From Dysidea avara (Eukaryota; Porifera; Demospongiae; Dictyoceratida; Dysideidae): a stretch of 64,000 bases of DNA. Position numbers and translations under genes: made by a program. This document shows positions 1 to 64,000 of this stretch, piece by piece (position 1 is the stretch's first letter; each line of letters begins with the position of its first letter). The notes beneath the pieces are model-generated. The model saw only the letters and a program-made list of their open reading frames with translations. It was not told the origin of the DNA and did not search any database. The stretch covers positions 2,749,445 to 2,813,444 of the forward strand of contig NC_089276.1 in assembly GCF_963678975.1 (NCBI RefSeq), written 5' to 3'.

Positions 1-400
1 ACAACCCTTTTACCCTATAGTATAGTGAAGGATTAAGTTACTCTAATAGAGCAGTTATGTAAAAATTTAATACTGTTTGTTCAGTGTACATGAACTATGT
101 AGAAATGAACTACGTAGCATACATGAGTATGAAACAACAATACTCAACATTAACTGGACACAAGAGAACTACTTGCTTATCCCTTGCAGACAACTAATGA
201 GGGTAGCTACCTCTCATGGGTGTAAATTACAATTAACAAATTGCAAGCAAAACTTGCCTTTTGAATTGAATGACTCTACTTGTGTCAAAAACAATGCAAG
301 AGGAAATTGAATCAGAAAACCAATTTATGGCCACAACTAGAATGTGGCCAGCTGCAGGCATGCACCTTGGTTTAAAAGATGATGATGCATCTAAACTACT
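1..400. other. Non-coding flank with one module copy
   Basis: No gene is recognised here. Positions 38-58 hold one copy of the roughly 20-nt module (close to TACTCTAATAGAGCAGT) that recurs in many TEs of this window. The short open frames show no codon structure or family resemblance. Confidence 0.5.
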
Positions 401-673
401 ACTAGTATATTAAAAATTATAAATTTAAAAATATAAAGTAGGAATCCAAACGATAAAAAGTAGTGAAACAAGAGAAGAACAATTGTAGCTATTACAGCAT
501 AGCTCGGTGAGAAATCCCTACTTTGGCATGATATAGCCATTATTTTGTGTTCAATGCCAAAGTAGGAATTTCCCACTGAGCTATGCTATAATAGCTACCA
601 TTGTTCTTCTCTTGTTTCACTACTTTTTATCGTTTGGACTCCTACTTCATTTTATAATTTTTAATATACTAGT
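401..673. mobile_element. Hairpin MITE (about 273 bp)
   Basis: The two halves are inverted copies over about 130 bp, from ACTAGTATATTAAAAATTAT at the left to its complement ending in ACTAGT at the right, with a short spacer near 530-550. Nothing inside codes convincingly. It is a foldback-type non-autonomous element; the superfamily is not determined because no clear target duplication is visible. Confidence 0.8.
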
Positions 674-1074
674 TTGTTTAGTTTTTTGTTAAGGCATACA
701 GCTAGCTATAAACATGTGACTGTTCTACGTAGGGTGACTGCTGTGTTAGAGTATCTCGAGGCAGCCTGCAAGATGTGTGCTTGCCAAAAGGGGGCGTGGT
801 TTCGATCGATTATAGAGTATGGTCAGCCTTCCAAATTGAAGGTGTGTGGTCACTGAAATACAGCTAGTGCAAAAGGGGTGTGTCATCGTGGTTTCAATCG
901 ATACATCAATAATGCGTAGAATGAAGAATGGGCGTGATCTTGTGACCTGTCGTGAAGCTATCTAGTACCAGTACCTCCGTACAGTACCCTCCGTCATAGA
1001 TTATATCAGTAAGGAATGTAACCTATTCCTCCATACAGTAGCGTAGTCAAGCGTCTTAAATAATCTCATGGCGT

Positions 1075-1265
1075 TTATTATGCTGTTTAAAGAAAGTGTT
1101 GATACGGAAAATTAATGCCTCGATATGGTTTCGTTGGATGAAGAAGAAGACAAGCAACCTGATTGAAGATAAAAGAAAAGACAAGGTGCAGAGGGCACAC
1201 ACTCGTCGGAACCCCAAAAGGCACATCCCACTTGTGAGTTTGTTATTGTGGCGTAAAATGGTGGC
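1075..1265 (+). repeat. Dispersed repeat also found inside the foldback element
   Basis: About 170 bp from roughly 1085 matches 5875-6040 with many substitutions: both carry GATAC-GAAAATTA, then ATGGTTTC, a GAAGAAGA-rich stretch and an AAAAGGCACAT segment. The shared stretch ends at a GTGAG in both copies, so it could descend from a first exon with a splice donor (a basic reading frame ending NPKRHIPL). The parent gene is not recognised. This is a degenerate fragment rather than a working gene. Confidence 0.5.
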
Positions 1266-1646
1266 CGTGCGCTGCTTCGTTTGGGCTCTAGGCTTGCGAC
1301 TGTGGTCAGTGAGTGAGGCAGTGAGTCTAAAATTCGAGTTTTGGCGATTTAAAAAAAATTTACATCCGGCCACCTGTAAGCGTTTTGTTGTATTTAATGC
1401 TGTTTATGTACTATATAGACTGGTACTATTCCGTAAAGGTGATTTTTGTCTCGTAAGATATCTCTAGGATGATTTTTTAAAGGCAGAAAATTTGGCGGCG
1501 CGCGAAAATTTCACCTGGATTCCTACTTAAACAGTACGACCGTACCGTTTGATTATGCTATTTAGATTGGCATTGGAAAATCCAGCAGGATTATTACAAT
1601 CATCCACATGTACAATTTAATATAAATTGTAATTATAAACACTTAC

Positions 1647-2855
1647 CAGTAACATTAACAGTGATGGTCTCACTATCACTTCCAATAGGATTACTCACAG
1701 TACATGTGTATGTTCCACTATCACTTGTAGTAACACTATGAATGGAGTAGTCAGCATGGAACACTGCACTTGTACTAGTATGAGTTACTTTAGTGATACT
1801 AGTGGACTGTTCTATTGGACCACTATCCTTCCTCCATGTGAATGTGTCTGGGGGAGAACCTCGTGAGGTAAAGGACAACGTGAGGGAAGAACCAGATACA
1901 ACTGTTACAGTAGATGATGATGGAGGGTCTATCATTGGAGCAGCTGTGTAGAGAAATGAAAGATGGTTAACAATGAGGTAATGGGGTACATATCAAGTGA
2001 CTCACTTCTTCCACTAAAGTACACACCCACCCTCATGGTCTGGTTCATCATTGAACTGTTCTTCATGATACATGAGTAAACACCTTCTGTGGCAGCAGTG
2101 AGTGTTTTACACAGATATAAGTTAATCACTCCTGGATACAGTCTACCATATGCTCCACGTACTTCAAATACAGGACCAATACAACCATGTCTAACAGGTA
2201 TCTGAATTCCATTAAAGCACCATCCACCCAGTACAGTGTTTGCATCATTACCAGAAGGTCCAAGTCCAGAAATACAGCGAAGAATGGAACTATCATTTCC
2301 AAGTATAAAAGGTTGATGAATATATGAGTAATCAATAATACGGTTACTACTAGTTAGATCTGCAGTAGGACCACCACTGGATACTCCAGTCAATGTAATA
2401 CCTAATATGTATATGAGTATAGTACCAGTTATAAGAGAGAACTAATACAGTGATTATTAACTGTGCACTATACTCCAATGGTGAGAAATGTACGTATATA
2501 CGTACATGTGTACCTGATATACGAAGAGTTAATGGTTCACTGGTATAGTCAACACCATCAATGGTAACAGTACAAGTGATGGTACCAGCATCCTCTGCAA
2601 GTAGATTAGTTCCAGTTACATTTTGTGTTGTTACATCAGCAGGGAAGCACCTCCTTTCATTATGATTATTAACATAACATCTTTCAGTGTTCCACTGGTA
2701 GTTGGTCACTGTAAATGTTGACCCATCACTTGATGTCACCATACATGTCAGAGTGACATTACTCAATATGGGATAGTCAAATGCATTAGTAGATCCACTA
2801 ACTGGTGTACCGGCTGGATTACTGACTATGGTGATTGTGAACTGACCATCAACAC
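1647..2855 (-). CDS. Immunoglobulin-domain receptor-like gene, three internal exons
   Basis: Three exons read on the minus strand: 2855-2514 (114 codons), 2401-2006 (132 codons) and 1943-1647 (99 codons). Each has AG before and GT after it, and each is phase 1-1, the usual layout of shuffled extracellular Ig exons. Exon 1 codes for an Ig-like fold with the pair VTLTC and AGTITC. Exon 2 is cysteine-rich and ends in a GVYSC strand followed by VGVYFSGR. Exon 3 is a typical Ig domain with SSLTLSF, WRKD and DSGTYTC. Many NxS/NxT sites fit an extracellular protein. No signal peptide, transmembrane segment or cytoplasmic domain lies here, so the gene is partial: 5' exons would lie above 2855 and 3' exons below 1647, perhaps off the window. 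Sponge genomes carry large families of such receptors; the exact family is an inference. Confidence 0.85.
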
Positions 2856-3807
2856 CTACAGCAAATGGATAGAGTATAAATTATCACATAAACGGAAGCC
2901 ATTGTTAAACACTCTAATTTACAAGAACGTATATTACTATTCTTTACATTCCCGACCTGATTTTGGAAAACCATCCTTCCCACACTAGGGCCGAAATGGA
3001 TAGCAATTTTACTATGTAGCTGGATATCCTGAACAAAATCCTTAAAGATATTCTACGGATGGTGACATCATTACTTGCTATAAAAACATTGTTGTGAACA
3101 TGCTTGGTTTACTAGTACTTTGTAAGAGAAGCAAGGATAACATTTAGGTGAAAATTAAAGTTGTAGTAATGTTATTTATAGAAGCAGTGTATCAAGGAAA
3201 ATTTACCATCAAATTATTAGAATGGTACAATTGGGTTTGAAATTACTATCTGGATAGTAACATCTGGATAATAGATATCTGTTTCGGTTCTATTCCACAC
3301 ATTGGTCATTTTTTTTCTTTAGTAGCTAAAATAAAATGAGGCATTATGTGTTTGCTTGTCTTGGCTGAAATCTTTGCTTGTTATCGTGAAGCACTCCAGA
3401 GATACAGTCAATTTACTGTCTAATACATTACAAACTAAGTAATGCAGGGGCAGATCCATGATGTGGCAAGGAGGGTGCACCATGGTAGAGGTATATGGAG
3501 TAGAGGTCTAGAGGGTGCAGTCCTCCAGAAGCTAAAGCTATTTAATGTTTCAGCACTGAAGTTTTTGATGTAGAGCAAATTTATGCACAAATATCTAATT
3601 TCTAAGTGGAATGCATTGATCAAGAGTTATATAGGAATAAGTCACAGTCATGAGTAGTTCAGCTACGTAGCTATAAAATGTAAAGTACCATGTGCATTTC
3701 ATTCACAAAATATTCTTAGCAGGCTAAGTGTGCCCATGCCTGGAATAGTGCTGCAGATGCTAGTTTTCATACTTGGCAACTGTTATCAATAATCAATAGT
3801 GTTAACA
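2856..3807. other. Intergenic or intronic stretch, nothing recognised
   Basis: This AT-rich stretch upstream of the first visible Ig exon shows no further Ig exon, tandem array or terminal inverted repeat. It may be intron of the Ig gene. Confidence 0.4.
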
Positions 3808-3836
3808 GGTATAGTCAAATTCCAAAATCGGATGCT

Positions 3837-4660
3837 TTTTGACCTCACATTTTCATCCAAATATGGATGATGCTTCACTAAATCATCCATTTTGGATGAT
3901 TATTACTCATCTCTCTTATAGTTACATAAGCAAACATCATCCAAAAGTGGATGATTATTGCTTGATTCTCTATATAGTGAGTGCTTATGTAAGCAAATAT
4001 CATCCAAAAGTGGATGATATTTGCTTGATTCACTATATAGTGAGAGATGTATGCAAGAAGCATCCAAAATCGGATGTTTCTAACCATCCAATATTGGAAT
4101 GTAAACTTAGCCTTCCAAAATCGGATGTTTCTAACCATCCAATATTGGAATGTAAACTTTGCCTTCCAAAATCGGATGTTTCTTGCCATCCAATATTGGA
4201 ATGTAATTTCTGTCGTCCAAAATTGGATGTTTCTTGCCATCCAATATTGGAATGTAACTTCAGCCTTCCAAAATTGGATGTTTCTTGCCATCCAATATTG
4301 GAATGCAATTTCTGTCGTCCAAAATCGGATGTTTCTTGCCATCCTATATTGGAATGTAATTTCTGTCGTCCAAAATTGGATGTTTCTTGCCATCCTATAT
4401 TGGAATGTAATTTCTGCCTTCCAAAATTGGATGTTTCTTGCCATCCAATATTGGAATGTAATTTCTGTCGTCCAAAATTGGATGTTTCTTGCAATCCAAT
4501 ATTGGAATGTAACTTCCGCCTTCCAAAATCGCATGGTTTTTGCCATCCAATATTGAAATATAAGTTTTGCTTTCCAAAAATGGATGTTTCTTACTATCCA
4601 TTATTGGAATGTAAGTTTTGCTTTCCAAAATTAGATGGTTCTTGCCATCCAATATAGACT
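3837..4660 (+). repeat. 51-bp tandem array, left arm
   Basis: About 12 units, each with ATCCAATATTGGAATGTAA followed by a CCAAAATTGGATG variant. Because 51 is divisible by 3 and the unit lacks stops in several frames, the array yields long open frames on both strands (for example repeats of PKLDVSCHPILECNF). These are products of repeat arithmetic, not evidence for a protein. The outer 200 bp carry a longer-spaced variant with ATCCAAAAGTGGATGAT palindromes. Confidence 0.9.
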
Positions 4661-6035
4661 ATTTCCGAAATGACGTCTTGCAAACTCTATTTAGGGGACT
4701 CTTACGTTTTCGAGTACAGCTTCCCACGAAGAATACTTCTAAGGACCTATCATGCGACTTCTAGAGATAATTTCGAAATGAAATCACCAGGTATTGTTAA
4801 AGAAATGCTAATTTACCTCTACTCGGAAAAACAGGCGAAAAATTTAAACCCGAGTAAAAAAAATTGTGTTATTGCCTTATAGCTGTACCTGTTAGTTTTA
4901 GCTCGATATCTTCTTCCTGTAGTACACTAACAAGTCGACCTCCATTTACGGCCCATAGAAACAGTACTCAAAAACATTGGAGTCCCCCAAATAGAGGTTA
5001 TTGAAACCTCAATTATTTTAAGTGAGATTGGTAGCATACAGCTGCAGATGATCAGTTTCTGTGGAATTTTCAGTATGTGTAGGGATCACAATAATAAAAG
5101 CACTGAAACAAGAAGATAGCAACACAGTGCCACTGAGTGCATTCTACTTCAAAATGGCCCAAAAAGCATCCTATGAGTTTCTCCAACTTTTTGGATTAGA
5201 AATTTTTCACCATGAGTAGGGATCACAATAATGAAACAAGAAGATACTGGTAGTAGCACAATGCCACTGAGTGCATACATTTTAGTTCCCATTATAGCCA
5301 CACACACATGTACACAAAATATGGGCGGAATCGTGCTTAACTTTAGTCATACAATGCTGCTGAATCTATTTATTTTAATGCTTTACAGCACTTAACAAGT
5401 GCTGAAGGTCTGTAAGACACCTGGCTCCACAGCCTGGTTAAAGATGTTTTGAAAAAGTACAGAAAGGTGAAAAAGTCCATGATTAGGCCTAGACAGGCAA
5501 TCAAGATGTCTTTCTCCCTGCTAATTTCATGTATTTACATTCAGAAGAGTGACTTACTATCTTTTAGAACTACATAATGGAATGACGCAATGAGTTTGCA
5601 AGTCTGTTTTTGATGCGTATTTTTGGCAAGAATCATGAACCTTGACAATCACTGCCATGAACCTACCGCACTTAATAAACCTACATGAAAAAAGACAATT
5701 TTGTGTTTCATATCAAGCTGTTTCTTGCATTAACAAACAATAGAAAGCAACGAAAACAGCAAAATTACTATCCATGACCCTACCACACTTAATGATATTG
5801 CTTCTTATTCTACTAGTAGAATATAAACACTTGAGAAATGGTTTTGTGGTGACAAAAACTAAAACGCTCCTCTAAGGAAGGTGTCGATACAGAAAATTAG
5901 TGCATGAATATGGTTTCCTTGCTTGAAGAAGACAACCATGTGATTGAAGAGGAGAAGAGAAGCAAAGTGCAGAAGGTGGATATTCTTTGTAACCAGAAAA
6001 GGCACATGCTACCGGTGAGCTAACTATTGTGAAAT

Positions 6036-6582
6036 AAAATGTATTCCATTATTGGATGGCAAGAAACATCCAAATTTGGATGGCAAGGAATGTATTCCAA
6101 TATTGGATGGCAAGAAACATCCAAATTTGGATGGCAACAAATGTATTCCAATATTGGATGGCAAGAAACATCCAAATTTGGATGGCAACAAATGTATTCC
6201 AATATTGGATGGCAAGAAACATCCAAATTCGGATGACCAGAAATGTATTCCAATATTGGATGGCAAGAAACATCCGAATTTGGATGACCAGAAATGTATT
6301 CCAATATTGGATGGCTAGAAACATCCAAATTTGGATGGCGACAAATGTATTCCAATATTGGAGGGCAAGAAACATCCAAATTTGGATAGCGACAAATGTA
6401 TTCCAATATTGGATGGCAAGAAACATCCAAATTTGGATGATTGTTGCATAAATCTCTCACTATATAGAGATATGAGCAATAATCATCCACTTTTGGATGA
6501 TTTTGTTCCTTTGCAATAATCATCCAATTGTGGATGAAAATGTGAGGTCAATAAACATCCAAAAATGGAAACGAACCATACC
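6036..6582 (-). repeat. 51-bp tandem array, right arm
   Basis: About 8 units in inverted orientation relative to the left arm, reading ATTCCAATATTGGATGG then AAGAAACATCCAAATTTGG. The arm ends with the complement of GACCTCACATTTTCATCCA, matching the left terminus. Confidence 0.9.
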
Positions 6583-7094
6583 TCGTTATGTGCAGTGACT
6601 GTTCTATTAAAGTATTTGATTGACTGTTCTATTAGAGTATCTTGATCTTGTTTATTTTGGTGGTGGTTGTGGTGGTGGAGGATTTCACCTGATAAATATC
6701 CACAGAGCTATAATAACCATATGAATGTTTATATTTTCAAATAAAAATTTAACATTTTTCATGGCGACAGGATAAACAGGGTATGGAACATTGGTGTGTA
6801 AATAGGCTGCTCATCATAGTAGTGCTTTAAGCTTAACTACTGAGCCACTGCTATCTTGGCTGTTCACCACACTTAACTCTTCTACTTTCTATAATAGATT
6901 TCATAGATCTACTAATGGAAATTCCAGAGTATTCTAGAACATTCTAGCTTTGTGTGTTCTATTAAAAGTCCTCAAAAATATGCACTCTCTTAGAGTATTA
7001 CAATAATATTGAAATGATATATATAATACAATACCTTAAGTGTGTCTTCAATAATCATAACTGTGTCTGCATAGATAAGAAGAAATGTGAGTAA

Positions 7095-7395
7095 AAAAAA
7101 CCTAAAAGGCAGTCATAGGCTGGTTTTGGGGTCTAAAAAAGAAGGTAAATCCAGACAAAACAGTCAAGCTGTAAAAAAAAAGGTGCAGCCTTCAAAAGCC
7201 TAGATGAAAGTTGTGAAACCAAAAGTGGCAGCCAAGAAATAGCTGCAAAATCATTGTTAACGCTGATAATTTTTTTGTACTGGTTATTGTTGGTTTTAAC
7301 ATCAGTGGCAACCACCTTTGATTTCACAACCTTTTCACCTAGGCTTTTGAAGGTCACACCATTTTTCACAACACAGCTGTTTTGTGTGCAGTGGA
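7095..7395. mobile_element. Palindromic MITE, lysine-tail family, diverged copy
   Basis: The left arm (about 7100-7240) and right arm (about 7285-7390) are inverted copies, with CAGTCAAGCTGT and CTTCAAAAGCCTAG-type segments in both. Sequence and order match the element at 58764-59100 and the truncated one at 43380-43665. This copy has accumulated more changes and its central loop differs. Confidence 0.75.
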
Positions 7396-7837
7396 ATTAC
7401 ACTGCATGTATGTGTACAGGAATAAAAGAAGTTGCAGTAATTTATGGCATTCTATAACAGTTCTGCATATAGACACAGTGACATACAATATTACATTATT
7501 AAACACCAGATGGTTACCAGAACATCAGCTCCACTACACTGTATACAGTTTGGCATGAGGAATGTTTGAAAATGTCAATGAATCAGGAAACTTTAATTTT
7601 GCATCCAATACAGATCTGCTTTCATTGACAACACTTTTGCCACACCTTTTTCATCATGAAAGTGCTGTAATTTTCATCACTACTTTGCCATAGTCTTGCT
7701 GTATTATTGTAAATATGTGGATATGACCACATGCAGTATATGATGGGTGGCATGTACACTGCATGGTTGTAACCATGTATATAGAGTTACGTTTAAGCCA
7801 GTGTGTCAATCCGTTTGAACAAAATAATTTTTTACAG

Positions 7838-8411
7838 GTTTTCGCAATTGAATTCATCACCTTTGCAATTGAGGTTGTCCCATTTGCAATTGAGTTCATT
7901 GGCTTTGCAATTGAGTTCATTGGCTTTGCAATTGATTTTGTCAGTTTTGCAATTGATTTCATCGCTTTTGCATTAGAATTCGTCGTTTTTGCACAAAAAT
8001 TCATAATTACATTTACTGTAACAAACCAGCTGCTCATCACACAGTGAATCATTTTCACCATGGAGAATACCACTTGAGACACTAGAGAGTAATTGAAGCT
8101 GGTTATACACAAAGCCATTAGCTGTCTGTCAAGTTAATTAGCTTGTTTGTGAGTGACCACCAATGGCAAAGCACAGTTACAACTGTTACTGAAGAAGCTG
8201 TAGCAGAAGAATTATATTATCACCTTATAAAGAGTTGTTTACAACAGTTGTACTTCAACAAGCTCATGGAGCAGCTGCTACATTTTGTTTTCATGTTTAC
8301 TGTAGCTGACAATCTCGTTACGGACGAAAACGTGTGTAAATGGGATGAATTCTACTGCAAAGGCGACAAACTCTACTGCAAACGGGATGAAGTCAATTGT
8401 AAAAACCTGTA
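7838..8411. repeat. Inverted pair of 21-bp repeat tracts
   Basis: From 7838 to about 8000 there are eight 21-bp units built around TTTGCAATTGA(G/T)TTCAT. From about 8325 to 8411 there are three to four units in the opposite orientation (TGCAAACGGGATGAAGTCAA). Both tracts end with the same boundary, AAAACCTGTAA, read outward. This suggests a second small foldback-type element with repeat arms, about 570 bp long. No transposase and no clear target duplication were seen. Confidence 0.5.
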
Positions 8412-11400
8412 AGACTCTACCAATAGCATTACTAACATTGTGAATGATGATGGACCTGCACTGTTTATGGTTGAGACAAGTGTCTGGCTAGCCCTTATGA
8501 GTCCTTTGCATTTGACTATTATCAACTCAACAAGTCTGACCTTATGTTCAGCTATTGATGACATGCCTAGTGAACACAATGATTGTTTTCACTTTAAATT
8601 TCAACTTGGTTATAACTGTTATTATAAACAAGCATTACTAAATCAAAATTATTTCCCCTTGAACCAACAAACTTTAAGTCCATTTGCAAGACTTCAAGCA
8701 TTTCTCAATTGCTATCTCCATTTGTGTACACTTCATCATGTTGGTGCCATTGAATGAGAGATGTCTGGTCTTCCAGTGCTTCATAATCCATGTGAGCTTA
8801 TGTATTCCATCCTATGCAGCCAACTTTGCCAAATCATTACAGGGTTTAATATTGATCCGCTAGGATTCAGTTATGTTTCTGAATTTGGGCTATCCCAGAA
8901 TAAACCTTCTTGTGATCTGTTCTCCGGAAACACAATTCTTGTCTAATCCACCACTTTCAATTGCAGTTCACTACTTACATTTACCACCATTTACATTGTA
9001 CATGGTACACACATTGCCACCTAGAGATTGTATGTAGTTTAGAATTCCTTTTAATCCTTTATTGCTTCCTTCCTAGGTTTCCCCTCAGTCTACTCATCAA
9101 TTTACATGCTGTACATGTATGCCTCTGGGCCCCTTATTCATGATCTAAGCTTTTGATGTGTAGCTGCAAGTGTTGTACATCTTTGTATAGCTCGGGGACT
9201 TCTTTTCTGGTAGTTCCCAGTAGGTCCCCATAGGTAGGGTTGGCATTTCAATGAATTGCATTAGATTCTCCTTCAACTCTTCAGTGATCAATTCTGGCTA
9301 ATTCTCCTTGCAATTTATTAGGGTGAAATTGATAATTTTAGTGTTTTAATAAACATATTATATCCTCAGCAACAGTATCTAAAGTGCTAATGATTGAGGA
9401 CACAACTAAATTACAATTAAATGTTCCATTTAGGACATGCAATAAATTGATAGCTTTTTGAGCAATTTTGAATTACAAGTCACTACAAACTGTTGGATTA
9501 TACAGTAACTTGTTAGATGGTACAGAGTAAGAAAATGGTCCAAGTCACATATATCAAGACTAGAGATGTACCACATATATACTTTGCTGAACTTAACTGG
9601 CACCGATAAGATCTAGGTAATTTCTCATCGTTCTACCAATATTGTACCGATCTGACAAAACAACAAAATGATTTTTGTAAATACACAGTGATTTTTTTTC
9701 CAAGGCCACAAGGAAAACCACCTGAAGGATTAACTTTATTTGACAACTATCCCTCTAGGGACCTGGCAAGGAGGCTAACAGTAAGCCTGTGAAGGAGGGA
9801 GTCAGAAACCTGTAACTGAAAACTATGCTGAATGCAGAAAAAAATCCCAGGCCAGGCAGTGACTTGATCCACAGACAGCTTGCAGTCTAGGCAAGTTCCT
9901 GAGGAGCCACCTGGTATCCAGGATTTCCTTTGCATTCAGCCAGTACATAAACATTTTGACTTCTCATTTTTTTTTCGTTAAGGGTTGATTATAACTTGAA
10001 CATCAGTTTGTACTTGGAGTAAACATCAAAGTGCAAACCTTTTGTGGTTTGAAAGAAATTGTGCTATTATTCATGGGCTTACAACAACAACGCAAATCAT
10101 GTGTAACAAACACACAATTGAGTTTTGCATAAAAAGTATTGTTTGCCACATCTAACAGTCAAACTAGTTTATGGAATCAGCTGAAGTTCAGTACTATTTG
10201 CAGATATCAAATAAAACAGTTAGTACCATTTCTCCATGTGCTCATCTGGTTTCAGTTGAAAATCTGTCCTAAATTGGCAAGAATCACCATCAGCTCACTT
10301 GAATGCTTCACTCGTGAAGATGACAACAAAGCAACTAATCTTGAAGGAATTGCTGAAAGCGATGCTGTTTGAACAGTGCCACAGTGGACCATATCAACTT
10401 GTAGATCGACAGAAACACCTTTCAATGACTAGAGTCCACAGAGTTTGCAACCTCAAAGATACTTCTCTAAAACATTACGCGAATTTACACCCCTGTGTTT
10501 CAACCTTCATAACTTGGTGAAGGAGCATCAGAATCGGTAAAACTTGGAAACAATTTTATTCTTTGTGATGTCAGCATTCCAAAAGTCTTAATTGCAAGTC
10601 AATGCAACCTTCTGTATATGAGGTATCGATCAATCAATATCAATAGTCCCTATAGTGGCTTATGTGAATGTGGTGCATGCATTTTGTAAAGCTTTAAGGG
10701 TTAAACAACTAATTTTGGTGTACCTGCATTAGCTGCCTTTGTTGCTCTACCTACTCCAGACTATGATAATATGCAAACCAGAATCGATTGGGTCATATCC
10801 CAGCTCACTGAGATAATTGCTCCCACACATGTATAGCTAATACTACCTGACATTAATCTGTTTTTGACCTGCATAGTGGATCTCTGCTCCTACAGTGATG
10901 TACCGGTTCTTCTTAAGTATTCCTCCAAGTTGACAAATTTCCGTTTCCACTTCTAGACCAGACACCCCCTGGGAACACCAGTTTTATTACAAATGAAGAA
11001 CATTATTAGAAATGCCTCTGCAATTAATCCAGCCAATACAGAAATACAGCAAGCAGACAGTCAGTAGAAAATTGTATTTATGTAATTAAAATTCTTTAGC
11101 AACCTATTAGATGCATTTTTGGCCCTGAATGACACTTTTATGTTTGATTGTACACTGCTAAGCACCATGAAGGTATTACAAGGTTGATTTCTGGCCAATA
11201 TTGCTTTATGAGACTCCATGATCCCTAGAGATGGGGCTATGGAGTTGAAATTACCTTCGCAAAATAACGTGTTTCGTAAGTAACTCCTTACTGTAATAAT
11301 ATTACTTTCAAAGTAATGCGAAACTTAGCTACTTTGCAAAAGTGGTATGGAGTAGCTAATGCATAAATTTAACACGTTTATAAACTATCAAGGTTTATTA

Positions 11401-11640
11401 TTGGGTGCTAGCTATATAAGAATCAAAATCTGACTTTCAATCACAACTACACTACACGTGAGACTGCAGACTGTAAAGTGTGAAACTTACTTTGCACATG
11501 TGTGCTTGCCTCGTGGTAATGTGTGAATTCTTATAATTTATGGTAAAAGAATCGGTCCGTATTGTTGTGTTCAAGAAGCCAATTTGTGGTGTTCAAGAAG
11601 CCAATTTGTGGGCCAAAGAAACCATATTGTGATGTGCAAG
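8412..11640. other. Long stretch without recognised genes
   Basis: Several open frames of 60-105 codons occur (8440-8757 and 10139-10520 are the longest), but none resembles a known family or carries splice-like borders. No TIR pair or tandem array was found. It may hold decayed TEs too old to recognise by eye. Confidence 0.4.
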
Positions 11641-11939
11641 AAGCCAGTCGTGAAAGAAGCCATGGATTCTTGTAGTGACATAGAGCAAGAAGCACAAGCC
11701 AGTGAGTACCTCCTTTTATAGTTGGAAGTATAAACACTACTTCGTGATAGTGGAGGAAGGTGAGAAGAATATCAGAGCTTGTTGTTAGTTATGTGTTGGA
11801 ATCAAGACCCTCTCATTTGCTTGGAACACAACCTCCAACTTAAAAAAGCATTTGTTCATAAGAATGTAAGCTAGAGTCGAGGCAAGTTGAAGGAGCAAAG
11901 AGAAAAGGTAAACAACCAAGGGCTGATAGTGATGATGAT

Positions 11940-13470
11940 AGTGATAATCAGCCACTGAAGAGGCTGTGCACATTACCATCAATGTTGAAAGATATGTCTG
12001 CAATGCACTTGCTGAAAATGCTATTGAAGTTGCCATACCAGAACATTCAGAAGATGCAGAAGAGGATACATGTGTTTTGGAAGATGTGACTGGAATGTTA
12101 CAGGTTGATGATGGAAGCACAGAGGACCTCACACAGGTGAATTATGAGCTTCCACCACATCAGAGATGTGCCCACACATTAAACCTGGTTGCTAGCAGAG
12201 ATGTTGATAAATATTTGTCACTGTCTTCATTATCAAGAAGTGTATACTGAAGTTCCTTTGGCAAGAGTGTGGCATTATGGAACAAAGCAAGTAGATCTAC
12301 AGTTGCTACTGACAAAGTAGAGGAGGTAGCTAAAAGACAGCCACTCCTACAAGATGGAATTCGTGTTACGATGCTGTGGTACGGATCAGCAAAAATTCCA
12401 TTACTGAGCTTAATGAATTATGTACCGGAATGGGACTTCGTTGCTTCAATGACAAAGAAATAACTTTTTTTGAAGGAATACTGTAATGTGCTCAAGCCAC
12501 TTGCTAAGGCAGAGTCAATTATTACTGCCTGACATAGGCCATTTGTCAGGCAAATATCATGCATGGCTGACCATAATGGAACTTACCTGACAAAATGTCA
12601 GATCAAAATAGAAGAAAGTTGTAGAGTTTTTATAGTGAAGCATTATCAATAATAGCAAACACAATTTGACAATTTATTGTATTATTATTTTAGGTTGAAT
12701 CACTCTATTCTATCAATGTATTGTAAGGATTTCCCTATTATGATGAATTATGTAAAATAATAGTATATCAATGTCAGGTAATGCTTTAGGTTGCCTGACA
12801 TTTTCACTGGGATTTGAAAAAAATTATAATTGTCTCTGTGCTAAGGGCCTAGATATATTACAGGGTGAGGACAACTGCTACTTTGGCACACTGCTATCAA
12901 CTTTGAAAGGCATAATCAAAATAAGTTAGAGCAGTAAACCTAACCTATCATCTACGACCATTGGACTTGTTGATTACATAGAAAACGTGATTAAATGTTG
13001 CTTCCAAGTATTTTTTGAAATCGAAGATCCTATTTTAGCTGCAGTAGCTTTGCTCAAATTTAAGCTGAAGTGGGTAGAATCTCAAAAGATGAAAGATGAA
13101 TACAAGCAAATGGTTTTACATGCAATGGAAGAGCAGACCGACGATGAAGAAGATACACCACAAAGTCAAGACAGATTGCAAAGATCCAGGAGGATTCATT
13201 TTATATTTAATGACAATGAAGACAGCTCACAAGACAACCACATTGAAGAAGAGGTAAATAAAGAGTGCCAAAAGCATTGTATGCCTTCACAAGTACCCAA
13301 CCATAAAGAAGCTGTTTCTTATGTACAATGCTGTGTTGCCTTCAAGTGCTCCAGTTGAAAGACTTTTCAGTCTAGGAGGTGCAGTGCTTACACCAAAGCA
13401 AAACAGTCTGGTTTGAAAAGCTGTTGCTAATGCAATAATTCATATACACTACTACCCTACTCTATTGTGT
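11940..13470 (+). pseudogene. hAT transposase pseudogene (ZBED-like)
   Basis: Fragments in order match a hAT transposase. Around 12145-12215 is a segment with [17 protein letters not shown], like the HxRCxxHxxNL stretch of ZBED/hAT proteins. At 12270-12460 is LWNKASRST followed by a degraded TRWNS-like region. At 12470-12530 is LKEYCNVLKPLAKAE in another frame. At 13000-13075 is a PxFKLxW-like segment (KFKLKWVESQ). At 13336-13435 is the dimerisation motif [17 protein letters not shown]. Stops and frameshifts separate these pieces and much of the catalytic core is missing or shifted, so it cannot make a full transposase. hAT transposases cut and paste DNA with 8-bp target duplications; the matching termini were not found. 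Confidence 0.8.
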
Positions 13471-13765
13471 TAGTTCATCGGCATAGGTGTTTTACTTGCG
13501 GTGTTGCATACAGTTCACAATCTTCTGCCCTTCTAGGCCTCATTCTAGGCCATTAAGCGAGTTTACTCGAGGTACCTCTGCATTGAAAATACGAACAACA
13601 ACAACCATTAAAAGGTTAATTTAAAAGCAAATTTAGCTTCACATGACAAGTGTTTTGTTTGGAACAAAACTTGCTTCAATACAGTCACAGCTGATGAGAA
13701 ATTTGTCTGACATTGAAGGTATGTATACAGTCAGATGGACAACCTTCTCAGTTTTACTATATTGC

Positions 13766-14018
13766 CATAGGTAATTTTAAGTGGGGACAGGGGGCCATGG
13801 CTGGCCCCCCTGCTGAAAGATAAGTTTTGGGGAAAAGTTGCAGCATAGATTGGCATTGTTGTTATCATGCTTTTAGCATAAATTTTATGCTTTTTCAAGT
13901 CTTCAAATTGAAAAACTGATCCTGCAGCTTCTGGGGGTTGCGCACTAGCCCCCCTGAATTTCTCATGCTGCCCTCCCCCCCCCCCCCCGCTGTAGGACAG
14001 GTCTAGAATCGACACCGC
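13766..14018. mobile_element. Small hAT-type MITE, copy A
   Basis: It begins CATAGGTAATTTTAAG and ends near GTCTAGAATCGACACCG. It shares the internal run GGGGAAAAGTTGCAGCATAG and a TTTTAGCATAAATT stretch with the better-preserved copy at 18219-18491. Target duplication is only partial here (TATTGC on both sides), so the limits are approximate. Confidence 0.6.
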
Positions 14019-14415
14019 ATAGCTATTGCTATGGCTATAGTTACGTATACATTGTTAGTTTCACTCACGTGTAATGCTCCACGCCAGTATCCCAAGTATC
14101 AGGTGGTAGACTTTCATGTCTCTCTCTCTCTCAGATCCTGTGGCTCAACAAACTGTAAACAAGTGGGTGGAGTTTCGAACAGTAGACAACCTTGTTCTGT
14201 ATTGATGGCTGACAACCTTGTTCTGTATTGATGGCTGACAACACGTGACTAAAGTTCATTATTGACTATAAACAGGTGGGTGGAGTTTCGAACAACGAAC
14301 GAGACTTACTCTGTATTGATGGTTGACAACACATTGATTCATATTATTAAAATACAACCAACCTGATTGAACACGTGACTAAACCTCGAGACACACTTCA
14401 ATGTTGGGGGTCGAG

Positions 14416-16536
14416 CGGGGGCGGATCCAGGGGGGGCCTTTGGGGACTGAAGCCCCCCCCCCACCTTCATATTTAGGCTTTACTTGATCAATATGCTGAG
14501 TATTATAATGAAATTTTGTCTTAGCATAATTATATGATCACCAATAATACCAATACTCATAAAACCACCTTATAAACATCTTTCCAAGCATTATTAGTGG
14601 ATTTATGCTAAAGCTTATGCAACAAGGACCCGGATCAGCATTGGAGGAGTACAAGATGGAGATACTCTAATAGAGCAGTCAGCTAACTACTCTAATAGAA
14701 CATTCACTGGAAACATGTAGTTGGTTCTGTTACGGAATTTTTCCAAATCTGCCCATACAATGAAGTGAATGGTCTTTTTAAAGGGCTACATTCATCTACT
14801 TGTGTAGTTAATATGTGTGGCAATACTTAATTCAGGTACACAATTTCCATTGAAAATGCTCTCAGATTTAATCTTGTATTGTTCAAATTTCAAAATTTTC
14901 CACTTTCAACATTATTATTCTAACATGCACCTATTCAGTGTTGTGCAATTGTGAGAGGGGACTTGGTTGTCTGTGTAGTAAAATGCTTCAGCGAGCCATA
15001 CCTATAATCTAAAGGCAGTATATAAAACATCTACATGCAGAAAATATTATGAATTTTATGTGGAAATGTCTCCAAATTGCAGTATTTTAGCATCTATTTT
15101 TCAAATTTTTCCTGGGGGGCATGCCCCCAGACCCCCTAGTTCCAGCATGCTTCGCACACCACTACCCAAGAGATTAGTACCTTGAGTTAGCCCCCCCTTT
15201 TATAAATCCTTGATCCGCCCCTGCTAAGATTTTTTGAAAGGGGGGCTAAGGGACAAAGGTAACTAGCCAGACATTAGAAGATACCCTTCTTCTCACAAGG
15301 CCCTAGTTGTAAGATCATGTAGTATCCATGATCAAATTAGCTATTTGGAATAGTGACTACATTAGTGTGCGAAGTATACTAGCATGCCAACCTAGGGGGG
15401 TCTGGGGGCATGCCCCCCCTCCAGGAAATATTTGAAAATTAGGCCCTCTAAAGGTGAATCTGAGAGTATTTTAAACATTTTTTCAGTGGAAAATAATGGA
15501 ATTTCAGTTATTATATATCATTCAAATTTTTACTTTTCCATTAAATCAAGACTGATTGCAATATGCAGAATATAGCTATCATGCATGCATGATAATCTTT
15601 TCATTTGTAGCTACCAAGCATTTAGATAAAGCTAGGCATATGCCATAATGCATCAGCTCCTCTTCTAATCAGCTAAATCTGTGAGGCAGAAACATGTATA
15701 ACTAAGTAGTAGTGGTGTTGAATGTCACAATTATTAGTATGCATGCTCCTTAGCCTAGTGACACTTCGTTAGCCATGTGTACTGAAAAGCAGAATGCAGT
15801 GAAGGGTACTAATAGCTATTAGCTAGTCCATTGACAATCCTTAGCAAAGTGCAACTATATTTGCATTTATAGGCTTTCTGAATTTGCTGTTGTGATAGTT
15901 AACTTATTTTATCTGTTGGGTTATGAAGACTGAACTATAGGCTAACTACAAATGCCAGCACCATAACCAACAGCATGGGGTCATATCAGAAGGTAACTGA
16001 TACAGATTTTACATTCAAAGACAAAAGTGGGTGAATATGCTATAGCTAGCCGTCTTATGAAACTGCAAATTACCAAAAGACTATACAGTTTGCTAAATGG
16101 CTGAGTTGGTAGTTAGCTACATAATATACTGAAGCTGATAAATCTAACCCAACTAACACTTTTTGAATCATATAATTCATTTTAAAATATAAAAACCACA
16201 CTAATCACCTATCATAGCCATAGTGGAAAACACTGCTAATCACCTGAATAAAACAAAACCCACAATTAAAACTTTTGTAACTGGAGATGCATCCCACAAT
16301 TGAAACTTGTTTTTGAAGAACTCTTGAGGTAAAGGAAGCTATATTCTCCTGGAACAGAGTTGAACAATAGGTATAGTTACATAGACATTATTTGTGTTGG
16401 TAGTGATGCATAGTTCCTGAAATAAGTCTGCTTTTGATGCACATAGAAGATTTAGGGTTTTATTGGCCAAGCACTAACTTAGAAAGGAAAAGGGGGCTAC
16501 AGCCCCATTAGCCCCCTCCCCCTAAATCCGCCCCTG
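14416..16536. mobile_element. hAT-like TIR element(s) with 5-bp duplication TCGAG
   Basis: The left end CGGGGGCGGATCCAGG and the right end AAATCCGCCCCTG are inverted and flanked by TCGAG at 14411-14415 and 16537-16541. A further right-type end (GATCCGCCCCTG) lies at about 15215-15227. The sequence near 15110-15240 and 15380-15440 mirrors itself (GGGGGCATGCCCCC), so this may be two related elements joined or nested. No transposase is recognised. Two copies of the 20-nt module lie at 14660-14700. Confidence 0.65.
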
Positions 16537-16559
16537 TCGAGGGGTAATATCTTTTGTTT

Positions 16560-17420
16560 ATTTATTATTATTACTGGGCAGGCAGTGTTTACTGATTATG
16601 CCCAGGGGGGATTACAAGGGGGGAACATATGTACAATTAGCTATTTACAGATGATTAGTTAGCTACAAATGTTATGTAGAAATATTCAATTAATGAGGTT
16701 GATAATGAATTCCAATCAATGATAGTTTTTGGGAAGTAGCTATTTTGACATGCTGTGGTGTTTGCACTTGGGTGGATAAAATGAAATGGATGGTGGTGGT
16801 GAGTGTGTCTAGTTGTCCTCAGAAAATGTGGTGGTATATTTACTACACTAGCTTTGTGTACAAAATCATGAAAGAAGGATAATCTAGCAATCTTACGGCA
16901 TTCTCTTAGAGTGACCCAATTTAGAGATTCTATCATAGTAGTTACACTACTATATGTGCTATAGTTGTTAAATACCCATCTTGCACTTCTCCTCTGTATT
17001 TTTTCCAATGAGTTGATATGTACTTGCTGGTAAGGGTCCCAAACAACAGATGCATATTCTAAAATGGGACGAACAATTGTAAGATATGCAGATTCTTTAA
17101 CTTTTTGAGAACAGTTTGATAAGTTTTGCCTTAAAAAATTTAGTGTCCTGGAAGCTTTATTAACAATGCTATTTATATGCCCATGACATACTGTTGTGTA
17201 AGATGATCCCCAGGTAAGCGTGTTCAGTTTTTGTGTCTAATACATGCCCATTAAGTGAATAGTTAAAAGAGATGATAGATAGTGACTTGCTGCATTTCAT
17301 GACTACACATTTAGTAATGTTGAAAGACATTTGCCAGATTTCAGCCCATGGAGATAAACAGTCTAGATCTGATTGTTGTTGTTGTGCATCAGTTTCAGTG
17401 TGATTACCCTATATAGTAAA
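16560..17420 (-). pseudogene. LINE reverse transcriptase C-terminus (5'-truncated)
   Basis: Read on the minus strand, 17420 to 16655 codes in pieces for the region after the RT domain of a non-LTR retrotransposon. It has an ASVVWDPY-like step, then QRRSARWVFNNY at about 16990, SVTTMIESLNW, and a terminal FFPxTIxxWNSL-like motif (SYFPKTIIDWNSLSTS). The catalytic YxDD region is absent. The 3' side ends in an AT-rich TTTATTTATTATTATTA tail near 16560. It is a dead, truncated insertion. Confidence 0.85.
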
Positions 17421-17479
17421 CAGTTTTGTGGTAATATAACCGTGATGAAATATACTAATAATTATATAATCCTAGTTAC

Positions 17480-18640
17480 TTTAGTTATCATCTTTGTCGA
17501 AAGACGTGGGTACACAGAAGGCTTATAGCCTGCAAACGTGTTCCCCCCACACATAAAGACAACATAAACACAGGACAAGTAACCACACAGTTGCAAAATA
17601 CAAAACAGAACAGTCAAAAATACAATAAAAGAAAGCGACGTAAAGCAGACCTAAATGCAGTCCGATTTGACAGCTGTAAAATGTGAATGGGAATAGCGTT
17701 CCATAGAAAAGGAGTGTTAACAAAGGAAGAGTATCGATAAGGATAAATGGTCGAGGATGGAATTAATAGGGTCAGTGAATGCAATCTAGTGACAGTAGAA
17801 GAAAATTGAAAATGTTTTGAAAATGGAATAGAAACTCTTTTGTGCAAAATATCATGAGTCAGGCAAATAGAAGAGAAAAGATCTCCTATATAGTATGGAG
17901 AGAAGACCATTTAAGTTTGTGAATACATGAGTCTGAAGACTTATTCCACATATGGTTGGTAGAGTTCCATCAGACCCATCGTGCTGCACGTCGTTGAATT
18001 GATTCTAAATGAGAGACATCCTTTGCTGAGTGTAAGCACCAAACAGGTGAAGCATACTCTAATATTGGTCTAACAATGGATTTGTATGCAATTGATTTAA
18101 CCATTAGAGAACTGTAAAATAGCGTGTAATGTAGATAGTTTAATGCATGGGATGTTTTTCTGCAAGATGCTTCACGTCATCACTCCATTTAAGCTGAGAA
18201 TTGATTAATATTCCTAAGCATAGGTGATTCCTAAGGGAGGGCCATAGTCCCCTGCTAAAAATAACTTTTAACAAAATCTTGGGGAAAAGTTGCAGTATAG
18301 ATTAGCATTGTTATTTTTAGCATTTTAAGCATAAATTGTAGGCTGATTTCAAGACTTCAAATTGCAAAAATCCTGCGGTTTCTGGGGTTTGTACCCCCAG
18401 ACCCCTACTTTATATGCATTGCAGTCATACAACAATAGTCATGCTGTTCCCTACTTGGTCCCCTTGTAAGTCAGGTCTAGAATCACCACTGTTCCTAAGT
18501 ACTTCATTACTGATTTGAGGGGAATCTGCTGGCTGCCCAGGGAATAGTTACATGTTGGAGGAGAACGTTTGTATGAAATGCAAATGTTTCCAAACTTGAG
18601 AGGATTTAATTTTACTTACGAATGTAACGCGTTACCTAAG
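17480..18640 (-). pseudogene. Second LINE fragment, split by a MITE
   Basis: On the minus strand the segment 18640-18500 reads LNPLKFGNICISYKRSPP, like the region upstream of the KYLG motif. It then meets a MITE (18219-18491) and resumes with MKYLGILINSQLKW. After several stops the C-terminus follows, with FSSTVTRLHSLTLLIPSST and FVNTPFLWNAIPIHI at 17640-17790. The fragment is related to, but distinct from, the LINE at 16560-17420. Confidence 0.8.
18219..18491. mobile_element. hAT-type MITE, copy B, with 8-bp duplication TTCCTAAG
   Basis: The ends CATAGGTGATTC and GAATCACCACTG form a short imperfect TIR. TTCCTAAG stands directly on both sides (18211-18218 and 18492-18499). The insertion falls within the KYLG codons of the LINE fragment, so it is younger than that LINE. 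Related to 13766-14018. Confidence 0.9.
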
Positions 18641-18885
18641 TAACAACTCGAATATTATAATTAAGTAATTTTGTTACTACATTTAAGTAACGAAGTTACT
18701 AACCTTGTGTTACTAATCCATTGAGTAATGCCTAGCCACAATGAAGTAACGAAACCCACCTTGAATTAATGAACGACCAGTTACTTTTTCTTGAATACAA
18801 TTATAACCATGTCACGTGATAAGGCAATAGTTGCACACATGACAGTTTGAGGCTGTGGATACAGAGTAATTATGTGTAATATTAT

Positions 18886-19513
18886 ATCCCATCCAAAAAC
18901 AGCTTATAGCTGTAAAAAAGGGCGCGTCCAAGTAAAGCAGAGTTAACTGTGACAAAAAGTAATGATATCATAATGTGGCCATGTGCGAGGTATGCAAGTT
19001 GTAAAATTAATATTAGCTAATCAGATAATACAATGTTATTGTTAAAGTGTTAATGAGAACTATGTGATGTTGCTATTTTTAAGTGTGTGAGCATCTTCAT
19101 AAATGCCACATAAATTTAATTCTCAATAAAGCAATGTGTATAGATTCTCTGATAGCAATAAATAGTTTGAGTTTGGCCACCTTTCCTTTGTTCGTAGCAT
19201 TGCCGTATACAGGAAAGACGGCCAAACTCAAACTATTTATTGCTATCAGAGAATCTATACACATTGCTTTATTGAGAATTAAATTTGTGTGGCATTTATG
19301 AAGATGCTCACACACTTAAAAATAGCAGCATCACATAGTTCTCATTAACACTTTAACAATAACATTGTATTATCTGATTAGCTAATATTAATTTTACAAC
19401 TTGCACACCTCGCACTTGGCCACATTATGATATCATTACTTTTTGTCGCAGTTAACTCTGCTTTACTTGGACACGCACTTTTTTTACAGCTATAAGCTGT
19501 TTTTGGATGGGAT
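18886..19513. mobile_element. Long hairpin element (about 628 bp)
   Basis: Starting ATCCCATCCAAAAACAGCTT and ending with its complement, the two arms of about 300 bp are nearly identical, with a short loop near 19180-19215. The two 72-codon open frames on opposite strands are mirror products of the same arm. No target duplication longer than a few bases is clear. Confidence 0.85.
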
Positions 19514-19636
19514 TTCAATACTTTTTATTAGAATAAGCAATGCACTGTTGATAACAGTAAGTGAGTTTCCATGGTTTTGACAGAAACCCCAGATTACAGT
19601 GACAGAATATTAAAATATAACTGTAATTTTAGTGGC

Positions 19637-19833
19637 CAGGGCCGCCCACATGGGGGGGGGGGGGGTAACTGGGGTATTTTCCCCTGCGCCAGCCCGAAAG
19701 GGGCCCCTTGAATACCTGTTTAAAGAAAGATCGATATACTCTAATAGAGCAGTCAGGATCTAGACCCTTCCTTGCCCCTGGGCCCCTCTTTAACTCTTTT
19801 CCCTGGGCTCTCTAATTTCTCTGGACGGCCCTG
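19637..19833. mobile_element. hAT MITE, CAGGGCCGCCC family, 8-bp duplication TTAGTGGC
   Basis: The ends CAGGGCCGCCCACA and CTGGACGGCCCTG are inverted. TTAGTGGC flanks the element at 19629-19636 and 19834-19841. The interior holds a poly-G run, a GGGGCCCC segment and the 20-nt module. The same family is present at 43773-44125. Confidence 0.92.
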
Positions 19834-20476
19834 TTAGTGGCATGCAACTGCAGTCAACTACCACCCATTTTAACTAGTAAACCCTTAATAACACTTTGCC
19901 TTTCATCTTGTACTGCATTAAAACGATCAAGATACTCTATTAGAGCAGTCACAAAACAGCTGTAACACAGCAATTAATATTTAGCATAGTTACAACTTCT
20001 GCTTAGCATCGGATTGTATAGTTTAAATTACTAGCTACTTACAGACTTTACAATATAAAAATATGGCACTAGTAGAAATGTGACTGTTCTATTAGAGTAT
20101 CTCGATCTACTTCAAGCATTGACTAGAAGCTACGCCCCTGCCAAGAGATCTTGTGAAATGAAATGAGAATAGTAAGGAAAAGGTAAGTATGTACAGAGAC
20201 AATAGAAGGGCACGTAATTATGTCCTGTTGTAAATAAACGCCTTTAAAATGTATATTACTACTAAATAAGCGCACAAGAATAGATTTTTGAGGCTGTTGT
20301 CTCGAGGGGTCCGCCACGATTCGGAATCACGTCGAAGACCTCAGGAATCACTGGAATCAATCAAGGAATCATGGAATTATGGGAATCTGAAGCGGAATCA
20401 ACTTTGTAATTAGAAATATTTTGAAATAAATGTTATGAAAATTATATCGTAAATTACCGTTTAACACAGTATAACA

Positions 20477-20697
20477 CAGTGGCGGATCCAGGATGGGGCA
20501 TTTGGGGCAAATGCCCCCCCCCTTCAAGAAATTGCTTACAAGATCGATATACTCTAATAGAGCAGTCAATTACTGTAATAAAGCAGTCACAATGTTCATG
20601 AGGCAGTGTAGCTTACCTATGAAGCTACAAATAGGATTTTATTTTACATAACAGACGTGATATAGTAGGTAAGGATAACTAGCTATTATTGTTGTGA

Positions 20698-20732
<35 letters not shown>

Positions 20733-20823
20733 GTCTTCAACTGGTTTTCAGCAAGTTTTTTTGGTCTTCAACTGTTTTTCAGAAAGGTGCCCCCCCTCTT
20801 TCGAAACTCTGGATCCGCCCCTG
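20477..20823 (+). mobile_element. MITE, CAGTGGCGGATCC family, duplication TAACA
   Basis: The ends are CAGTGGCGGATCCAGG and CTGGATCCGCCCCTG, with TAACA on both sides (20472-20476, 20824-20828). The interior has a poly-C run, the 20-nt module, and a poly-T followed by repeated GGTCTTCAACTG. It sits inside the left inverted-pair copy. Confidence 0.92.
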
Positions 20824-21179
20824 TAACACACTCATAAGCTAAAGATGCTAACTCTCACTTGTTTTGCACCTGGTTTTACACTTTGTGTATACGCCTACGT
20901 GTATTACAGTGAGTGTTCCTGTGCGTTTCTAGTGAGGTTTAAGTCTTCGCGAGTGAATGCGAGCCGTCGCAGAAGCAGCTAACTACAGCCACTATATACT
21001 AGCTAATTCATTCTCCGTCAGCTGGCTGTTGGATCGAGGTTTCCCGGATTCCAGAACATCCTGTAATCTAACAATTTTCAATAACAGCTCCTACAAGTTC
21101 TCAGTGGGGCCCGGATCCGGTGTTCCCAACGAGACTTATACTAACCCTTAGCTAACTAGCTTGTTAATGAGTTGCAATA

Positions 21180-22623
21180 CATTCTTACTATAATTATTGC
21201 AGAACTCATATGGGTGAGTATATTACAATATAGATGTAAAATCATGAGGCTACAAATATAAGCTATAAAAATAAATTACAATGTAATATGTTTCAGAAGT
21301 TCCTTAAAAGTATCTATATTGTCACAATTTATATCACTAGGTAGAGTGTTCCACAATCAAATTGAAGCAGGAAAGAAACTGTATTTATAAGAATCAATAG
21401 CTGTGTCTGGCTGTATAAATTTAAGTTCACTACTTCTGGTATACCTTGATCTATGAGCTATATAATCAGGAAGTGATACATTCGCAATGCTATGAATAAT
21501 TTTATGGAACATCTGAAGCCTTAAATGTTTGAAATGAGTTTCAATGGTGCTCGAGTTAAGACGTGATAACATGTTTGATACACTGCTGGTTTGATATTAA
21601 TCATTCATTACAAAGCGAGCTGCACATCTTTGCACAGACTCAAGTTTGTTTTTGACCGTCTGCTGTAAGGAGCCCATGCTGCAGCTGCATATTCCATTGT
21701 GGGCTTGACGTAAGTAAGAAACAGGTCGATTCTTTGATTTTACAGGAGCAGTTTGCAAAATTTCTCCTCACAAAACTTAATACAGAGTTTTCCTTTTTGC
21801 ACACATTGTCCACATGTTGGTTAAAAGATAATTTTGAATCAATTGAGACTCCCAGGTACTTGGCACACTGAACCACAGTAAGTTGTTCTCCATGAAGGTG
21901 GTAACTGGAGTATATAGGGTTTCGTTTAAGAGTTATAGATACAACCACACATTTGTCAACACATAGTTCCAATATCTGTAAATCATCTTGCAAATCTTTA
22001 ACATCTGTTAAACTATCAATTCTCCTATATAGAATGCAGTCATCAGCGTATAAGCGACAAATAGAACTTAATTCGTTAGTGATATCGATTTGATTGATTG
22101 ATTGATTTTTAAATTAGCCTCAAGTCAGTCGGCAATGCCGTTCTTCCCTGACTGAGGAGGAAACACAAAAATAGCATACATATACACATATAAACTACAA
22201 CAGCACACACACAGACTGAACAAAAAATTACAACACACACATAGCACATACAAAACAATTAAGCAAACAATTTACAAACATAAAAATCATCAACAAATTT
22301 TACACAAATAAGAAAATAAATCGTCCTGAAAAGTTGGAGATGTTAACATGTCGTTAGGAACTGCATTCCACCAGTGGGCAGCTTGAGATCTAAAATGCTT
22401 TTGAGTAAAAGAAACTCTACATCTTGGTGGCTGTGCAAATAGCTGTGTAGTATGAGTAGCATATTGATATCATTTATGTATGTAAAAAATAGCAGAGGCC
22501 CTAGTACAGAACCTTGTGGGACACCACTCAAAACATCACAGGGGGTGGAAGTGCAACCACCACACACAACACTCTGTGTACGTCCAGTCAGGAAAGATGT
22601 GATCCAGTTTAAGGTCTTTCATC
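21180..22623 (-). pseudogene. LINE with reverse-transcriptase core, interrupted by another LINE
   Basis: Minus strand, from 22623 downward: [18 protein letters not shown], then the RT motif [14 protein letters not shown] and YINDI. A 377-bp insertion (22088-22464) follows. Coding resumes with TNELSSICRLYADDCILYR, so YADD, the catalytic site, lies just after the break. Next come the KYLGVSIDSKLSFNQH motif, a region like RRNFANCSC, a frameshift, and the C-terminal FKHLRLQMFHKIIHSI segment. It is 5'-truncated and has stops. LINE reverse transcriptases copy their own RNA at a nicked target. Confidence 0.88.
22088..22464 (-). mobile_element. Nested 5'-truncated LINE 3' end
   Basis: It carries only the last codons of a LINE, with an [15 protein letters not shown] reading, plus its 3' UTR, and ends in a TTGA/ATTG microsatellite tail near 22090. 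TGATATC flanks it on both sides (near 22080 and 22465). It lies within the RT domain of the older LINE. Confidence 0.85.
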
Positions 22624-23113
22624 AGGGTTAGCTAGTGTTGTGACGGTGTCCACTGACACTTTTGTCAGACGCAGAAATATAGAGCTGCCTGCCCAGTAAT
22701 GATAAAATAAATAAATAAAAATAGGCTATTGCCAGCGAATTTGCAGCGGCTCGAGTCCATGCCGGGTGGAACTTAAAATGACTTCGGTACTCACCAGTAG
22801 GTTCAGCAGAGGTAGCTAAAGTGATACACTGTGATAGTCACCATTCTGGCTCGCCTATAGTACAGAATCCATTCTATGGAATCGTGGAATCAACTTGGAA
22901 TTACAGAATCAGCCTTGGAATCAGCCGGAATTATTAGAATCATATGGAATTATAGGAATCCCTTTTGGAATTAGACGGAATAAAGGAATCGCGAGGAATC
23001 GCTGGCAGAATCAGAGGAATCAGAGGATTCAACGTTCGGAATCTAGGAATCAACTGGAAGTACGAGGTGATTCCGAATCACGTCGATCATAATCCTGAGT
23101 GGCGGACCCCTCG

Positions 23114-25843
23114 TCCTCAGTCGACCTAGAGGCCAAATACAAATCCCAGATTGTTGTTTTTCGCAATTCTCGCTTGGCATGTAGGGCAACGTATCTTTAA
23201 ACTGTTCTAAAAGTTTCGTTCAGATTGAAACATAAGTTTTCGAGAATGGCTAGTTTGAAATTTGAATTTTGTCGCCCCCACGTAATTTGCTCTCTAAGAA
23301 TTTTACTCGGAATTTAAAGAATGACGCAAAGCACAACTGCGGTCACTGGGTATTGATGAACTGGCGCTCTATGTAGTTAATCAGTACATATAGCCACAAA
23401 GAAGTGTGCTGCCATAGATTATAGTCCACAGATATAATCTAGACTATGGTGCTACATACCATCGTTCGTTTTTAAATTTGAATTTAGTCGCCCCCACCGT
23501 GGCGCGGTTTAAAGAATGACACAGAGTACAACTGTGGTTACCAGTTGTTGACACAAGCTGCGAGTAATTAGCACTTGTAGCTAGCCAATTGTCACCATGC
23601 ATTATTGCATTTTACAGCACCCCCACACAAAAATTACACATGTAATTGCAACATACAGATGACACATGAATACCAAACACTTTTCACAACAATAATGTAA
23701 GAATTGTACAATAATGACTGTAATATAACTGCTATGAAAATGTTTTCCAGTGGCCCGCCATGGTAGCAAGTCTCACATGACGGCATGTATATTCATCCAA
23801 ACACAATGGGAGTAACAAGTAAGTATGATGACAAGTTGACATGACTCCATTTGTAGAATCCAGATGAGTGGGTGTTGCTCCAGTATGTCTAAACAGTTAA
23901 CAAACATTCCTGTTATAAATACGTGCTAGAGTTGCAATATAATAGTATAGTATTTAAATGCAACAATACATAGTCTCCATTGCATCACTATCAAACTACA
24001 CTAAGTGGAGGATATTGTTGCATCTCTAGTATGTACACTCTATCAGTACAACCTGTCTTAATGGCCACCAGTATAGAAAAACAACCTCTCTTGAAAAGCC
24101 AATTCCAATTGAGAATTTATACACTGTTACCTGTTTAGTGAGTGAAGGTGGCAATAAACAAGTTCCACCATAATTTATACACGTGATGTGATCCTGTATA
24201 TTCTGTCAGTGGATGAGATCCACTTGGCCAGGACAAAATGTGACTCAAATGTCCTGGATGATCCATACTCAACCCACTTATGACCCAGTGGCACAATGGA
24301 ACTGACTATTTATAGAGAATACAATTATATTTATTTCTAAGATGTGTGGATGTGTGGACACATTACAACACATTACATGTACATACAAGACATGCTACGT
24401 ACTGTTTTAGCAATTCAAGTCACCACATTATGTACGGACCAGTCAACAATGCTTCATAGTGCCCATCAGTAAACCTGAAGAAAAGTTACGAAACATAAAA
24501 ATTCACATAAGTACAATGAAGCCTCATTAATATGGCCAGCTGTGGAACCAAAAAATTTGGCCTGAATAACAAGGTGGCCTTATTAATGAGGTCATAAAGT
24601 ACTGCTTAGCTATATTTGGGATCTACTAGAGGTGGCCAATATAATGAGGTGGTCTTATTAAAGAGGTGGCCACTAAGTGAGGTTTCACTGTACATACAGT
24701 TCACAATCACAATGGTGAACAATATTAATGGTTAACAATATACACTGAAACCTGCAGGTCACTTCTTGTGGAAGATTGCTCTCTACACTAAATGACACAT
24801 TCAGAGATTGTATTTAGATGGATGATACAGTAACACATTGTGACTTCAATACTCGTGATGTGTCAATGCTAGGTAGCAACCATATACATGGCACTGCCAA
24901 TGCACAACATCACACTTGCTCGCACACACAATTTTGCTCAAGATTTTACAAATTGATAATTAAGAGGTGTGGAAACTAGCTGTTCACTCGAAAGACTGTG
25001 TGGCAGCTGTTTTCCTTCTGTACAAGTGGCCACCAAGACAGGTCCACTGTGGATGAAAGCCAGGCATTAGATATTTGGTATTTCATGTGTTGAAGGCATT
25101 CCAGGGCTTCCGGTAGTCTCAAATCTCACCACAGTTTACCTCAGGCAGTGTTGTGGTCACCACTAAACCACCGGAATGCTGTGCTATGTTCATCTTATGC
25201 TTGGCTACTGTATTGTAGAACTGAAATGGATACTCTGAAAAATATATCCTATGGATAATGACTTCATCACTTTCTTCATCAGGAGCTTATAAGGACCAAT
25301 AGTGAAACTTTTACACTTTGGGCTGACAGCTAACTGCCTAAGCCTTAAGCAGTGCCTTTGGTGCTCTAACAGATTGGCTGCCCCCTTGCTGCCAGCACTC
25401 ACTGTCTCATATGCTGTCACACACTAAATCCATCTCTATAGCCAGTTAGAACAGCATGCTTCTTACCTTTTTTAAGGCCGCAAAATGCAGCCACCTCTTT
25501 AAAAAGCTAGGTCAGAAATGTTTTGTCCCTACGGCCTGAATAATGACCAGTTTTCACCGTACTATTAGTGATTAGTGATCATGGAGGATTATTTATTAAG
25601 ATACTAAGATATACAAACGCTACAACCTCTAAATATAGCAGTAAATTTTTTACCCTGGTCCAATGTCTCGTAATAATTGTGAGAGACTCTACTGTGACAA
25701 ATACATGTTTATCATGATATGTGCTAATCGCCTTTTTACAATTAAGTTTTACAACACAAATACATGTATAGTTAAACTCACCAATTGTGACTAAATCCCT
25801 TCAACACGAAAAGACAAGTAATGAGACAACCTTGGAGACAACA
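23114..25843. other. Spacer between the inverted copies (inverted segment)
   Basis: This 2.73-kb single-copy segment has no recognised gene. Two related segments (about 23255-23345 and 23470-23550) share GTCGCCCCCAC and AAAGAATGAC. A short TIR element lies at 24512-24693. The flanking TE duplications indicate that this interval was inverted relative to its surroundings. Confidence 0.6.
24512..24693. mobile_element. Short TIR element with TACARTGAARCCTC ends
   Basis: The left end TACAATGAAGCCTC and the right end GAGGTTTCACTGTA are inverted. The interior repeats GGTGGCC and TATTAATGAGG-like phrases. The TIR style resembles Tc1/mariner/pogo MITEs. The family is assigned by resemblance only. Confidence 0.6.
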
Positions 25844-26340
25844 CGAGGGGTCCGCCACTCAGGATTATGATCGACGTGATTCGGAATCACCTCGTACTTC
25901 CAGTTGATTCCTAGATTCCGAACGTTGAATCCTCTGATTCCTCTGATTCTGCCAGCGATTCCTCGCGATTCCTTTATTCCGTCTAATTCCAAAAGGGATT
26001 CCTATAATTCCATATGATTCTAATAATTCCGGCTGATTCCAAGGCTGATTCTGTAATTCCAAGTTGATTCCACGATTCCATAGAATGGATTCTGTACTAT
26101 AGGCGAGCCAGAATGGTGACTATCACAGTGTATCACTTTAGCTACCTCTGCTGAACCTACTGGTGAGTACCGAAGTCATTTTAAGTTCCACCCGGCATGG
26201 ACTCGAGCCGCTGCAAATTCGCTGGCAATAGCCTATTTTTATTTATTTATTTTATCATTACTGGGCAGGCAGCTCTATATTTCTGCGTCTGACAAAAGTG
26301 TCAGTGGACACCGTCACAACACTAGCTAACCCTGATGAAA

Positions 26341-27690
26341 GACCTTAAACTGGATCACATCTTTCCTGACTGGACGTACACAGAGTGTTGTGTGTGGTGG
26401 TTGCACTTCCACCCCCTGTGATGTTTTGAGTGGTGTCCCACAAGGTTCTGTACTAGGGCCTCTGCTATTTTTTACATACATAAATGATATCAATATGCTA
26501 CTCATACTACACAGCTATTTGCACAGCCACCAAGATGTAGAGTTTCTTTTACTCAAAAGCATTTTAGATCTCAAGCTGCCCACTGGTGGAATGCAGTTCC
26601 TAACGACATGTTAACATCTCCAACTTTTCAGGACGATTTATTTTCTTATTTGTGTAAAATTTGTTGATGATTTTTATGTTTGTAAATTGTTTGCTTAATT
26701 GTTTTGTATGTGCTATGTGTGTGTTGTAATTTTTTGTTCAGTCTGTGTGTGTGCTGTTGTAGTTTATATGTGTATATGTATGCTATTTTTGTGTTTCCTC
26801 CTCAGTCAGGGAAGAACGGCATTGCCGACTGACTTGAGGCTAATTTAAAAATCAATCAATCAATCAAATCGATATCACTAACGAATTAAGTTCTATTTGT
26901 CGCTTATACGCTGATGACTGCATTCTATATAGGAGAATTGATAGTTTAACAGATGTTAAAGATTTGCAAGATGATTTACAGATATTGGAACTATGTGTTG
27001 ACAAATGTGTGGTTGTATCTATAACTCTTAAACGAAACCCTATATACTCCAGTTACCACCTTCATGGAGAACAACTTACTGTGGTTCAGTGTGCCAAGTA
27101 CCTGGGAGTCTCAATTGATTCAAAATTATCTTTTAACCAACATGTGGACAATGTGTGCAAAAAGGAAAACTCTGTATTAAGTTTTGTGAGGAGAAATTTT
27201 GCAAACTGCTCCTGTAAAATCAAAGAATCGACCTGTTTCTTACTTACGTCAAGCCCACAATGGAATATGCAGCTGCAGCATGGGCTCCTTACAGCAGACG
27301 GTCAAAAACAAACTTGAGTCTGTGCAAAGATGTGCAGCTCGCTTTGTAATGAATGATTAATATCAAACCAGCAGTGTATCAAACATGTTATCACGTCTTA
27401 ACTCGAGCACCATTGAAACTCATTTCAAACATTTAAGGCTTCAGATGTTCCATAAAATTATTCATAGCATTGCGAATGTATCACTTCCTGATTATATAGC
27501 TCATAGATCAAGGTATACCAGAAGTAGTGAACTTAAATTTATACAGCCAGACACAGCTATTGATTCTTATAAATACAGTTTCTTTCCTGCTTCAATTTGA
27601 TTGTGGAACACTCTACCTAGTGATATAAATTGTGACAATATAGATACTTTTAAGGAACTTCTGAAACATATTACATTGTAATTTATTTTT
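26341..27690 (+). pseudogene. LINE with RT core, plus-strand copy in right arm
   Basis: Same LINE as at 21180-22623, here in forward orientation. [14 protein letters not shown] is at about 26430-26470, the nested insertion at 26493-26870, and YADD at 26907-26918. The KYLGVSIDSKLSF motif is near 27095-27135, and the C-terminal segment lies at 27385-27600. GATATCA occurs at 26486-26492 and again at 26871-26877 on either side of the nested piece. Confidence 0.88.
26493..26870 (+). mobile_element. Nested LINE 3' end in right copy
   Basis: Counterpart of 22088-22464, ending in an ATCAATCAATCAATCAA tail and flanked by GATATCA. Confidence 0.85.
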
Positions 27691-28133
27691 ATAGCTTATA
27701 TTTGTAGCCTCATGATTTTACATCTATATTGTAATATACTCACCCATATGAGTTCTGCAATAATTATAGTAAGAATGTATTGCAACTCATTAACAAGCTA
27801 GTTAGCTAAGGGTTAGTATAAGTCTCGTTGGGAACACCGGATCCGGGCCCCACTGAGAACTTGTAGGAGCTGTTATTGAAAATTGTTAGATTACAGGATG
27901 TTCTGGAATCCGGGAAACCTCGATCCAACAGCCAGCTGACGGAGAATGAATTAGCTAGTATATAGTGGCTGTAGTTAGCTGCTTCTGCGACGGCTCGCAC
28001 TCACTCGCGAAGACTTAAACCTCACTAGAAACGCACAGGAACACTCACTGTAATACACGTAGGCGTATACACAAAGTGTAAAACCAGGTGCAAAACAAGT
28101 GAGAGTTAGCATCTTTAGCTTATGAGTGTGTTA

Positions 28134-28488
28134 CAGGGGCGGATCCAGAGTTTCGAAAGAGGGGGGGGCACCTTTCTGAAAAACAGTTGAAGACCAAAAA
28201 AACTTGCTGAAAACCAGTTGAAGACCAAAAAAAAAAAAAAAAAAAAAAAAAGGTCACAACAATAATAGCTAGTTATCCTTACCTACTATATCACGTCTGT
28301 TATGTAAAATAAAATCCTATTTGTAGCTTCATAGGTAAGCTACACTGCCTCATGAACATTGTGACTGCTTTATTAGAGTAATTGACTGCTCTATTAGAGT
28401 ATATCGATCTTGTAAGCAATTTCTTGAAGGGGGGGGGGGGGGGGGGGGGGGCATTTGCCCCAAATGCCCCATCCTGGATCCGCCACTG
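28134..28488 (-). mobile_element. MITE, CAGTGGCGGATCC family, right-arm copy
   Basis: Reverse complement of 20477-20823, with TGTTA (complement TAACA) on both sides. Its poly-G run is longer than the matching poly-C run in the left arm. Confidence 0.9.
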
Positions 28489-28707
28489 TGTTATACTGTG
28501 TTAAACGGTAATTTACGATATAATTTTCATAACATTTATTTCAAAATATTTCTAATTACAAAGTTGATTCCGCTTCAGATTCCCATAATTCCATGATTCC
28601 TTGATTGATTCCAGTGATTCCTGAGGTCTTCGACGTGATTCCGAATCGTGGCGGACCCCTCGACTGAGGACGACTGAAACTTCGTTTGGTGCTGAAACTA
28701 AGACTGT

Positions 28708-28710
<3 letters not shown>

Positions 28711-28742
<32 letters not shown>

Positions 28743-28970
28743 TTTTTTTTTTTTTTACCCGGGCTTGATGGACTGCCCTTGCCTACCACCCCCAGCACAT
28801 AAATGGCCTGTGCTGGACAAACCGGGACTTTCTTAGTCCACGGCAAACTGAGACTCTGCCCGAATCAGCTCCACAATTGGGGGAGTCTTAACATAGTGAC
28901 CGATGGATGAGCGGGCTCCGCGGATGCATTGTATGGAGGACCGCAAGAGAGAAAAGATAGACAGCACCTT
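28711..28970 (-). mobile_element. Poly-A retroposon (SINE-like) with 10-bp duplication
   Basis: On the minus strand a roughly 200-bp GC-richer body is followed by a long A-rich tail (T-run 28711-28756 on the plus strand). AGACTGTAGG flanks it at 28701-28710 and 28971-28980. No tRNA-like boxes or coding frame were recognised, so it could be a SINE or a retrocopy of a non-coding RNA. Confidence 0.75.
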
Positions 28971-28980
28971 AGACTGTAGG

Positions 28981-30471
28981 TAGGGTCCGCAATCCGAAAA
29001 ATCAACTTTTACAAATCGATCCCCCTACCATTGTGGGTTGTTCATTGTAGTATCCCGTTGCTAGATCCACCATGAAACCGGAGGCACGATTGTTGTCTTC
29101 ACAGAAATATTGATTTTAGTATTTCGTGAGATGCAAAAATTATTTTTAAAATTTTGTGCTCCACACAAAGAACAGGATAGAACTTGCTACTTAGCTAGGT
29201 ATTATCTAGAGTTAATGTAGTTAAAAAGTACGCACAGTAATAAGCAAATGGTTCACTGGGTTCCCGGCACAGGGTTGCTTTCTCTCAAAAAGCAGAAAAC
29301 GAAACACAAATTTTCGAATTCAAACTGCCCTACCAGCCAAGACAAGAAAAGCCAACTCTTCCTCATAGTGATGTGATAAGGTTGGATGCATAGTCTGTCT
29401 ATGCTGTTAGTCTAGAAAGGATCTGAGACTTCTCACCATCTGGGTGAAGAACGTCAAAATTTTCGTGCGTCATTTCAAGGGATTCTCTCAATGGTACCAA
29501 AGTGCTTTCCAGTACTTCTGATGACACACTGGTCACTTAATTTTGTTTAGAATGATGATAAATGATGGATCAAAACGTTTGGTAGTAGTAGTAGTAGTTG
29601 GTGTTTCTGTGATTTCATATGGTGCAGTATACCAGCAGCTCACCAGGAGCTCCACCCAGCTCGAATCAAAAATGAAAGATTTTGTGCTTTTTTCGGTTTG
29701 TTTTTGGATGTTTTGCAGCATAATGGTGATGTAGGGTGATCTAGTGAAAACTTGAAGCTGCTGTGGAGCGTGAGGGGTGAAGTCAAATTTGGACGATTTT
29801 GCTGCCTCCCTGGATGCATAGCTTAGAGCGAGGCGTGGAAGCCGTGGATGAAATAATAATTGACAACCGCTGCTACCAAACGTTCAGGGACATCTTTTGC
29901 CATAGTTTTAGTTTATAATTGATGATTGTTGTGGCTGCAGAAGCGCTGGAAATGACTAGAAAGCGCGACACAATTCTTTGATGCTGCAGAAAAATTTTAC
30001 GCTCGTCACCCAGATGGTGAGAAGTCTCAGATCTTTTCCAAACTAACAGCATAGACAGACTATGCACCCAACCGTATCGAAACACTATGAGGAAGAGTTG
30101 GCTTCTCTTACCCTGGGTGGTAGGGCAGTTTGAATTCGAAACTTTGTATCTCTTTGTCTGTTTTTTCAAAGAAAACAACCCTGTGCCAGGCACCCAGCAG
30201 ATCATTCACTTATTTCTGTGCGTACTTTTCAACTACAACAACTCTGGATACGATTTGGCTAAGTAGCAAGTTTCATCCGGTCCTTTGTGTGGAGCACGAA
30301 ATTTTAAAAATAAATTTTGCAGCTTGCGAGATATTGAAAACGATATTTCCGTGAAGGCAACAATCGTGCCTCCGGTTTCATGGTGGATCAAGCAATGGGA
30401 TACTACAATGAGCATCCCACAATGGTAGGGGAATTGATTTGTAGAAGTTGATTTTTCGGATTGCGGACCCT
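28981..30471. mobile_element. 1.5-kb element with about 500-bp inverted ends
   Basis: It starts TAGGGTCCGCAATCCGAAAA and ends with the complement. Inverted similarity extends about 500 bp from each end, and the centre (29480-29980) is different. ACTGTAGG flanks it (28973-28980 and 30472-30479). Open frames of 60-110 codons inside are mostly mirrored and show no family resemblance. A diverged relative ends near 46507. Confidence 0.85.
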
Positions 30472-30783
30472 ACTGTAGGGTAATCATGTATGGTGAAATA
30501 GACGATGTGAATCTTGAGGCGATTGAGTGAATACTGAAGCGATAGCAGGGCAATCAATGTTTGGAATGCACAAAGGAACGCAAGGCATACACATGCGGTT
30601 GCGTCTAACCGCATGCGATAAAAAAAATATTAAAAATGAAACTTCCCCTTAGCTATGTATATAAGCATTTTTTATAACAATTAAATATATTAAATACAAA
30701 ATTCTAACTAGCTTAACTATCAAACTAAGTACTTTAACTACAAAACTAGCTACCTTAACTACAAAACAACCTTAATTAATAAC

Positions 30784-31335
30784 TTAGTTCAACAAGTCTA
30801 TGCCATCTTCTGGGCATAAGCCATAATGCCTCAGGATCATTTTGGCATTATATCGCCAGAGAGTAACTGACAAGCGTTGAAGCAATTGTTTCCTTACAAA
30901 CTGTCTGGGAATACCACTTTTACCAGTGGTACGGTTGGCAATCGTGGATAAGGTTGATATAAAAGCAAAGGGTGTCCAAACACCAAACAACTCGCAAACC
31001 AGGGGAAAAAATTCACCACCATGGTTATTAACAGTTTCCAAATAATGGTCATCCTTAGCCTCCTCACCGGAAGCAGCTACCCCAGCCTTAGATGCAGCAG
31101 CGGAAATAAAGGAAGGCTGAGTTGTGCACCTGACAGAGAGGTCAAAGTAAGCAGGACGGCCTAGAGTAAAATCAGGATGGTAAATGTCCCCAGGACGAGA
31201 TTGATCAGAGGCAATGCTTTGTTCACGAAGAACACCAGGGTGATATTGCAGTAGAGCATGATGTACTATAGAAACAAGAGCATCATGGCGTTGGAAACTT
31301 CCCCTTTGATGTCGGCAATCTCGATCACGAAACAA
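30784..31335 (-). pseudogene. LINE-type restriction-like endonuclease fragment
   Basis: A 183-codon minus-strand frame reads RHDALVSIVHHALLQ, then GDIYHPDFTLGRPAYFDLSV, AAASKAGVAASGEEAKDDHY and FFPLVCELFGVW. The PD...D pattern followed by a lysine segment and an FxPLxxExFG stretch is the layout of the restriction-like endonuclease at the C-terminus of R2/NeSL/Utopia-type LINEs. The reverse-transcriptase part is absent upstream, so this is a truncated copy or a domesticated C-terminal fragment. In such LINEs this domain nicks the target DNA. Confidence 0.65.
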
Positions 31336-31671
31336 TCGGCATGGATTTGCTTCACTGCTTGTGTGGTAGTTACTAGTGACACGATGAGTTCAACTCTAGA
31401 CTTTCAGAGGGATAGCGTAAGTGGCGGGTGAGTTACAGGAAGGCCGAATTTGACAACGTTCGTTCCTGTAAAATCCTCACGTAGTGGTCGCGTAATTTAT
31501 TGTCTGCGGCGCGCGTTTCTGCTTTACTGGCCGCGCGACTCACTACCGTGAGTCTTTATTTTTTTGGGTAATATGTAACTGTAACTAGATAGTTTTAGTT
31601 GCAAGTAATAGTGAGTTACCTTTAAAAATTAACCATCCTAACACTGCATACACACATTATATAGTATGTAT

Positions 31672-32339
31672 TAGTGTTGTTTTAGTACAACAAATTCATT
31701 TTAGTTCAGTTCTAGTTCTAGTACCCCAATTCCACCATAGTTTTAGTTAGTATTAGTTCTGGCACTCCATATTTCTGTAATTTTAGTTAGTATTAGTTTC
31801 ATTTTAGTTAGTGTTAGTTTTAGTGTTAGATATCTGACAAATACTAACCTTGATAGCACCCCCTAGACTTCCAGAAACTTTAGATTTGGTGTTTTGATGC
31901 ATATGTTCAGCACTATTTCTACTTGCAATTGTGCACAAATGAACAAAAGCTCTAATAGAATTGAGCTTAAATAACCTAAATAGGCAGAATTAATGCTGAA
32001 TAACAATGTTTTATGGTGGCATTTGCAGGCATCACCATCTTCAAAGAACAGTGTTAAGTGGTTATAGTGTACAATGCCCTTTTATATGCAGGATTGCTTG
32101 AGAAACCTTTTAGTTAGTTTTAGTTCTTGAACTAAAAGTTTTAAAGGTTTTGGTTTAGTTCTAGTTTTTGAACCAAAACTTGAAAGAATTTTAGTTTAGT
32201 TTTAGTTTTAGAACTAAAATAGACTACAATTTTAGTTTAGTTCTAGTGTACTAGAACTAGAATTAAATTAGTGTACTAGAACTATAATTAAATTGCTGTA
32301 CTAAAATTAGCTAGTTCCTTAGAACTAAAACATACACTA
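31672..32339. mobile_element. hAT-type MITE rich in TTTTAGTT repeats, 8-bp duplication
   Basis: The ends TAGTGTTGTTTTAGTAC and the complement of TAGTGTATGTTTTAGTTC are inverted. GTATGTAT stands on both sides (31664-31671 and 32340-32347). Both subterminal zones are dense in TTTAGTT/TTAGTTCTAG, a probable array of transposase-binding motifs. Confidence 0.85.
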
Positions 32340-32347
32340 GTATGTAT

Positions 32348-33530
32348 ATAGTATATGTAAGGAATCAAGAATCCAATGTGGAATAGGGCACCCTATAAAC
32401 TATATATCTCAAGTAAATAATAGTTTTACACATTAAATTACCTTTTATATTCTGTACCACAATTTGAGTGAATAAATTGCGATACTGTAATAAAGCAGTC
32501 AGCATATCTCAACTACTCTAATAGAACAGTCACTTAACTGCAGTTGAAATCCATTTCAAAATGCCTCTATACTTGCTCATGTGGCAGTAATTCCAAGCAA
32601 AAGTTTTACTGAAAAAGTTTGCTTGTGGCTTTGTAGCAGGTGTTCTGACATTTGGTGCATAGCTAGTTTGGCTACAGATCGTCGAAACCAGGAGCTCCTG
32701 TCATAACACTTACAAAACACTCAAAATGATTTGCTTTGATGTTTATAGTGTCAAACAGCTGAAATCATCAATAAATTCCATCTACAGTTGCACACAGTCC
32801 TTGAAAAAATCCTACAAAATTTGGTGCACTAGATGTTGAGGGTCTGAGCTACCTAACAACAAAGCACAATTCAAGAGAATGTGTTTTATAGTTTCTGTGT
32901 ATGAGCACCCAAAAATTCTAGCCACCTGCTTATTAAGACCAAAAACTATTTTTTTGGCCCAAAGGTGACCATTGTTGGTTCTACTACACCTATTTAGCTG
33001 CTGGTTTACTTACATAGGTATATAATGCTCTGTGTGGAACCTATTATCAGTATACTGCCTAGCAGTTGCATTTTGTACATCTTGCAATTGCATAGTCAGT
33101 AGTGATGCACTAATAGCCAATTATGTGATTATCCGGTACTACAATTCCCACAATGCATGCCTTGACAATGGTGGATACTGATAATAGTCGAATGAGTTAC
33201 AATGTAATACTCTCAATAGCACCTTGACATGTACATACTGTTTTGAAATATGTTAAGCAATTAGCCAATAGACACATGTTTGTCGAAGGTCCCTTGACAA
33301 ATATTTGTAATACTAATCTGCATAGCTGATTGGCTAAAATAGTGTGAAATGTTTCTATTGGAAGTAAACGTCCAACTAACAACTAGTGTTACCATAGTGA
33401 TAGATGCCTATAGCATAGCAACAATATGGTTACATAGCAACAGTTACTAGGTACCCATTAAATATCACTTTGAGACCATAGCAACAGTTGCTAAGTGTGA
33501 TCGGTCTTTAGCAGTAACTATTTTTGTATT
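32348..33530 (-). other. Mostly non-coding, possible old transposon reading frame
   Basis: Around 32800-33110 the minus strand reads in pieces as KKIVFGLNKQVARIFG and TIKHILLNCALL, a His/Cys pattern seen downstream of some LINE RT domains, with several stops. The rest shows nothing. Copies of the 20-nt module lie near 32480-32530. Confidence 0.3.
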
Positions 33531-33539
33531 TCTGTTGTT

Positions 33540-35010
33540 TAGTAACAGTTGTTATAGTTGTCAGATTATTTTGTAACAGGGTGGATTTTTGTGGTATTTG
33601 GGACGTGCTTATCCAATTATTAAACTCCTTTGTCACAAACTGTCCTGGGACTTGTCCACCTACTCTTTGAGGTGCAAACACAGCACAGGCTCGACAGTAT
33701 TATGCCGTTAACATGTACACTGTAGTGAATCCAGGGATATTTCTTAATTGAAACTGCCGAAGACAATCTGATGTACAAAGATGAGTATGTGGATAGGAAG
33801 ATGAATTTGGATTTGGTTTACATGTCAGAAGTCTGTATATTTGTTTTCTAGTAAGATTTTGTATGTTTATGCCATTATATAAGAGTTTACCTAGGTCACA
33901 TTCAAAAGGAATTAGTGTTTCTGCAATGCTATTATTCAGGTAATGCCTGGACAGGTTCAGTAATACCTACAGCATTGTTTCTACAAGCTGCTTCAGTTAT
34001 TGCGTTATTGCTACTTGTTGCTAGCATCACACTATTGTACGTTAGTGGTGTTGCTAGTAACCATTGTCACACTATTGTTAGTGGCATCACTAGTAGCTAG
34101 TATCACACTATTGTCAGTGGCATTACTAGCAGCTATATAGTATCACACTATTGTTAGTGGCATCACCACACTATTGGCATCACTAGCAGCTAGTATCACA
34201 CTATTGTTAGTGGTGTTGCTATTAACCATTGTCACACTATTGCTAGTGGCATCACTAGTAGCTAGCATCACACTATTGTTAGTGGCATTGCTAGCAGCCA
34301 TTGCCACATTAGTGGTATCACCAGTAGCTACCGATGTATTATCAATGGTAGCATTGCTATCATCTACCATTGCACTATTGTTTATTGCAGCAGCATTGAA
34401 CTGATTGTCATCTTGTGGAGCAATGGACCAATTATTACTACCTGCTGTACATGTATCACTGTCCTTCTCATTCATGGGTGCTGTGCAATGGCGGATCCAG
34501 GATGGGGCATTTGGGGCAAATGCACCTTCCCCCGTTCAAGAAATTGCATACAAGATCGAGATACTCTAATAGAGCAGTCAATTACTCTAATAAAGCAGTC
34601 ACAATGTTCATGAGGCAGTGTAGCTTACCTATGAAGCTATAAATAGGATTTTATTTTACAGGATAACTAGCTATTATTGTCGTGATTTTTATTTTTTTTT
34701 TTTTTGGTCTTCAACTGGTTTTCAGCAAGTTTTTTTGGTCTTCAACTGTTTTTCAGAAAGGTGCCCCCCCTCTTTCCAAACTCTGGATCCGCCCCTGCTG
34801 TGCTGCAGTCAGACTCACTCACAAAGCTGTTATCATCTCAGGTGTAGCATCCAATCCAGAGCTGTTGCCACAATTATTTGCGTCAGTTGGATTGCACAGG
34901 CTAGTGCTACTATCAATGTCCACTACGTTGTTATCATCTATTATAATTATGTATAATGTATATTTAATACAGTTTATAATACAGTTGGCTGACTATAAAT
35001 TAATGTAGCT
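33540..35010 (-). pseudogene. hAT transposase fragment, ZMYM1-like, split by a MITE
   Basis: On the minus strand 35000-34800 reads IDSSTSLCNPTDANNCGNS. After the MITE at 34486-34797 the N/S/T-rich frame continues (34475-34143) with imperfect 36-bp repeats coding SNATNNSVMLATSDAT-like units. Then 33900-33700 reads CDLGKLLYNGINIQN and SDCLRQFQLRNIPGF, and 33700-33550 reads YCRACAVFAPQRVGGQ followed by FVTKEFNNW. The latter fits the TTF-type zinc finger (CxxC...F...W) at the front of ZMYM1-like hAT transposases. A stop lies between the last two segments and no catalytic core follows, so the copy is dead. Confidence 0.6.
34486..34797 (+). mobile_element. MITE, CAGTGGCGGATCC family, duplication CTGTG
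   Basis: The ends are CAATGGCGGATCCAGG and CTGGATCCGCCCCTG, with CTGTG at 34481-34485 and 34798-34802. Same internal order as 20477-20823. Confidence 0.92.
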
Positions 35011-35039
35011 ATATATACTTAGCTAGCTATGAGCTAGAT

Positions 35040-35212
35040 TCTACCACGTGGTGAGCAGCCATCCAGATGCCTTACCTGTTCTTGCTCTTTTGGCAAAGAA
35101 AGATGTTATTGTGGCTGTCTTTGCTCAGCTTTGCTCTTCTGTTTATTGGGTAGTTTACGGAACTCATCTTGAACCAGCTATAAGGCACTATCTTAAAAAC
35201 AAGCACATGTAA
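35040..35212 (+). other. Short open frame, unknown
   Basis: About 55 codons without stops read HVVSSHPDALPVLALLAKKD onward and end at TAA near 35211. The composition is protein-like, but no family was recognised and it may be a stray TE fragment. Confidence 0.2.
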
Positions 35213-35625
35213 AAATATTTATTGAATGGAAGGAGCAAAAGCGTAGTGACTGTACAGAGTGTATAAACAACATATGAAAATGAAATAACAGTTTTGTGAC
35301 TGATGTTTAGTATCACCTTTAGATAATGAGTTGCTTCTACAATGGGTTGTGTGACTCAGAATAGAATTTTTAAATATTGAAGCTCTGATCTGAAAGGGGG
35401 TTTTGATAGAAACACCAGAAATCCCTCTAGATCTGCCACTGATGCACACATGCACTTTCATTCGTATATCTGAAAATTTATTGTTATTGGTATAAACCCT
35501 ATAGAATGGCTGCCATTGAAGTAACACAACTGGTGAGGTGATAGCTAATGCCTGACTTGTATGGTTTTCGAATATAAAAATTTCAGGGTGTAGTGTTGGC
35601 TAACCAACTTAAGGACCTACTTCAT

Positions 35626-36683
35626 TGGGTAAGCATTACCAGAAATTTAGTACATTTTTTGGTCGTGTGCATTAGTGTAGACAACCTGTGTAAAATATTC
35701 ATATAATACAATCACTTTTGAATGCGATGTTTTTAAAGCTATGCATATGTTGGAATAAATGTCTAATGATTGAAACCAACACATTCCAAAGGGTTTGAAG
35801 CCATTTAGTCCCTAACCACGATATTATCTTGCACTAACCTCAAAATTTGCTTCCACTTAGTACACTTCAAAACCATACTGTGTATGTAGTGTGTGTCTGT
35901 GTCTGCATGGTTTAATCATGGCACATTTATACCTCATAAATTAGAGTGTTAACCACATCAAAGGGATACTCGAAATAACTGTTTGTGTGCTTTAACTTTC
36001 TCAGTTAAGGAACGTTGTGTGAGGTATAAACTGTTTGTTTCTTTTTTTTTTTTCAATTTCTGTTGTAATTTACAAGTACATGTTCCTTTATAGCCTGCAG
36101 CTCGTCTATACAAAACCATTCATCCGGAAGCCACAAGTCACCGACTAAACTGATGATTGTTTCTAGTGTGCATGCATGTGTGCATGTTATTGCATTTTTT
36201 AATTAATTGAGTTGATTGACTATAATGTAGTCTGTATCACAACGCGTACGCCATAAGTGTCTTGTCCTGGAGGAAGCTGGTCTATCACATCATACTTCAG
36301 TCGTTTTGCTTTGTTATTATCGCTAGCATAACTAGTTGAGCAATTTTTGGTCCAAATTTACACCAGATTTAACCTTAGATGGGTAAATTCTCAAAAAATC
36401 TTCTGTGGGGGCATGCCCCCAGACCCCCCTAGACGAGAGCATGCTCTAGGTTTTGCACTGTGTACGTGCATATATGCTCAAAACTCCTTACTTTAAAACA
36501 GCACCCATCATAGTCTGCTGATTTTATTACAAGCATTTTCTAGTTCGATGTACGTGATTTTAATATACCCTGAAAAGTAGACTATCTCATTTGGCACCAG
36601 TTTTAGCTAGCTACTACTTTCGTAGTTTACTTGCTGGAGAAAACAGAACACCTATAATTAGTTGGATTGAGCTTTCTAAGTAA
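35626..36683. repeat. Inverted duplication arm, left part
   Basis: The segment reappears in inverted orientation within 60580-62714. It includes the GGGGGCATGCCCCCAGACC stretch near 36408-36430. The arm is cut at 36683 by the 4.2-kb transposon and resumes at 40907. The small TE present in the other arm at 61491-62453 is missing here, and its target reads ATGTAG at 35884-35889. Confidence 0.85.
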
Positions 36684-39600
36684 GGCCACTGCAATGAGAT
36701 AACTTGTTTCTCATCAGCTTCTCATCGAATAACAGATGCGGGCGGGCGGGTTATCTCATTATTTGTAAGTCACATAAAAACTTCATACAGTAGCTGACAC
36801 ATAAAGAAAAATTGTATAATACACTATTACAAAAGCAGTATGATCTATTTTTTTTATTTTAGGTTTTTGGCAGTGTGCACATTGAGGGTAAAACGCTGAG
36901 TCCACATCAACTTCAACTTCTTCAGCACGGTAAATACATATTGGAGTATAGCCTGCTGAATAGTACAGCTTCTCAATAGGGTCATAGCAATTGATATTGC
37001 GCACATATACTTCTGAAAAGGGCTCTGGAAGTTCCATATCCTGTAATGAAGAGCCACATGTATAAGAATAGTTGTCAAGCAATGACTCCAGTGATGTGCG
37101 TTGTGTTTTCTTTAACTTTGTTTTACAGTACAACAGACGCCACATATCACATTCCTCACACAACATCATCATGTCAACATTCTTTACATGTTGCACACTT
37201 GCAGAAAATGGTAGTGTTTTTTAAGGTGTCTTGACATGGAGAGATGGTCGATGTTCTTCAGTGGTAACTTGACCAAATATCTGGCTGAAACTTAAATAAT
37301 GGTTATCACTTCCAGGTGTAGGATCTGGCAATGAATTAAGTTGTTTAAATATTTCTTCAGATAATCGAGGTGGCTTACATATATTACATTCTAAAGAGCC
37401 ACATTTACGGATCTCAAAAAAGTAATGCCGCTTCCTGCAGCAATGTTGCATGAACTCTTTCAAGTTTGGGTAATCAGGCAGGGATTTTTTGTTAATAGAT
37501 GTATTTATTATTGTGTCATCAATTTGCTTTAGCACAGTCAAAGACTGGTCCATAGCTTCTGCAGTAGCAGCATTAAAAACATTAAAACTTTCTTGCTTTA
37601 GTTGAAGTCTTGATAGGACTTGTGCAAGACAGATTTTTGGACCAGGAACTGAATAAATTATGGCCTCTCTCAGTGTGGGATGCTTAGCAGCTGCAGCTCT
37701 AATTTCCTTCATATTTCCAGCTTTTCCCAATAACTGTTCACTGTCATCATCCATTCCATTCCGTGCGAGTCCAACACATTGCAGTCCCAGGTTGATGACT
37801 GACATAATGCGCTCCACTGGATTTCTCCATGAATGGTAATGGGCTGTCCTGGCTGCACAAAGATAATCTAGATCTAATTGTAGAAATAATGAAATCAGAG
37901 ATAACTGAACTGCAATAAAAGTAAGCCGGTGGTCAGGACCCCCATCAGTATATAAAAACAAAATAGGCTTTGACTGAACATCTGTTTCGATCAAAGAAAT
38001 AAGTTCAGAAGCATGCCTTATTGGGCTGGATGGCTCAAAAGTACCTTCTTTTAAACTAATATGGACTTTACCTGAATACCAAGAGCCAGAAATATCATCT
38101 GGGATAGCAACTTTAAAAAAGACTGATGGTATAAAGCTGAGCTTTGTAAAGTCATGATCAGCCACCAAAAACTCTGAGCCAGGTGCTGTGAATACACGAC
38201 GCCCTCGCTCAGCTGCTGCTACTGGGACATTGGGCTCGCCAATTTTTATCCTATGTTTGTCATCGAGGCAATAAAATAAGCAGTGTTCCCTAAAAAGAAC
38301 TGCATATTCTCTTAAATATCGAAAAACACCAGCTGCGTAATGACAATCTGGGTGATCTTTTCTGAACTGACGCTGTTGAACTTTGAAGCGTACTTTAAAA
38401 CGGCCTGTGTGGTGGAGGGCTCTTAGAGAATTGGGTGCTTTGGGCCAAAACTGTAATCTAATCCATTCTACACTTGGAATTTAGTGTCTGCTGGACATCT
38501 TGCTGCTACTTGATCTCTAAAGTCACGGATTGATATTGCACTTGCAATGTGTGTAATATTTGTATGACGACGATCATCCACAGCTGTACCAACTGATTCT
38601 TCAAGTAATTTACTACATTCATCCCAAAACACGTCATATTGAGACTTCATGCCAGAATTATTATGCCGGAGGTCCATTACTATAGATGGATCTTCCATTT
38701 CAATTGCTTGCTTCACTCGTTCGTCAATTTCGGCCTGATCAGTTGTGTCACTACTGGAGCAGTCACCTGTAAGATCTTTATAAAAATACCTTAAAACTGC
38801 TGGCTTAACTGTATGTGTTACCAGCCCAAACTTTCGAATAAATTCTTGAATCATCATCCTTGTGTGATAAACTGGAATATGCTTTTTAATTTCTTCAATG
38901 ACCACTTGGCTGTTTTTGAGTGCTTGATCAAGACAATTGTCTGGTACATGCCAAACAAAATATGCATTTCCACAATTATTACCACTTGAGTAGATGAGTA
39001 ATAATGCAGAAACAGATAAGCCAGCTTTAAGCTTCTTAACCATGTAATACTTTTTCTGGTTATCAGAGGGTAGATAAGAATGCAAATCAATTAGGGAATA
39101 AGGGCCTGCTTTTGAGAGCTGTTCACAGATATCTTGAAGCTCAGTGCAAACACTCCCAATTGGCTTTAAATACAAAATATCCATACTTTTGTCAATGGAT
39201 CTCCAGGGTGTACCAGATGAATGAATAGTTTTCATGACTTTGCTTTTATCTTGAATTTCACATGCATAAAGATGCAAGGTGTTTGCCAGCAGTTCACAAC
39301 TTTGCCTCATAGACGCCCAATTTTCTCTTGAAAAATAATTAGCTTGCAATAATCTAAATAATTTTGTACTCAAGCTTTGAATGATATCAGCAGACATATT
39401 ACCTGCTGAGCATTTGCGATGTTTTGATAATTCAGGAGCATTGAATCCCTGAAAATCTTTAAAACAAGCAGGAATTTGATATCCATGAGCAGAAATGGTA
39501 CTTTGATGCCAGTCTATGTACCATAAAACCTCACACAGTGATTTTACAAAATTGGTTCCTGATGAATTTACCTCATTAGAATTCCAATGAAGTTTTTTCA

Positions 39601-40906
39601 ATTCTAGGTAATATATGATTTCATTATATAACTTATCCTTTTTGTTTCTCTCTTGGATACATGATGGAACCTTTTTCCTTGATATTTCTAACTGAGATTG
39701 TTTCAAAATGTCAAATGCATTTGGACGTTGAACTTCCACCACACATACATCTTCTGAAGTATCAACAAAAAACTTGATAAACTTTCCAAACTCTTTTGCT
39801 ACTGAATTTACTGCTAAATCGGGGTTAGCCTTTAAAGATAAGGATTCCTTGCTGTTGCCAACAAATACTTCTGCGATCTGTGAATTGAAAATCTTAATAA
39901 AAAAGTAGCTAATTTGCAGTATATATTTATGCCCATATTCAACAAAATCCACCTAACCAGAGAAAAAAGTTTTATTAATGCCATGCAGTAAAAGATTTTC
40001 GTTCTATATGGCCATTATAGTATAAAAGCATCAAATAATCAAGTCTGCTTATGCATCATGGCAGCCATAATGTATGCCCTTTTCAGTATAAGCGCCCCTG
40101 GCATGTTTTGGGTTCTTTTGAGGCCACTGGGTTGGCTAGACATGGCTGGGTGGATCAATAAAATGCCATGTATTCAAGTGATTTCAATATCCCATAAACT
40201 AAATCCCACCTGGATTTTGTGGCTTTGAGAATAGCTACAAAGACCATATTTGTAACCTAACACAATATACACTGTATACTTTCCCTATACCATATTCTCC
40301 ATCTTAGCTCCAGTGTCCTTTAATATCATACAATATAGCTTTTAGGCTCCTTGGCTATGGGTAAACACCTCGAACAGGCTCTGCCTTCTGTGTCCACCCT
40401 CCAGTGCCTAACTGGTAAAGTAGATAAGAAGTAAGAAGAAGCTAGAAGCAACCATAGATCGACACTGCATAAAAGGGCCACCTATAGACAATACGGCTAC
40501 TGAAGTTTTTATAGGCTCTTTATAATGATTGCATGCAGTCAATTATTAAACTTCAACAGTGGCGACCATGCATATGATCATTTCAATTCCAAAATACGCT
40601 CATATTTTTAAAACAATATAGCTAGCTAGCTAGAACTCACCTGTGGTGCTTCAGTGGTGGTTGATGAGCTAGACAGCTTCGGAACCAACACAGAATTGAA
40701 AAATTCACGAAAGGTAGCTGTATCCGAATGGGATTGAACGATTTCCCAAGGAAGCAGCGATTTTCTACGAGATAAATCCACTACCGTCACACACAAGAGA
40801 GCCATGCTGTTAATACCAACCTTATCACGTGCGATAATGGGTGCGCATGTGCATAACTAAAAATTTGATGCGGGCGGTTGATGAGAGTTATCTCATTGCA
40901 GTGGCC
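36684..40906 (-). mobile_element. 4.2-kb DNA transposon with TAA duplication
   Basis: The termini are GGCCACTGCAATGAGATAAC and its complement, flanked by TAA at 36681-36683 and 40907-40909. A subterminal GATGCGGGCGG motif lies near both ends. The paralogous site at 60674-60676 has the same flanks joined through one TAA, proving the limits. It codes on the minus strand for one large protein with a D-D-E pattern. Three-base duplications occur in PIF/Harbinger (TWA) and, as I recall, Zator. The protein does not look like a Harbinger transposase. Confidence 0.92.
36783..40805 (-). CDS. Probable DDE transposase, two exons, one frameshift and one stop
   Basis: Exon 1 is 40805-40641 (55 codons, from ATG). 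Its CAG|GTGAGT donor joins in phase 0 to exon 2 at 39877 after a TTCAATTCACAG acceptor. Exon 2 runs to a TAG at 36783, giving about 1,086 residues. Two lesions interrupt it: a missing base in an A-run near 38478, and an in-frame TAA at 37221-37223 after which the same frame stays open. A candidate catalytic triad is D in DDKHRIKIGEP (about residue 593), D in YTDGGPDHR (about 699) and E in WRNPVERIM (about 743). The spacing of 106 and 44 residues is normal for DDE nucleases. Further on are possible zinc ligands: CGSLECNIC, then LCEECDMWRLLYC and CAHCQKPK. The DxKxxxIG and DGGxxH...SWxNxxER layout recalls ISAzo13/TP36 and Zator. Superfamily placement is inference. Confidence 0.75.
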
Positions 40907-41010
40907 TAAGGTCAGTGCTGGATTTGCCTATTAATGACGAATGACGTAGGCAATACGTCATAGACTTGAAGCAGTTTCTAATTTGTTGGAGCACCGCTGG
41001 ACATTTATGG
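40907..41010. repeat. Inverted duplication arm, resumed after the transposon
   Basis: GGTCAGTGCTGGATTTGCC onward matches the complement of 60580-60673. Together with 35626-36683 it is one arm of the duplication. Confidence 0.85.
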
Positions 41011-41360
41011 ACGGCCTGGAACCATAAGTAGATGGCTGTATTTAGCGAAGGTTTTAGCCTACGCGTTAATAATAAGGTGAAAATGATTGGTTACATACAG
41101 ATTCAACCGACTTCGTAGGGTGAGTGAGTTTATTGTAACCCATACATTTGGGCCTACCGAACCATAGTCTGTATTGCCACATGTAGACGGACTTCAATCC
41201 TACCAAATGGGTCATTTAACCTCTATTATACAAAATTTCATTACCTTCACTGCAGAGCGGAAATTGTACACCACTATTTGAGATGTATTGCCAATCCAAC
41301 ACTGTATGTCAATTTAATTTTTAATCAGTAGGCCCATGACCTCAAATTTCTGGTATTGGC
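41011..41360. repeat. Second inverted duplicate, matching 48.3-51.6 kb
   Basis: The stretch from ACGGCCTGGAACC to the GACCTCAAATTTCTGG near 41360 reappears inverted at 48311-48540, 49955-50069 and 51551-51566. The second copy is broken by a LINE and by a 1.5-kb TIR element, so this is the uninterrupted form. Confidence 0.8.
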
Positions 41361-41870
41361 AAGCACATTAGTTCCCATTATTGTGTATGCATAGTATGTC
41401 ATTGTAGTGAGTCAAAATAAAACCTGTTTGGTGTGGGTGTACAAATGACCTTGTTCAAGAGAAGAATGCTTTGATCTGGAGTGTATTTGAACTACTGAAG
41501 TGTGTAGATGTTTCAGCGAAGGAGCCTCCGTCAATTAGTCTATAGATGTTCCATTGAAGGAGTCTTCATCAATTAATTTATACCCAGATGAGTGTTCTGA
41601 ATAAAGAATCTAGAACAAAGGAAGGATTTCAGCGTGAATATTGGCTGTCTAAACTTTGCAGGGCCGGAGGAGGGAAAATTGAGTTGGTCAGACCATTCTA
41701 TATGTTGAAATTGCTCCTATACACGGTGCTGCCAATGGCATGCCCCCACAGGAAATTTTGAAAATTGGACACTCAGATATGCGATATTTCGCTGGTAGTA
41801 TGCTCAAGTCTATTTGTTGCTCCTCAGACTTTCTATACTATGCAGATAAAATAGGTAATTGTAGACCTGA
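41361..41870. other. No recognised feature
   Basis: A unique stretch without a gene. A GCATGCCCCC phrase near 41738 resembles those in other TE ends, but no inverted partner was found. Confidence 0.4.
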
Positions 41871-42140
41871 CATCGATTTTTATGAATAAAAATACCATTA
41901 GGTTTTGTGTCTATCAGGCAAACCGCTTAGAGCAATGAGCTGAAAATCAGTATGTAGCTGGAATGATCATCATAGAAAGTTCTTGCAGTAGTACAGAAGA
42001 ATCGGATAACAAACCACTGAGTTATGATTCGAAAGGCAACTATGTGTAGCAAATGCGAGATCGAGATACTCTAATAGAACAGTCACCCTAATAAAGCATT
42101 CAGCTGCATTTATAATTTACTCAATTATATTACATTGCAA
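41871..42140 (+). repeat. Head segment of the satellite-bearing repeat, copy 1
   Basis: From ATCGATTTTTATGAATAAAA through AAACCGCTTAGAGCAATGAG to the 20-nt module at about 42060. It matches 53260-53540 and part of 43670-44490. It leads directly into the 31-bp array. Confidence 0.8.
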
Positions 42141-43370
42141 GTTATTCTGTAGGGAATTCAGCTACAAACAAGTCACCCAGAAGAAAGATCTGCCAGAAGA
42201 AAGTACCTAATAGAGAGTTCAGCTACAAAGAAACCATCATGTAGAGAGTTCAGCTCAAACAATTTGCCCTGTAGAGAGATCAGCTAGAAGAAGTTACCTT
42301 GTAGAGAGTTCAGTTACAAAGAAACAATCATGCAAAGAGTTCAGCTGCAACAAATCATCCAGTAGAAAGTTCCGCTATGAACAGATCACACTGTAGAGAG
42401 TTCAGTTAGAAACAAGTCATCTTGTAAAGAGATCAGCTAGAAGAAGTCACATTGTAGAGAGTTCAGCTACAAAGAAACCACCATGTAAGAGAGTTCAGCT
42501 GCAAACAAATAACCTGTAGAGAGTTCAGCTAGGAACAAGTCACCCTGTACAGAGATCAGCTAGAAACAAGTCACCCTGTAGAGAATTCAGCTACAAATAA
42601 ATCACCCTGTAGAAAGATCAGCTAGAAGAAGTTACCTTGTAGAGAGTTCAGCTACAAACAAATCACCCTGTAGAGAATTCAGATAGAAACAAGTCACCCT
42701 GTAGAGAGATCAGCTAGAAACAAGTCACCCTGTAGAGAGTTCAACTAGAAGAAGTTACATTGTAGATAGTTCAGGTACAAAGAAACTACCATGTAGAGAG
42801 TTCAGCTGCAAACAAATCGCCCTGTAGAAAATTCAGCTACAAACAAACCACCCTGTAGAGAGTTCAGCTACAAACAAGTCACCCTGTAGAGAGATCAGCT
42901 ATAAAAAAATCATCCAGTAGAGAGATCAACTAGAAGGATAACCTTGTATTTGTATTTTAAGGATAAAGGCTTATGCCTGTACATCCATAAACAAAATTAA
43001 TAATTATTCTGTACTTAGCTATTCTAATTACTATACAAAATCAAATAAGCAATTACTGTAGTGTCTGTCTAGCAGTGTTTTAAAATCATTGACAGAGGGA
43101 GAATCAACAATAGATTGGGGTAATGAATTCCAGTCATTGATTACTCTGTTACTATAAAAATTAGATCTTGTATACGAATTAGTGTGATGTTTGAATAATT
43201 TCCTTGTGTGACCTCTTGTTACAGTAGAAGTGGATGGGGTAAATAAATGATTTTCTATATCATAACTGCCTTTGAGAATTTGGTACAAATATATCAAATC
43301 TACGGTGTTGTAAAGATGGTATGTTTAGATATCTTGTAGAGAGGTCAACTACAAAGAAATCACCCTGCTT
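42140..43370 (+). repeat. 31-bp tandem array, copy 1
   Basis: The unit is close to TAGAGAGWTCAGCTACAAAC followed by AAATCACCCTG. About 26 diverged units run to about 42945, where a LINE end interrupts; a last unit lies at 43330-43370. Some units have AGAAGAAGTTACC or AGAAACAAGTCACC variants, giving a higher-order pattern. Confidence 0.88.
42945..43325 (-). pseudogene. 5'-truncated LINE C-terminus inside the array
   Basis: The minus strand reads MIYLYQILKGSYDIENHLF, then TRGHTRKLFKHH, FYSNRVINDWNSLPQSIV and NDFKTLLDRHY, ending at TAG near 43031. This is the usual C-terminus of CR1/L2-like LINE ORF2. The flanking satellite units show that it landed within the array. Confidence 0.85.
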
Positions 43371-43379
43371 CATCTTTTC

Positions 43380-43665
43380 TTTTTCCTGTGGTAAAGAAAA
43401 AATGATAGGTTAAAAAAAGCCCTAAAGCCTGCCATAGGCCGGCTTTGGGATATACAAATACAAAAAGAAGTGAAATCTAATCCAAAACAGCCAAGCTGTA
43501 AAAAAAGTGCGGTCCTCAGACAGGCTATGGTGAAAAAAGATGTGAAATCCAAGGTGGCAGTGATGGTAGGTTAATGGTAAAAATTTTAATAATGACAATT
43601 CAGGTGAATTTTGTGCCAAGACCAAGCGGCGCCAAATTCACCTGAATTGTCGTTATTAAAATATT
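43380..43665. mobile_element. Palindromic lysine-tail MITE, truncated copy
   Basis: The left arm follows the satellite directly (TTTTTCCTGTGGTAAAGAAA) and matches 58680-58930. Only about 40 bp of the right arm remain (AATTCACCTGAATTGTCGTT). It is then followed by another head segment. Confidence 0.8.
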
Positions 43666-43669
43666 TACA

Positions 43670-44490
43670 TAAAACACGAATGTGTAATCGGATAGGGCTG
43701 AAATTTGGCACACTTGAAGGGCTCATTAAGGCAAATCTCAGTACCAACTTTGGTAGGAATCCGATGAACATACAGGGCCGCCCACAGGGGGGGGGGGGGG
43801 GGCAACTGGGGCATTTTGCCCTGGGCCCCAGCCTGAAAGGGGCCCCAGGAGGCCCCATGAAGGGCCCCTTTAAAAGATCGATATACTCTAATAGAGCAGT
43901 TAGATCTAAATACTCTAATAGAGCAGTCACAGTATTCTTCAGACGAGCAGTATAGTAAGCTTATAGATAAGGAGATATGGTTGGTGATGGGTAGTTATTG
44001 TCATTGCCAGCAGGTTGTGACCTTTTTTTTTTTTTTTTTTTTTTTGGTCTTCACCTTACAACTTGGGTCAAGGGCCCCACTTTAACTCTTTGCCCTGGGC
44101 CCATTAATTTCTCTGGGCGGCCCTGTGAACATACACGGAGTTATGACGGATTATGTGCGTAAAATAAGGTCGAAGGTCTGTCACGCCTACAGGGTAAACC
44201 CCTTGGAGGAATGAGTAGAAAATTTATATGTAGATGGAGCAACCATCGTAGGAGTGCCTTTTTGTGGTTTGAAAAGAATTGAGATAAAGACCATGGAGAT
44301 ATGACACAAAACCCAACCTGTGTCAAAATCACGCGATCGATTTTTATGAATAAAAAAACTATTAGTTTTCACATCTACCAGGCACACCGCTTAGAGCAAT
44401 GAGCTGAAAATCAGTGTGTAGCTGGAATAATCATCATAGAATGTCCTTGCAGTAGTACAGAAGAATCGGATTACAAACCACTGAGTTATG
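43670..44490 (+). repeat. Head segment, copy 3, with MITE inserted
   Basis: GATAGGGCTGAAATTTGGCA onward matches 52990-53430, including GTAAACC...GGAATGAG and the AAACCACTGAGTTATGATT end. The MITE at 43773-44125 splits it at CCGATGAACATA. No satellite array follows this copy. Confidence 0.8.
43773..44125. mobile_element. hAT MITE, CAGGGCCGCCC family, duplication TGAACATA
   Basis: The ends CAGGGCCGCCCACAGGG and GGGCGGCCCTG are inverted, with TGAACATA at 43765-43772 and 44126-44133. The empty-site sequence is visible in the related head at about 53058 (CCGATGAATGGTTCAGG). The interior holds two copies of the 20-nt module and a poly-T run. Confidence 0.93.
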
Positions 44491-45950
44491 ATTATACTGT
44501 TCTGTGAACAGAAACAAAGATCGTTTTGTACCACCATGATGCTTGCCGTGTTGTCACACGATGATATCGTTGGGCACGTTCCCTGAACAATTTCACACTT
44601 GGTGCTTTATCCAGCAACGAGGTAGCATATTGGTCACTGGGAATCTTCAGTACTCAAGAGACCTTCATCAACTAGTACTCCAAGTGCCGAAAAATTAGCG
44701 CACATATAATTAGAAATTTTCCTGCGCTTGCCGAAATTTAGAGTACATTGCGTTCAAAGCACGGGGAGTGCCGAATATTTAGAGATGCCGAAATTTTAGG
44801 GAATCTACGGTAGTTCATAGATAATATATACCTTGGGTAAGGTATATACTGATTGTCTATGGGTAGTTCAACTATATATCAAATGTAAATGTATGTAATA
44901 ACTTTGGCCAGCTAACTTAATTTTTATACATTCAATTGTAAATGTAAGTTGTACGTATACTTTTTCTGGCTGTGGGCACCAGTTGCCCACAGAACTTTAA
45001 TGCAGGCCTTCCCTGCATTAAAAAGCAGTTAAATTTTTAATTATTATTATATATTACATTGTATTGTATTTATTACTGTGCAGAGCCTCCACCAGGGAGT
45101 ATAAGGCACAGGAAAATTACAATATTGCACAATAGATTGATATTTATTTATTTTTATTTTATTAGTTTAACCAAAAGGTAAGGTAAATACAAATTTGTAC
45201 CATTAAAATTTGACAGCCAGTTTGTGTGATGAAATTTTGCTTAGCAGTATGCTAGAAGAATCTAAACACATCATTACAATTATCGAATGTACAAAACTTA
45301 CAGTTACAGTTTAGTATGAAAATATAGCTAATTAATGAAAAGTGTGTGTTGTGCCATTTAGTAATGCAAGGCGGCCAATTCATACCAATATTTGTTTTGA
45401 AATGCCACTGCAACTATATAGAATTATCATTGTAGTGAATGGAAACTCTAGCAGCATAATTATTCTTATTAGCTAATCTTGTCTCTATAAATGTTGCCTC
45501 TGGGTATGGCCATGCAATCATAATGTGGATTCATTTACGGTGTGCCCCCAACCAGTATTCTGATACTGTTGAGTTTTCTTTCCAATTGCACTTTTACCCT
45601 GATATTTAATTCTTCCTGTTTATGGATTCCACTTTCTTACTAAAGAGAACAGAATAGTAGAGAGACTGGAGACTGTTTGCATGACTGCACTATTAGAGTA
45701 TCTTGATCTTACATACAACATCTCTGCCATTTTTGGTAGGACCCGAGTTTTACTATGCCTAACTCTATGCTTCACTAGTGGTGTCTCAGTTAAATGTTGC
45801 ATGATAAAAATACTAGCAAAATTTTACCTGCATGGATTACATCATTACATAGCTAACCATGTATAGCTATAATGGACATGAAAAATCAATCCATTATCAC
45901 GTGATCCATTCTGGTTGGAAACTAATACCATTATGAAGTCACAACACAAT
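44491..45950. other. No gene recognised
   Basis: An AT-rich stretch. Near 44950-45030 the phrase GGGCACCAGTTGCCCAC and a TGCAGGCCTTCCCTGCA stem resemble a LINE or SINE 3' end with an AT-rich tail. The 20-nt module occurs at about 45683-45705. Confidence 0.4.
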
Positions 45951-46507
45951 ATTGAAACCTAAATCACTTGCTGGAGAAACTAAAACTTGGGAGTTATTGC
46001 AGCCACACCTCCCATTTTAGTCTCAAACGTGCTAGGGAGAAATTTCATGCCGCTTAGTTTGATGGAAGGAAAGCTCAGATCTATATGAAACTTGCGCTGT
46101 GCATCAAGTGACAACCAAGCTACATTGCTGTATAGTGAAGGTTTGTGGGCTTTCCTTTTGTTGATTGCTGGGCTGCTCCGAATAAAAAAATACGTGATTT
46201 TCTGCCGATTTTCGGCAAAGAGTAGCTCCGTACCAAATTCACAGTAGCAAATCAATTTATTTCTGTTGTGGGTTATAATCAGGTATGGACCTGGACTATA
46301 TATGCCAAGTATGGGAAGGAACCCATGTTTCATCCAGAGAGCGCGCAATTTTTCACGATTTCCAGCACAAAACAATCGCGATTCCCGTCGTATGGAGAAA
46401 GATAAATAAGGTTTATTGGTACGTACAAAAATACTTTGATATGCCCTACAAGTTGAAATAGTAGGGGAGTAATTCGTGATTATAGATTTTTTTCATTGCG
46501 GACCCTG
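45951..46507 (-). mobile_element. Diverged relative of the 28981-30471 element
   Basis: The right end TTGCGGACCCTGTAAT and an inner GCGATTGTTTTGTGCTGG segment resemble the TAGGGTCCGCAAT terminus and inner sequence of 28981-30471. A 131-codon minus-strand frame (45980-46375) is of unknown nature. No left TIR was identified. Confidence 0.4.
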
Positions 46508-46572
46508 TAATATAGTACACATTGATTTAGGGATACTGTTTGAAATAAAATTTAAGATGGTATTGCCTCCTA

Positions 46573-47030
46573 TTAAACCCATAACATACTGTATGTCAAA
46601 AGCAGTTTTACAAAAAGGAGTAGTGTTGTCATAGCTCGTTCAGAAATGTGGTATGTTAATTGGAAAAAGTAAAGGAATAAAGATATCCCTAACAGTACCT
46701 TTTCACTTTCCACATGATCATCAACTTGGTTCATATCTACATTCGCTGCATCATTGTCATCATCAGTGCCATCCCATATCTCTTCATCCAAGTCTGATTG
46801 GAACTCAAAATCACTGCTTGAGCTGGTTATAATATCATCATCCAGTGGCATAGCCAGGAAAATTTTTTTACCGAGGCAAAGTTTATTCATTGAAATAACT
46901 GAGAGGGTCAGCTTCTGACTCAACTGATTCACACACACTTTCAAGATTGGGTGGTACAGCATTTGCAGGTTGACTCTCTGTTTGGATGGAAGAAATTGTT
47001 TCAGAAGACTCTGGGCATTTTCTACATGTC
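46573..47030 (-). other. Acidic, serine-rich coding-like segments
   Basis: Minus strand: 47029 downward reads MTCRKCPESSETISSIQTES in one frame, and 46850-46700 reads SSSSDFEFQSDLDEEIWDGT in another. A TTTTTTTACCGAGGC tract with CAGTGGCATAGCCAGG beside it (46845-46885) looks like a small TE end between them. These may be exon remnants of an acidic nuclear protein or a TE protein. Confidence 0.3.
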
Positions 47031-47434
47031 ATAAGTAATGTTCCAGCTTAGTTAATGCTACAGTATACCATGCATGCTTCAATTTTTAGACTAGTGTAAT
47101 TGCACTCAACACAAAAACTGAATCAGACTACTCCGGAGATATTTTGAGTGATCAGGCCATCGTGGACTGCAATGGTAGTCATAGTCATGCACACTACTTT
47201 TTCAGCATTCATCTGCTGTGATGTTTTAAGTCAAAGATTATCTCTTTGATGTGATGTTCAACTGCATGTGCTAATCATGTCAAGCTAGCGAGTCTAGGGG
47301 CAAGGAAATTTTAGAAAATATGTGCTTTGAAATGGCATGTGGAGGCTATTTCTTATTGTAACTGCTAATACATGATATGCATGATCAATTGATTAACATA
47401 AATGTAAATGATTTAAACCAAGCAGTGCAATGAG

Positions 47435-47763
47435 CAATGGCAGATCCAGGATGGGGCATTTGGGGCAAATTCCCCCCCCCCCCTTCAAGAAATTGCATAC
47501 AAGATCGAGATACTCTAATAGAGCAGTCAATTACTCTAATAAAGTAGTCACAATGTTCATGAGGCAGTGTAGCTTACCTATGAAGCTATAAATAGGATTT
47601 TATTTTACATAACAGACGTGATATAGTTGGTAAGGATAACTAGCTATTATTGTCGTGACCTTTTTTTTGGTCTTCAACTGGTTTTCAGCAAGTTTTTTTG
47701 GTCTTCAACTGTTTTTCAGAAAGGTGCCCCCCCCCCTCTTTCCAAACTCTGGATCCGCCCCTG
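47435..47763 (+). mobile_element. MITE, CAGTGGCGGATCC family, duplication ATGAG
   Basis: The ends are CAATGGCAGATCCAGG and CTGGATCCGCCCCTG; ATGAG stands at 47430-47434 and 47764-47768. Same internal order as the other copies, with a shortened poly-T. Confidence 0.92.
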
Positions 47764-48020
47764 ATGAGAACAGTGGCTATAATCTGTACTGAATGTCCTA
47801 TTAGAGTATATTACGATGACTGCTCTATTAGAGTATCACGATCTTTTTACAACCTCAAGTAGCTGAAAAGTGATCCTCCAATGCCGGACTGTGTCACCAA
47901 GGGTTCTGGCCCTGCTTAGTACTACAGCCATAAATACTATTGTGTGTGGTACAGTAATGCTGTCTAGTAATGTTTGAGTAGAAAATTCGGGGTGCCAAAA
48001 CTCAGGCCTGCTCAGCCAGT

Positions 48021-48310
48021 TCAGTTGAGCATTTTTTTTACCGAGGCAGCTGCCTCGGTTGCCTCAATGGTAGCTACGCCACTGTCATCATCAACCATGA
48101 CTCCATTGGAAATGGTACTGTCATAGTTGTCACCATTAGCTACTAATATATGCAGTACCAGCAGGCAGGCTGCCTTCTGTTGATGATTCAAAATCAAAGC
48201 TGGACTCACTAACAACACTAAAGGTTTCACTACCAGAATAGAGCGCTGAACTCTCAGGCTCAGTTGATTCGGATTGTATTTCCATGGGACATCTTCCTGC
48301 TGACCAATAC
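48021..48310 (-). other. Serine/glutamate-rich coding-like segment
   Basis: The minus strand reads SESTEPESSALYSGSETFSV and SSFDFESSTEGSLPAGTAY. It resembles in composition, and partly in order, the segments at 46573-47030. A GTGGCGTAGCTACC end with an ACCGAGGCAGCTGCCTCGGT palindrome lies at 48037-48085. The identity of the protein is unknown. Confidence 0.3.
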
Positions 48311-48540
48311 CAGAAATGTGAGGTCATGGGCCTACTGATTAAAAATTAAATTGACATACAGTGTTGGATTGGCAATACATCTCAAATAGCGGTGTACAAT
48401 GTCCGCTCTGTAATGAAGGTAATGAAATATGTATAAATGGAGGCTAAATGACCCATTTGGTAGGATTGAAGTCTGTCTACATGTGACAATACAGACTATA
48501 GTTCAGTAGGCCCAAATGTATGGGTTTAACATACAATAAA
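48311..48540. repeat. Inverted copy of 41115-41360
   Basis: Matches the complement of 41115-41360, ending at TACAATAAACT where the LINE begins. The remainder lies at 49955-50069 and 51551-51566. Confidence 0.8.
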
Positions 48541-49955
48541 CTGCCACATCTTACGTTCTGCTCACATTGAATATTGGAAATCAAAACTGGAACCATTAAC
48601 TGTTCAAAATAAATTTTTGGATATTGTAACTCTGGAGCAAGCTTGCCCTCTGTGGAAGAGATTGATGTATGGCCTCCCTGAAAAACAGCTGTCCTTCCTG
48701 CTACGTGCTGGTTGTGACACTCTACCAACCCCTATGAACCTGGCCAGATGGAACATCATTACTGATCCTAGATGTGCTCTTTGTCAAGCTCCTCAACCCA
48801 CAACAAACCATAATTTATTTTGGCTGGCTGTCCTGCTGCTCTAGATCAAGGCAGGTATATCTGGAGACATGATTCAGTTTTACAGGTCCTTGTTCATGGG
48901 CTCCAACAGCACTTACCTGAAACATTCAAACTTTACGCTGACCTTCCAGGTTATCTAGCTAGTTCCAGCCCCCCTAGTACCATCCCAACCAATCTTTCCT
49001 CCACCCTCAGCAGGCCTGACTTGGTATTGGTTTCTAATGATTCCATATGTTTGTTCGAATTGACAGTACCAACTAATACCCAGCAACATCTTCTTGCTGC
49101 TAGAGCTAGAAAGGAAGATCGATATAGCTCCTTGCAATATGACCTCCAGCTTTCTGGGTTAACTGTCAATCTTGTTCCCATTGAAATTGGTTGTTTAGGC
49201 CACTTTTTGTCAGAAACAATTTCTCAAATGGCTACCGCTTGTGAAGTGCCAAAGAAAACCGTAAGATCCTTGTTTGAGCAGGCAGCTCGCATTGCTGTGT
49301 CCTGTTCTTACAGAATTTTTAATTCTAGAGCCTCCCCAGACTGGGATCTTTTAGACCACCTTAGGTAAACTTTAAGTATTAGGCCACTCCAAATAAATTC
49401 TCTGTTTCCCGTCCACCGCCCGCATCTGGTTACTGCCAGCTCTGAATATTCCATTATTCCGTATTCTTCCATTACTTTCCGGTTATTCTTGCATACTGAT
49501 GGGCTCAGTAAAAGCTATCTTGAAACAGTGTCAGCTCACGTGTCAGCAGTCCTATCAAGTGAGCACAAACTTCACGTTTGTGTTATTTTTGCAACTTACA
49601 AAGGAAGGAACAAGCTTATGCATGCTCTTATGCAGCCTTTTTGGCAGTGCCAGGCAAATAATGGCTTGAAAAGCTAGCCAATCTCATAATGAAATAATGG
49701 AAATAGACCGCCCGCCCGCATGCAAATATGCCTGAGTCCAGGACGGGAAACAGAGAATTTATTTGGAGTGGCCTTACATATAGATATATATATAGATTTT
49801 TTTTTGGTGTATTGTAATTTAATTAGTTAATGTAAGCCTTGCCAGGGCTCCTGTACTGATCCATCAGCACATGGTACCCCTGTGTCTAGGCCCCTATATG
49901 CTTGTAATGTATATTTTGTCTTAATCATTAAGACGTTTATTCTCTCTCTCTCTCA
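48541..49955 (+). pseudogene. LINE 3' half with zinc knuckle and restriction-like endonuclease
   Basis: Starting at CHILRSAHIEYWKSK (48541), the frame reads to 48830 with CALCQAPQPTTNHNLF, the first ligands of a CCHH/CCHC knuckle. A single-base shift follows. The frame 48820-49368 continues GCPAALDQGRYIWRHDSVL, then RPDLVLVSNDSICLFELTVP, the PD...E core of the endonuclease, RARKEDRYSSL, and a GCLGHFL-like end at 49200. The stop is at 49368. A 392-bp MITE lies in the 3' UTR (49382-49773), and the LINE ends in a CT-rich tail at 49935-49955. Compare the more distant fragment at 30784-31335. The 5' part with the RT is missing. Confidence 0.8.
49382..49773. mobile_element. MITE with TTA duplication, related to the 4.2-kb transposon
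   Basis: The ends are GGCCACTCCAAATAAATTC and its complement, flanked by TTA (49379-49381, 49774-49776). The next inner motif is a GATGCGGGCGG-type run at both ends (complement at 49424 and 49706), as in 36684-40906. No transposase is present. Confidence 0.88.
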
Positions 49956-50069
49956 CCCTACGAAGTCGGTTGAATCTGTATGTAACCAATCATTTTCACC
50001 TTATTATTAACGCGTATACAGGCTAAAACCTTCGCTAAATCAGTACAGCCATCTACTTGTGGTTCCAGG

Positions 50070-51550
50070 CGAGGGGTCACCAACTGCTTCGAAATCTCGT
50101 ACACCTCCAGTAAAATCCTGCCTGAAATACGAAATCTTATGCTGTTATCGTGATTCTGATTCTATACTCGTTCTGGTACCGTAGCTTACACTCAACTGCT
50201 CCTGCACAAAAGTAAGAATGAAATCCGATGTTCCGCTCCGCTTCGGATTTGTATAATCAAGTTGTGGAAGCCACACAAAACCAGGAGCTGTGGGAAAGAA
50301 GCCGCACAAACCAGGAGAGAATGAAATCCGATGTTCCGCTCCGTTTCGGATTTATATTATTAAGCGAGTTGTGGAAGCCAAATAAAACCAGGAGTTGTGG
50401 GAAAGAAGCCAAATAAACCAGGAGAGAATCCATGCAAACTGTCCAAAAGTATATAGATAAAATCCGTTGTTCCGCTCCGTTTCGAATTTGTATTAAGCGA
50501 GTTGTGGAAGCCAAACAAAACTAGGAGCTGTGGGAAAGAAGCCACACAAAACAGGAGAATCCATGCAGATTGCTCCTGCACAAACGTAAGAATGAAATCC
50601 GATGTTCCGCTCCGCCTCGGATTTGTATCAAGCAAGTTGTGGAAGCCAAACAAAACCAGGAACTGTGAGAAAGAAGCCATACAAAACCAGGAGAGAATCG
50701 AATTAAGAATGAAATCCGATGTTCCTCTCCGTTTCAGATTTGTATTAAGCGAGCTGTGGAAGCCAAACAAAACCAGGAGCTGTGGGAAAGAAGCCATACA
50801 AAACCAGGAGAGAATCGAATTGAGAATGAAATCTGATGTTCCTCTCCGTTTCAGATTTGCATTAAGCGAGTTGTGGAAGCCAAACAAAACCAGGAGTTGT
50901 GGGAAAGAAGCCGATTTATATTAAGCGACTTGTGGAAGCCAAACAAAACCAGGAGCTGTGGGAAAGAAGCCAAACAAAACCTGGGGAATTCATGCAAACT
51001 GCTCCTGCACAAAAGTAAGAATGGATTTACTTAGCAAACTGCAAACTTAGCAACATAAACTTAGCAAAACTTCATAAACTTAGCAACACACCAACTACAA
51101 AAGCAACTTAAGCATACACTGAGATGCTCCTGGTTTTGTGGGGTTTCACACCAGATAGAGCTTTGACAGTTGCTCCTGGTTTTGAGGGGTTTCGCACGGG
51201 ATTTCCCCTCCTTTTCCTGGTTTATAGGGCTTCAGCTGCGAGTTGCTCCTGGTTTTGTAAGGTTTCATTTAATAGTTATGCCAAGGCTTTACTCCTGGTT
51301 TTATATGGCTTCACAATTCCTCTCAATTTCGTGAGGCCTTGCTCTTACATGCCTGCTGAACTTCTGTTTCTTTCTCTCACTACTTTTTGGTGATTTCAGA
51401 ACTTATCACTCTACACCAACCTGTAATTTAAAATCAGATTTTGCAGCTCTCGTTCGATTTTGCGAAATCTTTTGAAACCCGTGAAATCTTGAGAAATTTG
51501 TTTAAGATTTTAAAATCCGTACCACTTTTTCGTGAGTTGGTGACCCCTCG
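50070..51550. mobile_element. 1.5-kb TIR element, duplication GTTCCAGG
   Basis: The ends CGAGGGGTCACCAACT and AGTTGGTGACCCCTCG are inverted. GTTCCAGG stands at 50062-50069 and 51551-51558. The host sequence without the element exists at about 41011-41025. Its first nine bases equal those of the inverted pair at 20303 and 25844. The interior is mostly repeats: CAAAACCAGGAG units at 50270-51010 and the complement, CTCCTGGTTTTGT, at 51125-51340. Confidence 0.9.
50215..51010 (+). repeat. Tandem array of roughly 120-bp units
   Basis: Repeats of GAAATCCGATGTTCCGCTCC, a GTTGTGGAAGCCAAACAAAA segment and AGGAGCTGTGGGAAAGAAGC occur six to seven times with internal deletions. The array causes the overlapping open frames on both strands here. 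Confidence 0.85.
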
Positions 51551-51558
51551 GTTCCAGG

Positions 51559-52440
51559 CCATCCATTACAACCAGAAATGTACATTTCTGCACATTTGTC
51601 AAAAAGTGCTGTTTGTTGTATTAGAGTATTTAAATACTTGCACAAAAACCTATAAATTTAACAAGCTACCATAATATTACACGTGTAGCATATAAGAGGG
51701 TGGGAGGGGAGGGGAGGAGAGGGGTGGGAGGGGAGGGGAGGAGGGGAGGGGTGGGTGGGGCGCCCACGCACAAGAACACGTAAAAGTAAAATAGCTGGCG
51801 ATAAGCTTCACAAAAAAGGCAAGGCGTCTTTATTATATCGCCACTACTATGAATTGTTTTGTGGGCCATAAATTTGAATGAGAAACGGAATCACGAATTG
51901 TCCCGCCCACGCACGATGTATGCATCCAGCAGTGGCGTAAAGATGCTATAGTGACGGTCTGGGATGTATTTTTCTTTATGAAATGCCTAGTCCTACGTTT
52001 GTTTGTTTGTTTGTTTATCTGTAATTTTGTTTGCTTTACTGTGCCCATTTACTATGCTTATTCTAATTGTTTAGTTCAATGTTGTAATTCTAACTGATAA
52101 AGTGCGAGAGGTGAGGATGGTGACCTCTCAATGCCCCTTCAAAATTGGTGACCCATGCAAATATATATGGTGAGTGTGTAAATTACAAGCATGTATGTCA
52201 GAGTTCATGTAGCTAATTCACATATGACATGACTACCTTCAGAGTATAAAACATTGCTAGTTTAACTTGAACTTCACACGGATATGATTTTTGTTATTAA
52301 AGAAGTTGTCAGGGGTGCAGACACAGGGGTGTAGAAACAAAATTGCTCTGTACAAAATAGCCCTGTATACACATACTTGAAATAAGGTGTTAATAGAATT
52401 GAATTGTGTGCTGATTTAAATGCAGTGACTGTGTGTGTTT
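51559..52440. other. No gene; G-rich tract
   Basis: At 51697-51763 is a purine tract of GGGAGGGG-type repeats that could form G-quadruplexes on the plus strand. The rest shows no gene. Confidence 0.5.
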
Positions 52441-52442
52441 GT

Positions 52443-52596
52443 GTGAGTGAGTGAGTGAGTGAGTGAGTGAGTGAGTGAGTGAGTGAGTGAGTGAGTGAGT
52501 GAGTGAGTGAGTGAGTGAGTGAGTGAGTGAGTGAGTGAGTGAGTGAGTGAGTGAGTGAGTGAGTGAGTGAGTGAGTGAGTGAGTGAGTGAGTGAGA
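52443..52596. repeat. (GTGA)n microsatellite
   Basis: About 38 nearly perfect GTGA units. All the SLTHSLTH-like open frames at this place come from it. Confidence 0.98.
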
Positions 52597-52739
52597 TGAG
52601 TGCTTGCTTGCTAACTTCTTCATACTGTTGTTTGTACGTGTGACCAGTGTCTGCATTCATACATTCATCTGTTATCAAGACACACGGTAGTGTGTCGTGC
52701 AGCCCAAGAAGCCGGCGTGCCACACCCGTGAGTATATTG

Positions 52740-53634
52740 ACAGGAAGAATGAAAACGTCATTTTCACACCTTTGTATCTCGGTGATCACTTATCTGATTG
52801 GAACCAAATTTGCTACACAGTTGCCCGCCAGCCAGGGGAGTCTACATTCCAAATTTGAAGGAAATCACTCAGCCATTTCCGAGATACGAGCTGCCAAAGT
52901 TTCATTTTTTTCTTCGTTTTTTTTTCTTCTTCGTCTTTTCGCACACTTGCAAAAAATGCTATAACAAGCAAACGCGTACTCCCATTGCCTTGACATTTGG
53001 CACACAGAAAGGGAGTCCAAAGGCGAATCCTAGCATCAAATTTGGTACAAATCCGATGAATGGTTCAGGAGTTATGACCGATTATTTGTGTAAAACAAGA
53101 TCGATTTGTTGTCACGCCTGCAGGGTAAACCGCTTCATGGAATGAGTTGAAAATTGCTATGTAGATGGAGTAACCATCGTAGGAGTGCCTTTTGGTGGTT
53201 TGAAAGGAATCGAGATAAAGACCACAGAGATATGACACAAAACCCAACCTGTGTCACAATTACGCGATCGATTTTTAGGAATAAAAAAGTATTAGTTTTC
53301 ACGCCTACTAGGCAAACCGCTTAGAGCAATGAGCTGAAAATCGGTGTATAGCTGGAATAATCTTCATAGAAAGTCCTTGCAGTAGTACAGAAGAATCGGA
53401 TTACAAACCACTGAATTATGATTCGAAAGCCAACTCCGTGTAGCAATGCGAGATCGAGATACTCTAATAGAACAGTCACCCTAATAGAGCATTCAGCTAA
53501 TTTATTTACTCCATTATAGAATTTTATTACATCACAAGTTATTCTGTAGGGCGTTCAGCTGCAAACAGTTAATCTTATAGACATTTCAGCAAGAAGACAG
53601 TCACCATGTGGAGAGTTAAGCAAATATATCACTA
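52740..53634 (+). repeat. Head segment of the satellite-bearing repeat, copy 2
   Basis: This is the longest head: ACACCTTTGTATCTCGGTGA, CCAAATTTGAAGGAAATCAC, a T-rich run, AAACCGCTTAGAGCAATGAG, and the 20-nt module at 53457. Degenerate 31-bp units begin at about 53540 and are interrupted at 53634 by the THAP element. Confidence 0.8.
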
Positions 53635-53755
53635 TAGAGCGTTTTCATTTCCATGGTAACGAATAATGACGTAAAGGCACACCTACGGTCGCCATATTGT
53701 TGAACTACATTGCGGTAGTGATTGTTGTTTTTACAGCGTTTGTATTGTGAATACA

Positions 53756-55259
53756 ATGGTTAACTGTACTATTGTTGGCTGTTCTAGTGACAGTAGCAAA
53801 CCTGTAAGGAACATTTGCTCGTTTCACAAGCTACCAACCATAATCATGCACCAAGGACCTCAAATGGTGGAAATAACGACGGAAAGGAGAAGAGTTTGGT
53901 TATCAGTCATTTCTAGAGACAATTTGCCATGTTTAGAAAATGTTTCTGTTTGCAGTAATCATTTTGAAAGCGGTAAGTGCTACAAACTGGGTGTGTTGTG
54001 CTGTACTAATTCATTTTATTTAGGTAAACCAGCATATGTTATGAAAACGTTTGATGTTGACTGGACTCCTTGCATTAACCTAGGGCATGACAAGGTCAAT
54101 GTGGGTACTTTGCAAGCAGCTAGTGATAGGGCAATACGAACTGAACAGAGAAGGCAAAGAATGGAGGAAGCTGCAACCTCATCTTCTGTTGCCTCTTCCA
54201 GTGTTGGTGCACAAGTATCAGTGGAAGATACTGGCTGTGTGTTTGTTAATGAGGGTACTCAAACTGATCAAGGAGTGTTGTGTCACAGTAAAACGGTGCA
54301 AATGACAACTCCACCTCAGACTGTGATGTTGGGGTCCAGACAGATGACTGGAATTTTTTCGATGAGAAGGTTTTTTTTGTCAGATGATTCCAAGGTACAT
54401 TACTACACTGGGCTGACCAAGTGCGCACTACTACTGTCAACATTTGAGTTTGTAATGACTCCCTTTTGTAATGGAGAGAAACGAGCATTCTACTGGCGTT
54501 AATTCCTCTTAGTTCTTTTAAAGTTGAGGCTTAATCTGGGACTGCAAAACCTAGCATATACATTCAATGTATCACTAGCTACTGTGTCACGTCCATTCCA
54601 TGCAACACTAGATGTTATGATGGTACGTTTGCAGTGGCTTATAAATGGCCACACAGAGAGCAGCTGTGGAAAACTATGCCAAACTGTTTTCGTACCTGCT
54701 ATGGAACTAAGGTAGTGGCAATTGTTGACTGTTATGAGATAAAGATTGAAACACCATCTCATTTAGTAGCTAAGTCAGCAACATGGTCGCAATATAAACA
54801 TGCTAACACTGCTAAAATGTTCATCTCAATGTGTCCACAAGGAGTAACTACCTTTGTTTTATGTGCCTGGGAGGAAGAGTAAGTGATAAACACTTTACTG
54901 GCAACGGTGGCTTTCTTTCAAAATTATTGCAGGGAGACATTGTCCTTGCTGACCGTGGTTTTGACATTGATGAGGATGTTGCCAGAATGCAGGAAACTTT
55001 ACAAATACCCGGATTCACACGTGGATGTGTGCAGTTGTCTCCACAAGATCTTGAGAAAACTCACCAACTGGCAAATGTCTGTATACACATTGAGAGGGTG
55101 ATAGGTGCTACGAGGCAGAGATACTCTATTCTGACGAGTTGTATCCCCATAGACTTTGTGAAACCTAAGGCAGATGGAGAAAAAGCTACTATAGACAAAA
55201 TTATAATTATTTGTTCAGCATTAAATAATTTATGTAAATCTGTAGTTCCTAGTAATTAA
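53756..55259 (+). pseudogene. THAP-domain DDE transposase pseudogene
   Basis: The N-terminus MVNCTIVGCSS...VCSNHFESG carries the C2CH ligands of a THAP DNA-binding domain (residues 4, 9, then C and H about 60 residues later). A serine-rich linker follows. The helix-turn-helix region FLLVLLKLRLNLGLQNLAYTF and VSLATVSR comes next. The DDE_4-type core then reads VVAIVDCYEIKIETPSH (first D), WSQYKHANTAK, GDIVLADRGFDI (second D) and HIERVIG (final E). Lesions: TAA at 54500-54502 within the linker/HTH, a shift near 54650, and a missing base after CAW near 54873 where the GGRVSDKH motif changes frame. The end is at TAA 55257-55259. It is inactive as it stands but recently so, since all motifs remain. 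Confidence 0.88.
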
Positions 55260-55309
55260 TTTCATTACATGACAAGTACTGTAACTGTACATTAATATAA
55301 TAACATTAT

Positions 55310-56029
55310 TTATTTTGCTTCTTCCGTACGTGTAAATTGAGGCAACTTACGACAGTTTGCACAATACCACTTGTTGGCACGTGGAGGATTCTTCAGATTA
55401 AGGCATGATAGGTGGAACCATTGATCATTCTCACAATCATCATTGTCACATCCAACCATCTCACCGCCCTTGTCTTTCTTGCAGAAGCAGTAAGTATAAG
55501 TATCACTAACAGCTGAAGCTGCTGCAGTCTGTGCTGGCATAACTTGTTTTCGAGAATGCTATTTTGCCAGCAGTTCTGGAAGAATACATAATTCAAAAAA
55601 ATGAGAACTTTTGTCAACTATGTCTTTGATCAGGTGTTCATCTCAAAATATTCTCTGGATTGAGATGCTTGCATTACCATCACGAAAAGTCGCAACTACA
55701 GTATCAGCAGAACATACAAAGAGCTGAGTCTGTACTTGATAGTAGTACATGTGTGTTTTCAAAATGTTACCATCATCTTGAATGTAGGGAGCTGATGATG
55801 GTTCAACATCACGAACGCAATAGGGCACTTGACTTCCAGTACCCCTATTCCAGTGCAACATTGCCCTACGATAATATATATTATCTATGGTTCGTGACAG
55901 GTGGAAAAACGCCTTTCATCAATTCAGAGGGTGGAATCAAATACGGGTCTTGAATTCCAGATAGCTCCTCTTATTACTGATAGACAACTCCCGAGCATAG
56001 TCACTTAATGGCAATTCATCAGCCGCCAT
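55310..56029 (-). pseudogene. YqaJ-type nuclease / PHD finger protein, internally deleted
   Basis: From ATG at 56029 the minus strand reads MAADELPLSDYARELSISNK and YLEFKTRI, then a stop. After an apparent deletion the C-terminal part of a YqaJ-like exonuclease follows (55861-55643), with THMYYYQVQTQLFVCSAD and ASISIQRIF. The same frame continues across TGA and TAG codons through FFELCILPELLAK into a PHD finger (55490-55340), CFCKKDKGGEMVGCDN...WFHLSC...WYCANC. The PHD zinc ligands are all present. PHD fingers usually bind histone H3 tails. The middle of the nuclease, including most catalytic residues, is missing. Confidence 0.8.
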
Positions 56030-56133
56030 ATCCGTAATCATGATCCAGTTCCGATTCAACAATATGGCGACCGTGGGTGTGCCCTATACGTCATTATTCG
56101 TTACCATGGAAATGAAAACGCTCTATGTCACTA

Positions 56134-58590
56134 TAGAGATTCAGAGCATTACAAGTCACACTGAAGAAAGTTCAGCTATAAACAAGTCATGCACCCTGTA
56201 GAGAATTCAGCTACAATTAAGTCACTCTCTAGAGAATTCAGCTACACAGAATTCAGCTACACACAAGTCACTGTGGAGAAAGTTCAGCTACAAACAAATT
56301 ACCCTTTAGAGTGATCAGCTACAAACAAAACACTTTGTAGAGTGTTCAGCTACAACAAATCAACCTTTAGAGCGATCAGCAATGAACGAATCAACACAAT
56401 CTACGTGTAGAGAGATCAGCTACAACCAAATCACCCTGTAGAGAGATCAGCTACAAACAAATCACCCTGTAGATAGTTCAGCTACAAACAATTCACCCTC
56501 TGGAGAGTTCAGCTACAACCAAATCACCCTGTAGAGAGTTCAGCTATAAACAAATCACCTTGTAGAGAGTTAAGCTACAAACACATAAACCCTGTAGAGA
56601 GATCAGCTACAAACAAATCACCTTGCAGTGAGCTCAGCTACAAACAAATTACCCTGTAGAGAGATCAGCTACAAACAAAACACCGTGTAGAGACTTCAGC
56701 TACAAACAAATCAACCTGTAGAGATTTCAGTTACAAACAAATCACCCACTGTAGAGAGATCAGCTACAACCAAATCACCCTGTAGAGAGATCAGCTACAA
56801 ACAAATCACCTTGTAGAGAGTTCAGTTACAAACACATCACCCTGTAGAGAGATCAGCTACAAACAAATCACCTTGCAGTGAGTTCAGCTACAAACAAATT
56901 ACCCTGTAGAGAGATCAGCTACAAACAAAACACCTTATAGAGACTTCAGTTACAAACAAATCAACCTGTAGAGATTTCAGTTACAAAAAAATCACCCACT
57001 GTAGAGAGATCAGCTACAACCAAATCACCCTGTAGAGAGATCAGCTACAACCAAATCACCCTGTAGAGAGATCAGCTAGAAACAAATCACCCTGCAGAGA
57101 GATCAGCTATAAACAAATCACTCTGTAGAGAGATCAGCTACAAACAAATCACCCTGTAGAGAGTTCGGCTACAAACAAATCACCCTGTAGAGAGATCAGC
57201 TATATAGACACTAGACACAATATAGGGAATTCAGTTACAAGCAAATCACCCTGTAGAGAGTTCAGTTACAAACACATCACCCTGTAGAGAGATCAGCTAC
57301 AAACAAATCACCTTGCAGTTAGTTCAGCTACAAACAAATTACCCTGTAGAGAGATCAGCTACAAACAAAACTCCGTGTAGAGACTTCAGTTACAAACAAA
57401 TCAACCTGTAGAGATTTCAGTTACAAACAAATCACCCACTGTAGAGAGATCAGCTACAACCAAATCACCCTGTAGAGAGATCAGCTACAAACAAATCACC
57501 CTGCAGAGAGATCAGCTACAAACAATCACTCTGTAGAGAGATCAGCTATAAACAAATCACCCTGTAGAGAGATCAGCTATATAGACACTAGACACAATAT
57601 AGGGAATTCAGTTACAAGCAAATCACCCTGTAGAGACTTCAGTTACAAACACATCACCTTGTACAGAGATCAGCTACAAACAAATCACCTTGCAGTGAGT
57701 TCAGCTACTAACAAATTACCCTGTAGGGAGATCGGCTACAAACAAAACACCTTGTAGAGACTTCAGCTACAAACAAATCAACCTGTAGAGATTTCAGTTA
57801 CAAACAAATCACCCACAGTAGAGAGAGCAGCTACAACCTAAATCACTCTGTAGAAAGATCAGCTACAAACAAATCATCCTGTAGAGAGTTCAGCTACAAA
57901 AAAAAATCACCCTGTAGACAGATCAGCTAGAAACACATCACCCTGTAGAGAGTTCAGCTACAAACAAATCACCTTGTAGAGTGATCAGCTAGAAGCAAGT
58001 CACCTTGTATAGTGTTCAGCTACAAAGAAACCATCCTGTAGGGAGTTCAGCTACAAATAAATTACCCTGTAGAGAGTTCAGCTACAAACAAATCACCCTG
58101 TAGAGTGTTCAGCTAGATAAAAGTCACCCTACAGAGAGACCAGGTCACCCTATAGAGAGATCAGCTAGAAGAAGTGATCTTGTATAGAGTTCAGCTACAA
58201 AGAACCCACTCTATAGAGAGTTCAACTAGAAATAAGTTACCCTATAGAGAGATCAGCTAGAATCAAGTCACCCTGTAGAGATTTCAGTTACAAACAGATC
58301 CTGTAGATAGTTCAGCTAGATACAAGTCACCTTGTAGAGAAATCAGCTAGAGGAAGTCATCTTGTAGAGAGCCAGCTAGAAACAAGTCACCTTGTAGAGA
58401 GTTCAGTGACAAAGAAACTATCCTGTAGAGAGTTCTTCTACAAACAAATCGCCCTGTAGAGAGTTCAGATGTAAACAAATCACCCTGTAGAGAGTGCAGC
58501 TACCTACAAATCAACCTGTAGAGAGTTTAGCTACATTTCAAGTCCCTTAGTAGAAAGATCAGCTGCGAACAAGTTATCCAGTAGGGAATA
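56134..58590 (+). repeat. 31-bp tandem array, copy 2 (about 2.4 kb)
   Basis: About 75 units close to CCTGTAGAGAGATCAGCTAC plus AAACAAATCAC. A longer period shows at 56560-57790: a block with CCTTGCAGTGAG, AGAGACTTCAG, CACCCACTG and, in two blocks, TATATAGACACTAGACACAA recurs about every 300-400 bp, so part of the array grew as larger blocks. Confidence 0.93.
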
Positions 58591-58763
58591 ATAGACATGT
58601 AATAAATATATTTATATAATTACTGATAAAATCAAAAACAGTTGAAGTATTAAAAATCTGCCCTGTCTTTTTATTCTTCCTGTGGTAAAGAAATAGGATA
58701 GGTTAAAAAAGCCCCAAAGCCAGCCTATGGCCAGCTTTGGGGTATACAAATACAAAAAGAAGT

Positions 58764-59100
58764 GATATCTAATCAAAAACAGCCAAGCTGTGAAAAAAGG
58801 TGCGGCCCCTAAAAAGGCCAAGGTGAAAAAAGATGTGAAATCCAAGGTGGCGGTCAAGAAATGACTGTGATGGTAGGTTAATGGTAAAAAATTTAATAAC
58901 AACAATTCAGGTGAATTTGGTGCCACTTGGTCTTGGCACAAAATTCACCTGAATTGTTGTTATTTAAATTTTTACCATTAACTTACCATCACAGCCATTT
59001 CTTGGCTGCCAGCTTGGATTTCACATCTTTTTTCACCTTGGCCTTTTTAGGGGCCGCACCTTTTTTTACAGCTTAGCTGTTTTTGATTAGATTAATATCT
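58764..59100. mobile_element. Palindromic lysine-tail MITE, complete copy
   Basis: GATATCTAATCAAAAACAGC at the left and its complement at the right enclose arms of about 165 bp with a loop at the GGTGCCACTTGGTCTTGGCA region. A further 90 bp to the left (58675-58763) is shared with 43380-43470. Each arm read outside-in codes KKGAAPKKAKVKKDVKSK, like a histone H1 tail or other lysine-rich C-terminus. Confidence 0.85.
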
Positions 59101-59112
59101 GCCATAAAATAA

Positions 59113-60010
59113 GTTATAGTTATATCCCGGTACGAGGGTGATATCATTGTTATTACATGAGTCCGAGGCGGAGCCGAGGACGAGTGTAATAACAATGATA
59201 TCATCCGAGTATACGGGATATAACTGTTTTATATCCCAGTGCGCAGGAGTGCGCAGAAGTTTACGGATAGTAAATTAAGTTCCGGTTTGAGTTCCTGTCA
59301 CTGTGCTCAAGATTTCGTCCAAATTGTGTGGAGATTCTACTTCGTAGCCACAAGAGAGACCTTACATACTGCCTACAAACTGTAGAGAAGGGTGGTGTTA
59401 TGAAGCAGCGGTTCCAGGTACGATTCGCCTTCGTCAGAAATTGGTATAGTGTTGTCGCGTGGTGTGCAAGAGAAAAATAAAGACCAACAAGTGGCTACCA
59501 TAGTCCAAGATAGAACGATGAAGCTAGAGGAAGTTAGTTCTTCACCATAGTGACCGTTGGGAGTGATTGCTGGAGCGAAAATCGTTGGGAGTGATTGCTG
59601 GAGCGAAAATCGTCACGTACTATTCTTGACATTTGTTAAACTATCGTATTGGTAACTTGTAGTGTTATTGTGTAAAGGATTAACAGTTTTCTTGTAAGAT
59701 TTAGGTAGTTTTAAGTGCTGTATTGGTGTGTTTTGTATCAATATTTCCTTATTTGGCTCTTTGTTCCATTGGTAAACAATGCCATTCGCGGTTATTGTGA
59801 TGTCATGAAAGAGACTGAGTGGCTCCGCAACAGGGTGATAAGTTAGTTATCACTGGGTGATAACTAATATATCGTACAGTAGCAGCGCTGCTCTGTCTAA
59901 CTGTATGGTAGTTATAACCCAGCGCGGCGCTTTGATACTCCCACGCACTGGGGTTTAATGTCATTTATTCCCCAATAGGTTCCTGAAGACTACTGACTTG
60001 CAGCTAAACT
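59113..60010. mobile_element. Hairpin and TIR remnants with TTATATCCC ends
   Basis: 59118-59226 is a hairpin of about 45-bp arms (TTATATCCCGGTACGAGGGT and its complement around GAGTCCGAGGCGGAGCC). From about 59230 a second element seems to begin, TTATATCCCAGTGCGCAGGA, with a loose inverted match near 59950 (CGCACTGGGGTTTAAT). The interior has no recognised gene; a 29-bp phrase with GGGAGTGATTGCTGGAGCG is duplicated at about 59560-59610. Confidence 0.55.
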
Positions 60011-60580
60011 GACAGCCATTAGATTGATTATAACTAATTACTTATTAATTTTAATTATATGTGATTACGTGATCCCAATATAATAATATACGTATAGTCC
60101 TGTCTAAATGGGTTTGCTGCAAAGGAGAGACGCTAAACTGCTGGAATCAAGTTTTCTGTATTGTGTGGCCATGACCGAGCACCGCTAGAAATATTAAAAG
60201 CTAGACGGTGTGGAGAGAGAGTAATAACTGAAAACCAGGATCTATCCTTCGTTAACAGAGACGAGATTACGTGCAAACGAAGATGATAAGGAGCTAAGTC
60301 TCTTGGATACAGACCCACGTAAGTTCGTGTTGTGCGTAGTGTATTGTGTTTAAAACCTATGCATTTCCTAAAGATTCATAAAATTTAGTTGCCAGCCTTA
60401 GACCACCTTCAATCCGACCATTTAAGGTACTGCATGTAATTTTATGGTACAGGTATTACTTTCAATGCAGAGCCGAGTTAATGTTTAACCTGTAGCTGTA
60501 GAATCCCATTCAGCACTATATATTGTTTTCGCTTCTCAAATATCAGGCCTACGACCCCTGATTTCTTATAATGCCATAAG
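60011..60580. other. No gene recognised
   Basis: This AT-rich stretch leading into the inverted duplication shows no TIR or coding exon. Confidence 0.4.
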
Positions 60581-61490
60581 TGTCCAGCGATGCTCCAACA
60601 AATTAGAAACTGCTTCAGTCTTTGACGTATTGCCTACGTCATTCGTCATTAATAGGCAAATCCAGTACTGACCTTACTTAGAAAGCTCAATCCAACTAAT
60701 TATAGGTGTTCTGTTTTCTCCAGCAAGTAAACTACAAAAGTAGTAGCTAGCTGAAACTGGCGCCAAATGAGATAGTCTACTTTTCAGGGTATATTAATAT
60801 CTCGTACATCGAACTAGAAAATGCTTGTAATAAAATCAGCAGATTACGATGGGTGTTGTTTAAACTAAGGAGTTTTGAACATATATGCATGTACACAGTG
60901 CAAAACCTAGAGCATGCTTTAGCATGCTCTTGTCTAGGGGGGTCTGGGGGCATGCCCCCACAGAAGATTTTTTGAGAATTTACCCATCTAAGGTTAAATC
61001 TGGTGTAAATTTGGACCAAAAATTGTTCGACTAGTTATGCTAGCGATAATAACAAAGCAAAGCGACTGAAGTATGATGTGATACTCCAGCTTCCTACAGG
61101 ACAAAACACTTATGGCATACGCGTTGTGATACAGACTACATTATAGTCAATCAACTCAATTAATTTAAAAATGCAATAACACGCACACATGCATGCACAT
61201 TATAAGCAATTATCAGTTTAGTTGGTGACTTGTGGCTTCTGGATGAATGGTTTTGTATAGACGAGCTGCAGGCTATAAAGGAACATGTACTTGTAAATTA
61301 CAACAGAAATTGAAAAAAAAAGAAGAAACAAACAGTTTATATCTCACATAATGTTCCTTAACTGAGAAAGTTAAAGCACACAAACAGTTATTTCGAGTAT
61401 CCCTTTGATGTGGTTAACACTCTAATTTATGAGGTATAAATGTGCCATGATTAAACCATGCACACACAGACAGACACAGACACACTACAT
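60580..61490. repeat. Inverted duplication arm with the empty transposon site
   Basis: Complement of 35890-36683 joined to 40907-41010. The joint at 60674-60676 has a single TTA (TAA on the other strand), where the 4.2-kb transposon sits in the other arm. It contains the GGGGGCATGCCCCCACAG stretch at 60946. Confidence 0.88.
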
Positions 61491-62453
61491 CAGGCCTGCC
61501 AACCCTCACGGATTTACCGTGAGACTCACAATTTCACTACCAAGCTCAAGGTCTCACAAGCAGTAGCTCTAAACTCACGGATTTTTAGTTAAACCTACCA
61601 ATTCTCACTGATCATCACCGTAAAACTTACGATTTCTTTCACTTTCAAGGTCAGGCCAGGGTCAAAGCTCTCAGAATGCCCTTTCCAGTTCTCAGGGGAT
61701 TTCCCCTGGTACGTAATTGTGGTACAACTAATAGAGGCAAGATCACGTGATTATAAAGGCTGGCACTGTGGCAAGGATTCGTCTTCGGCCTTCTATTTAA
61801 TACCAATGCATTGGAGAGTATTTGGAGCAAGATCTGGAGTTGATTTTTAGCGGTCAGAGCTCTAATCAGAATACCAACCCTGACTGAAGCGCTTGGTTTT
61901 GTACATCACACATACAAGAGTACCTGCTTTCCCGACTGGGTTTCTAGCCTACACAAATGGTATGTACTATGTGTCTGGAAAATTTTATTTGCTTTCAGCC
62001 TCTAGGATGAAATTGACACATCTCCGCTAAGTCATCACGTGATATTATAAGGCTTATATCAAGAATTTTCCATAGCCCAGTCACGTGTTACAACTTCACA
62101 GCACTGAATAAAAGAGTAACTGTTTCACTTTCAACACAGTGACTTCCGAGTAAGTATATTTAGCTAGCTGGTGAAATAAGACTTGTGCACACATTTACTG
62201 CAGGTTTAGATATTCCATGCATAGATTAGTGATGCAAAACATGTTTTAAATGCCATACTGATGCCCATATGAAGATGGGCATGTGAATATGTGTTGCATG
62301 GTAAAGGTGGCCTATCTTCCCATTGTGTGGGCATGGGGCTGGGGCTGTTGCAACTTGCTGTGTCTGCCTATAATAATGTGCAGATACAGTAGTCCATTCT
62401 GGATGTCAAGACTAAGTCTCAAGGATTTTCTGTTTCCTAGGTTGGCAGGCCTG
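61491..62453. mobile_element. TIR element, CAGGCCTGCCAAC ends, duplication CTACAT
   Basis: The ends CAGGCCTGCCAACC and GGTTGGCAGGCCTG are inverted. CTACAT stands at 61485-61490 and 62454-62459, and the empty target is at 35884-35889 in the other arm. The interior is non-coding, with repeated CTCACGGATTT phrases near the left end. A six-base duplication is unusual and may mark a hAT subgroup or a different superfamily. Confidence 0.88.
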
Positions 62454-62714
62454 CTACATACATAGTATGGTTTTGAAGTGTACTAAGTGGAAGCAAATTT
62501 TGAGGTTAGTGCAAGATAATATTGTGGTTAGGGACTAAATGGCTTCAAACCCTTTGGAATGTGTTGGTTTCAATCATTAGACATTTATTCCAACATATGC
62601 ATAGCTTTAAAAACATCGCATTCAAAAGTGATTGTATTATATGAATATTTTACGCAGGTTGTCTACACTAATACACACGACCAAAAAATGTACTAAATTT
62701 CTGGTAATGCTTTC
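62454..62714. repeat. Inverted duplication arm, distal part
   Basis: Complement of about 35630-35889, ending at the GCATTACCAG phrase near 62707. The duplication therefore stops close to the first exon of the minus-strand gene. Confidence 0.85.
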
Positions 62715-62732
62715 AGGGCACATTGACCCTAC

Positions 62733-62822
62733 CTTGTCATTTAAATGGCGATAATACGCAGACACAGCAAGATACTGGTGGCAGTACGGACAAGGTTTCC
62801 TGTCATCTTGTCTTGCACTCAT
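62733..62822 (-). CDS. First exon of a zinc-finger-like gene
   Basis: An ATG at 62822 opens MSARQDDRKPCPYCHQYLAV and runs through SAYYRHLNDK to an AAG|GTAGGG donor (62733/62732). The CPYC...Y..H spacing resembles a partial C2H2-type finger. Later exons were not identified; the sequence behind the donor soon enters the inverted duplication. The gene starts about 130 bp from the plus-strand gene at 62953, so the two may share a promoter. Function unknown. Confidence 0.55.
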
Positions 62823-62952
62823 TTTGTTTTAACGATAACTAAAATGCGCCTTAATCTGAACATGCCTAGATCAGATGTATCACGTGATAAACTGAAAATA
62901 GTGCGATTATTTTCGTTGACGGATGGTTGTTGGTTATGATAGAGGACGAAGT
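62823..62952. promoter_or_regulatory. Putative shared divergent promoter
   Basis: Only about 130 bp separate the two divergent start codons. It has AT-rich stretches and a TCACGTGA palindrome (62879-62886), which contains an E-box. This is an inference from layout only. Confidence 0.35.
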
Positions 62953-64000
62953 ATGACACATAGGTCAAGACGCAGTAGGATTGCGGTGCGCCATCAACAG
63001 AAGTTCCAGTGTGTCCTCCGGGAGTATGACCGGCTTCTTCATTTTTATTCATCCTCCTCGTCTGTAGGAATTCCAAGGTGTGTAAATGAATGTGAACATG
63101 CTTATAGAAACAATTTTGGTTATTAATAGGCCACAATCTGAAGGTGAAATTTTCTGGCAGCCAGGTCAAACTATTCCAATACCGCCCTCACGTGAGGTCT
63201 TCGAACATAGTAGTGGGGAGATGGCAGAGTTGGTTGCTAGCATTCATAGCAGCTTGGGGGGCAAGTTGGATGCAGTGATGAATCGCTTGACTGGCATTGA
63301 AAGCCAGATGACATCTCTTCAAGCATGCCAGCAGTCACTAGAGGATGAAGTAAGGCATGTCACCAGTAGTTCTTCTAGACCTGGAAGCTCAGGTGATACT
63401 CCAAGTAACAAACGAAAACGAGTCACTCCTGTGGACTTGCAGGTAATATTGTTGTAGTGCCCATCTGTCATGTACTTGCATTATGTGTTTAGAGCCGAAT
63501 TCGTACTGTTTATAACTCACTGCAAGATGAAAGCCAGTTTAAACTGTATGAAAAGTGAACAAAATAATATATGTACGCAAGATATTTTAGTTAATTTGTG
63601 TACAATATACAGAAAATCTAGTGAACACAACTCTGCTACCATTAGAAAGATGGAAGAAGCAATCGGTGAAATGATTTATTCTCCTGCACAGATACAAAGT
63701 TGGTGGCCAAATGCTTTTGTATCATTCTTTACATGTTATATTTTGCAGAGGGCTGTAAAACATATAAAAAGAGCATTGCAGCAAGAGAAAAGGAGACTTC
63801 ACCAGTCAAAAAGCAAAAGCTAGTTCGCTCTTTAAAACAGAGAATAAGATAGCACCTTGTATTATCTATGATAATGCCAAATATTGCAGGCTTATGAGAG
63901 GAGGTCTTCGGTTGTTCGTCCAGGAAAAGAAGCTGATTATTGGAAGGATGTGACACCAGATATGATGTCTGATGAAGAAGAGGTTGATGACGTGTATGTG
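62953..64000 (+). CDS. Multi-exon gene of unknown function, 3' end outside the window
   Basis: Exon 1, 62953-63077, reads MTHRSRRSRIAVRHQQKF and YDRLLHFYSSSSSVGIP and ends CCAAG|GTGTGT. A 52-bp intron follows. Exon 2, 63130-63442, reads EIFWQPGQTIPIPPSREVF, a coiled-coil-like ELVASIHSSLGGKLDAVMNR...GIESQMTSLQ, then a serine-rich linker and SNKRKRVTPVDLQ, with a KRKR basic patch like a nuclear signal, ending CAG|GTAATA. Exon 3 starts at about 63493 with SRIRTVYNSLQDESQFKLYE, after which the frame is uncertain. 63600-63716 reads NSATIRKMEEAIGEMIYSP and QIQSWWPNAF. The last visible exon, 63890-64000, reads AYERRSSVVRPGKEADYWKD then PDMMSDEEEVDD. The family is not named, but a coiled-coil head and a DMMSDEE tail suggest a conserved nuclear or TE-derived protein. 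An alternative start is 62923. Confidence 0.65.

What the first reader, a model, noticed from the sequence alone, without database searches (positions are those of the whole stretch)
20295..28670. Inversion between two TE copies, shown by exchanged 8-bp target duplications
Seen: left copy flanks are TGTTGTCT / TCCTCAGT; right copy flanks, read in the same element orientation, are TCCTCAGT / TGTTGTCT. Neither copy has matching flanks, yet each 8-mer occurs exactly once at each copy. Flipping 23114-25843 back gives both copies perfect 8-bp duplications. Known: recombination between inverted TE copies inverts the DNA between them and swaps flanks in just this way, as described for Galileo elements in Drosophila. 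Inference: this sponge-like genome carries such an inversion, and the 2.8-kb element transposed twice as a composite including its nested MITE and LINEs.
Basis: partly seen in the sequence, partly recalled or inferred. Interest (0 to 1): 0.88.

Follow-up and report, generated by a model that had tools for sequence, protein, structure and literature searches.

The report
Transposon-made small inversion in sponge-like genome
Two nearly identical, oppositely facing copies of a jumping gene have traded the short target duplications beside them, which shows that the 2.7 kb of DNA between them was flipped, most likely when a single copy jumped abnormally or when it jumped a short way and then recombined with its twin.

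Summary
Two inverted copies (20303-23113, 25844-28662) differ by 2 substitutions and 3 homopolymer-length changes. Each is flanked by two different 8-mers, exchanged between the copies; flipping 23114-25843 back gives each a perfect duplication. In the host assembly (551 Mb) one 501-bp piece of the element gave 140 candidates, of which 40 were scored. I fetched the 38 that are not the pair. Of 35 single copies with readable flanks, 34 have exact 8-bp duplications and one differs by one base. None of the 38 carries the pair's nested MITE; its exact right junction occurs only twice in the genome, both here; a substitution at the opposite end is private to the pair among 26 aligned copies. The pair therefore descends from one MITE-bearing element, and 'transposed twice as a composite' is not needed. 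Exchanged flanks do not by themselves prove recombination: one aberrant transposition using ends of two sister copies (hybrid element insertion) gives the same order with identical, non-chimeric copies, as seen. A local jump followed by inverted-repeat recombination is nearly as likely. Assembly mis-orientation is unlikely but not excluded. A clean new example of a known kind of event.

The parts
20295..20302 (+). 8-bp flank TGTTGTCT (t1), outer side of left copy
   Evidence: the reverse complement lies at 25836-25843
20303..23113 (+). Left copy of the 2.8-kb non-autonomous TIR element, 15-bp TIR CGAGGGGTCCGCCAC at both ends
   Evidence: 38 relatives fetched from the same genome
20478..20823 (+). 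Nested MITE in the left copy (borders approximate because of the short duplication at the insertion), private to this pair among the copies fetched
   Evidence: absent at this site in 38 of 38 other copies; uninterrupted site shown for L010; exact right junction occurs twice in the genome, both here
22346..22618 (-). Degenerate reverse-transcriptase (LINE-type) fragment, part of the family core
   Evidence: Pfam RVT_1, E 2.3e-4, 21.4 bits, below the curated cut-off of 29.6; the core is present in the other copies
23114..23121 (+). 8-bp flank TCCTCAGT (t2), inner side of left copy
   Evidence: the reverse complement lies at 28663-28670
23122..25835 (.). 2.7-kb inverted segment (B)
   Evidence: flipping it, with the adjacent 8-mers, restores perfect duplications at both copies
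25836..25843 (+). 8-bp flank AGACAACA (t1 reversed), inner side of right copy
25844..28662 (-). Right copy of the element, opposite orientation, 2 substitutions and 3 homopolymer indels from the left copy
28134..28488 (-). Same nested MITE in the right copy, at the same site (borders from the window self-comparison)
28663..28670 (+). 8-bp flank ACTGAGGA (t2 reversed), outer side of right copy

Best explanation
A single MITE-bearing copy of a non-autonomous 8-bp-TSD transposon sat at one of the two sites. After DNA replication the transposase paired the left end of the copy on one sister chromatid with the right end of the copy on the other (hybrid element insertion, also called sister-chromatid transposition). 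It inserted this hybrid into a target about 2.7 kb away. The stretch between old site and target was inverted, and one element copy was left at each border. Each copy then has the old 8-mer on one side and the new 8-mer on the other. Shown: exchanged 8-mers, a MITE-bearing form found only here, near-identical copies without visible chimerism, intact ends, and a family that normally makes perfect 8-bp duplications. Inferred: the use of sister-copy ends, and that it happened in one step.
For: The model gives exactly the observed order A t1 E t2 B -t1 -E -t2 D. The literature criterion of identical rather than chimeric copies (PMC2775673, passages) is met: 2 substitutions in 2804 bases. Both copies share the private MITE at the left end, and an A at element position 2763 at the right end occurs in 2 of 26 aligned rows, the pair only. 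None of the 38 other copies fetched carries the MITE, and its exact right junction exists twice in the assembly. The family also shows a tandem dimer of two copies without differences, joined end to end with a 2-bp overlap and with unequal outer flanks (L021), which is hard to make without cleavage at ends of two different copies (inference; an assembly fault at L021 was not excluded). The three pairs with fewest substitutions among 26 aligned rows (0, 0 and 2) each lie on one chromosome, at most about 60 kb apart, as expected of local or sister-chromatid events; the next pair (4 substitutions) lies on two chromosomes.
Against: A local jump that kept both copies, followed by inverted-repeat recombination, leaves the same structure and the same near-identity. 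Inverted repeats of 2.8 kb at more than 99.9% identity (substitutions only) and 2.7 kb apart should be good substrates for recombination (own knowledge). A plain local pair exists in this family (L009/L010, about 60 kb apart, opposite orientation, 0 differences, each with its own matching duplication). No transposase was linked to the family, and no other haplotype could be read.
Confidence: 0.47

Rival explanations
1. Local jump, then ectopic recombination. One MITE-bearing copy jumped 2.7 kb in opposite orientation during replication and both copies were retained. Later, crossing-over between the two inverted copies flipped the segment between them.
For: Gives the same order. A local pair with unexchanged duplications exists in the family (L009/L010). 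Recombination between transposon copies in opposite orientation is a described cause of inversions with exchanged duplications (PMC2775673, passages; PMC8225341, passages).
Against: Needs two events where one suffices. No chimeric signal was found: derived markers at both ends are shared by both copies. But copies this similar could not show a crossover point, so the absence of a signal does not exclude it.
Confidence: 0.41
2. Assembly error. The true genome has two copies with matching duplications, and the 2.7-kb segment was placed in the wrong orientation because the flanking 2.8-kb repeats could not be told apart.
For: A mis-oriented segment gives exactly the same string.
Against: The assembly is of chromosome scale (15 contigs of 14-65 Mb, window on the 42-Mb C5; the 16 shorter contigs sampled, of 93, are 1-95 kb). 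The window has no N and carries a 2.4-kb tandem array and two separately resolved repeat copies, which suggests long reads (inference). Reads were not available.
Confidence: 0.08
3. Two independent insertions from a third MITE-bearing donor elsewhere, followed by recombination.
For: The family is numerous (140 first-look candidates, 40 scored).
Against: No third MITE-bearing copy was found: 0 of 38 other copies fetched, and the exact right junction occurs only at the pair (a copy with a change in those 31 bases would be missed). The donor would have to be lost or missed, and both insertions would have to land 2.7 kb apart.
Confidence: 0.03

Closest known systems
Galileo-mediated inversions of Drosophila buzzatii, e.g. 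2z3 (PMC2775673, passages seen)
   Same: Two copies of a TIR element in opposite orientation at the two borders, with exchanged target site duplications.
   Different: There the duplications are 7 bp, the copies were shown to be chimeric and the inversion is a chromosomal polymorphism. Here the duplications are 8 bp, the copies are identical save 2 substitutions and 3 homopolymer lengths, and only 2.7 kb is inverted.
Hybrid element insertion of P elements / sister chromatid transposition of maize Ac/Ds (PMC2775673, PMC8225341, PMC3744419; passages seen)
   Same: Predicted product in PMC2775673 is an inversion bordered by two copies of one element, strikingly similar to the recombination product but with identical copies.
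   Different: The P and Ac/Ds cases cited there come from experimental genetics (recalled in part). Here the event is read from a natural genome, and no transposase or parental haplotype is in hand.
Reversed-ends transposition (maize; PMC8225341, passages seen)
   Same: Transposase acts on ends of two copies and can invert a flanking segment.
   Different: That reaction starts from two linked copies, loses the segment between them and makes a new duplication at the inversion junctions. The flanks here are accounted for by two 8-mers, each present twice, with no need of a deletion.

Membership tests
Transposon-bordered inversion with exchanged target duplications | Two homologous copies in opposite orientation at the borders | tested here: met
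Transposon-bordered inversion with exchanged target duplications | Target duplications exchanged between the copies, restored by flipping | tested here: met
   control: of 35 readable single copies 34 have exact matching duplications and 1 has one mismatch
Transposon-bordered inversion with exchanged target duplications | Uninverted order found in another chromosome | not testable with these tools
   one assembly held; genome searches for the segment did not complete; joined flanks matched no uninverted order among the loci held
Ectopic recombination (NAHR) | Chimeric copies | tested here: inconclusive
   no chimerism visible, but the copies are too alike for a crossover to show
Hybrid element insertion | Copies at the borders derived from one element and identical | tested here: met
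   private MITE and private substitution shared, 2 substitutions in 2804; not exclusive to this mechanism
Hybrid element insertion | Parental chromosome with a single copy at one site | not testable with these tools
   no second haplotype in hand
Galileo / P superfamily | Related transposase and termini; 7-bp (Galileo) or 8-bp (P, recalled) duplications | tested here: inconclusive
   8-bp duplications are shown; no transposase was looked for genome-wide or linked to the family, so the superfamily is not assigned

The most novel reading that the evidence does not exclude
A natural hybrid element insertion, read from sequence. A nested MITE acts as a private marker showing that both border copies come from one element, so the inversion was made by the transposase itself in one step rather than by recombination. 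The same family's end-to-end dimer on another chromosome would be a second product of ends of different copies being used together.
Probability: 0.45. Interest if true: 0.5.

Novelty: new member of a known kind. Interest (0 to 1): 0.38.

Why it matters
This locus shows why they do not suffice, and gives a marker (a private nested insertion) that limits the choice to mechanisms starting from one element. It also shows a TIR family in a probable sponge, with perfect duplications and near-identical neighbouring pairs, that appears to duplicate locally and to rearrange DNA on a scale of a few kilobases, where long-read population data could settle the mechanism.

Tried and rejected
Chance match of the 8-mers: rejected (about 2e-10; and 34 of 35 readable single copies have exact duplications). 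Fold-back (palindrome) assembly artefact: rejected, because the sequences beyond the two copies differ and the copies carry separate differences. Reversed-ends transposition: set aside because it would lose the segment between the starting copies and add a new duplication (PMC8225341, passages). Gene conversion as the sole cause: cannot exchange flanks (reasoning). Ends of the element in viral contigs: 0 matches; tblastn of a neighbouring ORF against phages: no match; both collections may leave out this genome's own records. Joined empty-site flanks against all loci held: each half found only its own place (the window and loci overlapping it), apart from a 73-bp, 90% match of the outer right flank in L055; the middle segment matched only itself. 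Literature: search listings. The phrase 'exchanged target site duplications' was in 2 papers, both on Drosophila. In one search, 65 papers held at least 3 of 4 terms; of the 10 listed none has a title about an inversion of this kind in a sponge. This is no proof of absence in print.

Full report
Observation. Left copy 20303-23113, right copy 25844-28662 in opposite orientation, all four ends with an exact 15-bp CGAGGGGTCCGCCAC. Flanks are TGTTGTCT / TCCTCAGT on the left copy and AGACAACA / ACTGAGGA on the right, i.e. the same two 8-mers exchanged. The copies differ at two substitutions (20575 and 20957 in the left copy) and three homopolymer lengths, all within the first 670 columns of the alignment; the remaining 2.15 kb is identical. 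Two exact 8-mer matches at fixed positions have a chance near 2e-10.

Setting. The window is C5:2749445-2813444 of a 551-Mb assembly of 108 contigs. Contigs C1-C15 are 14 to 65 Mb and the 16 shorter ones sampled (of 93) are 1 to 95 kb. The window has no N. That it is a sponge is an inference: a neighbouring ORF has a named relative in Amphimedon queenslandica at 36% identity and a 99% match in an unnamed ENA record.

Family controls. A 501-bp piece of the element had 140 first-look candidates, of which the best 40 were scored; two of these are the window pair. I fetched the 38 others, in 37 loci, and eight of them again with wider flanks. These are the copies closest to the window's, not a random sample of the family. 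Two of the 38 form an end-to-end dimer (L021). Of the other 36, one (L038) has lost its left end. Of the 35 readable ones, 34 have exactly matching 8-bp flanks and one (L049) differs by one base (for L048 and L053, whose terminal repeats carry small changes, I matched the flanks by eye from the printed sequence). So the family makes clean 8-bp duplications, and besides the window pair only the dimer departs from the pattern. A related element in the same window, 50070-51550, with end CGAGGGGTCACCAAC, also has a perfect 8-bp duplication, GTTCCAGG.

One progenitor. In all 38 other copies element positions 176 and 522 are joined without the MITE, and the uninterrupted site is seen directly in L010. 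The exact right junction MITE/element (31 bases, no mismatch allowed) occurs twice in the genome, both in the window. The left-junction search did not complete. In the alignment of 26 rows (the pair and 24 of the 38; 14 were left out because they were longer than 2.7 kb or their ends were not found), a substitution at element position 2763 is private to the pair. Their two mutual substitutions compare with 4-6 to the four nearest other copies. Markers at both ends of the element are thus shared by both window copies: both come from one MITE-bearing element. The LINE-like pieces (RVT_1 fragment, weak) belong to the family core and were not picked up by this pair alone.

Mechanism. Worked through symbolically, three histories give the same final order: recombination between two insertions, hybrid element insertion from one insertion, and mis-orientation of the middle by an assembler. 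Delprat et al. (PMC2775673, passages, not the whole text; author name recalled from a citation seen) say that hybrid insertion and ectopic recombination are told apart by whether the border copies are identical or chimeric. Here they are identical apart from the few differences listed. I put them at 0.47 and 0.41. A tilt to the first comes from L021: two copies with 0 differences, joined end to end sharing the CG, outer flanks TCCGGGTC and CTAAAAAC. This looks like transposase cleavage at ends of two different copies followed by joining, i.e. the kind of end use that hybrid insertion needs; an assembly fault there was not excluded. The tilt is small, since L009/L010 (same chromosome, about 60 kb apart, opposite orientation, 0 differences, each with its own matching duplication) shows that ordinary local jumps happen too.

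Assembly error is given 0.08: the string cannot exclude it, but chromosome-scale contigs, the resolved 2.4-kb tandem array (56151-58587) and two separately resolved copies argue for long reads. No reads were seen.

What is known and what is new. Exchanged duplications at transposon-bordered inversions are known from Drosophila, and aberrant transposition from P and Ac/Ds (papers above, passages). This is a further case, with the useful feature of a private nested insertion as a lineage marker. It is not a new kind of thing.

Noticed in passing
L021 (G000:C9:26609149-26615640): End-to-end tandem dimer of the family: two 2493-bp copies with 0 differences that overlap by the 2 bp CG at the joint, outer flanks unequal (TCCGGGTC / CTAAAAAC). 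It looks like joining of ends cut from two different copies; an assembly fault was not excluded.
   Followed up: partly
L009 and L010 (G000:C13, about 60 kb apart): Two copies with 0 differences in opposite orientation on one chromosome, each with its own perfect 8-bp duplication: a plain local jump.
   Followed up: partly
50070-51550: A related element with terminal repeat CGAGGGGTCACCAAC and perfect 8-bp duplication GTTCCAGG (50062-50069, 51551-51558), filled with degenerate tandem repeats.
   Followed up: partly
about 22100-22475 (and its copy in 25844-28662): By eye: a piece of about 370 bp with a GATT repeat at one end interrupts the reverse-transcriptase remnant and is flanked by TGATATC on both sides, as a truncated LINE insertion inside an older LINE piece would be.
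   Followed up: no
18914-19484: Near-perfect inverted repeat, arms 281 nt, 96% complementary, 9 nt between them.
   Followed up: no
42147-42932 and 56151-58587: Two arrays of the same 31-bp repeat family (CTGTAGAGAGTTCAGCTACAAACAAATCACC), about 0.8 and 2.4 kb.
   Followed up: no
53675-55256: THAP-domain ORF followed by a DDE_Tnp_4 ORF (Pfam): probably a transposase of the PIF/Harbinger-like kind (label recalled).
   Followed up: no
37224-39952: Two adjacent minus-strand ORFs. The larger (38471-39952) matches a 735-aa protein, P0001, at 99%; the other is recognisable by eye further along the same protein. 63 proteins found, one named in Amphimedon; no Pfam hit for either ORF at E 0.01.
   Followed up: no
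4063-4655 and 6037-6439: Two 51-bp minisatellite arrays that are inverted copies of each other, about 80% alike.
   Followed up: no
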